Positions 1-64,000 of a stretch of 64,000 bases of DNA are shown here, in pieces. Position 1 is the first letter of the stretch, and every line of letters starts with the position of its first letter. Source of the stretch: Rathayibacter caricis DSM 15933 (GTDB taxonomy: Bacteria; Actinomycetota; Actinomycetes; Actinomycetales; Microbacteriaceae). The DNA is taken from the NCBI RefSeq assembly GCF_003044275.1, contig NZ_PZPL01000001.1:3782001-3846000 (forward strand). The letters are read 5' to 3'. The notes under the pieces were generated by a model that saw nothing but the letters and a program-made list of their open reading frames with translations, had not been told where the DNA came from and made no database searches. A program made the translations under genes and the position numbers.

Positions 1-2143
1 TGGTCCGCGTCACCGGGCGCGCGGGCGGCTCCCGACGCTCGGGGGCCGCGGCGGGTGCACGGACGAGCTCGGGAGCGACCGCCGGAGCGGGTTCGCCGGG
101 AGGGGCGACGACGGCCCAGGAGTCGGGCATCGGAGGCTCGACCGGCGGCATGTCCTCCTCCGGCGGCTCCTCGTCGAAGGGGGGAGCGTCCTCGGCGGGG
201 GCGCTGCGGACGACCGGGGGCTCGGCGGCGCGCTGCGGCGCGGGGGCACTCGGCGGCGCCGCGGGGGTGGGCACCGACTCGCCCTCGACGACGGGAGCGA
301 CCGGGTCGGTGGGGATCGCCACGGTGGCCCAGCCGTCGATTCCCGTCGCCGCGGACGGCGCCGCGACGGCGCGGGCGGCGGCCGGAGGTGCGGGCGGCGC
401 CTCCGCGGCCGCGCGGACCGTCTCGGGAGCGGCGGCCGACGGCTCGACGCGGGCGATGTACTTCACGCGGAGGCCGAGCACCTGCTGGATGGCCTGGCGG
501 AGGTGCTCGCTGACTCCGGGCTGCCCCGCCGTTCCGGCCATCTTGAACGAGTCGACGTCGTTCTGGCTCGGGAAGGAGAGGGTGAGGACGTCGTCCTTCA
601 GGGCGCGCACCTGCGCGGTGTAGGCGACGAGCCACGCCGTCATCTTCGCCTTCTGCACGACCTCGAGGATCTCGGGCCAGCTGTCCTTCATCCGCTGCAG
701 GGTGATCGGGCCCTCCTCGGCGGCGGAGGGCGCGGATGCGGAGGGTGCGGGGGCGGAGGGTGCCGGGGCGGACGGCGCCGGGACCGGGCTCGCGGGGACG
801 GCGTCGGGACCGGACGCCGCCGGAGCGGCGACGGGGACGGTCTCGACCGGCACCTCCTCGACCGGCACGGCGGTGGCGATCACGGCGGCGGGGCGCTCGA
901 TGCGGTGCGCGGGCGCGATCGGGGCCGGGCCGCCGGAGCGCGATCGCGCGGCTCGTCGGCCGCGCGGGGCCTCGGCACGGGGGCCTCGGCACGGGGGCCT
1001 CGGCACGGGGGCCTCGCGCGGGGCGCCGGCGGCCGAGGGCGCGCCGCTCAGGACCAGGGCGCGCGCGATCATCAGCTCGAGGTGCAGGCGCGGGGACGTG
1101 GCACCGGTCATCTCGGTGAGGGCGTCGTTGACGAGGTCGGCGATGCGGGAGAGCTCGGCGAGGCCGAGCGCGCGGGCCTGGCCCGCCATGCGGTCGAGCT
1201 CGTCCTGCGAGACGCCGCGCAGCACCGCGGCGGCCGCGGCTCCGGTGGCGGCCACGACGATCAGGTCGCGGAGCCGCTCGAGGAGGTCGTCGACGAAGCG
1301 CCGCGGGTCCTGACCGGTCTGGATGACGCGGTCGACCGCTCCGAACGCCTCGGCGGAGTCGTGCTCGGCGAGCGCGTCGATCACCTCGTCGAGGAGGGCA
1401 CCGTGGGTGTAGCCGAGCAGCGCGACGGCGCGCTCGTACCCGACGGTGCTGTCCTCGGACCCGGCCATCAGCTGATCGAGCAGGGACAGCGTGTCTCGGA
1501 CCGAGCCGCCTCCCGCGCGGACCACGAGGGGCAGGACGCCCGCCGCGACTCCGACGCCCTCGCGCTCGCAGAGCTCCTGCGTGTAGTCGAGCATCTGCGC
1601 CGGCGGCACGAGGCGGAAGGGGTAGTGGTGGGTCCGCGAGCGGATGGTGCCGATCACCTTGTCGGGCTCGGTCGTCGCGAAGATGAACTTCACGTGCTCC
1701 GGCGGCTCCTCGACGATCTTGAGCAGCGCGTTGAAGCCCTGCGGCGTGACCATGTGCGCCTCGTCGAGGATGAAGATCTTGAAGCGATCACGGGCGGGGG
1801 CGAACACGGCGCGCTCGCGGATGTCGCGCGCGTCGTCGACTCCGTTGTGGCTCGCGGCGTCGATCTCGACGACGTCGAGCGACCCCTGGCCCTCGCGGCT
1901 GAGCTCGACGCAGCTGTCGCAGACGCCGCACGGGGTGTCCGTCGGGCCCTGGGCGCAGTTCAGGCAGCGGGCGAGGATGCGCGCGGACGTGGTCTTGCCG
2001 CAGCCGCGCGGACCGCTGAAGAGGTAGGCGTGGTTCACGCGGTTGGTGCGCAGGGCCGTCATGAGCGGATCGGTCACCTGCGACTGGCCGATCATCTCGG
2101 CGAACGTCTCGGGCCGGTACCGGCGATACAGGGCTGCTACCAC
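1..2143 (-). CDS. dnaX: DNA polymerase III subunit gamma/tau (3' end outside window)
   Basis: Clamp-loader ATPase that loads the beta clamp and, through the tau part, tethers the replicative polymerase. The N-terminus reads MVAALYRRYRPETFAEMIGQ. A Walker A GPRGCGKT lies at residues 44-51, four zinc-type cysteines at about 63, 72, 75 and 78, and Walker B FILDEAH near 124-130. Near base 700 the frame still encodes a recognisable tau region (PITLQRMKDSWPEILE). The segments between and beyond are rich in Ala and Pro. The GTG start at 2143 sits 7 nt after a TACTCT -10-like hexamer, so the transcript may be leaderless. It diverges from mobA. The C-terminus lies beyond base 1. The reading frame is the same on both sides of a 14-bp tandem repeat at 970-1016. 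Identity is secure. Confidence 0.95.
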   Translation of the reverse strand, partial: MVAALYRRYRPETFAEMIGQSQVTDPLMTALRTNRVNHAYLFSGPRGCGKTTSARILARCLNCAQGPTDTPCGVCDSCVELSREGQGSLDVVEIDAASHNGVDDARDIRERAVFAPARDRFKIFILDEAHMVTPQGFNALLKIVEEPPEHVKFIFATTEPDKVIGTIRSRTHHYPFRLVPPAQMLDYTQELCEREGVGVAAGVLPLVVRAGGGSVRDTLSLLDQLMAGSEDSTVGYERAVALLGYTHGALLDEVIDALAEHDSAEAFGAVDRVIQTGQDPRRFVDDLLERLRDLIVVAATGAAAAAVLRGVSQDELDRMAGQARALGLAELSRIADLVNDALTEMTGATSPRLHLELMIARALVLSGAPSAAGAPREAPVPRPPCRGPRAEAPRGRRAARSRSGGPAPIAPAHRIERPAAVIATAVPVEEVPVETVPVAAPAASGPDAVPASPVPAPSAPAPSAPAPSASAPSAAEEGPITLQRMKDSWPEILEVVQKAKMTAWLVAYTAQVRALKDDVLTLSFPSQNDVDSFKMAGTAGQPGVSEHLRQAIQQVLGLRVKYIARVEPSAAAPETVRAAAEAPPAPPAAARAVAAPSAATGIDGWATVAIPTDPVAPVVEGESVPTPAAPPSAPAPQRAAEPPVVRSAPAEDAPPFDEEPPEEDMPPVEPPMPDSWAVVAPPGEPAPAVAPELVRAPAAAPERREPPARPVTRT
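970..1016. repeat. 14-bp tandem repeat, three copies, inside dnaX
   Basis: The unit cctcggcacggggg occurs at 970-983, 984-997 and 998-1011, followed by a partial fourth copy. Fourteen is not a multiple of three, so the copies are read in three different frames (PREAPVPRPPCRGPRAEA on the coding strand). Only a total of 42 bp keeps the tau domain in frame. The repeat lies in the low-complexity linker between the ATPase core and tau. Confidence 0.85.
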
Positions 2144-2204
2144 CCGTACAGAGTAGCCGCGACCTCCGACACCGGAGCCGGGTCGCCCGAGCCCGGGCCC
2201 CGCG

Positions 2205-2216
2205 TAGCCTCGGACC
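2205..2216 (+). promoter_or_regulatory. Putative leaderless promoter of mobA
   Basis: A TAGCCT -10-like hexamer at 2205-2210 is followed by exactly six bases and then the GTG start at 2217, so the transcript would begin at or next to the start codon. There is no Shine-Dalgarno sequence and no convincing -35. The same spacing (hexamer, six bases, start) recurs at 2830-2842, 4534-4546 and 49703-49715. Confidence 0.35.
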
Positions 2217-2837
2217 GTGACGGACCCCGCCCCCCTCCTCCGCTTCGACGCCGTCGTGCTCGCCGGCGGGCGCGCGCGCCGCCTCGACGGCGCAGCCAAG
2301 CCGCTCCTCGTGCACCGCGGCACGACGCTCCTGGCCACCGCGCTCGTGGCGGTCGACGGTGCCGAGCGGATCGTCGTGGCGGGACCCGGATCGCTCCGCT
2401 CGGCGACGGGGAGCACTCTGCTCGTGCAGGAGGAGCCGCCCTTCGGCGGACCGGTCGCGGGCCTGGCCGCCGCGCTGCCCCTGCTCGAGCGTCCGGACTC
2501 CCCGGAGTGGGTGCTCGTCCTCGCCGCGGACCTCGTCGCGCCGTCGGCGGCCGTCGGGCGGCTGATCGAGGAGGCGGCGCGCAGCGACGCGGACTCCGTC
2601 CTGGCCGTCGACGCCGACGGCCGAGCCCAACAGCTGCTCGGGGTGCACCGGCGCGCCTCGCTCGTCTCGGCGCTCCGGCGGCTCGGCGCGGCCGACGGCG
2701 CGTCGGTCCGCGCCCTGCTCGCCGACCGGGAGGTCGCCCTCGTCGAGGTGCCCGCGGGATCCGCCGACGACATCGACGATCCCGGGGACGCCAGGAGCCA
2801 CGGCATCGACGTCCCGCGCCCCCTCGGCGGAGAATGA
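2217..2837 (+). CDS. mobA: Molybdenum cofactor guanylyltransferase family protein (MobA-like)
   Basis: A 206-residue nucleotidyltransferase of the MobA/GT-A fold. MobA transfers GMP from GTP to molybdopterin to give the bis-MGD cofactor used by formate-dehydrogenase-type enzymes. The nucleotide-binding signature LAGGRARRLDGAAKPLL is at residues 15-31, and a core strand VLVLAADLV lies near residue 100. In most MobA proteins the latter reads more like LACDMP, so this copy is somewhat divergent. The GTG start is supported by the family N-terminus and by a -10 hexamer six bases upstream. The neighbours (DUF6457, moeA, a molybdoenzyme, fdhD) support a cofactor role. Confidence 0.85.
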   Translation: MTDPAPLLRFDAVVLAGGRARRLDGAAKPLLVHRGTTLLATALVAVDGAERIVVAGPGSLRSATGSTLLVQEEPPFGGPVAGLAAALPLLERPDSPEWVLVLAADLVAPSAAVGRLIEEAARSDADSVLAVDADGRAQQLLGVHRRASLVSALRRLGAADGASVRALLADREVALVEVPAGSADDIDDPGDARSHGIDVPRPLGGE

Positions 2838-2841
2838 GCGG

Positions 2842-3129
2842 ATGACCGACACGAGCGCCGCCCCTCCCGCCGACTCCACCGACGCGCTGCTGGCGGCCTG
2901 GTGGGACGAGCTGTGCGCCGCTCTCGGGCTCGGCGAGGTGCCGATCGGCCGCGACGCGCTGCTCGCGCTGGCGGGCGACGCGGCGCACGGGGTGGTGCGG
3001 CCGGCTGCTCCTCTGACGACGTTCCTGGCGGGGTACGCGGCGGGTCTGCAGGGCGGCGGGGCGGAAGCCCTCGAGGCGGTCGTGACGGCGTCCCGCGAAG
3101 CGATCCGCGGCCGCGCGCACGACTCCTGA
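2842..3129 (+). CDS. DUF6457 domain protein, molybdopterin-associated
   Basis: A 95-residue acidic, helical protein that covers essentially one DUF6457 domain. Family-like stretches are LLAAWWDELCAALGL near the start and DAAHGVVRPAAPLTTFLAGY in the middle. This family is typically found next to or fused to MobA in actinomycetes and its biochemical role is unknown. The start lies 4 nt after the mobA stop, so the two are probably cotranscribed. The bases GAGAAT also sit six bases before the ATG, so a second leaderless start is possible. A helper role in cofactor maturation is inferred from context only. Confidence 0.75.
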   Translation: MTDTSAAPPADSTDALLAAWWDELCAALGLGEVPIGRDALLALAGDAAHGVVRPAAPLTTFLAGYAAGLQGGGAEALEAVVTASREAIRGRAHDS

Positions 3130-3272
3130 CACGGTACTCCCCGAGTCTCGATCCCGCTCCAGACTGCGGGCGTACGGTGCGATCGAGCCCCGACGCCGCG
3201 GCCGGATCACCGCGCGGCGCCAGGGCTCCCGCGGGGCGAGCGCTCCGCGGTCGCTGCGCTGAAGGAGCACCC

Positions 3273-4487
3273 ATGTCGGGCAACAGAGCCGTCGCCTACA
3301 AGTCCCCCGGAGTCGTCGAGGTCATCGACATCGACTACCCGACCTTCGAGCTGAAGGACGGTCCGGGCGTCAACCCGGCCAACATCGGCCGGAAGCTGCC
3401 GCACGGTGCGATCCTCCGCACCGTCTCGACCAACATCTGCGGATCCGACCAGCACATGGTCCGCGGCCGCACCACCGCCCCCTCCGACCTCGTCCTCGGT
3501 CACGAGATCACCGGCGAGGTCGTCGAGGTCGGACCGGACGTCGAGTTCGTGAAGGTCGGCGACATCGTCTCGGTGCCCTTCAACATCGCCTGCGGCCGCT
3601 GTCGCAACTGCAAGGAGCGCAAGACGGGCATCTGCCTGAACGTGAATCCCGACCGACCGGGCAGCGCCTACGGCTACGTCGACATGGGCGGCTGGGTCGG
3701 CGGCCAGGCCGAGTACGTGATGGTGCCCTACGCCGACTGGAACCTGCTCGTGTTCCCCGACCGCGACCAGGCGCTGGAGAAGATCCTCGACCTCACGATG
3801 CTCTCGGACATCTTCCCCACCGGCTTCCACGGCGCGGTGACGGCCGGGGTCGGCGTCGGATCGACGGTCTACGTCGCGGGAGCGGGCCCGGTCGGACTCG
3901 CCGCGGCGGTCGGAGCCCAGCTGCTGGGCGCGGCCGTCGTCATCGTCGCCGACCTCAACGAGGAGCGGCTCGCCCAGGCGCGCTCCTTCGGCTGCGAGAC
4001 CGTCGACGTCTCGAAGGGCGACCCGGCCGGGCAGATCGAGCAGATCCTCGGCGTGCCGGAGGTCGACTGCGGAGTCGACGCCGTCGGCTTCGAGGCGCAC
4101 GGCAACGGGCCCGACTCGCACCAGGAGGCGCCGGCGACGGTGCTGAACTCGCTGATGTCGATCACGGCGGCGGGCGGCGCGCTCGGCATCCCCGGCCTCT
4201 ACGTCACGGGCGACCCGGGCGGAGTGGACGACGCGGCGAAGGAGGGCTCGCTCTCGATCCGGCTGGGTCTGGGCTGGGCGAAGTCGCTGTCCTTCACGAC
4301 GGGTCAGTGCCCGGTGATGAAGTACAACCGGCAGCTGATGATGGCGATCCTGCACGACCGGGTGCACATCGCCGACGCGGTGCAGGCCACCGCGATCACG
4401 CTCGACGAGGCTCCGCGCGGATACGCGGACTTCGACAAGGGAGCGGCCAAGAAGTTCGTGCTGAACCCCAACGGGTACCTCGGCTGA
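3273..4487 (+). CDS. fdhA: Formaldehyde dehydrogenase, glutathione-independent
   Basis: A zinc-dependent medium-chain dehydrogenase of 404 residues that oxidises formaldehyde to formate with NAD+ without glutathione, like the Pseudomonas putida enzyme. Catalytic zinc ligands are visible as C56 (TNICGSDQH) and H77 (LGHE). The structural zinc cysteines are C107, C110, C113 and C121. A Rossmann glycine motif GAGPVGLAA follows at mid-protein. The start is fixed by a GAAGGAG ribosome site before the ATG. It lies between molybdenum cofactor genes, and a formate-oxidising-type molybdoenzyme is encoded nearby, so the block may take formaldehyde to formate and on to CO2. That pathway is inference; the family assignment is firm. 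Confidence 0.9.
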   Translation: MSGNRAVAYKSPGVVEVIDIDYPTFELKDGPGVNPANIGRKLPHGAILRTVSTNICGSDQHMVRGRTTAPSDLVLGHEITGEVVEVGPDVEFVKVGDIVSVPFNIACGRCRNCKERKTGICLNVNPDRPGSAYGYVDMGGWVGGQAEYVMVPYADWNLLVFPDRDQALEKILDLTMLSDIFPTGFHGAVTAGVGVGSTVYVAGAGPVGLAAAVGAQLLGAAVVIVADLNEERLAQARSFGCETVDVSKGDPAGQIEQILGVPEVDCGVDAVGFEAHGNGPDSHQEAPATVLNSLMSITAAGGALGIPGLYVTGDPGGVDDAAKEGSLSIRLGLGWAKSLSFTTGQCPVMKYNRQLMMAILHDRVHIADAVQATAITLDEAPRGYADFDKGAAKKFVLNPNGYLG

Positions 4488-4533
4488 GCGAGGGGCGGGG
4501 TCCGCGCGATGCGGGCCCCGCCCGGGCTCCGGC

Positions 4534-4545
4534 CAGAATGAGGGG
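4534..4545 (+). promoter_or_regulatory. Putative leaderless promoter of moeA
   Basis: CAGAAT at 4534-4539 followed by gagggg and then the ATG at 4546. The spacing matches the mobA and serine hydrolase starts. The gaggggATG bases are too close to the start to act as a good ribosome site. Confidence 0.3.
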
Positions 4546-5673
4546 ATGAGCGCGCACCGGCACGAGGCGACCGACTGGGACGACGCCCGACGGCGCGCCG
4601 CCGAGGCCGTCGCGGTCGGCGACGCCGTCGAGGTCCCGCTCCTCGCGGCCCGCGGAGCGGTGCTCGCCGGGCCTGTGGCGACGACCCGCCCGCTCCCCCA
4701 CTACGACTCGTCGGCGATGGACGGCTGGGCGGTGCGCGGGGCTGGTCCGTGGCGGCTCGCCGTCGGGGTCGCTGCTCCGATCGTCACGGGCGGCGTCGTG
4801 CCCGCCTGGTGCGACGCGGTCGTGCCCACCGAGCAGGGCGTCGTGAGAGACGGAGTGCTCTCGAGTGCCGCGGACCTGCCGCACGGGCGCCATGTGCGCC
4901 GCGCCGGGGACGAGGCCTCCGCCGGCACCGTGCTGGTCGACGCCGGGACCCGCCTCACTCCGGCGCACCTCGCACTGCTCGCGGTCGCGGGCGTCGACCG
5001 CGTCGGCGTGCGCCGCCCGAGCCTCGTGGACCTCCTCCTCACCGGCGACGAGATCGACACCGAGGGGGCGCCCGTGGCCGGCCGGGTCCGCGACGCGTTC
5101 ACTCCGCTCCTCCCCTCGTTCGTCGAGGCCGTAGGAGGAGCGATCGGCGAGATCGACCGGCTCGGCGACGACGACCACGCGATCGCCGCGCGGCTCTCGG
5201 CGGGTTCGGCGCCGATCCGCGTGACGACCGGCGGGACCGGGCGCTCGCGGGCGGACTCGGTGCGACGGGCGCTGACCCTCGCCGGTGCCGTGGTGCTGGT
5301 GGACGGCGTCGACATGCGTCCCGGTCACCCGACGATGCTCGCGGTGCTGCCCGGAGGCGCGCTCGTGATCGCGCTGCCGGGGAACCCGCTCGCGGCGCTG
5401 CTCGCCGCGCTGTCGTTCCTCCCTCCGGCGCTGGACGCCGCCGCCGGAGCGACGCCGCGGGCTCCCGGCACCGGGACTCTGGGCGAGCCGCTCGGCAGAC
5501 CGGGGACGACCGTGCTCGTGCCCGTCGCGCTCGGCGTCGGCGGCTGGCGGGCCGCGGCGGGCATCCGCTCGCACATGCTCACTGGGCTCGCGGCCTCGGA
5601 GGCCGTCGCGGTGGTGCCGCCCGGCGGCGCGCGGGTCGGCGACTCCGTCCGGTTGCTGCCGCTGCCCTGGTAG
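4546..5673 (+). CDS. moeA: Molybdopterin molybdenumtransferase
   Basis: A 375-residue MoeA-type protein that inserts molybdate into adenylylated molybdopterin. Domains visible are the N-terminal MoeA region with the signature PLPHYDSSAMDGWAVRG (near residues 49-65), a central MoCF-binding domain with TTGGTGRSRADSV and a GNPLAALLA loop, and a C-terminal beta domain ending in the SHMLTGLAASEAVAVVP stretch. The length is slightly short for MoeA (about 400). The ATG is preceded by CAGAAT and six bases, suggesting a leaderless mRNA. The stop lies 3 nt from the stop of the convergent molybdoenzyme gene. No other genes for early cofactor steps (moaA, moaC, moaE) are in this window. Confidence 0.9.
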   Translation: MSAHRHEATDWDDARRRAAEAVAVGDAVEVPLLAARGAVLAGPVATTRPLPHYDSSAMDGWAVRGAGPWRLAVGVAAPIVTGGVVPAWCDAVVPTEQGVVRDGVLSSAADLPHGRHVRRAGDEASAGTVLVDAGTRLTPAHLALLAVAGVDRVGVRRPSLVDLLLTGDEIDTEGAPVAGRVRDAFTPLLPSFVEAVGGAIGEIDRLGDDDHAIAARLSAGSAPIRVTTGGTGRSRADSVRRALTLAGAVVLVDGVDMRPGHPTMLAVLPGGALVIALPGNPLAALLAALSFLPPALDAAAGATPRAPGTGTLGEPLGRPGTTVLVPVALGVGGWRAAAGIRSHMLTGLAASEAVAVVPPGGARVGDSVRLLPLPW

Positions 5674-5676
5674 CGG

Positions 5677-7980
5677 TCAGGCCACCGGCTCGAGCCGCAC
5701 GACGACCGACTTCGAGGTCGGTGTCCCGCTGATCCTGGCCGTCGAGTCGAGCGGCACGAGCACGTTGGTCTCGGGGTAGTAGGCGGCGGCGCACCCGCGC
5801 GGAGTGTCGTACGCGACGGTCCGGAACTCCGGCGCGCGGCGCTCGACGCCGTCCTCCCACTCCGACACCAGATCGACGATCGCCCCGTCGGCGATGCCGA
5901 GAGCGGCGAGGTCGGAGGCGTTCACGAAGACCACGCGCCGCCCGCCGTGGATGCCGCGGTAGCGGTCGTCGCGGCCGTAGATCGTGGTGTTGAACTGGTC
6001 GTGCGAGCGCAGGGTCTGCAGCAGCAGCCGCCCCTCGGGAACGCGCGGGTACTCGAGCGGATTCGCGGTGAAGCGGGCCCGGCCGGTCGCGGTCTCGAAG
6101 CGGCGCTCGTCGCGGGGCGGGTGCGGGAGGACGAAGCCGCCGGGAGTGCTCACCCGCGCCTCGAAGTCCTCGAAGCCCGGGACGACGTTCGCGATGTGCC
6201 CGCGGATGAGGCGGTAGTCCTCGCGCAGCGCCGCCCAGTCGGCGACCGGCGCGTTCTCGCGGCCGACGAGGAGCCGCTCCGCGATGCCGGTCAGGATCGC
6301 CACCTCGGAGCGCAGGTGCTCGCTCGGCGGAGCGAGGCGACCGCGCGAGGCGTGCACGGCGCTCATCGAGTCCTCGACGGTGACGCGCTGCTCCCCCGTC
6401 GCCCGCACGTCGGCGTCGGTGCGGCCGAGCGTCGGGAGGATCAGGGCGCGTCGGCCCGTGACGACGTGCGAGCGGTTGAGCTTCGTCGAGACGTGGACGG
6501 TGAGGGCGAGCGAGCGCATCGCGGCCTCGGTGACGGCGGTGTCGGGAGTCGCACGCGCGAAGTTGCCGCCGAGTCCCATGAAGACGCGCGCCTTCCCGTC
6601 GCGCATCGCGCGGATCGCCGCGACGGTGTCGGTGCCGTGCTCGCGCGGAGACGAGAACGAGAACTCGGCGTCGAGCCGGTCGTGGAACACGTCCGGCATC
6701 CGCTCGAAGATGCCCATGGTGCGGTCGCCCTGCACGTTGGAGTGCCCGCGCACCGGGCAGACCCCCGCGCCGGGCTTGCCGATGCTGCCGGTGAGCAGCA
6801 GCACGTTCACGACGTCCTTGAGCGTGGCGACGGAGTGGCGGTGCTGGGTCAGGCCCATCGCCCAGCAGACGATCGTGCCCTCGGATGCGGCGATCAGCTC
6901 GGCGATCGCGCGGATCCGCGCCTCGTCGATCCCGCTGCCGAGCTCGATCTCGGACCACGCGGTACCGCGCAGCTCGTCGAGGTAGGCCTCGAGCCCGTCG
7001 GTCGACTGCTCGATAAACGCGCGGTCGAAGACCCCGCCGCGCGACTCCTCGAGGTCGAGCAGCGCCTTGCCGAAGCCCTGGAACAGGGCCTGGTCGCCGC
7101 CGAGGCGGACCTGCAGGAAGTGGTCGGCGAGGGCGGTGCCTCCGCCGATCGTGCCGCGCACGGTCTGCGGGTTGTCGAAGCGGAGCAGCCCCGCCTCGGG
7201 CAGCGGATTGATCGCCACGATCGTGCTGCCGGCCCGCTTCGCGCGCTCGAGCGAGGTGAGCATCCGCGGGTGGTTCGTGCCCGGGTTCTGCCCGGCGACG
7301 ATGATCAGCGGCGCCCGCTCGATGTCGCGGAGGCTGACCGAGCCCTTGCCGATGCCGATGGTCTCGGTCAGCGCGGATCCGCTGGACTCGTGGCACATGT
7401 TCGAGCAGTCGGGCAGGTTGTTGGTGCCGAAACCGCGCACCATCAGCTGGTAGACGAAGGCGGCCTCGTTGGAGGTGCGACCGGAGGTGTAGAAGATCGC
7501 CTCGTCGGGGCTGGCGCACGCGCGCAGCTCCTCGGCGACGAGGTCGAGCGCCTCGTCCCAGCCGATCGGGCGGTAGTGGGTCGCGCCCTCCTCGAGCAGC
7601 ATCGGCTCGGTGAGACGGCCCTGCTGGCCCAGCGCGAAGTCGTCCCAGGTCTCGAGCTCGGCGAGCGGGTGCTGCGCGAAGAAGGCCGGCGTGACGGTGC
7701 GGAGCGTCGCCTCCTCGGCCACCGCCTTCGCTCCGTTCTCGCAGAACTCGGCGACGTGGCGCTTGTCGGCCTCGGGCCAGGCGCAGCCGGGGCAGTCGAA
7801 CCCCGTCTTCTGGTTCACGCGGAGGAGGGTCTCGGCGCTGCGGAGCGGCCCCATCTGCTTCAGCGAGATCTGCAGGGCGTGCGCGACTCCGGGGATCCCG
7901 ACCGCGCGGTGCTTGCGGGCGCCGACCGTGAGGCCTCGCTCGTCGATCGGGCTCTCTCGGGGTGCGGCGTCGTCGACCAT
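5677..7980 (-). CDS. FdhF/YdeP family molybdopterin oxidoreductase
   Basis: A 767-residue cytoplasmic molybdoenzyme of the DMSO reductase superfamily, closest in layout to E. coli YdeP and the formate dehydrogenase alpha subunit FdhF. The N-terminal cysteine motif FDCPGCAWP (C63, C66) with C80 downstream could hold an iron-sulfur cluster. The molybdenum-pocket segment reads DCSNMCHESSG, where true formate dehydrogenases have Sec or Cys. Cofactor-binding stretches (VAGQNPGTNHPRML; GSIGKPGAGVCPVRGHSNVQG) and a C-terminal molydop-binding domain follow. There is no Tat signal. It diverges from fdhD and converges with moeA, which supports a bis-MGD enzyme that needs sulfuration by FdhD. The substrate is unproved; formate is plausible. 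Confidence 0.88.
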   Translation of the reverse strand: MVDDAAPRESPIDERGLTVGARKHRAVGIPGVAHALQISLKQMGPLRSAETLLRVNQKTGFDCPGCAWPEADKRHVAEFCENGAKAVAEEATLRTVTPAFFAQHPLAELETWDDFALGQQGRLTEPMLLEEGATHYRPIGWDEALDLVAEELRACASPDEAIFYTSGRTSNEAAFVYQLMVRGFGTNNLPDCSNMCHESSGSALTETIGIGKGSVSLRDIERAPLIIVAGQNPGTNHPRMLTSLERAKRAGSTIVAINPLPEAGLLRFDNPQTVRGTIGGGTALADHFLQVRLGGDQALFQGFGKALLDLEESRGGVFDRAFIEQSTDGLEAYLDELRGTAWSEIELGSGIDEARIRAIAELIAASEGTIVCWAMGLTQHRHSVATLKDVVNVLLLTGSIGKPGAGVCPVRGHSNVQGDRTMGIFERMPDVFHDRLDAEFSFSSPREHGTDTVAAIRAMRDGKARVFMGLGGNFARATPDTAVTEAAMRSLALTVHVSTKLNRSHVVTGRRALILPTLGRTDADVRATGEQRVTVEDSMSAVHASRGRLAPPSEHLRSEVAILTGIAERLLVGRENAPVADWAALREDYRLIRGHIANVVPGFEDFEARVSTPGGFVLPHPPRDERRFETATGRARFTANPLEYPRVPEGRLLLQTLRSHDQFNTTIYGRDDRYRGIHGGRRVVFVNASDLAALGIADGAIVDLVSEWEDGVERRAPEFRTVAYDTPRGCAAAYYPETNVLVPLDSTARISGTPTSKSVVVRLEPVA

Positions 7981-8078
7981 CCCTGCATGCTACGTCGCTC
8001 AGCCGGTGATCGGAGTGGCGGCCCGGTACCACGCAGCCGGTGCGAGGATGGACAGCACCGCTCGAGGAGGAGACCACC

Positions 8079-8909
8079 ATGAGCCGCGCCGCAGCGAGGA
8101 CCCGACTGACCGCCGTGCGCGCCGCGGAGCCGACCCGTCGCCGGGAGGACGTGCTCGCGGTCGAGGAGCCGCTCGAGATCCGCGTCGGCGGCCGCCGGTT
8201 CAGCGTGACCATGCGCACTCCGGGCGAGGACTTCGACCTCGTCGCCGGGTTCCTGGTGTCGGAGGGGGTCCTCACCGCCACCGACCAGCTCGCGGCGCTG
8301 CGCTACTGCGCGAGCGGCTCCGGTCCGGGCGAGAACACCTACAACGTGGTCGACGCGACCGTGCGGGGCGGACGCGCGGCGATCCTCCTGGAGCGCGAGC
8401 GCTCGGTGTACACGAGCAGCTCGTGCGGGGTCTGCGCGCTCGCGTCGCTGGACGCGGTGACGACGGAGTCGGCGTGGACCGTCGACGAGGACCCGGTGAC
8501 GGCGTCCACCGACCTGCTCGCCTCGCTGCCCGACCGGCTGCGGGAGGCGCAGGGGCTCTTCGAGCGGACCGGCGGGGTGCACGCCGCCGGGCTGTTCGAC
8601 GCCGACGGCGCGCTGCTGTGCCTCCGCGAGGACGTGGGGCGGCACAACGCGGTCGACAAGGTCGTGGGCTGGGGCCTGCGGGAGGGGCGGCTCCCGCTGC
8701 GCGGGACGCTGCTGCAGGTGTCGGGGCGCGCGTCGTTCGAGCTCGTGCAGAAGGCCGTGATGGCGGGGATCCCGCTGCTCGCGGCGGTCGGGGCTCCGTC
8801 GTCGCTGGCGGTGGACCTCGCGCGGCGGGCCGGGTTGACGCTGATCGGGTTCAGTCGGGGGGCGGGGTTCAACGTGTACTCGGGTGAGGGGCGGGTGCTG
8901 GAGGGGTGA
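8079..8909 (+). CDS. fdhD: Formate dehydrogenase accessory sulfurtransferase FdhD
   Basis: A 276-residue protein that moves sulfur from a cysteine desulfurase to the molybdenum cofactor before it enters formate dehydrogenase. The sulfur-carrying CxxC loop is clear at C116-C119 (SSSCGVC), and the family stretch GGVHAAGLF plus REDVGRHNAVDKVVG follows. The ATG at 8079 is chosen because a strong GAGGAG precedes it; an upstream in-frame ATG at 8040 lacks one. It is divergently arranged with the YdeP-type enzyme, the presumed client, over a 98-bp shared promoter region. Confidence 0.93.
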   Translation: MSRAAARTRLTAVRAAEPTRRREDVLAVEEPLEIRVGGRRFSVTMRTPGEDFDLVAGFLVSEGVLTATDQLAALRYCASGSGPGENTYNVVDATVRGGRAAILLERERSVYTSSSCGVCALASLDAVTTESAWTVDEDPVTASTDLLASLPDRLREAQGLFERTGGVHAAGLFDADGALLCLREDVGRHNAVDKVVGWGLREGRLPLRGTLLQVSGRASFELVQKAVMAGIPLLAAVGAPSSLAVDLARRAGLTLIGFSRGAGFNVYSGEGRVLEG

Positions 8910-8958
8910 GCCGGTTGGGGGACGGTCGATGCCGCTACGCCCCCGCAGGGCTACCCCC

Positions 8959-9102
8959 CTGCTGATCGAGTAGCCCGCGAAGCGGGCGTATCGAGATCCA
9001 CGACTCCCGGAGTGGGTGGGTCTCGATACGCCCCTGCGGGGCTACTCGACCAGCAGAGGGGGGGTGGGTCTCGATACGCCCCTGCGGGGCTACTCGACCA
9101 GC
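8959..9102. repeat. BIME-like palindromic repeats, three units
   Basis: Intergenic palindromes with conserved arms TCTCGATAC and CTACTCGA around a variable inner stem. One unit at 8959-8998 points one way (GATCGAGTAG...CGTATCGAGA, inner stem GCCCGCGAAGCGGGC). Two identical units at 9019-9054 and 9068-9102 point the other way (inner stem GCCCCTGCGGGGC), 49 bp apart. A degenerate unit lies near 8931-8957. The 382-bp gap between fdhD and ackA holds no gene. Related pairs lie at 32070-32172 and 37819-37900. Confidence 0.85.
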
Positions 9103-9291
9103 GGGGGGGGGCGAGGGGCCCGACCTCTGGGAGCGGACGGGCGAAGCCCCGTCCCCCACCGACCAGCCGCCCCGCGCAGAGGGCCGCGACCCGGAATCGC
9201 GTGCGAGCGATTCCGGGCAGGCCGACGCACCCCGCTCTCCGGAACGGGACCACCCGGGAAGCCGACCGCGGGTCGTGCAGCGGCGCAGCCG

Positions 9292-10476
9292 CTACACGAC
9301 CGACAAGGACTGCCGGGCGATCTCGAGCTCCTCGTTGGTGGGGATGACGAGGACGGCGACGCGGGAGTCGTCGGTCGAGATGCGGCGGGCGCCGCGGTCG
9401 CCGGAGGCGTTGCGCTCGGGGTCGAGCTCGATGCCGAGGCCCTCGAGGCCGCGGAGGGCGCCGGCGCGGACGGCGGCGACGTTCTCGCCGACTCCGGCGG
9501 TGAAGACGATGGCGTCGACACGGCCGAGCTGGGCGTAGTAGGCGCCGATGTAGTGGCGGAGGCGGTGGTAGTAGACCTCCAGGGCGGCGGCGGCCTTCTC
9601 GTCGCCGGCCTCGGACGCCTCCTGCACGTCGCGCATGTCGCCGCGGCCGGAGAGGCCGAGCAGTCCGCTGCGGCGGTTGAGGACCGTGTCGAGCTCGTCG
9701 ATCGACAGCCCGGCCTTGCGGGCCAGGTGGAAGACGACGGCGGGGTCGAGGTCTCCGGAGCGGGTGCCCATGACGAGGCCCTCGAGCGGGGTCATGCCCA
9801 TCGAGGTCTCGACGGAGGCTCCTCCGTCGACCGCGCAGACGGACGCGCCGTTGCCCAGGTGCAGGACGATCGTCTTGAGGTCGGAGCGGCGGCGACCGAG
9901 GTAGGCGGCGGCCGATTCGGACACGAACTTGTGCGAGGTGCCGTGGAAGCCGTAGCGGCGGATGCGGTGCTTGTCGGCGAGCTCGGCCGGGATCGCGTAG
10001 GTCGAGGCCTCCGGCGGGAGGGTGTGGTGGAACGCCGTGTCGAAGACGGCGACGTGCGGCACGTCCGGGAACGCCTTCTGCGCCGCCTCGATGCCCTCGA
10101 GGTTCGCCGGGTTGTGCAGGGGCGCGAGATCCGAGAGGTCCTCGATGTTGATCTTCACGAGGTCCGTGACGACCGTCGCCTCGTAGAAGCGCTTGCCGCC
10201 GTGCACCACGCGGTGCCCCACGGCGACGGGCGGGAACTCGGAGAGGCTCGGCCCGTTCTCCTCGAAGGCGCGGATCATTGCGTCGAAGCCGGCGGTGTGA
10301 TCCGGGATCGGCCCCTCGATCTCGACGCTCTCGCCGTCGTGGGAGTGCTTCGTCCGGCCGGTCTCCTCGCCGATCCGCTCGACGAGGCCGCTGGCGAGCG
10401 TCTCCTCCGTCGTCATCTCGATGAGCTGGTACTTGAACGAGGACGAACCGCTGTTGACGACGAGGACGACGGACAT
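9292..10476 (-). CDS. ackA: Acetate kinase
   Basis: A 394-residue ASKHA-fold kinase that interconverts acetyl phosphate plus ADP with acetate plus ATP. Signature 1 VNSGSSSFKYQ is at residues 6-16. HRVVHGG, the catalytic-loop FHGTSHKFV, and the phosphate-binding HLGNGASV are all present, as is the C-terminal FTAGVGEN. It sits 53 bp downstream of pta in the same direction, the usual pta-ackA operon for overflow metabolism or acetate use. The next gene downstream is separated by palindromic repeats. Secure. Confidence 0.97.
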   Translation of the reverse strand: MSVVLVVNSGSSSFKYQLIEMTTEETLASGLVERIGEETGRTKHSHDGESVEIEGPIPDHTAGFDAMIRAFEENGPSLSEFPPVAVGHRVVHGGKRFYEATVVTDLVKINIEDLSDLAPLHNPANLEGIEAAQKAFPDVPHVAVFDTAFHHTLPPEASTYAIPAELADKHRIRRYGFHGTSHKFVSESAAAYLGRRRSDLKTIVLHLGNGASVCAVDGGASVETSMGMTPLEGLVMGTRSGDLDPAVVFHLARKAGLSIDELDTVLNRRSGLLGLSGRGDMRDVQEASEAGDEKAAAALEVYYHRLRHYIGAYYAQLGRVDAIVFTAGVGENVAAVRAGALRGLEGLGIELDPERNASGDRGARRISTDDSRVAVLVIPTNEELEIARQSLSVV

Positions 10477-10529
10477 GGTGAGGACTCCTGGGGGTCGGGG
10501 TCGGAGGGGAGGCGGTGACGCGGGTGACG

Positions 10530-12674
10530 TCAGCGCACGACGGGGATGGCGGAGGTGGGCGGGACGATCGCCTGCGTCGCGGCCTGGATGGCCGTGATCG
10601 CGACGGTGTTGACGATGTCCTGGACGAGGGCGCCGCGGCTGAGGTCGTTGACCGGCTTGCGCAGCCCCTGCAGCACCGGGCCGATGGCGACCGCGCCGGC
10701 CGAGCGCTGCACGGCCTTGTAGGTGTTGTTGCCCGTGTTGAGGTCGGGGAAGATGAACACCGTCGCGCGGCCGGCCACCTGCGACCCGGGCATCTTCGAG
10801 GCGGCGACCGCCGCATCCGCTGCCGCGTCGTACTGGATCGGGCCCTCGACGAGCAGGTCGGGGCGGCGCTCGCGGACGAGCGCGGTGGCGGCGCGCACCT
10901 TCTCGACGTCGGCTCCTGCTCCGCTCTCGCCCGTGGAGTACGAGAGCATCGCGATGCGGGGGTCGATGCCGAACTGCTGGGCGGTCTCGGCCGAGGAGAT
11001 CGCGATGTCGGCGAGCTGAGCCTCGGTCGGGTCGGGGTTCACCGCGCAGTCGCCGTAGACGAGCACGCGGTCGGCGAGCGCCATGAGGAACACGCTCGAG
11101 ACGACCGAGACGCCGGGGCTGGTCTTGATGATCTCGAAGCCGGGGCGGATGGTGTGCGCCGTCGTGTGCGCGGCTCCCGAGACCATGCCGTCGGCGAGGC
11201 CGAGCTGCACCATCATCGTGCCGAAGTAGGACACGTCGGTGACGGTGTCGAACGCGTGGTCGTAGGTGATGCCCTTGTGCGCGCGGATGCGGGCGTACTC
11301 CTCGGCGAACCGGGCTCGGTGCTCGGGGTCGAGCACGCTCAGGACACGGGCGCCGTCGATGTCGAGGCCGAGCCCGGCGGCGCGGCCGCGGACCTCCGAC
11401 TCCTCGCCGAGGATCGTCAGGCGGGCGATGCCGCGCTTCAGCACTGTCGCCGCGGCGCGGAGGATGCGGTCGTCGCCGCCCTCGGGGAGCACGATGTGCC
11501 GGTCGGCGATGCGCGCCCGCTCGATCAGGCCGTACTCGAACATGAGCGGCGTGACGACCTCGGAGCGGCCGACGTCGAGGAGGGTCAGCAGCTCGACCGC
11601 GTCGATCGTCTGGTGGAACAGGGCGAGGGATGTGTCGCGCTTGCGCGGCGAGTCGGCCGCCAGGCGCCCGCGGGCCGCGGTGACGCGCACCGCGGTGTCG
11701 TAGGTGCCGAGCTCGGTCATGACGATCGGGAGCCGGGTGTCGACGCCCTCGATCAGCCGGACGATCGGCTCCGGCAGCTCGAAGCCGCCGTTGAGGATGA
11801 TGGCCGAGACCGTCGGGAAGTTGCCCGAGGCGTGCGCCATGATCACGGCGAGGACGACCTCGGGGCGGTCGCCCGGGACGATGACGACCCCGCCCTCCAT
11901 CAGGCGCGGGAGCACGTTGACCATCGACATGCCGGCGACGACGACGCCGAGCGCCTCGCGGCCGAGCAGTTCGGGATCGCCCGCGACGACGACGCCGTCG
12001 ACCGCCTCGACGAGACGGGAGACGCTGGGAGCGACGAGGAACGGATCCTCGGGGATCGCCCAGACGGGGACGCCTTCCGGCAGGACCTCGCGGATCGCCG
12101 CGACCGCGTTCGGAGCGGTCTCGGGATCTGCGCGGTTCGCGATCACTCCGATCAGGGAGGCGTGCGCGGTGCGCAGCTCGACCGAGGCGAGCTCGGTGAT
12201 CTGGCGCATCTCCTCGGGAGTGCGCGCGGGCGCCTGGCCGAGCTGCTCGCTTCGGGAGGGGTCGCGACCGGTCAGCACCAGCAGCACCGGGGCGCCCAGG
12301 TTGGCCGCGATGCGGGCGTTGTAGCCCAGCTCGGTGGGGCTGCCGACGTCGGTGTAGTCGGAGCCGAGGATGACGACCGCGTCGCACTGCGCCTCGACGC
12401 CCTTGTACCGCTCGACGATCCGCGACAGCGCGGCCTCGCCGTCGGCGTGCACGTCCTCGTAGGTGACGCCGATGCAGTCCTCGTAGGCGAGACCCGAATC
12501 GGAGTGGCCGAGCAGCATCTCGAGCACGTAGTCGGGCTCGGAGGTGGAGCGCGCGATCGGGCGGAAGACGCCCACCCGCTGCACCTGGCTGCTGAGCACA
12601 TCGAGGACGCCGAGGGCGACCGTGGACTTGCCGGAGTGACCTTCGGCGGACGAGATGTAGATGCTCTGGACCAT
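10530..12674 (-). CDS. pta: Phosphate acetyltransferase, long form
   Basis: A 714-residue long-type Pta that converts acetyl-CoA and phosphate to acetyl phosphate. Three parts are visible: an N-terminal BioD-like P-loop domain (SAEGHSGKSTVALG near residue 9), a central DRTGG-type regulatory domain (VVAGMSMVNVLPRLMEGGVVIVPGDR), and a C-terminal catalytic PTA domain with PLMFEYGL, GAAHTTAHTIRPGFEIIKT and LVEGPIQYDAA. The ATG at 12674 is preferred; an in-frame GTG three codons earlier is an alternative. It is the first gene of the pta-ackA pair, and its promoter lies in the gap before the SRP RNA. Confidence 0.96.
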   Translation of the reverse strand: MVQSIYISSAEGHSGKSTVALGVLDVLSSQVQRVGVFRPIARSTSEPDYVLEMLLGHSDSGLAYEDCIGVTYEDVHADGEAALSRIVERYKGVEAQCDAVVILGSDYTDVGSPTELGYNARIAANLGAPVLLVLTGRDPSRSEQLGQAPARTPEEMRQITELASVELRTAHASLIGVIANRADPETAPNAVAAIREVLPEGVPVWAIPEDPFLVAPSVSRLVEAVDGVVVAGDPELLGREALGVVVAGMSMVNVLPRLMEGGVVIVPGDRPEVVLAVIMAHASGNFPTVSAIILNGGFELPEPIVRLIEGVDTRLPIVMTELGTYDTAVRVTAARGRLAADSPRKRDTSLALFHQTIDAVELLTLLDVGRSEVVTPLMFEYGLIERARIADRHIVLPEGGDDRILRAAATVLKRGIARLTILGEESEVRGRAAGLGLDIDGARVLSVLDPEHRARFAEEYARIRAHKGITYDHAFDTVTDVSYFGTMMVQLGLADGMVSGAAHTTAHTIRPGFEIIKTSPGVSVVSSVFLMALADRVLVYGDCAVNPDPTEAQLADIAISSAETAQQFGIDPRIAMLSYSTGESGAGADVEKVRAATALVRERRPDLLVEGPIQYDAAADAAVAASKMPGSQVAGRATVFIFPDLNTGNNTYKAVQRSAGAVAIGPVLQGLRKPVNDLSRGALVQDIVNTVAITAIQAATQAIVPPTSAIPVVR

Positions 12675-12787
12675 CGGAGCCACCCTACCGACGGGGCCCG
12701 CGTCGAGACTGGGCAGTCGCTTCAGGATGGGAGGGCGTGCACGAGGTGCGGCCTGCGGAGGAGCGGTACGCGTCCTGTTTAACGGAA

Positions 12788-12882
12788 GAAGACCCCCCGC
12801 GCACCCGCCAGAGCCCGGTTACCCTTGCTGCGTTTCCGCCCTGGGGGAGTTGGCCTGGATGGCGCCACGCGGGGAGCCGGGA
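12788..12882 (-). ncRNA. ffs: Signal recognition particle RNA, small bacterial type
   Basis: On the minus strand the sequence contains CCAGGCCAACTCCCCCAGGG, then the conserved tip GGCGGAAACGCAGCAAGGGT. This is the helix 8 domain that binds Ffh. The ends pair (CUCCCCGCG near 12875 with CGCGGGGGG near 12794). A TAGACT -10 hexamer at 12886-12891 on the same strand sets the 5' end near 12880. About 90 nt is normal for the short SRP RNA. The exact ends are estimates. Confidence 0.85.
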
Positions 12883-12983
12883 GACAGTCTAACCCGATCC
12901 GGCGGGGCTCAGGAGCGCCCGGTGGTCTGCAGGGGGCGCCCGTTCCGTGTAGTGTGCATGAGGTCGCGATCACGGTCGCGCCT

Positions 12984-13068
12984 GGAGGATTCGCCTAGTG
13001 GCCTATGGCGCACGCTTGGAAAGCGTGTTGGGTGAAAGCCCTCGGGGGTTCGAATCCCCCATCCTCCG
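12984..13068 (+). tRNA. tRNA-Ser (anticodon GGA)
   Basis: An 85-nt cloverleaf: acceptor GGAGGAT pairs with ATCCTCC, anticodon stem CACGC/GCGTG with loop TTGGAAA gives anticodon GGA, a long variable arm (TTGGGTGAAAGCCC) typical of class II tRNA, and a T arm GGGGGTTCGAATCCCCC. The discriminator is G and CCA is not encoded. It reads UCC and UCU codons. Confidence 0.95.
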
Positions 13069-13070
13069 CG

Positions 13071-13110
13071 AACGGTGTCCGTTGCTCTCGCCAGCACGGG
13101 CACCGTTTTC
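13071..13110 (+). terminator. Terminator after tRNA-Ser
   Basis: AACGGTG at 13071-13077 pairs with CACCGTT at 13101-13107 and is followed by TTTCGTT. The hairpin begins three bases after the tRNA. It may also serve the TetR gene arriving from the other side. Confidence 0.6.
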
Positions 13111-13144
13111 GTTAACCCGTGCGCCGCTTCCGGCGGGTCCGCTC

Positions 13145-13831
13145 TCAGCGGGCGATGCGGACGAGCCACTCCTCGAGCAGCATCCGCTCGGCCTCGCTCA
13201 GGGCGTCGACCGAGCCGAGCACCGCGCGCAGGGCGACCGCGTGCGCGACGAGGGCGCGGGCCGCGGGATCGGTCGGTCCCGCCTCCGAGGTCGTGATCGC
13301 CGTCAGGACCGCCTCGCGGGACCGGGAGGAGAGGTCGTCGTCGGAGTCGCGCCCGGCGGTCAGGGTCAACGTGCAGCCGAGGGCCGCGGACTGCAGGAGC
13401 CGGGCGGCGTGCTCGACGTCGACGGTGAGGCGGCCGGCCTCGGCGACGGCGCGCACGTGCGCGAGCAGGACGCCGCCGGCGAGGCGAGCGGCCTCGGACT
13501 CCTCCCCCGGCCGGGCGGTGAACATCAGCGCGTAGAGGTGCGGTTGCGCGAGCCCGAACGCGACGTGCTGGTCCCAGGCCGCGCGGAGGGCGTCGACGGG
13601 ATCGGCCGGGGCGTCGCTCCGCTCGAAGTCGGCGAGGGCGTCGGCGACGGCCGCGGCGACGACCGAGTCGAGGAGGCCGCGGAGATCGCCGAAGGTGCGG
13701 TAGATGGTGGGCGCCTGCACGCCGGCCGCGGAGCTGATGGCGCGCGTCGAGACGGCGTCGCGGCCGCCCTCGGCCAGGAGCTCGGCGGTCGCCCGGAGGA
13801 TGCGGTCTCGGGTGCTCGGGCTCTCGGTCAC
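13145..13831 (-). CDS. TetR family transcriptional regulator
   Basis: A 228-residue regulator. An N-terminal TetR helix-turn-helix (STRDRILRATAELLAEGGRD, then VSTRAISSAAGVQAPTIYRTFGDL) occupies residues about 5-50, and the rest is a helical ligand and dimerisation domain. The GTG at 13831 is chosen because it starts directly before the conserved domain; a longer open frame upstream is low-complexity repeat sequence. A near-perfect palindrome lies 9 bp upstream and is likely its own operator. No gene is divergent from it, so apart from autoregulation the target is not visible here. The ligand is unknown. Confidence 0.85.
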   Translation of the reverse strand: MTESPSTRDRILRATAELLAEGGRDAVSTRAISSAAGVQAPTIYRTFGDLRGLLDSVVAAAVADALADFERSDAPADPVDALRAAWDQHVAFGLAQPHLYALMFTARPGEESEAARLAGGVLLAHVRAVAEAGRLTVDVEHAARLLQSAALGCTLTLTAGRDSDDDLSSRSREAVLTAITTSEAGPTDPAARALVAHAVALRAVLGSVDALSEAERMLLEEWLVRIAR

Positions 13832-13840
13832 GAGTAGTGA

Positions 13841-13862
13841 CGCTAACACGCGGGCGTTAGCG
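13841..13862. promoter_or_regulatory. TetR operator candidate
   Basis: Inverted repeat CGCTAAC ... GTTAGCG with an 8-bp centre, placed 9 bp before the TetR start codon. The form and position are typical of TetR autoregulation. Confidence 0.6.
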
Positions 13863-13939
13863 GCGCCCGCTTCGCCGGCTGGCAAGAGGACGCCCACAGG
13901 GCCGCCTGTCTTCCCGGAAGGCGCCCGCAGGGCCGCCGC

Positions 13940-14119
13940 CGCTGACGGGGTCGGCTGCAAGGCGGAGGAGGGAGCGATACCGGCGGTATCGCGACCGACG
14001 ACAACGCCGCAGACGGCCCCGTCAGCGGCGGCGGGCGGCTGCAAGGCGGAGGAGGGAGCGATACCGGCGATATCGCGACCGACGACAACGCCGCAGACGG
14101 CCCCGTCAGCGGCGGCGGC
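13940..14119 (-). repeat. Structured foldback element, two tandem 84-bp copies
   Basis: Two copies (13952-14035 and 14036-14119) of an 84-bp unit, nearly identical. Read on the minus strand each holds CTGCGGCGTTGTCGTCGG, then an inner hairpin GCGATACC-loop-GGTATCGC, then CCTCCTCCGCCTTGCAG. Outer arms CGCTGACGGGG and CCCCGTCAGCG pair around it. The element starts 8 bp after the DUF853 stop codon, and its outer arm repeats the last bases of that gene (14104-14123 against 14126-14145). A third copy with different stems lies at 45704-45788. The 295-bp gap between DUF853 and tetR is otherwise empty. Confidence 0.75.
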
Positions 14120-14126
14120 GGGCGCG

Positions 14127-16025
14127 TCAGCGGCGGCGGCGGGCGGTGCCGAAGATGCCGCGGACGACTTCGCGGAGCAGGGTCTTGCCCGCCGAGGAGC
14201 CGAGGACCTGCTCGACGACGCCCTTCTCGCGGCGCGGGGTGCTGCTGCGGGTGGTGGGGGCGGTGCGGCGGCGGGTGCGCTCGGCGGCGGCGTCGGCGCG
14301 GCGCTCGGCGGCGGCGCGCTCCTTCTGGAGGCGGACGTCGGCGGCGGCGCGCTCCTTCGCGGCGCGGGCCTGCTCCTTCGCGAGGCGGGCGTCCTCCTCG
14401 GCGCGCTCCTCGGCGACCCGGCGCTCCTCCTCCGCGTCGGCCGCGGCGTCGAGGCGGCGGGTCAGGATCTCGCGGGCGGAGTCGCGGTCGAGCGGCGTGC
14501 CGTAGCGCGCGAGCAGCGGGGACCGCTGCACGCTCGCCTCGCGCTCCGACTCCGGGGTCGGCGACATGGAGCCCTGCGGGGCGCGCAGCCGCGTCCAGGC
14601 GACGGGCGTCGGAGCGCCGCGCTCGTTCATCACCGTCACGATCGCCTCGCCGATCGGCAGGGCCTGGAGGGTCTCGCCGAGGTCGTAGTCCGACTCCGGG
14701 TAGGTCGAGACGGTGGCTCTCAGGGCCTTCGCGTCGTCGGGCGTGTGCGAGCGGAGCTGGTGCTGGATGCGCGAGCCGAGCTGGGCGAGGACGTCGCCCG
14801 GCACGTCCTTGGGCGTCTGGGTGACGAAGACGATGCCGACGCCCTTCGAGCGGATGAGGCGCACGGTCTGGGTGATCGCCGCGAGGAAGTCCTTCGAGGC
14901 GTCGCGGAACAGCAGGTGCGCCTCGTCGAAGAAGAAGACGAGCTTCGGGCGCTCGAGGTCGCCGACCTCGGGGAGGTCGTTGAAGAGGTCGGCGAGCAGC
15001 CACATCAGGAACGTCGAGAAGAGCGCGGGCCGGTCCGCCACTCCGGGCACCTCGAGGAGGCTCACCACGCCGCGGCCGTCGGCGGTGGTGCGGAGGAACT
15101 CGGCGGTGTCGATCTCGGGCTCGCCGAAGAAGACGTCGGCGCCCTGGTCGGCGAAGGCGATGAGTTCGCGGAGGATCACGCCCGCGGTGGCCTTGGACAG
15201 TCCGCCCAGCTCGGCCAGCTCGCCCTTGCCCTCGTCGCCGACGAGGTAGGTGAGGACGGCGCGGAGGTCGGAGAGGTCGACCAGCGGGAGGCCCTCGCCC
15301 TCGGCGTAGTGGAAGACGAGGCCCAGGCTCGACTCCTGGGTCGCGTTCAGACCGAGCACCTTCGAGAGCAGCAGAGGCCCGAAGCCGGTGACGGTCGCGC
15401 GCACCGGGACGCCCGTGCCGATGCCGCCGAGCGCGAAGAACTCGGCGGGTGACGCCTCCGCGTGCCAGTCCTGCCCGATGGTGCGGGTGCGGGCGAGGAG
15501 CTTCTCGTTCCCGGTGCCGGGCGTCGCGAGGCCGGAGAGATCGCCCTTGATGTCGGCGGCGAAGACGGGGACGCCGGCCGCGGAGAGCTGCTCGGCGAGG
15601 ACCTGCAGCGTCTTGGTCTTGCCGGTGCCGGTCGCGCCGACGACGAGGCCGTGGCGGTTGAGCATGCCGAGCGGGAGCCGGACGGGGACCTCGGGGCGGG
15701 CCTCGCCGTTGACGAGGGCGCCGAGCTCGAGGACGGGGCCCGCGAAGGCGTAGCCGGCGCGGACGGCGTCGACGGCGGACTCGGAGAGGGGACCGGCGGG
15801 CACTGGCGCGGGCGCGGCGACCGGATCCTCCTGCGCCGCCTCGACCAGCCGCACGTCGTCGACGACCGCGCTCGCCTCCTCCGGCCCCGACACCGCACCC
15901 AGCGCCGCCGCGGCGGCCTCGGCGCGCTCGAGCGCCCGCGCCGCCTCGGCCTGCAGTGCTCGGGCGGCCTCCAGGGCCGCGCGTGCGTCGTCCCTCGCCG
16001 AGGCGAGCCCGTCGTCGATGCTCAT
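14127..16025 (-). CDS. Helicase HerA-like ATPase, DUF853 family
   Basis: A 632-residue P-loop ATPase. Residues 1-80 are an Ala/Glu-rich, probably coiled-coil start. Walker A is GATGTGKT at 130-137 and the DUF853 core continues with FAADIKGDLSGLA. Walker B reads VFFFDEAHLLF, and a sensor stretch GIVFVTQTPKDVP follows. The C-terminus (about 100 residues) is a highly charged EERRVAEERAEED-type helix ending in RRRR. HerA-like ATPases translocate on DNA, but the DUF853 branch has no settled role. It starts 9 bp after the saccharopine dehydrogenase family gene, so the two are likely cotranscribed. Confidence 0.88.
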   Translation of the reverse strand: MSIDDGLASARDDARAALEAARALQAEAARALERAEAAAAALGAVSGPEEASAVVDDVRLVEAAQEDPVAAPAPVPAGPLSESAVDAVRAGYAFAGPVLELGALVNGEARPEVPVRLPLGMLNRHGLVVGATGTGKTKTLQVLAEQLSAAGVPVFAADIKGDLSGLATPGTGNEKLLARTRTIGQDWHAEASPAEFFALGGIGTGVPVRATVTGFGPLLLSKVLGLNATQESSLGLVFHYAEGEGLPLVDLSDLRAVLTYLVGDEGKGELAELGGLSKATAGVILRELIAFADQGADVFFGEPEIDTAEFLRTTADGRGVVSLLEVPGVADRPALFSTFLMWLLADLFNDLPEVGDLERPKLVFFFDEAHLLFRDASKDFLAAITQTVRLIRSKGVGIVFVTQTPKDVPGDVLAQLGSRIQHQLRSHTPDDAKALRATVSTYPESDYDLGETLQALPIGEAIVTVMNERGAPTPVAWTRLRAPQGSMSPTPESEREASVQRSPLLARYGTPLDRDSAREILTRRLDAAADAEEERRVAEERAEEDARLAKEQARAAKERAAADVRLQKERAAAERRADAAAERTRRRTAPTTRSSTPRREKGVVEQVLGSSAGKTLLREVVRGIFGTARRRR

Positions 16026-16034
16026 GCGACCAGC

Positions 16035-17303
16035 CTAGGCTCGCGTGTCCTCGCGGACGTGCCAGGCCTGGCCGTAGCCGCCCTCCTCGACGGGCCTCGC
16101 CATCAGCTCGAGGAACGGCGCCGCGTCGAACGCCTCCGGGCCGAGCACTCCCGCTCCCGTCCAGGCGCCCGTGGCGAGCATCTCGAGGGCCACGACCGGG
16201 TTCAGCGCGGTCTGCCACACCACGCACTGCGCCCCGTACTCGGCCATCGTCCACTCGTTGTCGCTCACGTGGTAGAGGTACACCTCGCGGTGCGCGCCGT
16301 CCTTCGTGCCGCTGACCCACAGGCCGGCGCAGGTCTTGCCGGTCATGCGCGGGCCGATGCCGGCCGGGTCGGGCAGCGCCGCGGCGACCACGTCGCGCGG
16401 GGCGACGAGCACGGGGCCCTCGGCCGAGCGCACGCGGATCGGCTCGGTGCGGTCGAGGCCGAGCAGATTCAGTGTGCGCAGGACGCCGATGAACTGCTCG
16501 CCGAGCCCGTACTTGAAGGTGACCCGCTCGGCGTCGAGCCAGCGCGGCATCAGCAGCACCTCCTCGTGCTCCACGTTCACGCACTCGACCGGGCCGATGC
16601 CCTCGGGGAACTCGAACACCTCGGGCTCCGAGAAGGGCGGCGTGGTGAACCAGCCGCGGTCCTTCTCGAAGACGACCGGAGGGTTCAGGCACTCCTCGAT
16701 GGTCGTCCAGATCGAGAAGGACGGAGCGAAGACCTCCGCGCCGCTCTCGTCGCGGACCACGAGGTTCGCGCCGTCGCGCACGCCCAGCTCGTCGATCCGG
16801 TCGAAGAGGTGATCGGAGGCGTAGCGGGCGAAGACGTCCGACAGGCCGGGCTCGACGCCCATGCCGACGAGGGCGAGACGTCCGCGCGACTCCCACTCCC
16901 CCGCCGCCTCGAACTGCTCGTCGCCGAGCTTGACGCCGGTCTTCGCGTGCGGCTCGTCGGGGTGCGGGCGGGAGAGGCTCATCGCCATGTCGACGTAGTC
17001 GGCGCCGGCCGCGAGGGCGCCCGCGAAGATCGTGGGGACGAACTTGGGCTCGACGGCGTTCATGACGTGCGTCGCTCCGTGCGCCCGCGCGACCGTCTCG
17101 ACGCTCTCGGCGTCGGAGGCGTCGATGCGGGCGGCGACGAAGCGGTCGTCGACGCCGTGGCGGTCGGCGATCCACGCCACGGTGCGCTCGGCGCGGGCGA
17201 GCTCGTAGTCGCAGACGATGATCTGCTCGAAGAACGTGCGGCGGGCGGCGATCCGGGCGAAGGCGTCGCCGACGCCGCCGGCGCCGACCAGGAGGATTCT
17301 CAT
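16035..17303 (-). CDS. Saccharopine dehydrogenase family protein
   Basis: A 422-residue NAD(P)-dependent oxidoreductase. It opens with a Rossmann motif MRILLVGAGGVGDAFA, has the family stretch MNAVEPKFVPTIFAGALAAGADYVDMAMSLS, and a central GMGVEPGLSDVFARYA typical of lysine-pathway saccharopine reductases and carboxynorspermidine dehydrogenases. The ATG at 17303 is used; an upstream in-frame start would add 16 residues before the glycine motif without support. It leads a two-gene unit with DUF853. The real substrate cannot be read from the sequence. Confidence 0.85.
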   Translation of the reverse strand: MRILLVGAGGVGDAFARIAARRTFFEQIIVCDYELARAERTVAWIADRHGVDDRFVAARIDASDAESVETVARAHGATHVMNAVEPKFVPTIFAGALAAGADYVDMAMSLSRPHPDEPHAKTGVKLGDEQFEAAGEWESRGRLALVGMGVEPGLSDVFARYASDHLFDRIDELGVRDGANLVVRDESGAEVFAPSFSIWTTIEECLNPPVVFEKDRGWFTTPPFSEPEVFEFPEGIGPVECVNVEHEEVLLMPRWLDAERVTFKYGLGEQFIGVLRTLNLLGLDRTEPIRVRSAEGPVLVAPRDVVAAALPDPAGIGPRMTGKTCAGLWVSGTKDGAHREVYLYHVSDNEWTMAEYGAQCVVWQTALNPVVALEMLATGAWTGAGVLGPEAFDAAPFLELMARPVEEGGYGQAWHVREDTRA

Positions 17304-17391
17304 GCCCCTACCGTAGCGACGGATCACGTCGCCCACCACGCCTGGAACCATCGAGAACGGTGCTCCTCTCGCCTTCCGGCCACTGATTCCG

Positions 17392-20300
17392 TCACTCCCC
17401 CACGCCGACGTCCTTCTCGAGGAGGCGGATGAAGCGCGACAGCCGCTCGAGCCCGGTGAGCGAGGTGGGCAGGGAGGCCGCGAGGGCGGGCGAGTGTACG
17501 AGGTACGCGGCCCACTTCGCCCGCGAGATCGCGACGTTCAACCGGTTCGGCAGGAGGAGGAACTCGAGGCCGCGCGGGACGTCGGCGCCCGAGGACGCGG
17601 CGAGCGACACGATCGCGACCACCGCCTCCCTGCCCTGGAACAGGTCGACGGTGCCGACCGCGGTCTCGACGAGGCCCGCCTCGTCGAGCGCGGCGCGGAG
17701 CAGCCCGCCCTGGGCGTTGTAGGGCGCGACCACGATGACGTCGGCGGCGGTGAGACTCCGCTCGCCGTGCTCGTCGACCCAGGTGCGGCCGATCATCGAC
17801 AGTGCGATCTCGACCACGCGGCGCGCCTCGTCGGGCGAGGAGGTGGTGTCGCCGGCGTGCACGACCGGGACGGAGTGCAGCCCCGGCGCCACCCCTTCGA
17901 GGCGGCGCTCGGCGGGGGCCCGGGACACCAGGGCGCCCTCGTAGGAGAGCTCGGAGACGGCGGCGGCGAGCGCCGGGTGCATCCGGTAGGTCTGCGCGAG
18001 GAAGTAGCCGTACTCGGCGGGCAGCACGTCGTGGCCGTCGGCCAGCCAGCCGAGCGCCGACTCGTCCACCGGCTCGGGGTGCGAGCCCTGGCTGACCTGC
18101 GGGAGCTGCTGCGGATCGCCGAGGAGCAGCAGGCGCTGCGCCGCGACCGAGCTCGCGATGGTCGGCGCGAGCGAGAACTGACCCGCCTCGTCGACGACGA
18201 GCAGGTCGAGGGAGCGACGGGGCACGGTCTGGGCGTTCGCGAAGGTCCACGCGGTGCCGCCGACGACGCAGCCGCCCTCCTCCTGGAGCACCGCCGCGAG
18301 GGCGGCGCCGTTCGTGACGGGAGCCCACGCCGCCGCGGCGAGCGACTCGGCCGAGGCGCCCTTCTTCGGCACCTTCGCGACCCGCGACGGGTCGACTCCG
18401 CGGCCCACGACCGCCGTCAGCACGTTCTCGACGACGGAGTGGGACTGACCGACCACGCCGACGCGCCAGCCGTGCTCGCGCACGAGCCGGGCGATCACGT
18501 GCGAGCCGACGTAGGTCTTGCCGGTGCCGGGCGGGCCCTGCACGGCGAGGGTCGCCCGATCGAGGCCGATGAGCGTCGAGACCACGGCGCCGATGACGTC
18601 GTCGCCCTCGACCGGGGCGACCGCGGCGGGGGCCTGCGCCGCAGCACGTCGAGCGCGGGGTCGGGCAGCAGCTCGGGCAGCGCGTCGAGGACCTCGCCGC
18701 CCCACTCGGCGATGGCCTCGGGCTGCGGGGCCGCGCGCGGAGGCGGGGCGGGGGCGAGCGCGACGGGCGCGTCGTCGTGCGGGTCCTCCCCCGCCTTCAG
18801 GCCCTCCTTGAGCAGCAGCACGATGCGCGCGCCGTCGTCGTCGACCGCGAGGATCTCGGAGCGGTCGGACGCGCCGCGGAGCCCCGGGCCGGGCGAGGGC
18901 GCTCCGGGCGGCGGGGGCGCGTCGTAGACGAGGTACGGCGAGGAGCCGGTGCCGAGCCGGCTGCCGGGAGCGAGCCGGCCGAGGATCCGCAGCTCGCGCG
19001 ACTGCGTCCGCGCCTTCGGGAGCTTGGACCAGTCGCGGACGACCTCGACTCGGTCGATCATCACGACGTCGCGCGTGTCGGCCCACTCGTCGAGCGGTTC
19101 GCGGAGGCGGTCGAAGTGCTCCTGCCAGAAGGTCTTCGCCTCGCGGCGGTGGTAGTCGATCGCGGCGCCGGCCAGGGCGAGCGCGGTCTGGTCGGCCGTC
19201 CGCTCCCAGGGCTCGACGCCCTCGACCTGCGCGAGCAGGGCGACGGCGGTGGGGTCGGGCTCGCGCGGCACGGGAAGGTCGATCTCGACGAGCGGCAGCG
19301 GCGCGTCGCGGGGCGGCGCGAGCGACAGCAGCCAGTCGCGCAGCCGGAGGGTCGACCGGCAGTCGTAGGCGTTGTACTCGGCCACGAGGTCGAGCTCGCG
19401 CTGACCCTTCACGGGGTCGTCCGCGAACGCGGCGCGCGCCTTCACGTAGACGTCGATGCTGTCGGCCGCGTTCGACACTCCGGACGCGTCGCGCTCCTCC
19501 GAGCCCATGTAGAGCGGCTCGAGCTTCTTGATCGAGTAGCTGCGCGAGCCCACCCGGAGCGCCCGCCGGACCACCGGATAGAGGTCGACGAGCACGCCGT
19601 CGCGCAGCAGCTGGTCGGCCTCCTCCTCGCCGACGCCGTGCCGCAGGGCGAGCGAGAGCAGGTGCGTGCGCTCGTAGGAGGCGTAGTGGTAGACGTGCAT
19701 CCGCGGGTACCGGGCCCGGCGTTCGCGCAGGAACGCGAGGAAGTCGACGAGCGCGCGCCGCTCGGCGGCGAGGTCGTGCGCCCAGAACGCCGTGAACTCC
19801 TCCTGGTCGTCGACCATGCCGAAGAGGTAGTCGAGGCCCCACTCGCGGTTGTCCTCGCTGTGCAGCGGATCGCCTTCGAAGTCGAAGAAGAGATCGCCGG
19901 GATCGGGAGCGGGCAGGGCGGCGAGGACGGAGGGGTCGATCAGCTCGACGGCGGGCACGGACGAGGACTCGGACAGCACCTGCAGCCGCGCCTGCGCGCG
20001 CAGCGAGTCGAGGGTGCCGGCGCCGAGGCCGGGGACAGCGCCGACGTGCTCGGCGAGGGCGTCGAGGGTCGTCACTCCGGCCGCGGCGAGCTTCGCCCGC
20101 TGGTCGAGCCGCATGCCGGCGACGAGGATCGGATCGCGGTGCGCCGCCACCTCGGGAGCGCAGACCGGGCAGCGACCGCAGGAGAGGTAGCGCGCATCGC
20201 CCCATGCCAGCGGCTCGGCGGCGGCGAGGCGCTCGGCGAGCACGGACCGCAGCCGCGCGCGCTGCACGCGCTGCACCGGCGCGATCGAGGCCAGCTCGTG

Positions 20301-20819
20301 ACTGGTGACGGAGCCGTCGCCCAGCACCAGGTGGACCCGCTCGCCGACCCGGACGCCGCGGGCGCTCATCTGCTCGGCGTAGGCCGCGAGCTGCAGCAGG
20401 GCCGGGATCTTGGCGTGCCGCGCGAGCTTGGTGTCGTAGACCTCGTACGCGCCGTCGTCGGTGCGGAGGAGGAAGTCGGAGAAGCCGAGGAACTCGCCGT
20501 CGAAGAAGACGGCCTGGTAGAGCACGTCGACTCCGGCGCGCATCGCCTCGATCGCGGCGTCGGCGGCCGCCGCGTAGCCCGCTGGCTCGGGACGCTCGAA
20601 CTCGAGGACCTCGTGCGTGCGCTTCAGCTCGTCGAGGAAGCGGTGCTCGTGCTCGTCGCCGAGGACCGCCGTGCGGTCGAGCATCGCGTCGACCACCGGG
20701 TCGAGCCGCGGGGACCGGCCGAGCATCGCGTCGAAGCGCCGCAGCACCGCCCACTCGCAGGCCGCCCAGTTCGAGAGGTCGGTGGGGCTCGTGACCACGC
20801 GGCCGGCCTCCAGGTACAT
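17392..20819 (-). pseudogene. TM0106-type RecB-like nuclease fused to DNA2/UPF1-like helicase, frameshifted
   Basis: A gene whose two halves lie in different frames. The 5' part (20819 down to about 18645) encodes a TM0106-type RecB-like nuclease domain (YEVYDTKLARHAK) with a four-cysteine-like patch CGRCPVC, and an RNase H-like region (DLFFDFEGDPL). The 3' part (about 18650 to 17392) encodes a superfamily 1 helicase: QGPPGTGKTYVGS, VVDEAGQFS, LGDPQQLPQV, YRMHP, VGTVDLFQGRE, NVAISRAK. The frames switch near 18640-18650, where ALDVL of the first frame meets AAQAPAAVAP of the second, as if one base (perhaps a G) were missing. Either it is a true inactivating deletion or a sequencing error. Downstream GTG codons exist but none has a convincing ribosome site. 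Intact relatives are about 1,100-1,200 residues. Confidence 0.8.
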
Positions 20820-20902
20820 GCGACTCCCTCCGGTGCCGCCGTGCGGCGGGCGCCTCCAGGCTAGGGCGACCCTCCGACACCGGGCCGTGGGAGGCTGGAC
20901 AG

Positions 20903-21682
20903 GTGACCAGGGCGCGCTTCGAGATCATCCCCACCGCCGACATCGCCGAGCGGGCCCGCCGCGCGTTCCCCGACCCGTCGGCCGTCGTGCTGACCGTCAC
21001 GAGCCTCCCGAAGCACGGCCTGGAGCGCACCCTCGACGCGGCCATCGAGCTCGCCGCCCTGGGCTTCGGCGTCGTGCCGCACCTGGCCGCCCGCACCGTC
21101 GAGGGGAGGCCCGCCCTCGAGCGCGCGCTCGGCCGCCTGGGCGACTCCGGGATCGGCGAGGCCTTCGTCGTCTCGGGCGACGCGAAGAAGGCGAGCGGGA
21201 CCTACTCGACGAGCCTGGAGCTCCTCCGCGACGCCCTCGAGATCATGCCCGCCCTGGCCGTCGGCATCGCCGGCTACCCGGAGGGGCACCCGCACCTCTC
21301 GGACGACAGCATCCTGAAGCACCTGCGCGAGCGGGCGCCCTACATCCGCTCGATCGTCACGCAGATGTGCTTCGACGTGGACGCCGTCGCCCGCTACGCC
21401 GACTCGCTGCGCGCCGAGGTCATCGACGCGGAGCTGTGGGCCGGGATCCCGGGACCGGTCGAGCGCGCGAAGCTGCTGAGCCTGGGGGCGAAGATCGGCG
21501 TGGGCTCGTCGCTCGGGTTCCTGACGCGCAGCTCCTCCGTCGCGGGCGGGCTGCTGCGCGGCCGCCGCTTCGACCCGACCGCCTTCGTCGGGCGGCTGGA
21601 GGCGGCGGCGGGCGACCGGCTCCACGGGCTGCACGTGTACACGTTCAACGAGCTCGACGGGCTCGCCTCGTTCGGCTCCTAG
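20903..21682 (+). CDS. Methylenetetrahydrofolate reductase family protein
   Basis: A 259-residue TIM-barrel protein of the MetF family, at the short end of its range. Visible family stretches are VVLTVTSLPKHGLERTL, the flavin-contacting FVVSGDAKKASGTY, GIAGYPEGHPHL and TQMCFDVDAV. MetF reduces methylene-THF to methyl-THF. This divergent version lacks some of the usual N-terminal residues, so a related folate or one-carbon reaction is possible. The GTG start is directly upstream of the conserved region. It diverges from the nuclease-helicase gene, and its stop overlaps the stop of the convergent PAP2 gene by 3 bp (ctag). Confidence 0.75.
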   Translation: MTRARFEIIPTADIAERARRAFPDPSAVVLTVTSLPKHGLERTLDAAIELAALGFGVVPHLAARTVEGRPALERALGRLGDSGIGEAFVVSGDAKKASGTYSTSLELLRDALEIMPALAVGIAGYPEGHPHLSDDSILKHLRERAPYIRSIVTQMCFDVDAVARYADSLRAEVIDAELWAGIPGPVERAKLLSLGAKIGVGSSLGFLTRSSSVAGGLLRGRRFDPTAFVGRLEAAAGDRLHGLHVYTFNELDGLASFGS

Positions 21683-22470
21683 CGCACGTCCGAGCGCTTC
21701 ACCCAGATCGGCGGATGCGGCAGCTCGCTCTCGCTGCGGAGACGGCCGGCGAGCGGCGCCCAGACGACGAGCGCGACTCCGACGCCCAGGAGCAGGCCGC
21801 CGATCGTGTCGCTCAGCCAGTGGGCGCCGAGGTAGGTGCGGCTCGCCATCATCGCGATCGTGTAGAGGAAGCCGGCGATCCAGACCCAGATCAGCGGGAA
21901 GATCAGGGCGAGCACCATGGCGGTCGTCGCCGCGTTGGCGGTGTGGCCGGAGGGGAACGAGCCGTAGTCGCTGGTCACCAGCATGTCCTCGGGGCGGGCG
22001 CGGCCGACGAGCTCCTTGACGAGCTGCGTCAGGCCGACGCTGACGAGGGCGGCGACGGCGTAGTACAGCGCGGCCCAGCGCCTCCGGAACACGAGCAGGA
22101 CGGCCACGATGGCCAGCGGGATGATCGCGGTGCCGGTGATGCCGGCGCCGACCGTGTTCATGATCAGGGCGGGGATGTCCCAGACGCTCGAGCGGTGCTC
22201 GACGACCTCGTCCATCCACTCGACGTCGAAGCCGAAGGCGGTGGTGGGGCGGTAGGCGATCATGATCGCGAGGACGACGGTGATCAGCAGGGCGATCGAC
22301 GCCGAGATGAGCGGCCAGCGGCGCGAGACGCGGTGCGCGACCTCCTGCGTGAGGACCTTGGTCGCCGCGGGGTCCGCGGACGGCGCGGCCGTGGTCATCC
22401 GCTCGCGCTGCACCGCGTCGGGGGACGCCGACGCCGGCTCGGTCGGGGGGCGGTTCTCGCGGTTCACCAT
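21679..22470 (-). CDS. PAP2 family membrane phosphatase
   Basis: A 263-residue integral membrane phosphatase with about six hydrophobic segments after a 50-residue cytoplasmic tail. All three PAP2 motifs are intact: KELVGRARP at 152-160, PSGH at 173-176, and SRTYLGAHWLSD at 210-221 with the catalytic His217. Family members dephosphorylate lipid phosphates such as phosphatidate or undecaprenyl pyrophosphate on the outer face. The ATG at 22470 lies just before a long non-coding repeat array. It is convergent with the MetF-like gene. Confidence 0.9.
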   Translation of the reverse strand: MVNRENRPPTEPASASPDAVQRERMTTAAPSADPAATKVLTQEVAHRVSRRWPLISASIALLITVVLAIMIAYRPTTAFGFDVEWMDEVVEHRSSVWDIPALIMNTVGAGITGTAIIPLAIVAVLLVFRRRWAALYYAVAALVSVGLTQLVKELVGRARPEDMLVTSDYGSFPSGHTANAATTAMVLALIFPLIWVWIAGFLYTIAMMASRTYLGAHWLSDTIGGLLLGVGVALVVWAPLAGRLRSESELPHPPIWVKRSDVR

Positions 22471-22553
22471 ATGGACATGATGCCGCGATGGCCGTTCACC
22501 TTGCGGGGGCTTGCGCCGGGCGCGGGGCGCTGCGTTCGGGCGGTGCTGTGCGC

Positions 22554-22912
22554 GATCTGCAGGGGTCTGCGCGATCTGCAGGGGTTCCGGAGGGGAACTC
22601 GCTTTCCTCCGCGGGGACCCCTCGCCGACAGCGGGATCCCCTGCGAATCGTGCAGATGCCTGCAGATCGTGCGGGGGCCTGCAGATCGGACGACGGCGCC
22701 TCGGTCGGTGCGATCTGCAGGGGTTCCGCGCCGGAACACGCTTCCCTCCGGACAACGGCGTCGGGATCGCCCGGATCCCCTGCAGATCGCACTGAGGCCT
22801 GCAGATCGCACCGAGGCCTGCGAATCGTGCAGAGGCCTGCAGATCGCACCGGGGCCTGCAGATCGTGCAAGTCCCTGCGGATCGCACCGGGGCCCCGCGG
22901 ATCGCACCGAGG
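22554..22912 (-). repeat. 19-bp tandem repeat array with two 67-bp cores
   Basis: A 458-bp gene gap between PAP2 and the MFS gene is filled with copies of a 19-bp unit, consensus CCTGCAGATCGCACCGAGG. On the plus strand two units face right (GATC at 22554 and 22573), then a core, then three units face left (starts 22640, 22659, 22678), then one right-facing unit (22712), a second core, and seven left-facing units (22779 to 22894) at exact 19-bp steps except the last (20). Each core is flanked by GCGATCTGCAGGGG and CCCCTGCRRATCG; the distance from GATC to the opposite unit is 67 bp in both. Cores share TTCCG and GGAACNCGCTTYCCTCCG. No protein-coding signal was found. Confidence 0.85.
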
Positions 22913-22928
22913 GAGGAGGAGCCGCGCG

Positions 22929-24191
22929 TCAGTCCTGCAGGGCGGCGACCGTCCGCGGGCGGACGATCAGCCAGAGCGCGAGGATCGAGACGGTCGCGGT
23001 CGCCATCATGACCAGGGCCATCGGCACGGCGGAGGACGCACCGAAGATCCCGGAGATCGGCGAGAGCAGGCCGGCGACTCCGAAGTTCACCGCACCCAGC
23101 AGCGACGCGGCGGTGCCCGCCTCCCTGCCGTGGTTCACGAGGCCCAGCACCTGCACGCAGGGGAAGCTGAAGCCGCAGGAGGCGATGAACAGCCAGAGCG
23201 GGACGAGCGTGCCCCAGAGTCCGAAGCCGAGGACGTCGAACAGCGCGATCAGCCCGGCCGACGTGAAGAGCGACACGGTGGTGATCGCGAGGATCCACTG
23301 CGGGCCGACCCGGCGGCTGAGGCGCGAGGACGCCTGCACGCCGAAGACGACTCCGAGCGAGTTGACCGCGAAGAGCAGGCCGTACTGCTGCGCGTCGAAG
23401 CCGTAGAGGCCCTGGAAGAGGAAGGAGGAGCTCGAGAGGTAGGTGAAGAGGCCGGCGAAGGTCATGCCTCCGATGACCGCGACGCCGACGAACTGGCGGT
23501 CGCCGAGCACCGAGCCGTAGCGCTGCGCGAGGGAGCGGCGATCGCGGTCGTCGCGCGCGGTCCGCGGGCGGGTCTCGACGATGAGGAGCGCCACGGCGAC
23601 CATCACGACGAGGCCGTAGCCGGCGAGGAAGACGAAGACTCCGCGCCAGTCCATGACGAGCAGGAGCTGCGAGCCGATCACCGGGGCGAGGACGGGAGCG
23701 AGACCCGACACCAGGGCGAGGCGGGAGAGCATCTTGACGAGCGGACGACCGCCGAAGAGGTCGCGGACCATCGCCATGGCGACGACTCCGCCCGCCGCGG
23801 CACCCGCGCCCATCAGCACGCGGAACACGCCGAGCCAGACGATGTCGGGCGCGAAGGCGGCGCCGATGCAGGTGAGCACGTGCACGGCCGTGGCCAGGAT
23901 CAGCGGCAGCCGGCGCCCGACCGCGTCGCTCCACGGCCCCACGATCAGCTGGCCGAGGGCGAAGCCGAGCGTCGTGCCGGTGAGGGTCAGCTGCACCGCC
24001 GCCTCGGACACGTTCAGCTCGCTCTGCAGCACCGGGAACGCGGGGAGGTAGAGGTCGATCGTGAACGGGCCGAGCGCGGTGAGCGCTCCCAGAACGATGA
24101 TGTAGACGAGCCGCTGACGCGCGGTCAGGGCGTCGCCGGGGTGGCGGTGGACGGGGACGGAGCCGGTGGGCGTCGAGGCGACGGTGGTCAC
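22929..24191 (-). CDS. Bcr/CflA family multidrug efflux MFS transporter
   Basis: A 420-residue major facilitator with 12 predicted membrane helices. Helix 1 carries ALGPFTIDLYLPAFPVL, diagnostic for the Bcr/CflA/Drug:H+ antiporter-1 group. The loop 2-3 motif GPWSDAVGRRLPL and helix 5 motif GLAPVLAPVIGSQLL are also present. It would export drugs or metabolites using the proton gradient. A GTG at 24191 with AGGAAGG upstream is the preferred start; a longer open frame begins 30 codons earlier with Ala/Pro-rich sequence. A palindrome at 24327-24342 lies upstream and may bind a regulator. Confidence 0.88.
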   Translation of the reverse strand: MTTVASTPTGSVPVHRHPGDALTARQRLVYIIVLGALTALGPFTIDLYLPAFPVLQSELNVSEAAVQLTLTGTTLGFALGQLIVGPWSDAVGRRLPLILATAVHVLTCIGAAFAPDIVWLGVFRVLMGAGAAAGGVVAMAMVRDLFGGRPLVKMLSRLALVSGLAPVLAPVIGSQLLLVMDWRGVFVFLAGYGLVVMVAVALLIVETRPRTARDDRDRRSLAQRYGSVLGDRQFVGVAVIGGMTFAGLFTYLSSSSFLFQGLYGFDAQQYGLLFAVNSLGVVFGVQASSRLSRRVGPQWILAITTVSLFTSAGLIALFDVLGFGLWGTLVPLWLFIASCGFSFPCVQVLGLVNHGREAGTAASLLGAVNFGVAGLLSPISGIFGASSAVPMALVMMATATVSILALWLIVRPRTVAALQD

Positions 24192-24326
24192 GGAGGCCTT
24201 CCTGCGCAGGAGCGCGGGGAGCGGAGCTGGAGCGGCTGGAACGGCCGCGAGGAGCGGCGCCGGACCCTCGGATCCGTGCACCGCTCCTCACGCTAACCGC
24301 CGAGAGCGCCTGTGTACTCCCCCTCG

Positions 24327-24342
24327 GTCGAATTGATTCGAC
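24327..24342. promoter_or_regulatory. Palindrome upstream of the MFS exporter
   Basis: GTCGAAT and ATTCGAC separated by TG. It is a perfect 7-bp inverted repeat in AT-rich surroundings, 136 bp before the exporter start and 52 bp after the beta-galactosidase stop. The form suits a MarR- or TetR-type operator. Confidence 0.4.
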
Positions 24343-24393
24343 TATCAGTCCATGCGAGGACGTGATCGGCGCGATCCGAGACCGGGAGCGCTC

Positions 24394-26370
24394 TCACTCC
24401 ACCCGGAGCAGTGCGACCCCCTGGGGCGCGAGGGTGACGGAGTCGGCGCGCCCGCCGGTCAGCACGTCGACCCCCGCGATCGGCACGACGGCGTCCGAGC
24501 GCCCGTGGTTGATCGCGAAGACGAGCGCGCCGCGGCGGATGAGCTCCACTCCCTCGAGGGGCTCGGCGAGGATCCCCTCGACACCCGCGTCGGCGAGCGC
24601 GCGCTCGACGACCGTGCCGAGCAGCTCCGGCGCGGGCCAGGTCGCGACGTACCAGGCGGAGCCGCCTCCCACCGTCTCGCGGCGGGTGATCGCGGGCCAG
24701 CCGTCGAGGTCGTCGGTGAAGCGCGCGAGTACCTCCGCACCGTCGGCGTGCAGGTACTCGCGCCACCGGGTGATCGCGCCCGCCAGCGAGCCGGTCACGG
24801 TGGACTCGGGAAGATCGTCCGAGAACGCGTCGGCGGAGGCGAGCGGAGCGAACTCCTCGACGCGCACGCCGAGCGTCGACTGCAGCGCGCCGAGGTAGCC
24901 GCCCTCGGTGATGTGCGCGTCCTCGTCGGTGATGCCGCTCTGGAACGTGGTGATGAGGTGCCCGCCGCCCTCCGCGTACGCGGCGAGGCCGGCCAGATCC
25001 TCCGCTCGCGCGGTGAACAGCGCCGGAGCGACGACGAGGTCGTAGCCGTCGAACGGCCCGGAGGCACGCACGAAGTCGACCGTGACGTGGCGGCGGGTGA
25101 ACTCGCGGTGCCAGGCGGTCACGTGCGCCGCGTAGTCGATCTCGCCGGGAGTGGCGTCCTGCTCGATCGACCACCAGCTGTCCCAGTCGAAGACGATCGC
25201 CACGCGCGCGGCCACCTCCGTGCCCAGGATCTCGTCGAGGCGGCCGAGCTCGGCGCCCAGCTCCTCGACCTCGCGGAACACGCGCGTCTCGGGGCCGCCG
25301 TGCGGCACGAGGCCGGAGTGGAACTTCTCGGCCCCGGCGCGCGACTGCCGCCACTGGAAGAACAGGATGCCGTCGGCTCCGCGGCCCAGCACCTGGTAGC
25401 TCCAGGCGCGCATCTGGCCGGGCTTCTTCGGGGCGTTGCTGCGGCGCCAGTTGACGGCGCTCGTCGCCTGCTCCATCAGCAGCCACGGGCGGCCCTCGCC
25501 CAGCGAGCGCATCAGGTCGCGGGCGACCGCGGCGGTGAAGGGCGCCTCCGGATCGGCGGGGTCGGGGTAGAGGTCGTCGGACACGACGTCGACGTGCGGC
25601 GCCCATGCCCAGTAGTCGACGGGCTTGAAGAGCCCCATGAAGTTGGTGGTGATCGGGGTCTCGGGCGAGTACTCGCGCAGGATCTCCTTCTCGGCCAGGT
25701 AGCACTCGAGCAGCTGGCGGGAGGAGAAGCGGTCGAAGTCCAGGCGCTGGGTCGGGTTCGGCAGGGTCGGCATCGCGGCGGGCGGGCGCACCTCCTCGAA
25801 GCTCGAGTAGCGCTGCGACCAGAAGGCGGTGCCCCAGGCCTCGTTGAGCGCCTCGATGCTGCCGTACTTGGCGCTCAGCCACTCGCGGAACGCGACGACG
25901 GCCGACTCGGAGTAGTCGTGCGAGACGTGGCAGCCGTACTCGTTGCCGATGTGCCACATCTCGAGCGCGGGGTGGCCGGCGTAGCGCTCGGCCAGCTTCC
26001 GGACGAGGCGCGCGGCGTAGCGGCGGTAGACGGGCGAGGACGGCGCGTACTGCTGGCGCGAGCCGACTCCGAGGACCACGCCGTCAGCGGTGACGGGCAG
26101 CATCTCGGGGTGCTCGTGGCTCAGCCACGGGGGCGGGGACGCGGTGGCGGTGGCGAGGTCGACGCGGACGCCGCCGGCGTGCAGGCCGTCGAGGACCTCG
26201 TCGAGCCAGGCGAAGTCGAACTCGCCGTCGCGCGGCTCCAGGTGCGCCCACGAGAAGACGCCCACCGTCGCGAGATTCACTCCGGCGCGGTTCATCAGGG
26301 TCACGTCCTCGGGCCACACCTCCTTCGGCCACTGCTCGGGGTTGTAGTCGCCTCCGTAGCGAACGGGCAT
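24394..26370 (-). CDS. Beta-galactosidase, glycoside hydrolase family 42
   Basis: A 658-residue cytoplasmic GH42 enzyme that removes terminal beta-galactosyl residues from oligosaccharides. N-terminal GGDYNPEQWP is the family hallmark. The acid/base is Glu144 in HIGNEYG and the nucleophile Glu300 in WLLMEQATS. A trimerisation domain (VVAPALFTARAEDL) and a C-terminal beta domain follow. There is no signal peptide, so the substrate must be imported. The gene has its own promoter with a LacI-type operator over the -10, so it is controlled separately from the GH31 operon upstream. Confidence 0.93.
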   Translation of the reverse strand: MPVRYGGDYNPEQWPKEVWPEDVTLMNRAGVNLATVGVFSWAHLEPRDGEFDFAWLDEVLDGLHAGGVRVDLATATASPPPWLSHEHPEMLPVTADGVVLGVGSRQQYAPSSPVYRRYAARLVRKLAERYAGHPALEMWHIGNEYGCHVSHDYSESAVVAFREWLSAKYGSIEALNEAWGTAFWSQRYSSFEEVRPPAAMPTLPNPTQRLDFDRFSSRQLLECYLAEKEILREYSPETPITTNFMGLFKPVDYWAWAPHVDVVSDDLYPDPADPEAPFTAAVARDLMRSLGEGRPWLLMEQATSAVNWRRSNAPKKPGQMRAWSYQVLGRGADGILFFQWRQSRAGAEKFHSGLVPHGGPETRVFREVEELGAELGRLDEILGTEVAARVAIVFDWDSWWSIEQDATPGEIDYAAHVTAWHREFTRRHVTVDFVRASGPFDGYDLVVAPALFTARAEDLAGLAAYAEGGGHLITTFQSGITDEDAHITEGGYLGALQSTLGVRVEEFAPLASADAFSDDLPESTVTGSLAGAITRWREYLHADGAEVLARFTDDLDGWPAITRRETVGGGSAWYVATWPAPELLGTVVERALADAGVEGILAEPLEGVELIRRGALVFAINHGRSDAVVPIAGVDVLTGGRADSVTLAPQGVALLRVE

Positions 26371-26450
26371 GTGCTCTCTCCTTCGACCGCCGCAGCGGTG
26401 GTGCGGGCCGGGGCGCCGACGGTGGTGCCCGATCCCGGTGGTCCTCCAGC

Positions 26451-26480
26451 AGGGTAAACGCTTACCTCCGCCGCGCCCAA
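26451..26480 (-). promoter_or_regulatory. Beta-galactosidase promoter with LacI-type operator
   Basis: On the minus strand TTGGGC (26475-26480) and TACCCT (26451-26456) are 18 bp apart. The palindrome GGTAAACGCTTACC (26453-26466) covers the -10 and the end of the spacer, so a bound LacI-type repressor would block the polymerase. The same operator type occurs at 57172-57185. Confidence 0.6.
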
Positions 26481-26490
26481 GTCCCCGTCA

Positions 26491-27681
26491 TCACGGGGCG
26501 AGCGGATGCAGCGGCGCGGCCAGCGGATGGGCGAGCAGCTGCTCGAACGCGAGCTCGGCCGCTCCGATCATCAGCAGATCGCCGCCGAGCTCGGTGCGCG
26601 CGATGCGGACCGACTCGAGCGCCACCCGGAACGGACCGCCGTGGGTCAGGCGCTCCTCGAGGAACCCGGGCGCCACGCCGACCAGGGCGCCGAGGAAGCC
26701 GCCGAGCACGACCAGCTGCGGGTTGAAGATGTTGACGACGTTCCGGAGGGCCACGGCCAGGTGGCCGAGCTGGCGCTCGACCTCCGCGCGGACCGCCGGG
26801 TCCTCGGAGGCGGCGAGCGCCTCCTCCAGCCGCTCGCTCTCCTCCAGGCCCAGCACGCGCAGCAGCTCGGCGCGGCCGACCTCGGTCTCGAGGCAGCCGA
26901 CCGCGCCGCAGTGGCAGTCGACGCCCGCGCTGTTGACGAGGGTGTGGCCGATCTCGCCCGCGTAGCCGTCGATGCCGTGCAGCGGAGCGCCTCCGACGAT
27001 CACGCCCGCGCCGACGCCGCTGGCGCCGCCGTTGAGGTAGATCAGGTGCGAGACGTCGCGGCCGGCGCCGAGCGCGCTCTCGGCCAGGGCGCCGAGGTTG
27101 GCGTCGTTCGCCGAGAGGACGGGGAGCCCGGTCGCGTCGGCGAGCATCCGCGAGAACGGCTCGTCGCTCCAGCCCAGGTGCGGGCCGGTGCGGACGAGGC
27201 CGTCGGCGTCGCGGACGAGGCCGGGCACCGCGACTCCGATGCCGACCGTGCGGGCGTCGGCGGGCAGCTCGGCGCGCAGCTCGGCGATCGCGTCCGCGGC
27301 GAGCGCGGCGGCCGCCTCGGCAGTGGGCACGAGCGCGGTGCGGCGGAGGCGGCGGCGCACCTCCGCGTCGAAGCCGACCACCGCGACCGTCACGGCGTCG
27401 ATCTCGGGGTTCACGGCGAACGCGACGACCCGCGGATCGGCCCCGACGATCGGACTCGGCCGGCCGACCTGGTTCAGCGTGTCGGGATCGCGCTCGCGCA
27501 CGATGCCGAGCTCGACCAGCTCGCCCACGAGGGCGGCGATGGTCGAGCGGTTCAGCCCGGTCGCCCGCGTCAGCTGCGAACGGGAGCGGGGCCCGCCGCG
27601 GTGCACGAGGCGCAGGATCGCCGCCAGGTTGTGGCGCCGGACCCGGTCGAGAGTGTTGCCGCGCGTCGCGTGGTCGGGCAT
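26491..27681 (-). CDS. ROK family transcriptional regulator
   Basis: A 396-residue NagC/XylR-type regulator. An N-terminal winged helix-turn-helix (RSRSQLTRATGLNRSTIAALVGELVELGIV, residues about 32-62) is followed by a sugar-kinase-like ROK domain. The zinc motif CHCGAVGCLE is intact, and GVGAGVIVGGAPLHGIDGYAGEIGH is the ROK signature. It lies between the GH31 and GH42 genes on the same strand, and may sense a xyloside or galactoside. A perfect palindrome 53 bp upstream is a candidate for its own control. Confidence 0.9.
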   Translation of the reverse strand: MPDHATRGNTLDRVRRHNLAAILRLVHRGGPRSRSQLTRATGLNRSTIAALVGELVELGIVRERDPDTLNQVGRPSPIVGADPRVVAFAVNPEIDAVTVAVVGFDAEVRRRLRRTALVPTAEAAAALAADAIAELRAELPADARTVGIGVAVPGLVRDADGLVRTGPHLGWSDEPFSRMLADATGLPVLSANDANLGALAESALGAGRDVSHLIYLNGGASGVGAGVIVGGAPLHGIDGYAGEIGHTLVNSAGVDCHCGAVGCLETEVGRAELLRVLGLEESERLEEALAASEDPAVRAEVERQLGHLAVALRNVVNIFNPQLVVLGGFLGALVGVAPGFLEERLTHGGPFRVALESVRIARTELGGDLLMIGAAELAFEQLLAHPLAAPLHPLAP

Positions 27682-27733
27682 TCCGCGGTCTCCTCTGGTC
27701 TCGGGTCAGCCTATCGGCGGGCCTCGGCGCCCT

Positions 27734-27748
27734 CGTTCCGACGGAACG
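27734..27748. promoter_or_regulatory. Palindrome upstream of ROK regulator
   Basis: CGTTCCGACGGAACG, a 15-bp perfect palindrome around a single A, nested inside a wider CTCGGC...GCCGAG inverted repeat. It may be the ROK operator or the end of the GH31 transcript. Confidence 0.4.
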
Positions 27749-27815
27749 TCCGCCGAGAGCCCCTCTCGCGCACGATGGTGACTGAGAGGCGCTCCCGGCG
27801 GAGGTTCTGCACGAT

Positions 27816-30032
27816 TCAGGCGCCGACGCGGCTCCAGGTCCAGCTGCCCTCCGGCCCGTCGACGCTCACATCGGCACCCGAGCGGGTGACGGTGAAGACC
27901 GTCTCGACCCCGGAGTCGTGCGCCACGACCCGCACCTCGCGCGCGCCGCCGCCGCCCGGGAACACCAGGAGCTCGAGCCCGTCGAGGTAGTCGTACTCCG
28001 CGACGTCGGTCCGCGAGCCGACCGGCACCACTGCCCCCTCGCGCACGTAGAGCGGCAGGGTGTCGAAGCCGTGGACCTCGCGGCGCCACTCCCCCGTCGA
28101 GTCGACGATCTCACCGGTCCACCAGCTGGTCCAGCGTCCGCGGGGCAGGTAGAACTCGACCGAGCCGTCAGGAGTGAAGACCGGGGCGACCAGCAGGTCG
28201 CGGCCGAGCATGTACTGCGTGTCCAGGTGCGCCGCGTTCCGGTCGTCCTCGAACTCGAGCGTCATCGGCCGCATCACCGGGATCCCCTCGCGCGCCGCCT
28301 CCGCGCCCGCCGCGTAGAGGTACGGCATCAGCGAGAGCTTGAGCTCGGTGAAGCGGCGGGTGATGTCGACCGCCTCGTCGCCGAACTCCCACGGCACGCG
28401 GACCGAGGTGGAGCCGTGCAGGCGGGAGTGCGAGGAGAGCAGTCCGAACGCGAGCCAGCGCTTGAAGACGCCCGGGTCGGGCGTTCCCTCGAAGCCGCCG
28501 ATGTCGTGCGCCCAGAAGCCGAAGCCGCCGAGCGCGAGCGAGAGTCCGCCGCGGAGGGTCTCGGCCATCGAGACGTAGGACGAGGTGTTGTCGCCGCCCC
28601 AGTGCACCGGCAGGGCCTGCCCGCCGACGGTGGCGCTGCGGGCGAAGAGCGTCGCGCGCCCCTCCCCCAGCTCCTCGACGAGCACCTGGTGCACCGCGAG
28701 GTTGTAGAGCTGGGTGTACCAGTTGTGCATCGCCTCCGGGTCGGTGCCGTCGGCCCAGACCACGCCCTCGGCCGGGATCCGCTCGCCGAAGTCGGTCTTG
28801 AAGGAGTCGACGCCCTGGCGGACGAGCACGCGCAGCTTGTCCTGGAACCAGCGCGTCGCGTCCGGGTTCGTGAAGTCGACCAGCGCCATGCCGGCGACCC
28901 AGAGGTCCCACTGCCAGACGTCGCCCGACGTCGTCCTCAGCAGGTAGCCCTTCTCGCGGCCCTCCGCGAAGAGCGGCGACGCCTGCGCGATGTACGGGTT
29001 GATCCAGACGCAGGTCTTCAGGCCCCGGTCGTGCAGGCGGGCGAGCATGCCCTCGGGGTCCGGGAAGGTGCGGGAGTCCCACTCGAGGTCGGTCCACTGG
29101 AACTCGCGCATCCAGAAGCAGTCGAAGTGGAAGGCCGACAGCGGCAGCTCGCGCTCGGCGAAGCCGTCGATGAAGGAGTTGACGGTGTCCTCGTCGTAGC
29201 TCGTCGTGAAGCTGGTGGTCAGCCAGAGGCCGTAGCTCCACGCGGGCACGACGGAGGGGCGGCCGGCGAGCCCCGTGTACCGGCGCAGGACGTCCTTCTT
29301 CGTCGGGCCCTGGATCACCAGGTACTCCAGCGCCTCGCCGCCGACCGAGAACTGCACGCGCTCGACCGACTCCGAGCCGATCTCGAACGAGACGAGGCCG
29401 GGGTCGTTGACGAGCACGCCGTAGCCGCGGTTGGAGAGGTAGAAGGGCACGTTCTTGTAGGCCTGCTCGGAGGAGGTCCCTCCGTCGGCGTTCCACACGT
29501 CGACCGTCTGGCCGTTCTTCACGAACGGGCCGAATCGCTCGCCGAGACCGTAGACGAGCTCGCCGACTCCGAGGTCGAGCTGCTCGTGCACGTAGGGATC
29601 GCCGTCGGGTCCGGTCAGGTAGCCCTGGGACTTGTGGCCGGAGCCGGTCAGGCGCGTGCCGGTCGCGGTGTCCCAGAACTCGAGCGACCAGGGCGCGCCC
29701 TGCGCGACGCGGACCTCGAGGTCGCCCGTGCGGAGCACGCCGCCCGCCTCCGTGACGCTCGCCTCGCCGACCGAGCCCTCGGTCAGGGCGAAGCCGGGCC
29801 GTGTGGCGGTGCCGCGCCAGTGCTCGATGCGCACCTTCGCGACTCCCTCGGCGGGCGAGGAGACCGTGACGGTGAGCGCGGGACGGTTCAGCACGTCGCC
29901 GCGGCCCTGGATGACCTTCGTCGGCGCGATCACCTCCAGTGCGGAGCCGGTGGCGCGGATGTCGTACGCCTCCTGCGCGAACAGGGCGGTGAATCCGGCC
30001 CTCGTCTGCCAGAACCCGTCGGTGAACTTCAT
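27816..30032 (-). CDS. yicI: Alpha-xylosidase, glycoside hydrolase family 31
   Basis: A 738-residue GH31 enzyme of the YicI type, releasing alpha-linked xylose from xyloglucan oligosaccharides such as isoprimeverose. The nucleophile Asp414 is in FKTDFGERIP, identical to the YicI motif, and the acid/base Asp481 in HWGGDNTSSYVSMAETLRGGLS. The ATG at 30032 matches the family start (MKFTDGFW). There is no signal peptide, so it acts on imported oligosaccharide. It is the last gene of a four-gene unit with the lipoprotein and two permeases, with xylA and xylB nearby to use the product. Confidence 0.93.
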   Translation of the reverse strand: MKFTDGFWQTRAGFTALFAQEAYDIRATGSALEVIAPTKVIQGRGDVLNRPALTVTVSSPAEGVAKVRIEHWRGTATRPGFALTEGSVGEASVTEAGGVLRTGDLEVRVAQGAPWSLEFWDTATGTRLTGSGHKSQGYLTGPDGDPYVHEQLDLGVGELVYGLGERFGPFVKNGQTVDVWNADGGTSSEQAYKNVPFYLSNRGYGVLVNDPGLVSFEIGSESVERVQFSVGGEALEYLVIQGPTKKDVLRRYTGLAGRPSVVPAWSYGLWLTTSFTTSYDEDTVNSFIDGFAERELPLSAFHFDCFWMREFQWTDLEWDSRTFPDPEGMLARLHDRGLKTCVWINPYIAQASPLFAEGREKGYLLRTTSGDVWQWDLWVAGMALVDFTNPDATRWFQDKLRVLVRQGVDSFKTDFGERIPAEGVVWADGTDPEAMHNWYTQLYNLAVHQVLVEELGEGRATLFARSATVGGQALPVHWGGDNTSSYVSMAETLRGGLSLALGGFGFWAHDIGGFEGTPDPGVFKRWLAFGLLSSHSRLHGSTSVRVPWEFGDEAVDITRRFTELKLSLMPYLYAAGAEAAREGIPVMRPMTLEFEDDRNAAHLDTQYMLGRDLLVAPVFTPDGSVEFYLPRGRWTSWWTGEIVDSTGEWRREVHGFDTLPLYVREGAVVPVGSRTDVAEYDYLDGLELLVFPGGGGAREVRVVAHDSGVETVFTVTRSGADVSVDGPEGSWTWSRVGA

Positions 30033-30132
30033 GCGTGTGCCTCTCTGGTGGCGGTGGAGGTGGTCGTGCGTCGTGCGGAGTGCGGGCACCGCGGAGCAGG
30101 GGCCGGTGGGGCCCCCGCTTGCGGTGGTGGTG

Positions 30133-31053
30133 CTACTTGACCGCGCCGGCGGTGATGCCGCGGGTCAGCGTGCGCTGGAAGATCAGGAAGAAGATCAGCG
30201 TCGGGAGCAGGCCCAGCAGGGCGCTCGCGCTGGTCGTCGTGACGTCCATGATCTTGTCGCCCTGGAGGCTCGAGATCGCGATCGGGACGGTCTGCGTCGC
30301 GTCGCTCACGAGGAACACCAGCGGGATGAGGAACTCGTTCCAGGTCCAGATGAAGAAGAAGATCATCAGCACCGAGAGGGTCGGCCGCGAGATCGGCACG
30401 ATCACCCGGGTGAGCACCTGCCACTTCGAGGCGCCGTCCAGCGCCGCGGCCTCGAGGATCTCCTTCGGGAACGTGCCGTAGACGCTCGAGAGCAGGTACG
30501 TGCCGAAGGCCGACTGGATGACCGTGAAGATGATGATCACGGACAGCTGGCTGTCGTAGATCCCCACCGCCTTGAACATGTAGTACAGCGGGTAGAGCAG
30601 GGCCTCCTGCGGCAGCATGTTCGCCAGCAGGAACAGCACGATGATCCAGCTGCGGCCCTTCACCCGGCCGATGCCGATCGCATAGGCGTTCAGCACCGAG
30701 AGGGCGACGGCGAGGATCGCGACCGACCCCGAGATCAGGATCGAGTTGCCGAGCTTCTCGGGGAAGTTCACCCGCTCCCAGAAGGTCGACAGGCCGTCGA
30801 AGGAGAGCCCGGTCGGGAACGCGAGCGGCCCGTTCGCCGAGTACTCGTCGGGGGTCTTGAACGAGTTGAGCAGGATCAGCAGCACCGGGCTGATGATCAC
30901 CAGCCCGATGACGATCGCGACCACGAGGATCGCCCAGTCGCCGATCGTGCGCTTGGTGGTGCCCTTGGCCGGCTTGGGCGCTCGGCGCGACGTGGTCAGG
31001 TCGCTGTCCGCGGTGCCCGCCTGCGTGAGGGGCAGGGTCTCGATGGCCGACAT
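30133..31053 (-). CDS. Carbohydrate ABC transporter permease (CUT1, MalG type)
   Basis: A 306-residue membrane protein with six membrane segments and a 40-residue cytoplasmic lead. The ATPase-docking EAA loop reads EAAALDGASKWQVLTRVIVPISRPTL. It pairs with the MalF-type permease, whose TGA overlaps this ATG by one base (TGATG), indicating translational coupling. No ATPase gene is in the cluster, so a shared MsiK-type ATPase encoded elsewhere is expected, as in other actinomycetes (inference). Confidence 0.92.
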   Translation of the reverse strand: MSAIETLPLTQAGTADSDLTTSRRAPKPAKGTTKRTIGDWAILVVAIVIGLVIISPVLLILLNSFKTPDEYSANGPLAFPTGLSFDGLSTFWERVNFPEKLGNSILISGSVAILAVALSVLNAYAIGIGRVKGRSWIIVLFLLANMLPQEALLYPLYYMFKAVGIYDSQLSVIIIFTVIQSAFGTYLLSSVYGTFPKEILEAAALDGASKWQVLTRVIVPISRPTLSVLMIFFFIWTWNEFLIPLVFLVSDATQTVPIAISSLQGDKIMDVTTTSASALLGLLPTLIFFLIFQRTLTRGITAGAVK

Positions 31054-32015
31054 CAGCGGGCTCCTTCGCTGCGCTCGACGCGCTCCTGGGCGCGGATGAA
31101 CAGCACGGCCAGGATCACGATGACGATCGTGAGCGCGGTCGCGATGGTGGCGCCGTAGCCCACCTGCTGCTTCTGGAAGAACTCGGTGTAGGAGTAGTAG
31201 CTCGGCACGATCGTCGAATCGCCCGGCCCGCCGCGGGTCAGCGCGTAGATCGGTCCGAAGACCTTCAGCGCGGCGATGGTGCAGGTGAGGGTGACCACGA
31301 AGATCTCGGGGCGGATGATCGACACGGTGATCCAGCGGAAGCGCTGGAACCAGTTCGCGCCGTCGAGCTCCGCGGCCTCGTAGAGCTCCGGATCCACGCG
31401 CTGCAGCGCCGCCATGAAGATGACGACCGGGTAGCCCAGCTGGACCCAGATCATCACGACCATGATCGAGAGCATCGCGGTGTCGGGCTTGCCCAGCCAG
31501 TCGTGCGAGAGGGAGCCGAGGCCGACGGCCTCGAGGATCGTGTTGAGCGCGCCGTTGTCGGGGCGCAGGATCCAGCCGATGACGATCGCGGCGATCACCG
31601 TGGGGAGGATCTGCGGGAGGTAGTAGGTGGCGCGGAGGAAGCTCGCGAGCTTCCCGCCGAACTTCTTGCCGACCAGGTCGAACAGGATCGCGGCGAGCAG
31701 GAGGCCGAGGATCGTGGGCACGATCACCATGGCGATGATCATGTAGACGGAGTTGAGGAACGACGTCCAGAACTGGTCGTCGCCCATCAGCTCGACCCAG
31801 TTCTCGAGGCCGATGAAGATCGGCGGCTTGATGCCGCGCCACGAGGTGAAGCTGATGTAGACGTTCCACACGAGCGGGATCAGCACGATGAACGTGAAGA
31901 GCACGAACCCGGGGATCAGGTAGAGCCAGTAGCCGCCCGAGCGCTTCTCGCGCGGGGGCTTCGCGGCCGGAGGCGGTGGCGCGCTCTCCGCGCGACGCGG
32001 GGCGGTCGTCGTCAT
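31053..32015 (-). CDS. Carbohydrate ABC transporter permease (CUT1, MalF type)
   Basis: A 320-residue permease with six membrane helices after a Pro-rich cytoplasmic tail. The EAA loop is YEAAELDGANWFQRFRWITVSIIRPEI. It follows the substrate-binding lipoprotein gene after a 302-bp gap with repeats and a hairpin, and overlaps the next permease by one base. Together they would import xylosyl-oligosaccharide for the GH31 enzyme. Confidence 0.92.
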   Translation of the reverse strand: MTTTAPRRAESAPPPPAAKPPREKRSGGYWLYLIPGFVLFTFIVLIPLVWNVYISFTSWRGIKPPIFIGLENWVELMGDDQFWTSFLNSVYMIIAMVIVPTILGLLLAAILFDLVGKKFGGKLASFLRATYYLPQILPTVIAAIVIGWILRPDNGALNTILEAVGLGSLSHDWLGKPDTAMLSIMVVMIWVQLGYPVVIFMAALQRVDPELYEAAELDGANWFQRFRWITVSIIRPEIFVVTLTCTIAALKVFGPIYALTRGGPGDSTIVPSYYSYTEFFQKQQVGYGATIATALTIVIVILAVLFIRAQERVERSEGAR

Positions 32016-32069
32016 GGGTACTCCTAGAGGGGTGTGCGGTGCGATCGCGGATGGGAATTCCGGCGGTGG

Positions 32070-32172
32070 GGGATCTCGATACGCCCGCTGCGCGGGCTAC
32101 TCGATCAGCAAGAGGGAGGCGGCGGATCCGTGCCTGCTGGTCGAGTAGCCCCGGAGGGGCGTATCGAGACCC
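32070..32172. repeat. BIME-like palindrome pair
   Basis: Two palindromes facing each other: 32070-32110 (ATCTCGATAC...CTACTCGATC, inner stem GCCCGCTGCGCGGGC) and 32135-32172 (GGTCGAGTAG...GTATCGAGACC, inner stem GCCCCGGAGGGGC). They sit within the 302-bp gap between the binding protein and permease genes of the same operon. The family is shared with 8959-9102 and 37819-37900. Confidence 0.85.
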
Positions 32173-32300
32173 GCCCGATCGGGAGGGAGGAGCAGCGGGG
32201 GACCTCAGCGGACGTTCATGCGACCCCATTGAGGGGTCGCCGTCGCGTCGGCGAGGCTTCCGCGGTCACTCCGCGCCTGTGGGCGCGGGGCTGGCCGCCT

Positions 32301-32325
32301 TCAAGTGACGCTGCGCGTCACTTGA
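32301..32325 (-). terminator. Hairpin over the stop codon of the binding-protein gene
   Basis: TCAAGTGACGC and GCGTCACTTGA form a perfect 11-bp stem with a TGC loop. It includes the final Ile, Lys and stop codons of the lipoprotein gene. There is no U tract, so it may slow decay or attenuate transcription into the permeases rather than stop it fully. Confidence 0.55.
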
Positions 32326-33694
32326 TGTCGTCCACGCCGTCGTCGTACTTCTCCTGGAGCTGCGAGAGCATGTCGTCGGGCGACGTGGACTTGTTCAGCA
32401 GCTCCTGCGTCGCGGCGACGAGGTCGTCGTAGAAGGTCGCGGTGGGCCAGTCGGGGTAGAACGAGAGCTGGTCGCCGTCGACGACCGTCTTCCACTGCGA
32501 CAGCAGCTCCTTGCTCTTCTCGTCCGTGATCGCCGACTCGTCGACGACCAGCGGGATGCCTCCGTTGTTGCCGATCAGGTTCTGGATCTCGGGGCGCATC
32601 GTGATGTCGATCCACTTGTAGGCGAGGTCCTTGTTCTTCGCCGTCTCGGGGATCACCCAGTGGTTGCCCGCCGAGCCCATCGTGAACTCCGCGCCCGGGA
32701 AGAGGAACGTGTTCCACTCGAAGCCGGTGATCTCGGTCTTGAAGCGGCCGAACCACCAGGAGCCCGAGAAGAAGATCGGGTAGTCGCCCGAGATGAACGC
32801 GGTGCCCGCGTCCTCGGCCTTGAGGCCGGAGGCGTCCGGCGAGATGTAGCCCTTGTCGACGTACTCCTGGAGCTGGTCGGCGGCGTAGGACCACGCGGCG
32901 TCCGAGAAGTCGACCTCGCCCGTGTAGGTCTGGTAGTCGGTGATCCACTGGCGGTCGGCCTTCAGCAGCGCGAGCTGGTAGAAGAGCTGCTGCAGCGGGT
33001 ACTCGGCCCCGGCCTCGGCGAGCGGCGTGATGCCCTTGGCCACGAACGCGTCGAGCACAGCGATGAACTCGTCGTAGGTCGTCGGCACCTCGATGCCGTT
33101 CGCCGCGAAGGCGTCCTCGTTGTAGTAGACGAAGGTGAACTCGCCGTAGTTCGGGATCCCGTACCAGGAGCCGGAGCCCATGATGCCGTCCTCGTCGTAC
33201 TTGGCGGTCGTCTGCAGCGCACCCGGGACCAGCTTGTCCCAGCCGTAGAACTCGACGGCCTCGTCGAGGTTCGTGAGCAGGCCCTGGCTCGAGAGCAGGC
33301 CGCTCGTGGCGTTGCCCTTGTTGTACTCGACGACATCCGGTGCCGAGTTGGAGTTGAAGATCTGGCTGGCGCCGGTGCGCAGCTGCTCGAAGGCCTTGAA
33401 CTCGTAGGCGATCTCGGCGCCGGTCTCCTGCGTGAAGATGTCGCGGGCGGCGAGCCAGGCGATGCCGCGGTCGCTGTCGGGGGTCTCGAAGTCCCACATG
33501 GTGAGGGTGCGGCCGGCGCCGTCGACCTCGGTGGCGAGGGCGTCGGATCCGGCGTCGGATCCTCCTCCGGAGCAGGCGGCGAGCGCGAAGACCGCGCCGA
33601 GGCCGACGCCGCCGGCGAGCAGGCCGCGACGGCTGAGCGAGCCGACCGCGGAGGCGGTGGGGCGGTGGAAGGCGGTGCGGGGACGAGGCGACAT
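32318..33694 (-). CDS. Extracellular sugar-binding lipoprotein of the xyloside importer
   Basis: A 458-residue solute-binding protein (family 1 type). The N-terminus has a twin-arginine motif SRRGLL (Arg22-Arg23), a hydrophobic stretch and a lipobox LAAC with Cys41, so it is probably exported by Tat and anchored by lipid. The mature part is typical of CUT1 oligosaccharide binders (MWDFETPDSDRGIAWL; APDVVEYNKGN; GNHWVIPETAKNKDLAYKWI). A GAAGGAG ribosome site precedes the ATG. An operator matching the LacI regulator's sites lies about 80 bp upstream. Confidence 0.92.
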   Translation of the reverse strand: MSPRPRTAFHRPTASAVGSLSRRGLLAGGVGLGAVFALAACSGGGSDAGSDALATEVDGAGRTLTMWDFETPDSDRGIAWLAARDIFTQETGAEIAYEFKAFEQLRTGASQIFNSNSAPDVVEYNKGNATSGLLSSQGLLTNLDEAVEFYGWDKLVPGALQTTAKYDEDGIMGSGSWYGIPNYGEFTFVYYNEDAFAANGIEVPTTYDEFIAVLDAFVAKGITPLAEAGAEYPLQQLFYQLALLKADRQWITDYQTYTGEVDFSDAAWSYAADQLQEYVDKGYISPDASGLKAEDAGTAFISGDYPIFFSGSWWFGRFKTEITGFEWNTFLFPGAEFTMGSAGNHWVIPETAKNKDLAYKWIDITMRPEIQNLIGNNGGIPLVVDESAITDEKSKELLSQWKTVVDGDQLSFYPDWPTATFYDDLVAATQELLNKSTSPDDMLSQLQEKYDDGVDDIK

Positions 33695-33775
33695 AGCGGG
33701 TGTTCTCCTTCGGACGGTGCCGCTGGGCTGTGACTGCGTGGGTGGGTGGTGGAGCGCTCTCCGATCGGACGAATG

Positions 33776-33789
33776 TCGAAGCGTTTCGA
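33776..33789. promoter_or_regulatory. Xyl operator upstream of the importer operon
   Basis: TCGAAGCGTTTCGA, a 14-bp LacI-type palindrome with a CG centre, 82 bp before the lipoprotein start. It matches the sites at 34912-34923 and 34958-34969. Confidence 0.65.
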
Positions 33790-33834
33790 CGATCGGCCGA
33801 CGAGGAGCAGGAGCAGGAAGTGGAGGGAGGGGCG

Positions 33835-34869
33835 TCAGGAGGCGGTCGGCACGCGAGCGCCGATCGCCGCGGCCGCGACGGAACCGCGGTCGACGTAGTG
33901 GGGCGGGAGGAGGTCGACGCCGACGGTGCGGCCGGAGTCGATCTGCTGGAGGGTGCGACCGACGGCCGCACGGCACATCGCGTCGAACGGGAGGGGGAAG
34001 GAGCTCACCGGGACCGGCAGCGCCGCTCCGTCGTAGCTCGCGCAGGCGGCGAGGACCGAGAGGTCCCCGGGGACGGAGAGGCCGCGCTCGAGCACGCGCT
34101 CGACGGCGGCCTCGGCCACCGGCTCGTTGCAGTGCAGCACGAGGGCGGTCGGGGCGATCGCGGATCCGAGGATCGCGTCGACGGCGGACGCGGCGTGGGC
34201 GCGGCCGAGGTGCGGGCGCTCGACCACGATCTCGAGGCCGAGCGCGACGCACTCCGCCCGGAACGCGTCGTCGAAGCGGCGGACGAAGCCGGCGTTGCGG
34301 TCGGTGTACGACTGCGGGTGCTCGATCAGGCCGACGGACCGGTGGCCCTGCTCGGCGAGCGTGCGGACGCTGCGACGCGCCGCCTCCGCGAAGTCGAGGT
34401 CGACGCACGCGAGGTCGTGGGCGTCGGCGGGGACGCCGATGAAGGTCGCGGGCACCCCCGCGTCGCGGATGAGCGCGGCGCGGTCGTCGTCGTCGTCGAC
34501 GCCCATCAGCACGATGCCGTCGACGAGCGAGGAGGAGGAGACCCGGTCGATGCCACTGGAGGCCTCGTCGGTGACGAGCAGCAGCACGTCGTAGTCGGAC
34601 TCGCGGGCCCGCTCGAGCACCTCCGTCACGAAGCGCATGTGGGTGGGGAGGTGCAGCTCGCCGCGCATCGGCGCCGAGAGGGCGAGGATGTGGGTCCGCG
34701 CCCCGGCGAGCATCCGGGCGCCGGCGTGCGGCCGGTAGCCGAGCTCGCGCACCGCGTCGTCGACCCGCTGGCGGGTGGTGGCGGCGATGGAGCGCTTGCC
34801 CGAGAGGGCGTAGGACACCGTGCTGATCGAGACCCCGGCAGCGCGGGCGACGTCGTGGATGGTCGCCAT
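33835..34869 (-). CDS. LacI family regulator of xylose/xyloside genes
   Basis: A 344-residue LacI/GalR repressor. The DNA-binding head [27 protein letters not shown] fills residues 1-27, with the hinge helix [10 protein letters not shown], followed by a periplasmic-binding-like effector domain. The ATG at 34869 has AGGAGG upstream. Its promoter and leader hold two operators. The same palindrome lies before the importer operon, and the divergent xylA shares the region. Xylose or a xyloside is the probable inducer; this is inferred from neighbours. Confidence 0.9.
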
Positions 34870-34911
34870 CGTTCCTCCTGCCGGACCTCGTCGTCGGACC
34901 CCCTCGACGCT

Positions 34912-34973
34912 CGAAACGCTTCGTCGGGGCTGTGCTGCTGAGCACTGTACGCAGAGTCGAAGCGCTTCCGCAA
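34912..34973 (-). promoter_or_regulatory. LacI-gene promoter with two operators
   Basis: On the minus strand TTGCGG (34968-34973) and TACAGT (34944-34949) are 18 bp apart. Operator CGAAGCGCTTCC (34958-34969) fills the spacer and touches the -35. Operator CGAAACGCTTCG (34912-34923) lies in the early transcribed region, 46 bp from the first. The pair could hold a DNA loop and also affect divergent xylA. Confidence 0.65.
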
Positions 34974-35033
34974 CAGGTTTGTCGCGACCCGCGACATATC
35001 GACCGCCGAGACCGAGGACGCAGTCGATCGGCG

Positions 35034-35062
35034 TTGCGCGTAGACGCCGCCCCCGATATGTT
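35034..35062 (+). promoter_or_regulatory. xylA promoter
   Basis: TTGCGC and TATGTT with a 17-bp spacer, ending 45 bp before the xylA ATG. The nearest operator is 64 bp upstream of the -35, so repression would have to act at a distance or through looping. Confidence 0.5.
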
Positions 35063-35107
35063 GGCCGCAACAACAATTCGGCGACGTCGCCGGAAAGGAT
35101 CGGATCC

Positions 35108-36298
35108 ATGTCCCTGACCCCCACCCGCGCCGACAAGTTCTCGTTCGGCCTCTGGACCATCGGCTACAACGGCACGGACCCCTTCGGCGGCCCGACCCGC
35201 GAGCCGCTCGACGTGGTGCACGCCGTCGAGAAGCTGGACGAGCTGGGCGCCTACGGCCTCACCTTCCACGACGACGACCTCTTCGCGTTCGGCTCGACCG
35301 ACGCCGAGCGCCAGACCCAGATCGACCGCCTCAAGGGCGCGCTCGAGTCGACCGGCCTCGTCGTGCCGATGGTCACCACCAATCTCTTCAGCGCCCCGGT
35401 CTTCAAGGACGGCGGATTCACCTCCAACGACCGCGACGTCCGCCGCTTCGCGCTGCGCAAGGTCCTCCGCAACATCGACCTCGCCGCCGAGCTGGGCGCG
35501 CAGACCTTCGTGATGTGGGGCGGCCGCGAGGGCGCCGAGTACGACTCCGCGAAGGACATCCGCGCCGCTCTCGAGCGCTACCGCGAGGCCGTCAACCTGC
35601 TCGGCGACTACGTCACCGACAAGGGCTACGACATCCGCTTCGCCATCGAGCCGAAGCCCAACGAGCCCCGCGGCGACATCCTCCTGCCGACCCTCGGTCA
35701 CGCGATCGCGTTCATCGACTCGCTCGAGCGCCCCGAGCTCGTCGGCGTGAACCCCGAGGTCGGCCACGAGCAGATGGCGGGCCTGAACTTCACCGCCGGC
35801 ATCGCCCAGGCGCTGTACCACGGCAAGCTCTTCCACATCGACCTCAACGGCCAGCGCGGCATCAAGTACGACCAGGACCTGGTCTTCGGCCACGGCGACC
35901 TGCACAACGCGTTCTCGCTCGTCGACCTCCTCGAGAACGGCGGCCCCGGCGGAGTCCCCTCCTACGACGGCCCGCGCCACTTCGACTACAAGCCCTCGCG
36001 CACCGAGGACGAGACCGGAGTCTGGGACTCGGCCGCCGCGAACATGCGCACCTACCTCCTGCTGAAGGAGCGCGCCGCGGCCTTCCGCGCCGACCCCGAG
36101 GTGCAGGAGGCGCTCGCCGCCGCCAAGGTCGCCGAGCTGCAGACCCCGACGCTGAACGAGGGCGAGTCCTACGACGACCTGCTCGCCGACACCGCGTCGT
36201 ACGAGTCGTTCGACACCGACGCCTACCTCGGCGGCAAGGGCTTCGGCTTCGTGCGCCTGCAGCAGCTCGCGACCGAGCACCTGCTCGGCGCCCGCTGA
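35108..36298 (+). CDS. xylA: Xylose isomerase
   Basis: A 396-residue class I (actinobacterial, short) xylose isomerase converting D-xylose to D-xylulose. Catalytic His54 and Asp57 lie in TFHDDDL. Metal ligand Glu181 and Lys183 are in [22 protein letters not shown] and HIDLNGQRG complete the signature set. It diverges from the LacI gene, and a strong terminator separates it from xylB, which is in the same direction. Confidence 0.97.
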
Positions 36299-36317
36299 TC
36301 GCTCCGGCACTCCCCTG

Positions 36318-36359
36318 ACGGACGAGACCCCCTGCCCTCCGGCACGGGGTCTCGTCCGT
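36318..36359 (+). terminator. Strong terminator between xylA and xylB
   Basis: ACGGACGAGACCCC (36318-36331) pairs perfectly with GGGGTCTCGTCCGT (36346-36359) around a 14-base loop. It lies 20 bp after the xylA stop. Its presence suggests xylB gets less read-through or its own promoter. Confidence 0.75.
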
Positions 36360-36416
36360 TCCCCCGTACCCCCTTTGAAGACGCATCCCGCCGCGGCGGG
36401 AAGAACGGACACGGCG

Positions 36417-37802
36417 ATGACGCTGGTCGCAGGAGTCGACTCGTCGACCCAGAGCTGCAAGGTGGTCGTCCGCGACCTCGAGAGCGGAGCGGTGGTCCGC
36501 ACCGGTCGCGCGAGCCACCCCGACGGCACCGAGGTGCACCCCTCGGCCTGGTGGGACGCGCTGACCGCGGCCCTGGCGGATGCCGGCGGACTCGACGACG
36601 TCGCCGCGATCTCGATCGGCGGGCAGCAGCACGGCATGGTCGTGCTCGACGCCGACGGCGAGGTGATCCGCCCCGCACTGCTCTGGAACGACACGCGCAG
36701 CGCGGGCGCCGCCGAGGCGCTGGTCGCCGAGCTCGGGGCGGAGGAGTGGGCGCGCCGCACGGGCACCGTCCCGGTCGCCTCCTTCACGGCCACGAAGCTC
36801 CGCTGGCTGCGCGATGCCGAGCCCGAGAACGCGGCGCGCGTCGCGGCGGTGGCCCTCCCCCACGACTGGCTGACGTGGCGCCTGCTGGGCTACGGACCCG
36901 GATCCCCGCGCGGCGTGGACCTCGACGCGCTGACGACCGACCGCTCGGACGCCTCCGGCACCTCGTACTGGGGCGCGGACGGCTACGACGTGGAGCTGCT
37001 CGAGCACGCGCTCGGCCACCGCCCGGCACTCCCCCGCGTGCTCGGGCCGTCGGAGGAGGCGGGCCGGACGCCGGAGGGCCTCGTGGTCGGCCCCGGCGCC
37101 GGCGACAACGCGGGCGCGGCGCTCGGTCTGGGTGCGGGGCCCGGCGACGTGGTCGTCAGCATCGGCACGAGCGGCACCGTCTTCGCGGTGACCGAGGACC
37201 CGGTGCGCGACCCCTCCGGGACCGTCGCCGGCTTCGCGGACGCGAGCGGGCGCTTCCTGCCGCTCGTCGCGACGCTCAACGCCGCCCGCGTGCTGTCCTC
37301 GACCGCCGCCCTGCTCGGCGCCGGCTTCGACGAGTTCGCCGACCTCGCGCTGCAGGCGGAGCCGGGCGCCGACGGCCTCGTGCTCGTCCCGTACTTCGAG
37401 GGCGAGCGCACCCCGAACCTGCCCGACGCGACCGCGAGCCTGCACGGCATGACCATCGCCTCGACCACGCGCCCGAACCTCGCCCGCGCGGCGATCGAGG
37501 GCATGCTCTGCGGTCTGGCCGACGGCCTCGACGCGGTGCGCGAGCTCGGGGTGGAAGCGCGGCGCATCCTGCTGATCGGCGGAGCGGCGCAGAACCGCGC
37601 CGTGCAGCTGGCCGCCTCGCAGGTGTTCGACGTTCCCGTGGTCGTGCCGACCCCCGGCGAGTACGTGGCCGACGGAGCCGCGGTGCAGGCCGCGTGGGCG
37701 CTGACCGGCTCGCGGCCGACCTGGCAGGTCACCTCGGTCGCCGAGCCGACGGCCGACCACCGCCCCGCGATCCGCGCGCAGTACGCGGCGGCCCGCGCCT
37801 GA
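36417..37802 (+). CDS. xylB: Xylulokinase
   Basis: A 461-residue FGGY-family kinase that phosphorylates D-xylulose to xylulose 5-phosphate. The N-terminal phosphate-binding [13 protein letters not shown] and [10 protein letters not shown] are typical of xylulokinase, catalytic Asp230 lies in [11 protein letters not shown], and [14 protein letters not shown] and [14 protein letters not shown] are present. The ATG at 36417 directly before the first strand is chosen over an upstream in-frame ATG at 36375. The ribosome site is weak. It completes xylose entry to the pentose phosphate pathway. Confidence 0.95.
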
Positions 37803-37818
37803 CGCCGCTGGTGAGGCG

Positions 37819-37900
37819 GGTCTCGATACGCGCTGCGCGCTACTCGACCAGCAGCAGCTCGCTGATCGAGTAGCCGTCGCAGACGGCGTACCGAGACCCG
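37819..37900. repeat. BIME-like palindrome pair
   Basis: Two facing palindromes after xylB: 37819-37857 (GTCTCGATAC...CTACTCGACC, inner stem GCGCTGCGCGC) and 37861-37900 (TGATCGAGTAG...CGTACCGAGACC, inner stem GCCGTCGCAGACGGC). They fill the gap between the convergent stops of xylB and the betaine permease gene, and may act as a two-way terminator. Confidence 0.85.
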
Positions 37901-37907
37901 CCCCGGG

Positions 37908-39656
37908 TCAGGACGTCATCGAGTCCACGTACTCGCGGTTCTCGTCCATCCAGGCCGCGAGCGCCGCGTCGCGGTCGTCCGACGCGGAGTTGAACAGCGC
38001 GTTCTCGAGCGAGTAGAGCGTCTCGGAGTCCATCCGGAAGTCGCGCATCCAGCTGCTCAGCGTCGGGAAGTCGCCGTCGAACGAGCTCGAGCCGAACGAG
38101 TGGATGTCCTCCGCCTCGCCGAGCAGCCCCTTCGGGTCCTCGAGGTCCTTCACCGGGAACGCGTCGTACGCCCAGTGCGGGCGCCAGAGCGTCACGGCGA
38201 TGTCCTCGCCGTTCGCCGTCGCGGTCTCGAGCTCCTGCAGCATCGCCGGCGTCGACGACGTCAGGTACTCCATCCCCTCGAGGCCGTACCCGGGGATGAC
38301 CTCCTCGGTCGTCACGGCGTTCAGCCCCGACCCGGGCTCGATGCCGATGAGCCGGTTCCCGACGACGTCCGGATTCGCCGCGAGCTCCTCGAGCGTGTCG
38401 ATCGGAGCGTCCTCGTTGACCGCGATGGTCAGCTTCGCCTCGTCGTTCCAGGCTCCGAGGTCGACGAGCTGGTCGCCGTACTGCTCCAGGTAGCTGCCGT
38501 GAGTGGTCGGCAGCCAGGTGTCCAGCGCCAGGTCGTAGCTCCCGGCGGCGAGCCCCGCGAAGCCGGGCGCCACGTCGATATCCGAGAGCTCGACGTCGTA
38601 GCCCTGCTCCTCGAGCACGGCGCCCCAGAGCGCCGACACCGCGATGCCCTCGTCCCAGCCCTGGAACACGGCCAAGCGCACGTCGGTGCGGTCGCCGTTG
38701 TCGACGGAGGCGGTGCTCGCCGGCCCCGCGACGGCCGACGCGCCGAGGGAGGCGACGACCGCGACCGACACGGCCGCGACGGCCGAGCGGGTCAGGACCA
38801 CGGCGCGGCGGCTGCCGGCCCGGGCGACCCGGGCGGGCGAGGGCTTCCCCAGCGCTCCCGTCATCCGGTCGAGCACGATCGCGAGGATCACCACCGAGAT
38901 GCCGGCCTCGAACCCGAGCGACACGTCGATCCGGTTGAGGCTCGCGACGACGTCGCCGCCCAGCCCGCCGGCGCCGACGATGCCGGCGATGACCACCATC
39001 GAGAGCGACAGCATGATCACCTGGTTGAGCCCTGCCAGGATCGACGGCAGCGCCAGCGGCAGCTGGATCTGGCGCAGGATCCGCCACTTCGACGAGCCGA
39101 ACGCCTCCCCCGCCTCGACGAGCTCGGGGTCGACCCCGCGGATGCCGAGCTCGGTCAGGCGCACCCCCGGCGCCATCGCGAAGACGATCGTCGCGACGAT
39201 GCCGGGCACGACTCCGACGCGGAAGAAGATCAGCGCCGGGATCAGGTACACGAACGCCGGCATGGTCTGCATCAGATCGAGCACCGGGCGGAGGATCGTG
39301 GAGGCCGTCCGGTTGCGCGCGGCGAGCACGCCCAGCGGCACGCTCAGCGCGATGGCGATCACGGAGGCGACCAGCACCAGCGCGAGCGAGTCCATCGCGT
39401 TCTCCCACTGGTCCACGCTCACGATCACCAAGAGCCCCACCGCGGTGCCGATCGCGAGGACCCACCCGCGCGCGGCATAGGCGAGCACCGCGAGGAACGC
39501 GATGATCACCCAGAACGGCGGAGTGGCGAGCACCGCGTCGACTCCCGTGTAGAGAGCGCCGAAGACGGTCCTGATCAGGTCGAAGACGGGCTGGAGGACC
39601 GCGGTGAGGGCGTCGATGCCGCTCTCGACGGCGTCGCCCAGGGGCAGGCGGATCAT
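37908..39656 (-). CDS. Glycine betaine/proline ABC transporter permease fused to its binding protein
   Basis: A 582-residue fusion. Residues about 1-290 form an OpuAB/ProW-type permease with the loop EAGEAFGSSKWRILRQIQLPLALPSIL. A hydrophobic helix near 295-325 (ALA-rich, ending ASAVAGPAST) then leads to an OpuAC-type binding domain (VRLAVFQGWDEGIAVSALWGAVLEEQGY; TLWRPHWAYDAF). Such permease-binder fusions occur in OpuA-like osmoprotectant importers. The ATG overlaps the ATPase TGA (ATGA). Uptake of betaine or related compatible solutes is likely. The closest neighbours do not refine the substrate. Confidence 0.9.
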   Translation of the reverse strand: MIRLPLGDAVESGIDALTAVLQPVFDLIRTVFGALYTGVDAVLATPPFWVIIAFLAVLAYAARGWVLAIGTAVGLLVIVSVDQWENAMDSLALVLVASVIAIALSVPLGVLAARNRTASTILRPVLDLMQTMPAFVYLIPALIFFRVGVVPGIVATIVFAMAPGVRLTELGIRGVDPELVEAGEAFGSSKWRILRQIQLPLALPSILAGLNQVIMLSLSMVVIAGIVGAGGLGGDVVASLNRIDVSLGFEAGISVVILAIVLDRMTGALGKPSPARVARAGSRRAVVLTRSAVAAVSVAVVASLGASAVAGPASTASVDNGDRTDVRLAVFQGWDEGIAVSALWGAVLEEQGYDVELSDIDVAPGFAGLAAGSYDLALDTWLPTTHGSYLEQYGDQLVDLGAWNDEAKLTIAVNEDAPIDTLEELAANPDVVGNRLIGIEPGSGLNAVTTEEVIPGYGLEGMEYLTSSTPAMLQELETATANGEDIAVTLWRPHWAYDAFPVKDLEDPKGLLGEAEDIHSFGSSSFDGDFPTLSSWMRDFRMDSETLYSLENALFNSASDDRDAALAAWMDENREYVDSMTS

Positions 39657-41020
39657 CGGACGCCCCCCTCGCTCGCGAGCACGGAGTCGTCGACGGGTCC
39701 GCCCGTCGCGTGCAGCGTGGCCGTGACGAGCTCCGTCGGGATCGTCGCCGGCGGCTCGATCACCGGCTGCTCCCCGGTCTGCGAGCTGATGTTGCCGAGG
39801 GCGGCCAGCAGCGTGACGCGCGGGATCGCCCCGAGCAGGCGTCCGCTCCCGTCGACGACCGCGACGGGCAGCTCCGTCTCGACGGCGGGCTCGATGATCT
39901 GGCTCAGCGCGGTGTCCGGAGCGACGGCGACGACGTCCGAGGTGACGACGGCCGAGAGGTCGACCTCGCTCCGGCGCACCTGCCCCATCACGTCGCGGTC
40001 GCGGACGGTTCCGACCAGTCGGCGTCCGGCGCCGACCACGAACGCCGCGGAGGTCTGCAGGTCGCGCATCCCGCGGAGCGCCGCGCGGGGCCCGGCGGCG
40101 AGGGTCACGACGGAGCGCGGCGGCTCCATCACGGCGGCGGCGGTCAGCACGCGCGCCCGATCGACGTCCTGGACGAACTGCGCGACGTAGTCGTTCGCCG
40201 GGTCGGTGAGGATCTCCTCCGGGGTGCCGATCTGGACGATGCGGCCGTCGCGCATGACGGCGATGCGGTCGCCGAGGAGCATCGCCTCGTTGAGGTCGTG
40301 GGTGATGAAGACGATCGTCTTCCCGAGCTCCTGTTGCAGCTCGATCAGCTGCTCCTGCATCTCGCGCCGGATGAGCGGATCGAGTGCCGAGAACGCCTCG
40401 TCCATCAGGACGATGCCCGTGTCGGCCGCGAGCGCGCGGGCGAGGCCGACGCGCTGGCGCATGCCTCCGGAGAGCTCGCCGGGCGTCGTGTCGTGCCAGC
40501 CGGCGAGTCCGGCGCGCTCGATCGCCAGCAGCGCGCGCTCGCGCCGCTGCTGAACGGGGACGCCCTGGATCTCGAGCGGGTAGGCGACGTTGTCGAGCAC
40601 GGTGCGGTGCGGCAGCAGCGCGAAGTGCTGGAACACCATCGAGACGGACGAGCGGCGCACCCGCCGCAGCTCCCCCTCGGGCACTCCGGTGATGCTCGAC
40701 CCGTCGATCAGGACCTCGCCCGCCGTCGGCTCCTGCAGGCCGTTGAGCATGCGGATCAGCGTGGACTTGCCGGAGCCCGAGAGCCCCATCACCACGAAGA
40801 TCTCGCCGCGGCGCACGGCGAACGAGGCGTCGATCACCGCCGCGGTCCCGGAGGAGCCGAGGTCGTCCCGGTCGGCGCCCGCCCGCAGTCGCCTCACCGC
40901 CTCGTCGGGACGCCGTCCGAAGACCTTGAAGAGCCCTCTCGCCTCGAGGGCGGGAACGGCGAGGTCCTCGAGGACCACTCCGCCCGCGGGCTCGCTGATG
41001 TCGTTCTGGTTCTGCTGCAC
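39653..41020 (-). CDS. Glycine betaine/proline ABC transporter ATP-binding protein
   Basis: A 455-residue ProV/OpuAA-type ATPase. Walker A GLSGSGKST, the Q loop FQHFALLPHRTV, signature LSGGMRQRVGLARAL and Walker B IVLMDEAFSALDPL are intact. The C-terminal 150 residues carry paired CBS-like domains (VGAGRRLVGTVRDRD; VAVVDGSGRLLGAI), which in OpuA sense ionic strength. The start is GTG at 41020. It is translationally coupled to the permease-binder fusion. Confidence 0.93.
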   Translation of the reverse strand: MQQNQNDISEPAGGVVLEDLAVPALEARGLFKVFGRRPDEAVRRLRAGADRDDLGSSGTAAVIDASFAVRRGEIFVVMGLSGSGKSTLIRMLNGLQEPTAGEVLIDGSSITGVPEGELRRVRRSSVSMVFQHFALLPHRTVLDNVAYPLEIQGVPVQQRRERALLAIERAGLAGWHDTTPGELSGGMRQRVGLARALAADTGIVLMDEAFSALDPLIRREMQEQLIELQQELGKTIVFITHDLNEAMLLGDRIAVMRDGRIVQIGTPEEILTDPANDYVAQFVQDVDRARVLTAAAVMEPPRSVVTLAAGPRAALRGMRDLQTSAAFVVGAGRRLVGTVRDRDVMGQVRRSEVDLSAVVTSDVVAVAPDTALSQIIEPAVETELPVAVVDGSGRLLGAIPRVTLLAALGNISSQTGEQPVIEPPATIPTELVTATLHATGGPVDDSVLASEGGVR

Positions 41021-41446
41021 GTACGCTCCGTCGGGGCGCAGGACGGATCCCGCGCTCTCTCATCTCGTGGTGCCGGGTCGGGGCGCGTGGGACTCCCCGG
41101 AGCGGGCCTCCGCGTGCTGCCCGCCGCGCGACGCAGGCGGGGGATGGAGGCGTCCGGGGTGTGTCCGAGACGGCCTCGGGGCCGCCTCCGCTCCCGCTGA
41201 CCGTACGCTCGCGGCTCTCCGTCACGGGGACGGGGCACGGGCGCGGACCGGTTCATCGGGGTCTCGAAGACCGCCGTCCACGGTAGCCGCGGAGCCCCGA
41301 TCCGGCAAATGTCGGACTAATGGAGGAGGGGTGTCAGCGGCCGCGCGCGTCCGCGTCGTCAGCGAGGAACCCCAGATCAGGGCTCATTACGCTTCGTTGC
41401 TCGATCGTTACCCGACCCTCCCTGGAGAACCGACCGGCAGTCCGGA
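41021..41446. other. 426-bp gap with no gene seen
   Basis: Lies between the start of the betaine ATPase and the stop of the histidine phosphatase. No family-like protein, tRNA or repeat of the three repeat classes was found. Part must hold the betaine operon promoter. A TCCG...CGGA inverted repeat near 41299-41314 (TCCGGCAAATGTCGGA) is the only symmetric feature noted. Confidence 0.5.
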
Positions 41447-42097
41447 TCAGGCCGTCGTGTCCCCCGACGGACCGGACGGAGCAGCGGCTCCCACTCCGCT
41501 CACCGGCTCGCCCTGCCACGACTCGAGCACCCACTCCGAGCCGCCGCCCACGAGCACGACGACGCCGGTGTTGTCGAGCAGGTGATCGGCGATGAAGCGC
41601 GCGTCGAGGTCCTTCGAGCGCAGCCCCGCCCAGCAGCGGATCGCCGCCCCGTGGCTGACCAGCGCGACCGTGCCGTGCCCCGACGACTCCGCCTCCGCGA
41701 CGACGGAGTCGTACCGCGCCGCGAACTCCTCGCCCGTCTCGCCCCCGGCGAGCCTCAGCCCGGTCTCGCCGCCGGCCCAGCGGAACACGGTGCCCATGTA
41801 CTCCTCGACCGCGGCCTCGTCGCCGCGCATCTCGAGACCGGCGGCCGCGATCTCGCGGATCCCGTCGCGCTCGATCGGCTCGAGCCCCAGGGCCGCCGCG
41901 AGCGGCGCCGCCGTCTCCTGGGTCCGGCGCATCGTCGAGACGTAGAGCGCGCCGATGCCCTCACCGGCGAGCGTCTCGGGCAGCAGCTCCGCCTGGGTGC
42001 GTCCGAGCTCGGTCAACCCGGGTCCGGGGATGCGGGTGTCGAGGAGCCCGGCGACGTTCGAGGGCGTCTGGCCGTGGCGGATGAGGAGCAGGCGCAT
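41447..42097 (-). CDS. Histidine phosphatase family protein
   Basis: A 216-residue phosphoglycerate-mutase-fold protein. The phosphohistidine motif is LLIRHGQTPSN near residue 4, a second arginine motif STMRRTQETAAPLA follows, and the second catalytic histidine is in VALVSHGAAIRCW. The members act on sugar phosphates, nucleotides or proteins. The ATG at 42097 directly starts the first strand. It is divergent from a LacI gene. The substrate is unknown. Confidence 0.88.
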   Translation of the reverse strand: MRLLLIRHGQTPSNVAGLLDTRIPGPGLTELGRTQAELLPETLAGEGIGALYVSTMRRTQETAAPLAAALGLEPIERDGIREIAAAGLEMRGDEAAVEEYMGTVFRWAGGETGLRLAGGETGEEFAARYDSVVAEAESSGHGTVALVSHGAAIRCWAGLRSKDLDARFIADHLLDNTGVVVLVGGGSEWVLESWQGEPVSGVGAAAPSGPSGDTTA

Positions 42098-42211
42098 CCG
42101 TCCACGGTACCCGCCGCGCATCCAGGGAACCCCGGCCTCGGCCCAGGGCCACGGCTCCCGCCCCGCGCGCACCCCCTGTGCCAGAATGACCGGGACCGAA
42201 GGGACGCGCCT

Positions 42212-43255
42212 GTGCCGACACGATCAGGACGCAGCTCCGGAGTGACCCTGCACGACGTCGCGCGAGAGGCCGGCGTCTCGCTCGCCACCGCCTCGCGATC
42301 GCTGAACGGCAGTCAGCGCAAGGTCGCCGAGGAGTACCGGGTCCGCGTGCTCGCGGCCGCCCAGCGCCTCGGCTATTCCCCCAACCTCTCGGCCCAGGCC
42401 GTCGCCAAGGGCTCGACCAGCACGGTCGCCCTGATCGTCAGCGACATCGCCGACCCCTACTTCTCGACCATCGCCGCGGGCGTCGCGGGAGCGGCGGAGC
42501 AGCTCGGCCTCGTCGTCACGATGGCCGTCACCGGCCGCGACTCCGCCCGCGAGCTCGCCATCGTGCGGGCCCTGCGCGGCGCGCGGCCGCGGGTGATGAT
42601 CCTCGCGGGCAGCCGCTTCGCCGGCGAGGACGAGCGCGACGCGCTCATCGCCGAGCTCACCTCCTTCGAGGCCGCCGGCGGCCGCGTCGTGCTGATCAGC
42701 CAGGGCGGACTGCCGTTCCCGACCGTCGTGCTCGACAACCGCGCGGGTGCGCGAGCGCTGGCCGAGGCTCTCGTCGAGCAGGGCTACCGGCGCTTCGGAG
42801 TCGTGTCCGGCAGCCCCGCGATCCTCACGTCGCACGATCGCGTGCAGGGCTTCCGCGAGGGGCTCGAGGCGCACGGCATCGCCCTCGACGACGCGCTCGT
42901 GGTCGAGGCGCCCTTCTCGCGCGACGGCGGATTCGACGGCGCCACGAGGCTCCTCGCCGAGCACCGCGACGAGATCGACCTCGTCTTCGCCGTGAGCGAC
43001 GTGATGGCGATGGGAGTCTCCTCCGCCCTGCGCGCGGCCGGGATCGAGCCCGGCGCCGACCTCGGCGTCGCGGGCTTCGACGACATCCCCACGGTGCGCG
43101 ACGTGCACCCCGCGCTCACGACCGTGGCCGTGCCGCTGCGCGAGCTGGGCGAGCGCTCCCTCGCCGTCGCGCTCGGCGACGACGACGCTCCCGCCGAGCC
43201 CGTCGCGACCTCGGTGGTCCTCCGCGCGAGCACTCCGGGGCCCCGAGCGACGTAA
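42212..43255 (+). CDS. LacI family transcriptional regulator
   Basis: A 347-residue LacI/GalR regulator. The head VTLHDVAREAGVSLATASRSLNGSQRKVAEEY is at residues 11-42, hinge SAQAVAKGST, then an effector domain (DIADPYFSTIAAGVAGAAEQ; GVAGFDDIPTVRDVHPALTTV). The GTG at 42212 has GAAGGGA upstream. It is followed by a second LacI gene in the same direction; the two are only about 35% alike by eye and so are not a recent duplication. Its target may be the sites GGTAAACGCTT(A/T)CC at 26453 and 57172, a guess. Confidence 0.88.
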   Translation: MPTRSGRSSGVTLHDVAREAGVSLATASRSLNGSQRKVAEEYRVRVLAAAQRLGYSPNLSAQAVAKGSTSTVALIVSDIADPYFSTIAAGVAGAAEQLGLVVTMAVTGRDSARELAIVRALRGARPRVMILAGSRFAGEDERDALIAELTSFEAAGGRVVLISQGGLPFPTVVLDNRAGARALAEALVEQGYRRFGVVSGSPAILTSHDRVQGFREGLEAHGIALDDALVVEAPFSRDGGFDGATRLLAEHRDEIDLVFAVSDVMAMGVSSALRAAGIEPGADLGVAGFDDIPTVRDVHPALTTVAVPLRELGERSLAVALGDDDAPAEPVATSVVLRASTPGPRAT

Positions 43256-43359
43256 GGTGTGCTCACACGCGCCCGCGGACGGGCGGGTCCCGCGCTGACG
43301 CGGGCTCGGACGGTCCCTGCGACAGGGCGCCGCCGATCACAGAGAGCCACGGTGCCCCG

Positions 43360-44469
43360 ATGCCGGAAGACAAGCCCGCGCCCCGGGCTCCCAGCATCTA
43401 CGACGTCGCGCGCGCCGCCGGAGTCTCGCACCAGACCGTCTCGCGCGTCCTGAACGACCACCCGAGCCTGCGCGCCGAGACCAAGCGCCGCGTCCTCGCA
43501 GTGATGGCCGACCTCGACTACCGTCCCAACCTCGCCGCCCGCGCGCTGGTCACCAGCCGCACGCGCACCGTCGGCGTGCTCTCCTCGCAGAGCCTCCAGT
43601 ACGGCCCGGCGTCGAGCATCCAGGCGATCGAGGTCGCCGCGCGCGATGCCGGCTACCTCGTCGTCACCGCCAACGTCGACGGCACCGACGGCGAGTCGAT
43701 CCAGGCCGGGATCCGCCACCTGCTGAACCAGGCGGTCGAGGGTCTCGTGGTCATCGCGCCGCAGATCCGCGTGTTCGACATCCTCTCGGGAGCCGCGCTG
43801 CGGATCCCGCACGTGACCCTGCAGACCTCGGACGACTCCCGCGACGACGCGCTCTACGTCGACCAGATGGCGGGGGCGCGCCTGGCCACCGCGCACCTGA
43901 TCGACCTCGGGCACACCGAGATCGTGCACCTGGCCGGCCCGCAGGACTGGATCGAGGCGGAGGCGCGGATGCGCGGCTTCCTGGCCGAGCTCGACGACCG
44001 CGACATCGCGATGCGACCGCCGCTCCTGGGCGACTGGAGCGCCGAGCGCGGCCACCGCGTAGGCCTGGAGCTCGCGCGGTTCCTCGACTTCACGGCCGTC
44101 TTCGCCGCGAACGACCAGATGGCGCTGGGCCTGCTGAGCGCCTTCCACGAGCGCGGAATCCGGGTGCCCGAGGACGTCAGCGTGATCGGCTACGACGACA
44201 TCCCCGAGGCCGCGTTCTACTGGCCGCCGCTGACGAGCGTCCGCCAGGACTTCGCCGAGCTCGGCCGCCGCTGCATGGCGACGCTGCTCAGCCTGATCGA
44301 GGGCGAGCGGCCGGAGCCGGCGCCGCCGATCGAGCCGCAGCTCGTCGTCCGCGGGTCCACCGCGGTGCCCCGCACCCTGCGCCCGGTAGGCGTCGCGGAG
44401 CGTCCGTCACCGCGCGCCGTTACCGAGTCGCAACTTTCCCGGTGGCACGAAAGCGATCCACGGGTCTAG
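43360..44469 (+). CDS. LacI family regulator, probably of the adjacent sugar importer
   Basis: A 369-residue LacI/GalR protein. The DNA-binding head is [31 protein letters not shown] (residues about 11-41). The effector domain contains [29 protein letters not shown] and [20 protein letters not shown]. It lies directly upstream of the chvE-mmsA-mmsB operon, whose promoter carries overlapping lac-like operators starting 9 bp after this gene's stop. Confidence 0.9.
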
Positions 44470-44507
44470 CATCACTCCATGTGATCGCTCACATGAGCGC
44501 TCACATC
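44443..44507 (+). promoter_or_regulatory. Promoter and double operator of the CUT2 sugar importer
   Basis: TGGCAC (44443-44448) and TAGCAT (44467-44472) with an 18-bp spacer. Directly after it lies CATGTGATCGCTCACATG (44478-44495), an 18-bp palindrome, overlapping a second half-palindrome GAGCGCTCACAT (44496-44506). Both match the symmetric lac-operator core GTGAGCGCTCAC. Bound repressor would cover the start site. Confidence 0.65.
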
Positions 44508-44564
44508 CCCGCCCCGCAACCGGGAGCGGCCCCTCCCACTGCATTCAATGACGAAGGAATCACA

Positions 44565-45695
44565 GTGACCACTATGAAGCGCTCCCTCCTCGCCGGCCTC
44601 GCCGGCGGAGCGATGATCCTCTCCCTCGCAGCCTGCTCCAGCGGCGGCGACTCGGGCAGCGGCGACGGCGGCGGCGAAGGCGGACTGGTCGGCGTCGCGA
44701 TGCCGACGAAGTCCTCCGAGCGCTGGATCGCCGACGGCGACAACGTCAAGTCGCAGCTCGAGGAGGCCGGCTACGAGGTCGACCTGCAGTACGCCGAGGA
44801 CGACATCCCCACCCAGGTCTCGCAGCTCGAGAACATGATCACCAAGGGCGCCAAGGCCCTGATCATCGCCTCGATCGACGGCACCACCCTCACGAGCGTG
44901 CTCGAGGAGGCGGCCGCGAACGACATCCCGGTCATCGCCTACGACCGCCTCATCCGCGACTCGGCCAACGTCGACTACTACGCGACCTTCGACAACTACA
45001 AGGTCGGCGTGCAGCAGGCCACCTCGCTCCTCGCGGGCCTCGGCCTGACCGACCTGACCGGAGCCCCCGCCGCCGACGCGCCGGCCGGCCCGTTCAACAT
45101 CGAGCTGTTCGCCGGAAGCCCCGACGACAACAACGCCACGTTCTTCTTCAACGGCGCGATGGACACCCTCAAGCCCTTCATGGACGACGGAACCCTCGTC
45201 GTCAAGAGCGACGAGACCGAGTTCACCACCGTCGCCACGCTGCGCTGGGACCCCGAGGTCGCCCAGAGCCGCATGGAGGACATCCTGACCAAGTCGTACT
45301 CCGACGGATCCCAGGTCCAGGGCGTCCTCTCGCCCTACGACGGCCTCAGCCGCGGCATCATCTCGGCCCTGACCGACGCCGGCTACACCGTCGGAACCGA
45401 CTTCCCGATCATCACCGGCCAGGACGCCGAGCTCGACTCGGTCAAGGCGATCATCTCCGGTGAGCAGTACGCGACCATCTACAAGGACACCCGCGAGCTC
45501 GCGGCCGAGGCCGTCACCATGGCGCAGGCCGTCCTCGAGGGCACCGAGCCCGAGGTCAACGACACCGAGACCTACGACAACGGCGAGAAGGTCGTCCCGT
45601 CGTACCTCCTCGAGCCCGTCATCGTGACCAAGGACGACATCGAGTCGGTCCTGGTCGACGGCGGCTACTACACCGACGCCGAAATCAACGGTTAA
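44565..45695 (+). CDS. chvE: Multiple monosaccharide ABC transporter substrate-binding protein
   Basis: A 376-residue periplasmic-binding-type lipoprotein of the CUT2 group. A signal with lipobox LAAC (Cys24 from the GTG start) is followed by a flexible Gly/Ser linker and the mature domain ([49 protein letters not shown]). These are features of ChvE/GguB-type binders for xylose, arabinose, galactose or glucose. The GTG at 44565 has GAAGGA 7 bp upstream; the ATG three codons later is less well spaced. It is the first gene of the operon, with a structured 342-bp leader before mmsA. Confidence 0.93.
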
Positions 45696-45703
45696 TCGCG
45701 AAC

Positions 45704-45788
45704 CTCGGTGGGGTGATCTGCGGCGCTGTCGTCGGGCGCGATGGTTCCACCATCGCTTCCTCCTCCGCCTTGCAGCTCACCCCACCGA
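45704..45788 (+). repeat. Structured foldback element, third copy
   Basis: Outer arms CCTCGGTGGGGTGA and TCACCCCACCGAG enclose CTGCGGCGCTGTCGTCGG, an inner hairpin GCGATGGT-TCC-ACCATCGC and CCTCCTCCGCCTTGCAG. The same inner sequence and order occur at 13940-14119 on the other strand, with changed but still pairing stems. It begins 9 bp after the chvE stop, in the sense orientation. Confidence 0.75.
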
Positions 45789-45791
45789 GAA

Positions 45792-45875
45792 CCGCGACCG
45801 CCCTCCAGGAGGAGGAGCTCCGCGACAGCCCTCCCGAGGAGGAGCCGCCGCGGATGCCCTCCTGAGGAGGAGCCG
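45792..45875 (+). repeat. Three tandem 28-bp hairpin repeats
   Basis: Units start at 45792, 45820 and 45848 with consensus CCGCGACRGCCCTCC then NGAGGAGGAGCY. Each holds a short inverted repeat CCTCC...GGAGG. GAGGAGG in each copy is a strong ribosome-site-like sequence without a following start. Confidence 0.7.
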
Positions 45876-45883
45876 TTGCGTCA

Positions 45884-46018
45884 CTCCTCTTAACAAAGAG
45901 GAGCGGAAGCGAGCGAGGCCTCCCCGAGGGGCCGTGACCGGATCGGCGCCCGAGAAGGTGCGGGTCGCGAGTCGGTACTGAACGATCCGAGCCGGGTCCC
46001 CGAGAGGGGGCCCGGCTC
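45884..46018 (+). promoter_or_regulatory. Leader hairpins before mmsA
   Basis: A perfect 8-bp stem CTCCTCTT/AAGAGGAG with an AACA loop (45884-45903). A second stem GAGCCGGG-T-CCCC/GGGG-G-CCCGGCTC (45989-46018) ends 3 bp before the GAAGGAG ribosome site of mmsA. Such hairpins could lower expression of the ATPase and permease relative to the binding protein. Confidence 0.5.
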
Positions 46019-46037
46019 CCTGAAGGAGTGAGGCGTA

Positions 46038-47567
46038 GTGAGCACCAACATTCTCGAGATGCGCGGGATCACCAAGACGTTCCCGGGTGTCAAAGCGCTG
46101 CAGGACGTGACCCTGAACGCCGCGCGCGGCGAGGTGCACGCGATCTGCGGCGAGAACGGCGCCGGCAAGTCGACGCTGATGAAGGTCCTGTCCGGGGTCT
46201 ACCCGCACGGCACCTACGAGGGCGACATCGTCTTCGAGGGCGACGTGATGCAGTTCGGCAGCATCCGCGACTCGGAGGCCAAGGGCATCGTCATCATCCA
46301 CCAGGAGCTGGCCCTCAGCCCCTACCTCTCGATCGCCGAGAACATCTTCCTCGGCAACGAGGTCCGCGGATTCGCGGGGCTGATCGACTGGAACAAGACC
46401 AACCAGGAGGCGGCCGCGCTGCTCGCCCGGGTGGGTCTGAAGGAGAACCCCACGACGAAGATCCAGGAGATCGGAGTCGGCAAGCAGCAGCTCGTCGAGA
46501 TCGCCAAGGCGCTCTCCAAGCGGGTCAAGCTGCTCATCCTCGACGAGCCCACCGCGGCGCTCAACGACGAGGACTCGGACCACCTGCTCGACCTGATCCT
46601 GCACCTCAAGGAGCAGGGCATCACGTCGCTGATCATCAGCCACAAGCTGAACGAGATCAAGAAGATCGCGGACACCGTGACGGTCATCCGCGACGGCAAG
46701 ACGATCGAGACGATCGCTCACGACGACGTGACCGAGGACCGGATCATCAAGGACATGGTCGGCCGCGACCTCGACCACCGCTACCCGGACCACACCCCGC
46801 ACATCGGCGAGGAGATCCTCCGCGTCGTGGACTGGACCGCCCACCACCCGCAGGACCCGACTCGCGTCATGGTCGACAAAGTGAACCTCACGGTGCACCG
46901 CGGCGAGATCGTCGGCATCGCCGGACTCATGGGCGCGGGTCGCACCGAGTTCGCGATGAGCCTCTTCGGCCGCTCTTACGGCAGCCGGATCTCGGGCCAG
47001 GTCTTCAAGGCCGGCAAGGAGATCAAGATGCGCAACGTGTCGGAGGCGATCGCCCACGGGCTCGCCTACGCCACGGAGGACCGCAAGCACTACGGCCTCA
47101 ACCTCATCGACGACATCAAGCGGAACATCTCGCTCGCCTCGCTCGAGAAGGTGTCGAAGGGCGGACTCGTCGACGACAACCGCGAGTTCGAGGTCGCGAA
47201 CGAGTACCGCGGCAGCATGAACATCAAGTCGCCGACCGTGCTCGCCAAGACCGGCAAGCTCTCGGGCGGCAACCAGCAGAAGGTCGTCCTGTCGAAGTGG
47301 ATCTACTCCGACCCCGACGTCCTGATCCTCGACGAGCCCACCCGCGGCATCGACGTGGGAGCGAAGTACGAGATCTACACCATCATCAACAAGCTCGCGG
47401 CGGCGGGTAAGGGGATCATCGTCATCTCCTCCGAGCTCCCCGAGCTGCTCGGCATCTGCGACCGCGTGTACGCGCTGTCGGAGGGCCGGATCACGGGCGA
47501 GCTGCCCATCGCCGAGGCGACCCCCGAGGCGGTCCTCACCCTCATGACCCAGGAGAAGCAACGATGA
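46038..47567 (+). CDS. mmsA: Multiple monosaccharide ABC transporter ATP-binding protein
   Basis: A 509-residue double-ATPase of the CUT2/RbsA type. The first half has Walker [10 protein letters not shown], signature [15 protein letters not shown] and Walker [11 protein letters not shown]. The second has the usual altered Walker [10 protein letters not shown], signature [15 protein letters not shown] and Walker [12 protein letters not shown]. Only the first half is expected to be fully catalytic. The GTG start has GAAGGAG upstream. It is coupled to mmsB by an ATGA overlap. Confidence 0.95.
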
Positions 47568-48799
47568 CCGATCTGCAGAACACCCCGCCCACGGCGGCGG
47601 GCGCGCAGGTGAACCCCACCGAGAACGCTTTCACGAAGCGCCTCAGCCACGTGCTGGGCGACCTCGGCAAGAACGGCATCTTCATCGCCCTCATCGTGGT
47701 GGTGCTGCTGTTCCAGATCATGACCGAGGGGATCCTGCTGCGCCCGCAGAACATCTCCAACCTGATCGTCCAGAACGGCTACATCCTGATCCTCGCCATC
47801 GGCATGGTGATGGTCATCGTGGCCGGGCACATCGACCTCTCGGTCGGCTCGGTCGCCGCGTTCGTCGGAGCCGTCTCGGGCGTCTTCGCGGTCACCATGG
47901 GTCTCCCGTGGTGGCTGTCGATCATCCTGTCGCTCGGCATCGGCGCCCTCGTCGGCGCCTGGCAGGGCTTCTGGATCGCGTACGTCGGCATACCCGCGTT
48001 CATCGTGACGTTGGCGGGCATGCTGATCTTCCGCGGCCTCGCGCTCGTCGTCCTCGGCAACGCGAACATCGGCTCGTTCCCGATCGAGTACCGCGCGCTG
48101 GGCAACGGCTTCCTCACCGACCTGTTCGGCGAGACCGCGCTCGACCCGCTGTCGCTCGGAGTCGGCGCGCTCGCGATCATCGCGTTCACCGTGCAGTCGC
48201 TGCGCACCCGCCGCGGCCGCCAGAAGTACAACCAGAGCGTCGAGCCGGGCGTCTGGTTCGTCACCAAGCTCGTCCTCGTCGCGCTCGTGATCGGCGCCTT
48301 CGCCTTCGCGCTCTCCACCTTCAAGGGCATCCCGGTGACCCTGATCGTGCTGGCCGTGCTCGTGCTGGTCTACGGCGTCGTGATGAACCGCTCGGTCTTC
48401 GGCCGCCACGTCTACGCGATCGGCGGCAACCTGCACGCCGCGGAGCTGTCGGGCATCAAGACCCGCAACGTGACCTTCTGGCTGTTCGTCAACATGGGCG
48501 TCCTCGCCGCCCTCGCCGGACTCGTCTTCACCGCCCGCCTGAACCTCGCCGGCCCGAAGGCCGGAGACGGCTTCGAGCTCGAGGCCATCTCGGCCGCCTT
48601 CATCGGCGGCGCGGCGGTCCAGGGCGGCGTCGGCACCATCGGCGGCGCGATCCTCGGTGGTCTGATCATCGGCGTCCTGAACAACGGCATGTCGATCATG
48701 GGCATCGGCATCGAGTGGCAGCAGGCGGTCAAGGGCCTCGTGCTCCTGCTCGCGGTCGCCTTCGACGTCTACAACAAGCGCCGCGCAGGCGGACGCTGA
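47564..48799 (+). CDS. mmsB: Multiple monosaccharide ABC transporter permease
   Basis: A 411-residue CUT2 permease with about 10 membrane segments. The family stretch [23 protein letters not shown] lies near residues 87-110, [21 protein letters not shown] follows, and [19 protein letters not shown] and [19 protein letters not shown] are at the C-terminal side. The longer cytoplasmic loop around residues 205-235 is typical of the MmsB group. It is the last clear transporter gene of the operon. Confidence 0.95.
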
Positions 48800-48809
48800 T
48801 CGGAGTCCC

Positions 48810-49439
48810 GTGCCCGACTGGTCGCGGTTCCTCCCGCTGAGCGCTCGGCCCGACGTCGACGAGTCGGGGGTCAGCAACGACTGGCGCCCGCTCGTCGCCG
48901 ATCGACTCGATCGCCTCGCGGTACTGGCCGCCTCCCCCTCCTTCCTGGAGGAGGAGGCGGCCGGTGCCGTCTCCGCCCCCTCCACCCCTCCTCCCTCCGC
49001 CGCCGCCGTGCTCGGCGAGCTCGTGGTGCGGCTCTCGAGCAGCACCGGCCAGCGCCTCGCCACCCGCGTCGGCGCCAGGGAGGCGGGCTCCCCTCCCCCG
49101 GCCGAGGAGATCCCCGGCGCTCTCACGGCGCTCGCCTCGGCCCGGCGCTCCGGCTCCGGGTCCCGCGGCGTGGCCGACCTGGTCGACGTCGTCCGGGTCG
49201 AGCTGAGCCTCGTCACCGGAGTCGACCTGCCGCCCCGCGTCTCGGGTGCGATCGCGATGGAGCGGATGCAGCGCGCGCCGCTCCCGATCCGCGCCGCGCT
49301 CCGCGGCCGCTCCCTCGTCGCGACGGACGCCGGCTGGGAGCTGGGCCTCGGCCCGGCCGTCCGCGCGCCGGCCGAGGTGCTGCTGCGCTTCCTCCTCGGG
49401 CTCGGCCCGTTCCCGGACGCGCCGCCCGCCGACGCGTAG
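48810..49439 (+). CDS. Uncharacterised protein downstream of mmsB
   Basis: A 209-residue soluble protein that I do not recognise. The GTG start is 10 bp after the mmsB stop, so it is probably read with the importer operon. The start ([39 protein letters not shown]) is polar, the centre Ala/Ser/Pro-rich, and the last 90 residues look folded and helical (GVADLVDVVRVELSLVTGVDLPP; MERMQRAPLPIRAALRGRSLVATDAGWELG). There is no signal peptide, metal site or membrane segment. A 19-bp repeat array follows its stop. Confidence 0.55.
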   Translation: MPDWSRFLPLSARPDVDESGVSNDWRPLVADRLDRLAVLAASPSFLEEEAAGAVSAPSTPPPSAAAVLGELVVRLSSSTGQRLATRVGAREAGSPPPAEEIPGALTALASARRSGSGSRGVADLVDVVRVELSLVTGVDLPPRVSGAIAMERMQRAPLPIRAALRGRSLVATDAGWELGLGPAVRAPAEVLLRFLLGLGPFPDAPPADA

Positions 49440-49477
49440 GGCGGAGCCGTCCGCCCCCGCTGCGAACTCCCCCGTAC

Positions 49478-49636
49478 GAACTGCAGGCCTCCGCACGATC
49501 TGCAGGCCCGCGCACGATCTGCAGGGCCGTGCACGATCTGCAGGGCACTGTGCGATCTGCAGGGGATGTGCACCCGGCGCGACGGCAGCAGGCGGAGGAA
49601 TCCGCTTGCCGGCCCGGATCCCCTGCGAATCGTGCA
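49478..49636 (+). repeat. 19-bp tandem repeat array with one core
   Basis: Five units GCACGATCTGCAGGCCYG with GATC (first copy GAAC) at 49478, 49497, 49516, 49535 and 49554, exactly 19 bp apart, then a core of 68 bp, then one inverted unit CCTGCGAATCGTGC from 49622. The core holds GGAGGAATCCGCTTGCCGG, related to GGAGGAAAGCG on the reverse of the 22554-22912 cores. It begins 38 bp after the upstream gene's stop. No coding signal was found. Confidence 0.85.
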
Positions 49637-49702
49637 CCGGCCGCTCCGAGCCCGCACACCGCCGACCTCCGGCCCGGAGACCAGGACGTCGGACAGCGCC
49701 CG

Positions 49703-49714
49703 TAGCATCGGGGC
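49703..49714 (+). promoter_or_regulatory. Putative leaderless promoter of the serine hydrolase gene
   Basis: TAGCAT at 49703-49708 is followed by six bases and the ATG at 49715, with no ribosome-binding site. This is the clearest example of the pattern in the window. Confidence 0.4.
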
Positions 49715-51100
49715 ATGAACCGCTCGCTGCCGAGAAGCTCACCGTCCGCCCGCGGAGTGGACGCCGCCGGCGTCCTCGCCCTCGTCGACTCCCTCGAGGA
49801 GGCGCCCGGCATCGAGCTGCACGGGCTCGTGCTGGTGCGCGGCGGGAGCGTCGTCGCCGAGGGCTGGTGGGCGCCGTACTCGGCCGAGCGGCTGCACCTG
49901 CTCTACTCCTACTCCAAGAGCTTCACGGCGACGGCGGTCGGCCTCGCCGTCGCCGAGGGGCTCGTCGATCTCGACGCCACCGTGCTCTCCTACTTCCCGG
50001 AGCTCGACGCCGAGGTGACGGACGAGCGCTCGCGCGCGATCCGCGTCCGGCACGTGCTCGCGATGGCGAGCGGGCACCGCGAGGAGACGATCGACCGCGC
50101 GCGGGCGATCGATCCGGTCGACATGGTCCGCGGCTTCCTCCTCGTGCCGCCCGACGAGGAGCCGGGCGCGCTCTTCGCCTACAACCAGCCGTGCACCTTC
50201 GCGGCCGCCGCGATCGTGCAGCGGGTGAGCGGGGAGTCGCTGGTCGACTACCTCCGGCCGCGGCTGCTCGATCCGCTGGGGATCGGCGAGGTCGCGTGGC
50301 TGCGCGACGCCTCCGGTCGCGAGATCGGCTACAGCGGACTGCACGCCACGACCGAGGCCGCGGCGGCGCTCGCGCTGCTGTACCAGCAGGAGGGCCGCTG
50401 GGACTCGGAGCAGCTGCTGAGCGCGGAGTGGGTCGCGGAGGCGTCGACCTCGCAGGTGCCGACATCGCAGGAGGAGAACGACGACTGGTCCGGCGGCTAC
50501 GGCTTCCAGTTCTGGCGCTCGCAGCACGGCTACCGGGCCGACGGCGCCTACGGGCAGTTCGGCCTCGTACTGCCCGAGCACGACGCGGTGCTCGCGATCA
50601 CCGGCCAGACGACCGACACCGAGGGTCTGCTCGCGCGGGTCTGGGAGCACCTGCTGCCGGCGCTCCAGCCGGAGGGCGCCGTCGCCCCGACCGAGGCGGA
50701 GGAGGCGCTCGCGACGCGCCTCGGCGCCCTCGGCCTCCCTCCGCTCGCCCCTGCCGCCGTCGACGTGGCGCCCGGTCGCTACCGGCCGTCGCACTCGGAC
50801 GTCCTCTCGCTGACCGGTCTCGAGCTCTCGGGCGAGCCCGCGGGCTGGACGCTCGCGCTGATCGAGGGCGAGGACCGGCTGCTCGTCGCGCCGGGATCCG
50901 GGGCGTGGATGACGACGGACGTCCTGGCCTCGAGCGCCGGTCGCGGCCCCGACGGCGAGCTGCTCGTCGACGTGCTGTTCCTCGAGACGCCGCATCGACT
51001 GCACCTCGTGCTCGACGCCGCCGCCGCGACGTTCACCGCGCGCTGGGCGACGGAGCCGCTGCACGCCGGCCCGCTGCGCGAGCTGCGCGCCCCACGCTGA
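49715..51100 (+). CDS. Serine hydrolase, beta-lactamase class C-like
   Basis: A 461-residue penicillin-binding/EstB-type hydrolase. The catalytic SxxK is Ser65-Tyr66-Ser67-Lys68 in LYSYSKSF. The second motif has Tyr in FAYNQPC near residue 157, and a C-terminal GGYGFQFWRSQHGY region and GQTTDTEG stretch complete the fold. There is no signal peptide, so it is likely cytoplasmic. A C-terminal extension of about 110 residues forms a separate beta-rich domain (DVAPGRYRPSHSD...). The substrate is unknown (esterase, amidase or D-peptidase). Confidence 0.88.
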   Translation: MNRSLPRSSPSARGVDAAGVLALVDSLEEAPGIELHGLVLVRGGSVVAEGWWAPYSAERLHLLYSYSKSFTATAVGLAVAEGLVDLDATVLSYFPELDAEVTDERSRAIRVRHVLAMASGHREETIDRARAIDPVDMVRGFLLVPPDEEPGALFAYNQPCTFAAAAIVQRVSGESLVDYLRPRLLDPLGIGEVAWLRDASGREIGYSGLHATTEAAAALALLYQQEGRWDSEQLLSAEWVAEASTSQVPTSQEENDDWSGGYGFQFWRSQHGYRADGAYGQFGLVLPEHDAVLAITGQTTDTEGLLARVWEHLLPALQPEGAVAPTEAEEALATRLGALGLPPLAPAAVDVAPGRYRPSHSDVLSLTGLELSGEPAGWTLALIEGEDRLLVAPGSGAWMTTDVLASSAGRGPDGELLVDVLFLETPHRLHLVLDAAAATFTARWATEPLHAGPLRELRAPR

Positions 51101-51161
51101 CACAGGGAGGGGCACCCCCCTCGTGCATGTCGACGTCGCCCTGTACGGTGGATCGCAGGAA

Positions 51162-51175
51162 TGTTGACGTGAACA
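51162..51175. promoter_or_regulatory. Operator candidate upstream of the GH43 gene
   Basis: TGTTGACGTGAACA, an imperfect palindrome TGTT-nACGTn-AACA with a CG centre typical of LacI-type operators, 31 bp before the GH43 start. The motif differs from the other two operator types in the window. Confidence 0.5.
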
Positions 51176-51206
51176 CTCGCGCAGTCCCCGTGCAAAGGAG
51201 CACAGA

Positions 51207-54053
51207 ATGACGACTCGATTCAGACCGTTCGGATGGGCGGTGACGGCTCTCGTCGTCACGGGCCTCCTGGGAGCAGGAGCGCCCGCCCTCGCGGCGCCGC
51301 TCGCGAGCGCGGTGGTGACCGATCCCGCCGACGGAGTGCCGCGCGCGGATCCGCCGCCCGTGTACGACTCCTTCCCCGCGATCCAGGATCCGGGCCGGAG
51401 TGCGGCCGGATACTTCCAGCCGAGCTGGTACGACACCGACGGGCGCCACATCCAGGCGCACGGCGGGCAGATCGTCACGGTGCAGGAGGACGGCGCCGAT
51501 GTGCACTACTGGTACGGCGAGGACCGCACGAAGGGCTACTACAACAGCCCCGGAGTCGCCGTGTACCGCTCGACCGACGGGATGAACTGGGAGAACCGCG
51601 GCACGGCGCTGCGCAGCGTCCAGACCCCCGAGGAGCTCGAGCAGCCCTATTTCGACGCCCTCTACGACACCGTCGACGACGCCGGAGTGCCGCGCGCCGA
51701 CCGGATCGCCGAGATCGACTACCACCTCGACACGAACCAGACCTCGCCCAACACCGCGATCTTCGAGCGCCCGAAGGTGCTCTACAACGAGAAGAACGAC
51801 CAGTGGGTGATGTGGTGGCACTCCGACGGCCGCATCACGCCGGGCGGCAGCACGTATGCGCGGTCGTTCGCCGCGGTCGCGGTCTCGGACAGCCCGACCG
51901 GTCCGTTCACGATGACCGGCGCCTACCGCCTCTACAACCGCACCGACTACCGGGCGTGCATCTCGGCGGCCGTGCCGGGCCAGGCCCGCGACATGACCGT
52001 CTTCCAGGACGAGGACGGCACCGCGTACATCTCCTACTCCTCCGAGGAGAACCGGAGCCTCTACATCGCCAAGCTCGACGCCGACTACACCAACGTCGAG
52101 CGCACGACGACCACGGACACCCTGGACGCGAACCAGTACTCGGCCGACGGCACCTACCCGTACGTCTTCGCCGACGGGACGCCCGGCGCCCCGGTGCGCG
52201 GGACGGACTTCCAGATCGTGAAGGAGTGCGGCGTCCTGGAGGCGCCCGCGATCTTCGCCGAGGGCGGGAAGTACTACACGCTCGCCTCGGGTGCGACCGG
52301 ATGGGCGCCGAACCCGCAGACCTACTACACGGCCGACAGCGTGCTCGGACCGTGGATCCGCGGCGTCCAGGCCGGCGACCCGTACGAGAACGTGGCGTAC
52401 AACCAGATCCCGGAGGGCGGCGACGGACTCCTCTCGGTCGGCGACGGCCGCAAGACCACCTTCGGCTCGCAGTCGACGAACGTCCTGACCCTCGGCGCCG
52501 GCAGGCACGTGTACATGGGCGACCGGTGGAACGACGGCGCGGCCGACTCGAACTACGTCTGGCTGCCGATGACCATCGGCGAGAACGGGCGCCTCGAGAT
52601 GCGCAATCCCGCCGTCGAGGACCCGGCGCGCTGGGCCGACGGCTGGGACGCGTCGTACTGGGACGACAAGGGCGTCGGAGCCGGCCTCTGGTCGGTCGTC
52701 GACGACCGCCTCCCCGACACCGTCACCCGCGCGGCCGACATCGGCGCGAAGCTGCCCGCGACCGTCTCGGTCCGCTCCCCCGGCGGCACGCGCGACGTGG
52801 CCGTCGAGTGGGCGCCGACCGGTCCGAACGTCCTGGGCACGCTCAGCGTCACGGGCGTGCTGGCCGGCGACGCCGAGTACTCGGACGGACGCCGCTTCAC
52901 CCGCACCATCGAGGTCGCCGAGCCCGGGATCGCGAACCTCGCGCGCCTGGCGACGGTGACGACGACGAGCCGCTCGGACCTCGCTCCGAAGCTCGTCGAC
53001 GGCGACCTGAAGGGCAAGGGCTGGGACGACTGGACCTCCACCGGGTACCCGCGCGACAGCCGCCTGACCTTCACCTGGGGCTCGCCGCAGGACCTCGACT
53101 CGCTCACCGTGCACACCTACAAGGACGGAGCCGCGAGCTGGCCCTCGAGGATCGAGGTCGAGTACCAGGTCGACGGCGCCTGGCGCACGTCGACCGTCGC
53201 GGCGACCCTGACCCAGGTCGCGACCGACGCGGCGCCGACCGTGGCACTGGATCTCTCCTCCCTCCCCGACACCGCGGCCGTGCGCCTGCACCTCACCAGT
53301 GCGGCGAACACCTGGCAGTCGATCTCGGAGGTCGAGATCTGGGGCGAGGCGCCTCCGGTCAACCTGTGCCGGATCGCCGGCTCGAGCGTGAGCGCGTCCT
53401 TCAGCCAGACGGAGTGGGCGACCCTGCCTGCGGCGAACGCGTGCGACGGGAACGCGGCGACCGCCTGGTCGACGTGGTCGAGCGCGCCGCTGCGGAGCAG
53501 CGCGGACCTCACGCTGACCACCGCCGCGTCCCACCGCGTCGACCGGGTGACGTTCACCAACATCGAGGGCACGATCGCGTCGGCGAGCGTGGCGTACCGG
53601 GGCACCGACGGCGTGTGGCGCCCGACCACCGCGCAGACCGCTCCGGTCGCGGCGAACGGCGCGGCCACCACGCTGACGTTCGGCGCCGTCACGGCGACGG
53701 GACTGCGGATCACCTTCGCGACTCCGGACTCGTTCGTGAAGATCACCGAGATCGTGGTGCCGGAGGCCGCCGCCCCGGCGGTCGTGGCCCCCGTCAGCGT
53801 CACGAGCCGCTGCATCGCCAAGAAGGCCGTCCTGACGGTCACCACGGCGAACGGCTCGGCGATGCCGATCGACGTGACCGTGCGCTCGGCCTACGGGCAG
53901 AAGGCGTTCTCGCAGGTCGCTCCGGGAGCGAACGCGACGCACGCGTTCACGACGCGCCTGGCCACCGCACCGGCGGGCCAGGTGACGGTGACCGCGGTCG
54001 GCGGCGGGGAGACGCTCGAGCAGACCGTCGCCTACCCGGCGCGGAGCTGCTGA
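51207..54053 (+). CDS. Secreted multidomain family 43 glycoside hydrolase
   Basis: A 948-residue exported protein. Residues 1-33 are a Sec signal (GWAVTALVVTGLLGAGAPALAAP). A GH43 five-blade propeller follows from about 55 to 480, with DTDGRHIQAHGGQIVTV, YWYGEDRTKGYYNSPGVAVYRSTDGMNW and ERPKVLYNEKNDQWVMWWH, as in exo-beta-1,3-galactanase-like members. Then come a Big_4-type Ig-like domain (about 500-570), two F5/8-type C discoidin domains (about 575-720 and 720-860) and a short C-terminal beta domain. The probable target is plant galactan or arabinogalactan. The start has AAAGGAG upstream. A LacI-type operator precedes it. Confidence 0.9.
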   Translation: MTTRFRPFGWAVTALVVTGLLGAGAPALAAPLASAVVTDPADGVPRADPPPVYDSFPAIQDPGRSAAGYFQPSWYDTDGRHIQAHGGQIVTVQEDGADVHYWYGEDRTKGYYNSPGVAVYRSTDGMNWENRGTALRSVQTPEELEQPYFDALYDTVDDAGVPRADRIAEIDYHLDTNQTSPNTAIFERPKVLYNEKNDQWVMWWHSDGRITPGGSTYARSFAAVAVSDSPTGPFTMTGAYRLYNRTDYRACISAAVPGQARDMTVFQDEDGTAYISYSSEENRSLYIAKLDADYTNVERTTTTDTLDANQYSADGTYPYVFADGTPGAPVRGTDFQIVKECGVLEAPAIFAEGGKYYTLASGATGWAPNPQTYYTADSVLGPWIRGVQAGDPYENVAYNQIPEGGDGLLSVGDGRKTTFGSQSTNVLTLGAGRHVYMGDRWNDGAADSNYVWLPMTIGENGRLEMRNPAVEDPARWADGWDASYWDDKGVGAGLWSVVDDRLPDTVTRAADIGAKLPATVSVRSPGGTRDVAVEWAPTGPNVLGTLSVTGVLAGDAEYSDGRRFTRTIEVAEPGIANLARLATVTTTSRSDLAPKLVDGDLKGKGWDDWTSTGYPRDSRLTFTWGSPQDLDSLTVHTYKDGAASWPSRIEVEYQVDGAWRTSTVAATLTQVATDAAPTVALDLSSLPDTAAVRLHLTSAANTWQSISEVEIWGEAPPVNLCRIAGSSVSASFSQTEWATLPAANACDGNAATAWSTWSSAPLRSSADLTLTTAASHRVDRVTFTNIEGTIASASVAYRGTDGVWRPTTAQTAPVAANGAATTLTFGAVTATGLRITFATPDSFVKITEIVVPEAAAPAVVAPVSVTSRCIAKKAVLTVTTANGSAMPIDVTVRSAYGQKAFSQVAPGANATHAFTTRLATAPAGQVTVTAVGGGETLEQTVAYPARSC

Positions 54054-54068
54054 CCCGGAGCGCTGAAG

Positions 54069-54110
54069 GGAGCCCCGGTCGGGTGGACATCGTCCCCCGA
54101 CCGGGGCTCC
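54069..54110 (+). terminator. Terminator after the GH43 gene
   Basis: GGAGCCCCGGTCGGG (54069-54083) pairs perfectly with CCCGACCGGGGCTCC (54096-54110), a 15-bp stem with a 12-base loop, 16 bp after the stop codon. Confidence 0.8.
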
Positions 54111-54225
54111 TCCGTGTGACGGCGCGAGTCGGCGTGCACCGGAAGAGGGGTCTCGGAGCGGACGGCGGCACTGGTACGAAGGACTCGCCGCTCGCAGTGC
54201 CGCTCGGCAGAACCAGGATCCACGC

Positions 54226-55101
54226 GTGACCCGCTCCGCCCGCACGGCCGCCCTCGCCGCCGCCGCCCCGACCGCCGGCCTCGTGCTGGCGCTCCTCTTC
54301 GCCACCGCCGCAGCCGCCCCCGAGGCCGTGCCGCAGACTCCCGGGACGGCGGTCGCGGAGCCGTCCGCGACTCCGACCGCGACTCCGACGACGACGCCGA
54401 GCCCCGTGGACTCGATCAGGAGCCCGCGCTCGAGTGCCGCCGGTGCCGTCGACGGCGTCGCGGAGGAGCGCCCCGAGGGCACCGACCTCGACGGGACCCC
54501 GGAGCCGCAGGTGTCCGCGCCGGTTCCGCCCGCCGCACCGGCTCCCGCGCCCTCGATCGCACCGAGCGTGCCGGAGGAGCAGTCGACGGACGGCGTCGAC
54601 GTCGGCGTCTCGATCGATCCCCCGGTCGACGGCGGTGCTCTGACCATGACCGTCGCGGGCGACGCGGCCGCGCTGACCGAGTCCGGGTCCACCGCCACGG
54701 CCCGCCGCTTCCTCGGCGTCCTGCCGACCGTCACGGTGCGCGACACCCGCGATCCGGACGCGGTGCCGGAGGGCGCGGACTGGTCCGTGCTCGGCACCGC
54801 CGCCGACCTCACGGGCGACGACGGGCAGCCGGCGCTCGGAGTCGAGCACCTGGGCTGGGCGCCCCGGCTGCTCGAGGGAGAGGGCCCCGTCGTCGCGGGA
54901 CCGGCCGTCCGGACCGTGCTCGACGGCGGCACGGAGGGACCGCGCCCCGGACTCGTCTCGGCCGAGCTGCTCGCCCTGGCCGACGGGGCGGCGGCCCGGC
55001 CCGGCCGGTGGACCGCGGACGCCGAGCTGGTGCTGCGCACCGCGCCGTCCGTCCGCGCGGGCGGCTACGCCTCCGTCGTCACCCTCTCGCTCTTCGAGTG
55101 A
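54226..55101 (+). CDS. Secreted protein with WxL-like C-terminal region
   Basis: A 291-residue exported protein. A signal peptide covers residues 1-31 (LAAAAPTAGLVLALLFATAAAAP). A Pro/Thr/Ala-rich linker runs to about 120. The last 160 residues begin VGVSIDPPVDGGALTMTV and contain VRDTRDPDAVPEGADWSVLGTAADLTG, LGVEHLGWAPRL and a final RWTADAELVLRTAPSVRAGGYASVVTLSL. The pattern (W, then a DLTG strand, then LGW, then a last strand GYASVVTLSL) recalls WxL surface domains that bind cell wall in Firmicutes, but it is divergent. The start GTG lacks a good ribosome site. Confidence 0.6.
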   Translation: MTRSARTAALAAAAPTAGLVLALLFATAAAAPEAVPQTPGTAVAEPSATPTATPTTTPSPVDSIRSPRSSAAGAVDGVAEERPEGTDLDGTPEPQVSAPVPPAAPAPAPSIAPSVPEEQSTDGVDVGVSIDPPVDGGALTMTVAGDAAALTESGSTATARRFLGVLPTVTVRDTRDPDAVPEGADWSVLGTAADLTGDDGQPALGVEHLGWAPRLLEGEGPVVAGPAVRTVLDGGTEGPRPGLVSAELLALADGAAARPGRWTADAELVLRTAPSVRAGGYASVVTLSLFE

Positions 55102-55209
55102 GCGCGGCTCGCGGCCACCCGTGATCGAGTCGTAGGCTGATCCGACCGCTGCAGGCGGATCGGACAGGATCGATCCGCTTCGATCACACTCGAGCACACG
55201 GGACGAGAC

Positions 55210-57087
55210 ATGTCGACGACGACCGCCCAGCCCTTCACCGGCCCCCTCCGCCGCCGCTTCGGCGCCGCCCTCGACGCGGAGGCGCTGGTCCCCCTCCTGG
55301 CCGCCGCCCGGCTCCCCCTCGGGGTGCTCGAGCACGCGCCGACCCTCGAGGCGCTCCGGCGCCGTGCGGAGGAGGACCTCGGCACGCCGTGGCCGCAGCC
55401 GCTGCTCTCGCACTACGCCCGCTACGCCCGCGACGGCAACCGGACCGACTACGAGGGCCGCATCGGCGAGCGCCAGCGCCGCCTCACCCGCGCCGCCGTG
55501 CTCGCGACGGCCACCGGCGAGCAGCCCTGGCTCGACGAGACGGCCGACGGCGTGCAGCTGCTGTGCGAGCAGAGCAGCTGGAGCTGGGCCGCGCACGACG
55601 ACGCACTGCCCCTGCTCGGCCGGGTCGTCCCTCCGATCGACCGCCCCTACCTGGATCTCGGAGCGGGTGAGGTGGTCGGGCAGCTGGCCTGGATCGACGC
55701 CTTGCTGGGCGAGCCGCTCGGCCGACGGGCCCCTGGCCTGCGCGAGCGGATGCGTGCCGAGACGCGGACGCGCGTGATCCGGCCGTTCCTCGACCGGCGC
55801 GACTGGCACTGGCTCGGGCTCGACGGCGACGTGCACAACTGGAACCCGTGGATCCACGGCAACGTCCTGCTCGCCGCCGTCGCGCTGGTCGACGACCCGG
55901 AGGAGCGGGCCGACGTCATCGCGCTGGTGCTCGAGGGGCTCGACCGGTTCCTGGACTCGCTGCCGGCGGACGGCGCGATCGACGAGGGCTTCGCCTACTG
56001 GTGGAACGGCGCCGGCCGGGCGCTCGAGACCCTGGAGCTGCTGGCGGAGGCGACCGACGGCGCGCTCGACGCCTCCGACCTGCCCGTCGTGCGGCAGGCC
56101 GTGCGGTTCCCCCACCGGATGCACCTCGGCGGTGCGTGGTACGCGAACGTCGCCGACGGGCCGGCGCGCGCCTCCGACACTCTGCCCTGGCACGTGCTGC
56201 ACCGCTGGGGGCGGCGGATCGGGGACCGGGACGTGATCGCGCACGCCGCCGCCCTGCGCCGGCCGGCCGAGCCGCTCGCCGATCCGGCGGCCGGGCTCGG
56301 GCGCCTCGTCCGCGCCCTCTCGGACCGGCAGTGGATCGCGGCCGAGCCCGGGCCGGCACCCCTCGTCTCCCCCACCTGGCTGCCGTCGGTGCAGCTCCTC
56401 GTGACGCGCGAGCACCCGGGCGGCGCGGAGGGTCTGGGCCTCGTCGTCAAGGGCGGGCACAACGGCGAGCACCACAACCACCTCGACGTCGGGAGCGTGA
56501 TCGTGGCGCTGGACGGCGTGCCCGTGCTGGTCGACGCCGGACAGCCGACGTACACGTCGCAGACCTTCGGCCCTGAGCGGTACGGCATCCGCGCGATGCA
56601 GAGCCGCTGGCACTCCGCTCCGGCACCGTGGGGTCTCGAGCAGGGGGTCGGCCGCGGCTTCGGCGCGTCGGACGTCTCGTCGGGGCCGGCCGGGCTGCTG
56701 CTCGAGCTCGCCACCGCGTACCCCCTGCCCGCCGGATCGAGCCTGAGGCGCCGCGCTCGGCGCGAGGGGGCGCAGGTCGTCGTCGAGGACGAGTGGCGCC
56801 TGCCCCGCCCCCCGAGCGTCGTGGTGGACGGCGTCGAGGTGCACCTGCTGATCGCGGGAGACGTGGAGCTGCAGGACGGCGCCGCGGTCGTGACTCCGAT
56901 CGAGGGGGCGAGGCGGCTGAGGGTCGAGTGGACCGGCGCCGAGGCGACGACGGAGGAGTGGCTGCTCGAGGATCCGCTGCTCGAGGCGAGCTGGGGGGAG
57001 CGGCTGACACGGCTGACCCTGACGGTCGCCGCGGAGGGCGCCGAGGTCTTCGAGGGCGCGCTGCGCGTCACGGCGTCGGTGGTCTGA
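55210..57087 (+). CDS. Heparinase II/III family protein
   Basis: A 625-residue protein of the heparinase II/III polysaccharide lyase type. An alpha/alpha toroid of about 380 residues (VLEHAPTLEALRRRAEEDLGTPWPQPLLSHYARYARDGNRTDYE; WNPWIHGNVLLAAVAL; DEGFAYWWNGAGRALETLELL) is followed by a beta domain holding the diagnostic GGHNGEHHNHLDVGSVIV near residue 415-432. There is no signal peptide, unlike many family members, so it probably acts on imported oligosaccharide. It sits next to the Gfo/Idh operon, with which it may share a pathway. The substrate is unknown; uronic-acid-containing glycans are typical. Confidence 0.85.
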   Translation: MSTTTAQPFTGPLRRRFGAALDAEALVPLLAAARLPLGVLEHAPTLEALRRRAEEDLGTPWPQPLLSHYARYARDGNRTDYEGRIGERQRRLTRAAVLATATGEQPWLDETADGVQLLCEQSSWSWAAHDDALPLLGRVVPPIDRPYLDLGAGEVVGQLAWIDALLGEPLGRRAPGLRERMRAETRTRVIRPFLDRRDWHWLGLDGDVHNWNPWIHGNVLLAAVALVDDPEERADVIALVLEGLDRFLDSLPADGAIDEGFAYWWNGAGRALETLELLAEATDGALDASDLPVVRQAVRFPHRMHLGGAWYANVADGPARASDTLPWHVLHRWGRRIGDRDVIAHAAALRRPAEPLADPAAGLGRLVRALSDRQWIAAEPGPAPLVSPTWLPSVQLLVTREHPGGAEGLGLVVKGGHNGEHHNHLDVGSVIVALDGVPVLVDAGQPTYTSQTFGPERYGIRAMQSRWHSAPAPWGLEQGVGRGFGASDVSSGPAGLLLELATAYPLPAGSSLRRRARREGAQVVVEDEWRLPRPPSVVVDGVEVHLLIAGDVELQDGAAVVTPIEGARRLRVEWTGAEATTEEWLLEDPLLEASWGERLTRLTLTVAAEGAEVFEGALRVTASVV

Positions 57088-57139
57088 GGGCTCGGCCCTG
57101 CGCGGACCGGCCGTTCAGCGACACTCGGCGGGAATGCGC

Positions 57140-57185
57140 TTGCCCCCGATCGATCCGCGGTCCTACACTCTGGTAAACGCTTTCC
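57140..57185 (+). promoter_or_regulatory. Promoter and LacI operator of the Gfo/Idh-DUF993 operon
   Basis: TTGCCC (57140-57145) and TACACT (57164-57169) with an 18-bp spacer. The palindrome GGTAAACGCTTTCC (57172-57185) covers the expected start site. It is the same operator class as at 26453-26466 (GGTAAACGCTTACC). Confidence 0.65.
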
Positions 57186-57233
57186 GTCCGGCCCGTCGGC
57201 CGATCGGGGCACCGCACAGCAGAAGGGCCTCCC

Positions 57234-58475
57234 GTGTCAGAGTCGACCACCCCCGCCACCACCTCCGCCGAACCGCGGACCCTCGGCATCATCATGAACG
57301 GCGTCTCGGGCCGCATGGGATACCGTCAGCACCTCGTCCGCTCGATCCTCGCGATCCGCGAGCAGGGCGGCGTGCTGCTCTCGGACGGCACCCGAGTGCA
57401 GCTCGAGCCGCTGCTCGTCGGCCGCAGCGAGGCCAAGCTCGCCGAGCTCGCCGCGAAGCACGGTCTGCAGCACTGGACCACCGACCTCGACGCCGCGCTC
57501 GCCGACCCGAAGTGGCAGATCTACGCCGACTTTCTGGTCACCAAGGCCCGCGTCCCCGCGTTGAAGAAGGCCATCGCCGCCGGCAAGGACATCTACACCG
57601 AGAAGCCCACCGCCGAGAGCTACGCCGAGGCGCTCGAGATCGCCGAGCTGGCCGAGGAGGCCGGCATCAAGAACGGCGTCGTGCACGACAAGCTCTACCT
57701 GCCCGGCCTGCAGAAGCTCAAGCGCCTGATCGACTCCGGATTCTTCGGCCGCATCCTCTCGGTGCGCGGCGAGTTCGGCTACTGGGTCTTCGAGGGCGAC
57801 TGGCAGGACGCTCAGCGCCCCAGCTGGAACTACCGCAAGGAGGACGGCGGCGGCATCATCGTCGACATGTTCCCGCACTGGAACTACGTGCTCGAGAACC
57901 TGTTCGGCGCCGTCGAGGGCGTCTACGCCAAGGCCGCGACCCACATCCCGGTGCGCGTGGACGAGAACGGCGACGAGTACACCGCCACCGCCGACGACGC
58001 GGCCTACGCGATCTTCGACGTCGCGGGAGGCGCGACCGTGCAGCTCAACTCCTCCTGGGCCGTGCGCGTGAACCGCCCGGAGCTCGTAGAGTTCCAGGTC
58101 GACGGCACCCTCGGCAGCGCGGTCGTCGGGCTCTTCGGCGCCAAGGTGCAGCCGCGCGTCGCGACCCCCAAGCCGACCTGGAATCCCGACCTGCCCGAGC
58201 AGCACGTCTACGCCGAGGACTGGCAGGAGCTGCCCGTCAACGACGTCTTCGAGAACGGCTTCAAGACGCAGTGGGAGGAGTTCATCCGCCACGTGGTCGA
58301 GAACGGCCCGCACTCGTACGACTTCTTCGCCGGCGCCCGCGGCGTCCGCCTCGCCGAGCTGGGCCTCGAGTCGGCCCGCGAGGGCCGCCGGATCGACGTC
58401 GCCGCGCTCGACGCCGCGGCCGACGAGCAGGCCCTCGCCGCCTCCGCCGCCACCTCCGCCGAGGTCGCTCCGTGA
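57234..58475 (+). CDS. Gfo/Idh/MocA family oxidoreductase
   Basis: A 413-residue NAD(P)-dependent sugar dehydrogenase-type protein. The N-terminal Rossmann part begins TLGIIMNGVSGRMGYRQHLVRSI, an unusual form of the GxGxxG loop with an inserted segment. The family lysine is in GKDIYTEKPTAES (EKP) near residue 125. The C-terminal part has the two-layer substrate domain (YRKEDGGGIIVDMFPHWNYVLENLFG). The GTG start follows a promoter with LacI operator. The stop overlaps the DUF993 start (GTGA). It probably oxidises or isomerises a sugar or polyol of unknown identity. Confidence 0.88.
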   Translation: MSESTTPATTSAEPRTLGIIMNGVSGRMGYRQHLVRSILAIREQGGVLLSDGTRVQLEPLLVGRSEAKLAELAAKHGLQHWTTDLDAALADPKWQIYADFLVTKARVPALKKAIAAGKDIYTEKPTAESYAEALEIAELAEEAGIKNGVVHDKLYLPGLQKLKRLIDSGFFGRILSVRGEFGYWVFEGDWQDAQRPSWNYRKEDGGGIIVDMFPHWNYVLENLFGAVEGVYAKAATHIPVRVDENGDEYTATADDAAYAIFDVAGGATVQLNSSWAVRVNRPELVEFQVDGTLGSAVVGLFGAKVQPRVATPKPTWNPDLPEQHVYAEDWQELPVNDVFENGFKTQWEEFIRHVVENGPHSYDFFAGARGVRLAELGLESAREGRRIDVAALDAAADEQALAASAATSAEVAP

Positions 58476-59665
58476 CCGACGTCACCCTGCTCGCCGCGGA
58501 CGGATCGCTCCGCGTGCACACCGTCTCGGCCGCGCCGGACCTCGTCCGACCGCGCCGTCCGCTGGGCGCGCGGGTGGCCTACGCGGCCGCGCACGTCGTC
58601 CCGGTCACCTGGGCCGAGAACACCCCCGGCAGCCCCGCGGCCGTCGACTGGGACGCGACGCTCGCGTTCCGGCACCACGTCTGGTCGTGGGGCCTCGGAG
58701 TCGCCGACGCGATGGACACCGCCCAGCGCAACATGGGCATGGACTGGGCCGCGACCACCGAGCTCATCCGCCGCAGCGGCGCCGAGGCGGCCTCGGTCGG
58801 CGGCGACGTCGTGGTCGGAGTGAACACGGACCAGCTGACCGACGAGGTCGTGCCGCTCGAGCGCGTCATCGACGCGTACCTCGAGCAGCTCGAGGTCGCG
58901 GAGGACGCCGGAGTCGGCGTGGTGCTGATGGCCAGCCGCCATCTCGCCCGCGCGGCGCAGTCCGGCGCGGACTACGAGCGCGTCTACCGCGCCGTGCTCG
59001 AGCGGGCCTCGCGCCCGGTCGTGCTGCACTGGCTCGGACCGGCGTTCGACTCCGTGCTCACCGGCTACTTCGGCAGCGAGGACGTCGCCACGGCATCGGA
59101 CACCGTGATCCGCATCATCGAGGACAACCTCGCGAAGGTGCGCGGCATCAAGATGTCGCTGCTCGACGCGGACGCCGAGATCGCGGTGCGAGCGCGCCTC
59201 CCGTTCGGCGCGACGCTCTTCACCGGCGACGACTTCAACTACGTCGGCCTGATCGAGGGCGGGCAGGACGCCGACGGCGAGGTGCGCCACTCCGACGCGC
59301 TCCTCGGGGCGTTCGCCGCGTTCGCACCGAACGCCTCCGCCGCGATCCAGGCGCTCGACGTCGACGACGTCGAGGCCTACCGCCGCGTCCTGGGGCCCAC
59401 CGAGGCGCTCGCTCGCCAGGTCTTCGCGGCGCCCACGCAGTACTACAAGACCGGCGTGGCGTTTCTCTCGTGGCTGAACGGCCACCAGACCGCGTTCGCG
59501 ATGGTCGGCGGACTGCACTCGGCGCGCTCGCTGCCGCACCTCTCCGAGATCGTGCGGCTGGCCGACGAGGCCGGAGCGCTCGAGCGCCCGGAGCTCGCCG
59601 CCGCCCGCTGGACGGGCCTGCTCGCCGTGAACGGCGTCGATGCGCTCCGGACGGTGCTCGCATGA
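58472..59665 (+). CDS. DUF993 family protein (TIM-barrel, aldolase-like)
   Basis: A 397-residue protein of the DUF993 family, distantly related to dihydrodipicolinate-synthase-type barrels. Recognisable stretches are AYAAAHVVPVTWAENTPGSPAAVDWDATLAFRHHVWSWGLGVADAMDTAQRNMGMDW, VGVNTDQL, VLHWLGPAFD, VRGIKMSLLDADAEI and FTGDDFNYVGLIEGG; the LYS in GIKMS may be the Schiff-base lysine. The function is not established. It is coupled by 4-bp overlaps to both the oxidoreductase and the isomerase genes, so it should act on their product. Confidence 0.85.
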   Translation: MTDVTLLAADGSLRVHTVSAAPDLVRPRRPLGARVAYAAAHVVPVTWAENTPGSPAAVDWDATLAFRHHVWSWGLGVADAMDTAQRNMGMDWAATTELIRRSGAEAASVGGDVVVGVNTDQLTDEVVPLERVIDAYLEQLEVAEDAGVGVVLMASRHLARAAQSGADYERVYRAVLERASRPVVLHWLGPAFDSVLTGYFGSEDVATASDTVIRIIEDNLAKVRGIKMSLLDADAEIAVRARLPFGATLFTGDDFNYVGLIEGGQDADGEVRHSDALLGAFAAFAPNASAAIQALDVDDVEAYRRVLGPTEALARQVFAAPTQYYKTGVAFLSWLNGHQTAFAMVGGLHSARSLPHLSEIVRLADEAGALERPELAAARWTGLLAVNGVDALRTVLA

Positions 59666-60537
59666 CCGCGCTCGATCCGGTGGTGCGGGCCGATGCGACC
59701 ACCGTGCATCCGCGGCTCTCGCTGAACCAGGCGACCATCAAGTACGCGGACCTGCGCGAGGCACTCGACGTCACCGCGCGGGCCGGCTACTCCTCGATCG
59801 GCCTGTGGCGCGAGCCCATCGCCGAGGTGGGGGTCGCGGAGGCGATGCGCCTGGTCGCCGAGAGCGGCCTGCGCGTCTCGAGCCTGTGCCGGGGCGGCTT
59901 CTTCACCGTGCCCGAGGGGCCGGACCGCCGCGCGGCCCTCGAGGAGAACCGCCGAGCCATCGACGAGGCGTCCGCGCTGGGCGCACCGGCGCTGGTGCTC
60001 GTCGCGGGCGGCCTGCCGACCGGCTCGCGCGACCTCGTCGGCGCGCGCGCCCGGGTCTCGGAGGCGCTGGCCGAGCTGGCCGACTACGCACGCGGCTCCG
60101 GAGTGCAGCTGGCGATCGAGCCGCTGCACCCGATGTACGCGTCCGATCGCGCCGTCGTCTCGACGCTCGGCCAGGCCCTCGACCTCGCCGCGCCGTTCGA
60201 GGCGGCCGCGGTCGGCGTCGTGGTCGACACGTTCCACGTCTGGTGGGACCCGCAGGTGCTGCCGCAGATCCTGCGCGCCGGGGCGGAGGGGCGCATCGCC
60301 TCGTACCAGGTGTGCGACTGGGCCACTCCGCTCGCCGCCGACGTGCTGCTCTCGCGCCACTACGTGGGCGAGGGGGTCATCGACTTCGCGCTGCTCACGC
60401 AGACCGTCGTCGAAGCGGGCTACACGGGCGACATCGAGGTCGAGATCTTCCACCAGGAGGTCTGGGACACGGCGTACGCGGACGTCGCGGCGAAGGTCGC
60501 GGCGGGCTTCGCGGAGCACGTGGCTCCGCATCTCTGA
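59662..60537 (+). CDS. Sugar phosphate isomerase/epimerase, AP-endonuclease 2 fold
   Basis: A 291-residue TIM-barrel protein of the IolE/xylose-isomerase-like group. It begins RLSLNQATIKYADLREALDVTARAGYSSIGLWREP, and metal-ligand-type residues occur in QLAIEPLHPMY, VVVDTFHVWWDP, YQVCDWATP and DIEVEIFH. The ATG overlaps the DUF993 stop (ATGA). The last gene of a three-gene unit; the stop is 30 bp from that of the convergent phosphopantetheinyl transferase gene. Confidence 0.88.
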   Translation: MTALDPVVRADATTVHPRLSLNQATIKYADLREALDVTARAGYSSIGLWREPIAEVGVAEAMRLVAESGLRVSSLCRGGFFTVPEGPDRRAALEENRRAIDEASALGAPALVLVAGGLPTGSRDLVGARARVSEALAELADYARGSGVQLAIEPLHPMYASDRAVVSTLGQALDLAAPFEAAAVGVVVDTFHVWWDPQVLPQILRAGAEGRIASYQVCDWATPLAADVLLSRHYVGEGVIDFALLTQTVVEAGYTGDIEVEIFHQEVWDTAYADVAAKVAAGFAEHVAPHL

Positions 60538-60567
60538 CGCGCGGTCGGCGCGCCGCCGACCCGCCGC

Positions 60568-61203
60568 TCAGGCCTCGGCGAGCGCCAGCGTGACGACGAG
60601 CGCCGAGTGGACCGTCGGCTCCGAGACCGCGAAGTAGCGCTCGGAGCCGTCGATCCAGGCCTCGGTCGCGCCCTCGCGGGTGCGGAAGCGCACCGCCTCG
60701 TCGATGTCCGTGCCGCGACCGTCGGCCTTGGCGACGGCCTGCGCGCGGAGCCCCTCGAGCACCTGCTCGGCGCTCTCCTGCCCGGAGGCGATGCGCTCGC
60801 GCACGACGCGGGTGCGGGCCGCGTCGATCCCGACGTCGCGACCGGTGGCCAGCGCCGCGACGACGGCGCCCTCGCAGTGGGCGATGCTGATGCGCATCCG
60901 CTCGAGGGCGGGGTGCTCCCCCGCGAGGACGGGGCGGCCGTGCGGTCCGCCGCAGCGGGCGCAGCGGGCCTCCACCGCGATCTCGAGCGGATCGATGCCG
61001 AGCGTCTCGGCGGCGAGCTCGCGCACGAGCACCCGGCCCAGGAGGAAGCTGTCGCGCGCCTCGCGGCGGCCGGTGGCTTCGAAGCGCAGGCGCTCGGCGA
61101 GGGTGAGGAGGCGGAGCATCCGGTGCCGCGAGGAGTCGAGCACCTCGGGGCGCGCCCAGCGCAGCTGGACGTCGTCGGTGGCGAGGAGGGGGAGTCCGGT
61201 CAT
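60568..61203 (-). CDS. 4'-phosphopantetheinyl transferase superfamily protein, degenerate active site
   Basis: A 211-residue Sfp/PPTase-type protein. Family landmarks are CARCGGPHGRPVL (81-93), ISIAHCEGAVVAAL and VGIDAAR (124-130). In active Sfp proteins the Mg ligands are D and E in GIDxE and E in the WxxKE motif. Here Asp127 remains, but the glutamate two on is Ala129, and the WxxKE region reads GLRAQAVAKADG (residues 151-162), with Ala and Gln in place of Lys-Glu and no Trp. So carrier-protein activation is doubtful. The ATG at 61203 is chosen because residues before it lack homology. No polyketide or NRPS gene is nearby. Confidence 0.75.
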   Translation of the reverse strand: MTGLPLLATDDVQLRWARPEVLDSSRHRMLRLLTLAERLRFEATGRREARDSFLLGRVLVRELAAETLGIDPLEIAVEARCARCGGPHGRPVLAGEHPALERMRISIAHCEGAVVAALATGRDVGIDAARTRVVRERIASGQESAEQVLEGLRAQAVAKADGRGTDIDEAVRFRTREGATEAWIDGSERYFAVSEPTVHSALVVTLALAEA

Positions 61204-61322
61204 GGACCGCACGGTACGGGCCGCAGGCGTCCTCGACGTGACGACCGGGTGGCCGGGGGGCGACGCGGCGAAGGGGAGAGGGGGCTCGTCCCGCACGCGC
61301 GCCCTCGTGTTGACTGGAGGGG

Positions 61323-61772
61323 ATGCAGACGTTCCTCCCGTTCCCCGACTTCCACGCGAGCGCGAGCTCCCTCGACGACCGGCGCCTGGGCAAGCAGCGC
61401 GTCGAGACGCTGCAGGTGATGAAGGCGCTCACCGTCGCCGGCTACGGCTGGCAGCACCACCCGGTCACCGCGATGTGGCGCGGCTACCGGCCCGCGCTGA
61501 TGGAGTACCAGCGCGAGACCTGCGCCGTCTGGACGGAGCGGGGCTTCGCCGACACCTGCCTCGTCAAGACGATGGCCGTGCTCGAGACGGTGCCGGAGGA
61601 CGCCGAGGCGTACCTGCTCGACGGCTTCCCGGTGCCGCCGTGGCTGGGCCGGGAGGAGCTGCACCGCTCGCACCGCTCCAAGCTGCTCGCGAAGGCTCCG
61701 GAGTTCTACGCGCCGCGCTTCCCCGGCACCCCCGACGACCTCGACTACGTCTGGCCCGTCGCGACGTCCTGA
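61323..61772 (+). CDS. MSMEG_6728-family, pyrimidine-dimer-DNA-glycosylase-like protein
   Basis: A 149-residue protein that begins MQTFLPFPDFHASASSLDDRRLGKQRVETLQVMKALT. The spread of Arg, His and Gln near the N-terminus and the motif HHPVTAMWRGYRPALMEYQ match T4 endonuclease V-like proteins, in which the N-terminal residue attacks the lesion. Here Thr3 would not be the N-terminus unless processed. The DNA repair role is therefore inferred from family only. A gaggggATG start. It is convergent with the DUF4870 gene, 4 bp apart. Confidence 0.75.
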   Translation: MQTFLPFPDFHASASSLDDRRLGKQRVETLQVMKALTVAGYGWQHHPVTAMWRGYRPALMEYQRETCAVWTERGFADTCLVKTMAVLETVPEDAEAYLLDGFPVPPWLGREELHRSHRSKLLAKAPEFYAPRFPGTPDDLDYVWPVATS

Positions 61773-61776
61773 GCGG

Positions 61777-62238
61777 TCAGTGCGCGGTGCGGCGGCGGAG
61801 GAACGGGATCGCGAGCGGGTTGCGGAACACGTGCCCGCGGTTCGCCGAGACGAGGCCGCAGATGATCACCACGAGGTGGGCCACGGCCAGCACCGCGAAG
61901 ACCGTGATCGGGATGCCGATCGGGTAGAAGCTCGTCGACGGCGCGTCGGCGGTCAGCGCGAAGAGCAGCACGAAGTGGCCGACGAGGCAGAGGACGGTGA
62001 TCAGGACCGTCGTGAGACCCCAGTTCGCCGCCCGCCGGCCGTTCTCGGCGGCCGCTCCCCCGCGCCGCCGGGCCGACGGGTACACGGCCGCCATCACGAC
62101 GCCCGCGACGATCAGCGAGAGGAACGGGATCCCGGTCAGGGCGAGGAAGCCGAGGGCGTAGGGCATCGCCCCGGTGGGCGGCGCGGGCTGCGCGGGCGGC
62201 AGCGCTTCCGGACGGGGGTCGGGAGGGGTGCTCGACAT
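61777..62238 (-). CDS. DUF4870 domain membrane protein
   Basis: A 153-residue protein. A Pro-rich cytoplasmic start of about 25 residues is followed by three or four hydrophobic segments (ALGFLALTGIPFLSLIVAGVVMAAVYP; WGLTTVLITVLCLVGHFVLLFAL; IPITVFAVLAVAHLVVIICGLVSANRG). The layout and the NGRRAANWGLT motif agree with DUF4870. The function is unknown. Confidence 0.75.
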   Translation of the reverse strand: MSSTPPDPRPEALPPAQPAPPTGAMPYALGFLALTGIPFLSLIVAGVVMAAVYPSARRRGGAAAENGRRAANWGLTTVLITVLCLVGHFVLLFALTADAPSTSFYPIGIPITVFAVLAVAHLVVIICGLVSANRGHVFRNPLAIPFLRRRTAH

Positions 62239-62293
62239 ACCAGCACCCTAGAAGACCGGCTTCCCGGAAGGGACCCCGCCCCCGCCGCCGCGC

Positions 62294-64000
62294 TCATCCC
62301 GCCCTCAGGGCGAGCGCCGGCTCGATCCGCGCGGCACGGAGCGCCGGTCCGACCGCGGACAGCGCCCCCGCCCCCACGCCCGCGACCAGGCCGACGGCGG
62401 CGCTGGTCGCGTCGAGCACGGGCGACCAGCCCTGCAGACCGCTGAGCACCGAGGTCGCGAGGACGCCGAGAGCGAGCCCCGAGACCCCACCCGCCAATCC
62501 GATGACCGCTCCCTCGATGAGGAACAGCAGGCGGATGTCGCGTCGGGTCGCTCCGACGGCCCGCCGCAGCGCGATCTCGCGGGTGCGGGCCGACACGGCG
62601 AGGAACATCGACGTGGCGCTGCTGAAGCAGACCAGCAGGAGCAGCACGGCCGAGACCACGAGCAGGTTGGACGCGAGGTCGCTGCTCACCCCGCGGGCGA
62701 GCAGCCGCAGGTCGGCGACGGTCTCGACGACGACCCTCTCGGGATGCCCCGGGTCGACGGCGAGCGGGATCGATCCGGCCACCGCGGCCGGACGACCCGG
62801 GCTCGTCCGGGCGACGACCTGGCGCTCGGACCGCGGAGGAACGGACAGGTCGGTGAGCGAGACGAGGATCGACTCCGTCAGCGCGGGATCCCGCTCCGAG
62901 GACGTGAGGAACCCCGCGACGACGACGGACTGCCCTGCGATGCGGATCGTGTCCCCCGTGCGCCCGATGGGGATCCCGAGGTCCTCCGCCGCTCCGATCC
63001 CGAGCAGTGCGACGGGCACGCCGTCGACGACGTCGAGCCAGGCCGGCGCCGTCGTGGGGGCGACCGCGACCAGCTCGACGGCGAGGAACGACTCGTCGAC
63101 CGCCAGGACGGTCGCCTCCGTCGACAGTCCGTCCGGCCCGAGGAGACGCCCCGGTCGTCCCTCCGATCCCGTGAGCAGGACCCTCGGGCCCGCCGCGGAG
63201 ACTCCGCCGAGACCGGCGATCGCCGCGGCCGCGTGCCGCAGGTCCTCGTCCGAGGAGGACTCGGGCATCCGGACGGTCACCTGGTCGAGCGCCGCGGCGT
63301 CGAGGCGCTCGGTCACCTGCTGCGCGGCGGTGGCGCTGATCCCGACCGAGGACACGAGTCCGGCGATCGCGAGGACGAAGGCGGCCAGGACCCCCAGGGT
63401 GCGGGCGGGCGAGAGGAGCAGCGCGGACACGGCGTCGGCGAGCACCCAGGCCGGACCGCGTCGCCCCCGCTCCCGCGGCACCGCGGTCGCCACTCCTCCG
63501 GGCACCCCGAGCCGATCGTCGACGCCGTCGCCGCTGTCGGCGACGATCGCGCCGTCCTCGAGTCGGATCCGCCGTCCCGCGACCGCGGCGACCTCCGCCG
63601 AGTGCGTGATGAGCACGACCGTGACCCCGCTGCGGTGCAGCTCGACGAGCAGGTCCATCACGACCGCGGTCGTCGCCGAGTCGAGGTTCCCCGTGGGCTC
63701 GTCGGCGAGGACGACCGCGGGCCGGCCGACCACGGCGCGGGCCAGGGCGACCCGCTGGCGCTCCCCGCCCGACAGCGTGCCGGCGGGCTGCTCCGCCAGT
63801 CGGAGCAGCCCGAAGCGGTCGAGCACCGCGGCGACGGCGGTGGTCTGCGACTCGTGGGACTCCCTCCGCATCCGCAGGGGCAGCGCCGCGTTGCGAGCGA
63901 CGCTCTCGCCCGGCAGCACGAACGAGTCCTGGAACACGAAGCCGAAGGTGCACGCCCGCAGGGCGTCCCGGTCGCCCTCCGGCAGCTGCGAGACGTCGAG
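62294..64000 (-). CDS. MacB-like ABC transporter with fused ATPase and permease (5' end outside window)
   Basis: At least 568 residues; the start lies beyond base 64000. The visible ATPase part lacks Walker A but has the Q loop FGFVFQDSFVLPGESVARN, signature LSGGERQRVALARAVV, Walker B VVLADEPTGNLDSATT and switch histidine VLITHSAEV. After a linker, a membrane helix near LGVLAAFVLAIAGLVSSVG leads to a large extracytoplasmic domain (about 230 residues). Three more helices with the FtsX signature LAVSARTREIALRRAVGATRRDIRLLFLIEGAVIGLAGGVSGLALGV follow. MacB-type proteins export peptides or lipids by mechanotransmission. Substrate and partner are not visible here. Confidence 0.9.
   Translation of the reverse strand, partial: LDVSQLPEGDRDALRACTFGFVFQDSFVLPGESVARNAALPLRMRRESHESQTTAVAAVLDRFGLLRLAEQPAGTLSGGERQRVALARAVVGRPAVVLADEPTGNLDSATTAVVMDLLVELHRSGVTVVLITHSAEVAAVAGRRIRLEDGAIVADSGDGVDDRLGVPGGVATAVPRERGRRGPAWVLADAVSALLLSPARTLGVLAAFVLAIAGLVSSVGISATAAQQVTERLDAAALDQVTVRMPESSSDEDLRHAAAAIAGLGGVSAAGPRVLLTGSEGRPGRLLGPDGLSTEATVLAVDESFLAVELVAVAPTTAPAWLDVVDGVPVALLGIGAAEDLGIPIGRTGDTIRIAGQSVVVAGFLTSSERDPALTESILVSLTDLSVPPRSERQVVARTSPGRPAAVAGSIPLAVDPGHPERVVVETVADLRLLARGVSSDLASNLLVVSAVLLLLVCFSSATSMFLAVSARTREIALRRAVGATRRDIRLLFLIEGAVIGLAGGVSGLALGVLATSVLSGLQGWSPVLDATSAAVGLVAGVGAGALSAVGPALRAARIEPALALRAG

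Follow-up and report, generated by a model that had tools for sequence, protein, structure and literature searches.

The foldback elements in the window (the whole 64,000-nucleotide stretch of the Rathayibacter caricis DSM 15933 genome that was analysed, positions 3,782,001 to 3,846,000 of contig NZ_PZPL01000001.1) probably belong to a MITE-type superfamily of Actinomycetota, made up of non-autonomous mobile palindromes with a strand-specific folded core; we put the probability of this reading at roughly 0.64. The elements are short, gene-less palindromes whose outer arms are free in sequence yet paired, and whose central hairpin carries on one strand a strongly conserved double tandem-GA internal loop. 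As in MITEs, the units are short, lack genes, are bounded by TIRs, display a TA duplication (at one clean plasmid locus and one compatible locus) and occur as dispersed copies with empty orthologous sites; an autonomous IS sharing the ends was not found in the genomes searched, and such an IS is often missing for accepted MITEs. As a mechanism, we infer that a TA-targeting transposase acting on the ends would have moved the elements in trans, and that the core would form a strand-specific folded module, possibly as single-stranded DNA during replication or transposition or as antisense RNA, bound by a wholly hypothetical protein partner.

Copies in the window

The sequence-only reading described three copies, each with two motifs flanking an inner hairpin in fixed order, and this observation was confirmed. 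Both motifs were exact in all three copies, the left motif at 13995-14012 (-), 14079-14096 (-) and 45718-45735 (+), and the right motif at 13955-13971 (-), 14039-14055 (-) and 45759-45775 (+). Allowing up to three mismatches, the left motif had six matches and the right motif four, against chance expectations of 1.47 and 0.49. The inner stems were as described earlier, with the added detail that the tandem copy at 14039-14096 has the stem GCGATATC/GGTATCGC, which includes one non-Watson-Crick pair. The outer arms do differ between the two loci yet pair. Both loci also start within about 10 nt of a stop codon and run in the same sense as the gene upstream, as had been noted.

Two of the copies form a head-to-tail tandem pair, the structured strand being the plus strand in each. 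The proximal copy (14019..14116, core 14039-14096, covariance model E 1.9e-15; 3796019-3796116 (+) in genome coordinates) joins the left arm of the next copy directly, and only the distal copy (13935..14033, core 13955-14012, E 1.3e-26) has a complete right arm, with arm pairing spanning about 20 nt; the pair is therefore a plain duplication of arm plus core. Upstream lies a HerA-like helicase gene ('DUF853'; 14127..16025, minus strand, Pfam PF05872, E 5.4e-179), whose stop codon is about 10 nt ahead of the first arm. A bacterial small SRP RNA (-) and a tRNA-Ser (+) were located at 12785-13068, about 1 kb from the pair. The third copy (45697..45795, structured strand minus, core 45718-45775, E 8.5e-27) also folds, with outer arms at approximately 45696-45717 and 45776-45797, and follows a chvE-like periplasmic sugar-binding gene (44565..45695, plus strand, Pfam PF13407, E 9.8e-65) that ends in TAA at 45693-45695. 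Serial short GAGGAGG/CCTCC hairpins were seen 3' of this copy at 45800-45880, their number varying between sister strains. Further downstream, comparison of orthologous intergenic stretches from 15 genomes revealed a GC-rich hairpin (45991..46016, plus strand), similar forms of which occupy the same place in genomes without the element; it has no T-run, and the terminator scan passed over it.

Distribution

A pattern search identified nine exact-core copies in the window genome, 97 in the 15 Rathayibacter genomes (all 15 positive), and the exact-core form in 16 of 296 genomes sampled across the class. At least 119 stretches with this form were present in a scan of contig records; the 80 titled matches listed were mostly from Streptomyces, with others from Rathayibacter, Gordonia, Nocardioides, Pseudonocardia, Kribbella and further genera, and one from a MAG record labelled Clostridiales (an unconfirmed label, given as in the record). 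The exact-core pattern had no match in viral contigs, and blastn with the chvE copy had none in phages and matched one plasmid. A Streptomyces copy matched 26 plasmid records, all from Streptomyces.

The covariance-model search proposed in the sequence-only reading revealed many copies, with 13 hits in the window genome and, at E <= 1e-4, matches in 72 of the 246 class genomes, spread over 23 of 104 genera; at most 16 candidates were scored per genome, so copy numbers saturate. The window genome was the only one of its family or order among the 72 positives, and at least 11 genomes of its family and at least nine of its order, among the genomes listed, had no model match. In a draw from the phylum, 19 of 198 genomes matched, five belonging to the class and 14 labelled as the same phylum; the latter had weaker model scores, a few of them near the limit. 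Most of the eight out-of-class copies inspected retained GCAAGG and GAGGAGG/CCGACGA-like letters, and loop insertions were present. Three of them (L438, L441 and L442) had CTA/TAG palindrome ends when read by eye, and in L443 the outer part of the core was altered on both sides.

Insertion sites and terminal repeats

Streptomyces units measure about 189 bp, have the core at their centre and carry the ends TAGGGCCTCTCGTTTGGATC or variants thereof, whilst other families combine the same core with quite different ends, the unit of family f26 being about 165 bp. Core-less derivatives of 81-83 bp delimited by the TIRs were also identified in Streptomyces. Among 17 stretches from one genome (G123, L364-L383), ten had a changed core (CCGCG replacing CGGCG), one the usual core and six none, four of the 17 being core-less 81-83-bp units. 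Some Streptomyces copies (L022, L050, L107, L375) contained a second short palindrome of the CCCCC...GGGGG type inside an arm or the inner hairpin.

Filled and empty sites could be compared at two loci. At a LysR/racemase locus, the Streptomyces plasmid NZ_CP109206 was filled, with TA on each side of the element (one mutated to CA), whilst NZ_CP107978, NZ_CP108219 and NZ_CP045548 were empty with CTAG, the empty form reading C-TA-G. The second locus (NZ_CP045549 filled, NZ_CP107979 empty) was compatible with TA duplication but less clean, since the base 3' of the right TA differs and the empty record also lacks further downstream sequence. Of 110 copies, 63 had CTAG at a palindrome edge, compared with none of 252 control windows 250 nt away. 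TA was present at both edges in 49 of the 110, at one in 28 and at neither in 33, the last of which may reflect decay or misjudged ends. Ends were readable in these 110 out of a set of 130 copies drawn mostly from outside Rathayibacter; 14 loci were excluded from the set (nine with Rathayibacter titles, L110 and L112 from related genera, and the Rathayibacter-like L145, L147 and L153), which still includes three copies of the window genome (L010, L026, L035). CTAG contains TAG, which would explain why such elements land at stop codons. The earlier suggestion of a mobile palindrome that targets gene ends thus gains support from the TA duplication at CTAG on the plasmid and from the enrichment of CTAG at element edges.

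A preference for CTAG is known for IS630, and duplication of a TA target is a typical sign of double-strand DDE transposition. No candidate autonomous partner emerged from the searches. In seven Streptomyces genomes (one without any match), allowing up to two mismatches, the only TIR pair at IS distance was in G173 and, read by eye, consisted of two complete neighbouring units 1.75 kb apart. No IS-length TIR pair was evident among the matches listed for family f26 in five further genomes, G041 lying outside the listed part. Neither the Y1 transposase (PF01797) nor the DDE_3 transposase (PF13358) was detected in any of the 15 Rathayibacter genomes; the absence of DDE_3 counts against IS630/Tc1-type mobilization in that genus. 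A split autonomous element was also considered and rejected: a search of 273 loci for half-cores without a partner gave 153 matches, and those inspected among the first 60 proved to be chance matches in coding sequence or disrupted tandem copies (e.g. L069, L110, L229).

The TIRs are so divergent between lineages that a single end-recognizing transposase cannot explain all of the elements. The core itself could instead be the mobility signal, recognized by its structure as a REP-like single-stranded element and cut and pasted by a putative enzyme; the arms would then need only to pair, which would leave their sequence free. Retention of the core while TIRs change beyond recognition, the strand-specific fold described below and the failure to find a matching IS all fit this proposal, and an asymmetric single-stranded target would produce the orientation lock seen in Rathayibacter. 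The CGTC-REPs, palindromes without a transposase, offer a precedent in the portions of their description consulted (PMC3733652). However, the TA duplication fits double-strand DDE transposition instead, there are derivatives that lack the core but have intact TIRs, and these may themselves have moved, the core is changed in most of the G123 stretches, and the genus has no Y1 transposase. On balance, we regard a core that directs its own mobility as unlikely.

Fold, covariation and strand preference

The predicted fold comprises about 19 outer pairs, a G.A-type mismatch, four pairs, an AA bulge, four further pairs, two tandem-GA steps and an 8-bp inner hairpin. The sequence-only reading had proposed compensatory change from three copies, which are too few to decide covariation; 56 copies do decide it. 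From 212 distinct copies, 67 remained below 80 % identity and 56 were aligned, the 11 left out having an odd inner length (four) or an interrupted or atypical arm (seven). In this alignment 88 % of cells pair compared with 65 % in shuffles, percentages that the omission of those 11 copies biases upward. Doubly changed cells numbered 500, compared with 191 (sd 11) in shuffles, and the covariation score was 0.588 compared with 0.188; none of 500 shuffles reached either value, and slid controls lay far below the real alignment. The number of pairs with a double change (29 of 38) was a non-discriminating measure, the shuffle mean being 27.5 and 63 of 500 shuffles reaching 29. Compensatory change is thus well founded. 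The invariance of the core columns stems in part from picking copies by an exact core pattern; among copies found by the model the core does vary.

The two strands differ in the kinds of non-Watson-Crick pairs that they form. On the mRNA-sense strand the commonest were A.C, C.A, T.C and C.T, compared with G.U wobbles and G.A pairs on the complementary strand; at arm position 5, for example, the sense strand of 95 Rathayibacter copies had C.A in 53 and G.T in none. Across all helices of the alignment, the structured strand had 220 G.U cells against 35 A.C cells. The wobble bias was 0.164 against 0.027 within a copy's own arms and 0.147 against 0.059 when arms of different copies were combined; being weaker but present in the combined arms, the bias is in part one of base composition. 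Predicted RNA folding energy favoured the complementary strand, which had the lower value in 55 of 56 copies (mean difference -16.3 kcal/mol), compared with 58 of 128 control windows (mean +0.7). Seven of the eight out-of-class copies folded better on the same strand, L439 being the opposite, and four copies examined with shuffle controls had the same preference, three of them also under DNA parameters. In most of those four, the sense strand likewise folded better than its own shuffles. These data speak for a fold formed by the strand opposite the mRNA-sense one, as single-stranded DNA or antisense RNA.

A separate family of antisense RNA genes, protein-binding or catalytic and spread on MITEs, would account for several of these features. 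Tandem G.U and tandem G.A motifs, both typical of RNA helices, occur on that strand, the stems covary, and the GAGGAGG/CCGACGA-like letters persist beyond the class while neighbouring pairs change. Single-stranded DNA, however, also tolerates G.T and G.A pairs, and the proposal is a prediction from sequence rather than from expression. The element had no Rfam match at gathering score, and identity with an Rfam RNA family was rejected on that basis; relaxing the threshold to E 5 brought nine weak matches for the window copies, eight of them to microRNA families. A scan confined to sigma-70-like promoters also returned no match near the window copies. We consider an RNA gene family of this kind improbable.

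Orientation and gene ends in Rathayibacter

Within Rathayibacter, 79 of the 97 copies start 9-45 nt (median 25) 3' of a same-sense stop. For three copies an antisense stop follows no more than 60 nt downstream; two of these also have a same-sense stop, and the third is a second tandem copy. The 17 copies with neither stop are mostly distal tandem copies, and no adjoining stop was found for L229, L263 and the first copy of L232. The 79 gene-end copies comprised 25 sequence clusters, 15 of which hold at least two copies, mostly from different genomes; merged by eye, they represent 21 loci, none abutting only an antisense stop. A less clean tally by gene calls gave 13 of 97 copies with an opposite-strand upstream call, several of which are miscalls. 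Outside the genus, the 93 copies with readable ends among 104 had a same-sense stop only in 22 cases, an antisense stop only in 16, both in five and neither in 50. The fixed sense claimed from the window therefore stands for Rathayibacter, where all 21 stop-abutting loci agree, but does not extend elsewhere.

The stops preceding the element in Rathayibacter were TGA in 23 cases, TAG in 11 and TAA in four (n=38), and those of all called genes nearby were TGA in 289, TAG in 75 and TAA in 18. This dominance of TGA is counter-evidence to the MITE reading, and the TA duplication is unreadable in Rathayibacter copies. Arm pairing takes in the final two stop-codon bases (0.67 and 0.63 of 63 copies) and drops at the first (0.41). 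At DUF853 as many as the last 10 nt of the coding sequence are also paired, 10 nt being reached in two genomes; one other locus has 6 nt, and most of the 63 copies have 0-3 nt. The idea that arms in general are inverted copies of gene ends was rejected, since it fits a few loci only. Replication-fork direction agreed for 29 of 32 placements (G302 8/8, G301 4/4, G303 7/7, G000 8/9, G297 2/4), with positions read by eye, the terminus assumed to lie opposite dnaA and the copies non-independent; genes are themselves biased in replication direction, which confounds this reading. The chvE copy breaks the fork-direction rule and retains the gene sense.

The sequence-only reading offered an RNA-level role in the 3' end of the upstream gene as its other explanation, whether as terminator, stabilizer or protein site. 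The position of the 79 copies past same-sense stops at 21 loci, conservation of the core in several species at one locus and the sense strand's advantage over its own shuffles agree with such a role. The strand bias and folding energy nevertheless favour the other strand and disfavour it, supporting the mobile palindrome: the non-Watson-Crick pairs of the sense strand are mainly A.C and C.U, and orientation is near random outside the genus. No intrinsic terminator (GC hairpin plus T-run) was detected in 13850-14200, and the only one in 45600-46060 was on the minus strand at 45923-45905, outside the element, which itself lacks a T-run. At chvE the element is present in six of 15 genomes and absent from nine, with the separate GC-rich hairpin persisting downstream, and at DUF853 it is present at eight of 11 readable loci and absent from three. 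Three further DUF853 loci gave no motif; one of these genomes, G299, nevertheless has the element on a split contig (L215). We consider an mRNA 3'-end role quite improbable. At the DUF853 locus of other genomes (L306, L308, L309, L313) another palindromic repeat, approximately GCTGATCGAGTAGCCCGC...GCGGGCGTATCGAGATC, was observed, several times over in some intergenic regions.

Comparison of sister strains, whose gene stretch is 99 % identical, placed 11 differences within 52 positions of the core and inner hairpin of the chvE element; the flanks had 1/62 on the left, 5/91 on the right and 11/182 further on, with gaps. This swap of the inner hairpin may be explained most simply by conversion from another copy. 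Another candidate explanation invokes no selection at all, with template-switch correction keeping palindrome arms paired and plain duplication adding copies. The DUF853 arms that copy up to 10 nt of the coding end, the wholesale swap of an inner hairpin and the tandem duplication in the window are what it would produce. Correction should, however, yield perfect palindromes on both strands, and alone it cannot yield a 6:1 excess of G.U over A.C or a fixed non-palindromic core; we judge it highly improbable.

The Rathayibacter copies look old, many being shared between species, and they are fixed in gene end and orientation and subject to hairpin swaps. They are probably no longer jumping, and selection may have retained these immobile copies. 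Insertion at a symmetric CTAG does not account for the orientation lock. A more specific version of the mobile-palindrome reading, which we offer tentatively and with some doubt, is that these class-spanning palindromes would owe their mobility or maintenance to the strand-specific core, with its double tandem-GA loop, acting through a putative protein as single-stranded DNA or antisense RNA, the TIRs being left free, and that they were captured in one orientation at about 21 Rathayibacter gene ends.

Relationship to known repeats

RUP of pneumococcus, Correia elements and IS630-type elements are TA-duplicating bacterial MITEs, short and gene-less with terminal inverted repeats like those described here. 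Our elements differ in keeping the core, and not the terminal repeats, across families and beyond the class, in the strand-specific fold and in that no partner IS was found. GTAG REPs with their RAYT (Y1) transposases have a strand-specific hairpin at gene 3' ends, a likeness to our elements; identity was rejected, as no GTAG tag was seen and Y1 was absent from all 15 genus genomes. Integron attC sites, in the general description of them, have variable stems and conserved features and lie right after a stop codon, as here, whereas the two upstream genes in the window look like ordinary chromosomal genes.

Among the closest published repeats are RUP and BOX, and, in the sections of that report consulted, RUP of pneumococcus is likewise short and gene-less, with TIRs, target duplication, over-representation downstream of genes and a predicted fold (PMC3049150). 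CGTC-tagged REPs also bear a likeness, with CGTC beside the stem on one strand and no dedicated transposase (Di Nocera et al. 2013, PMC3733652). As described in the consulted sections of that paper, they measure 20-40 bp, have an 8-9-bp stem whose first and second pairs are AT, lie mainly 3' of coding regions and were reported in five phyla, Actinomycetota not among them. Our elements differ from that description in their length of 100-190 bp, double tandem-GA loop and frequent CTAG ends; identity was rejected, since the alignment contains CGTC but lacks conserved AT pairs where the stem begins. RepRanger (PMC12306157) has a table with three Actinomycetota species, and a term search of it returned neither Streptomyces, Rathayibacter nor Microbacteri-. 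In the papers searched, the string CTGCAAGGCGGAGGAGG was not found, nor was CGGAGGAGGG together with Streptomyces, and titles and abstract openings, from a search that left subscription literature mostly outside, contained no description of the element.

Significance

MITEs normally retain their ends and lose the middle. In these elements the pattern is reversed: the middle is conserved from Rathayibacter to Streptomyces, and more weakly beyond the class, on one strand, whilst the ends drift, which points to a putative partner that binds it across much of the phylum. The element is a widespread actinobacterial gene-end feature absent from Rfam and can mislead terminator and 3'-UTR annotation. 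It also provides a testable case of strand-specific selection on a palindrome.
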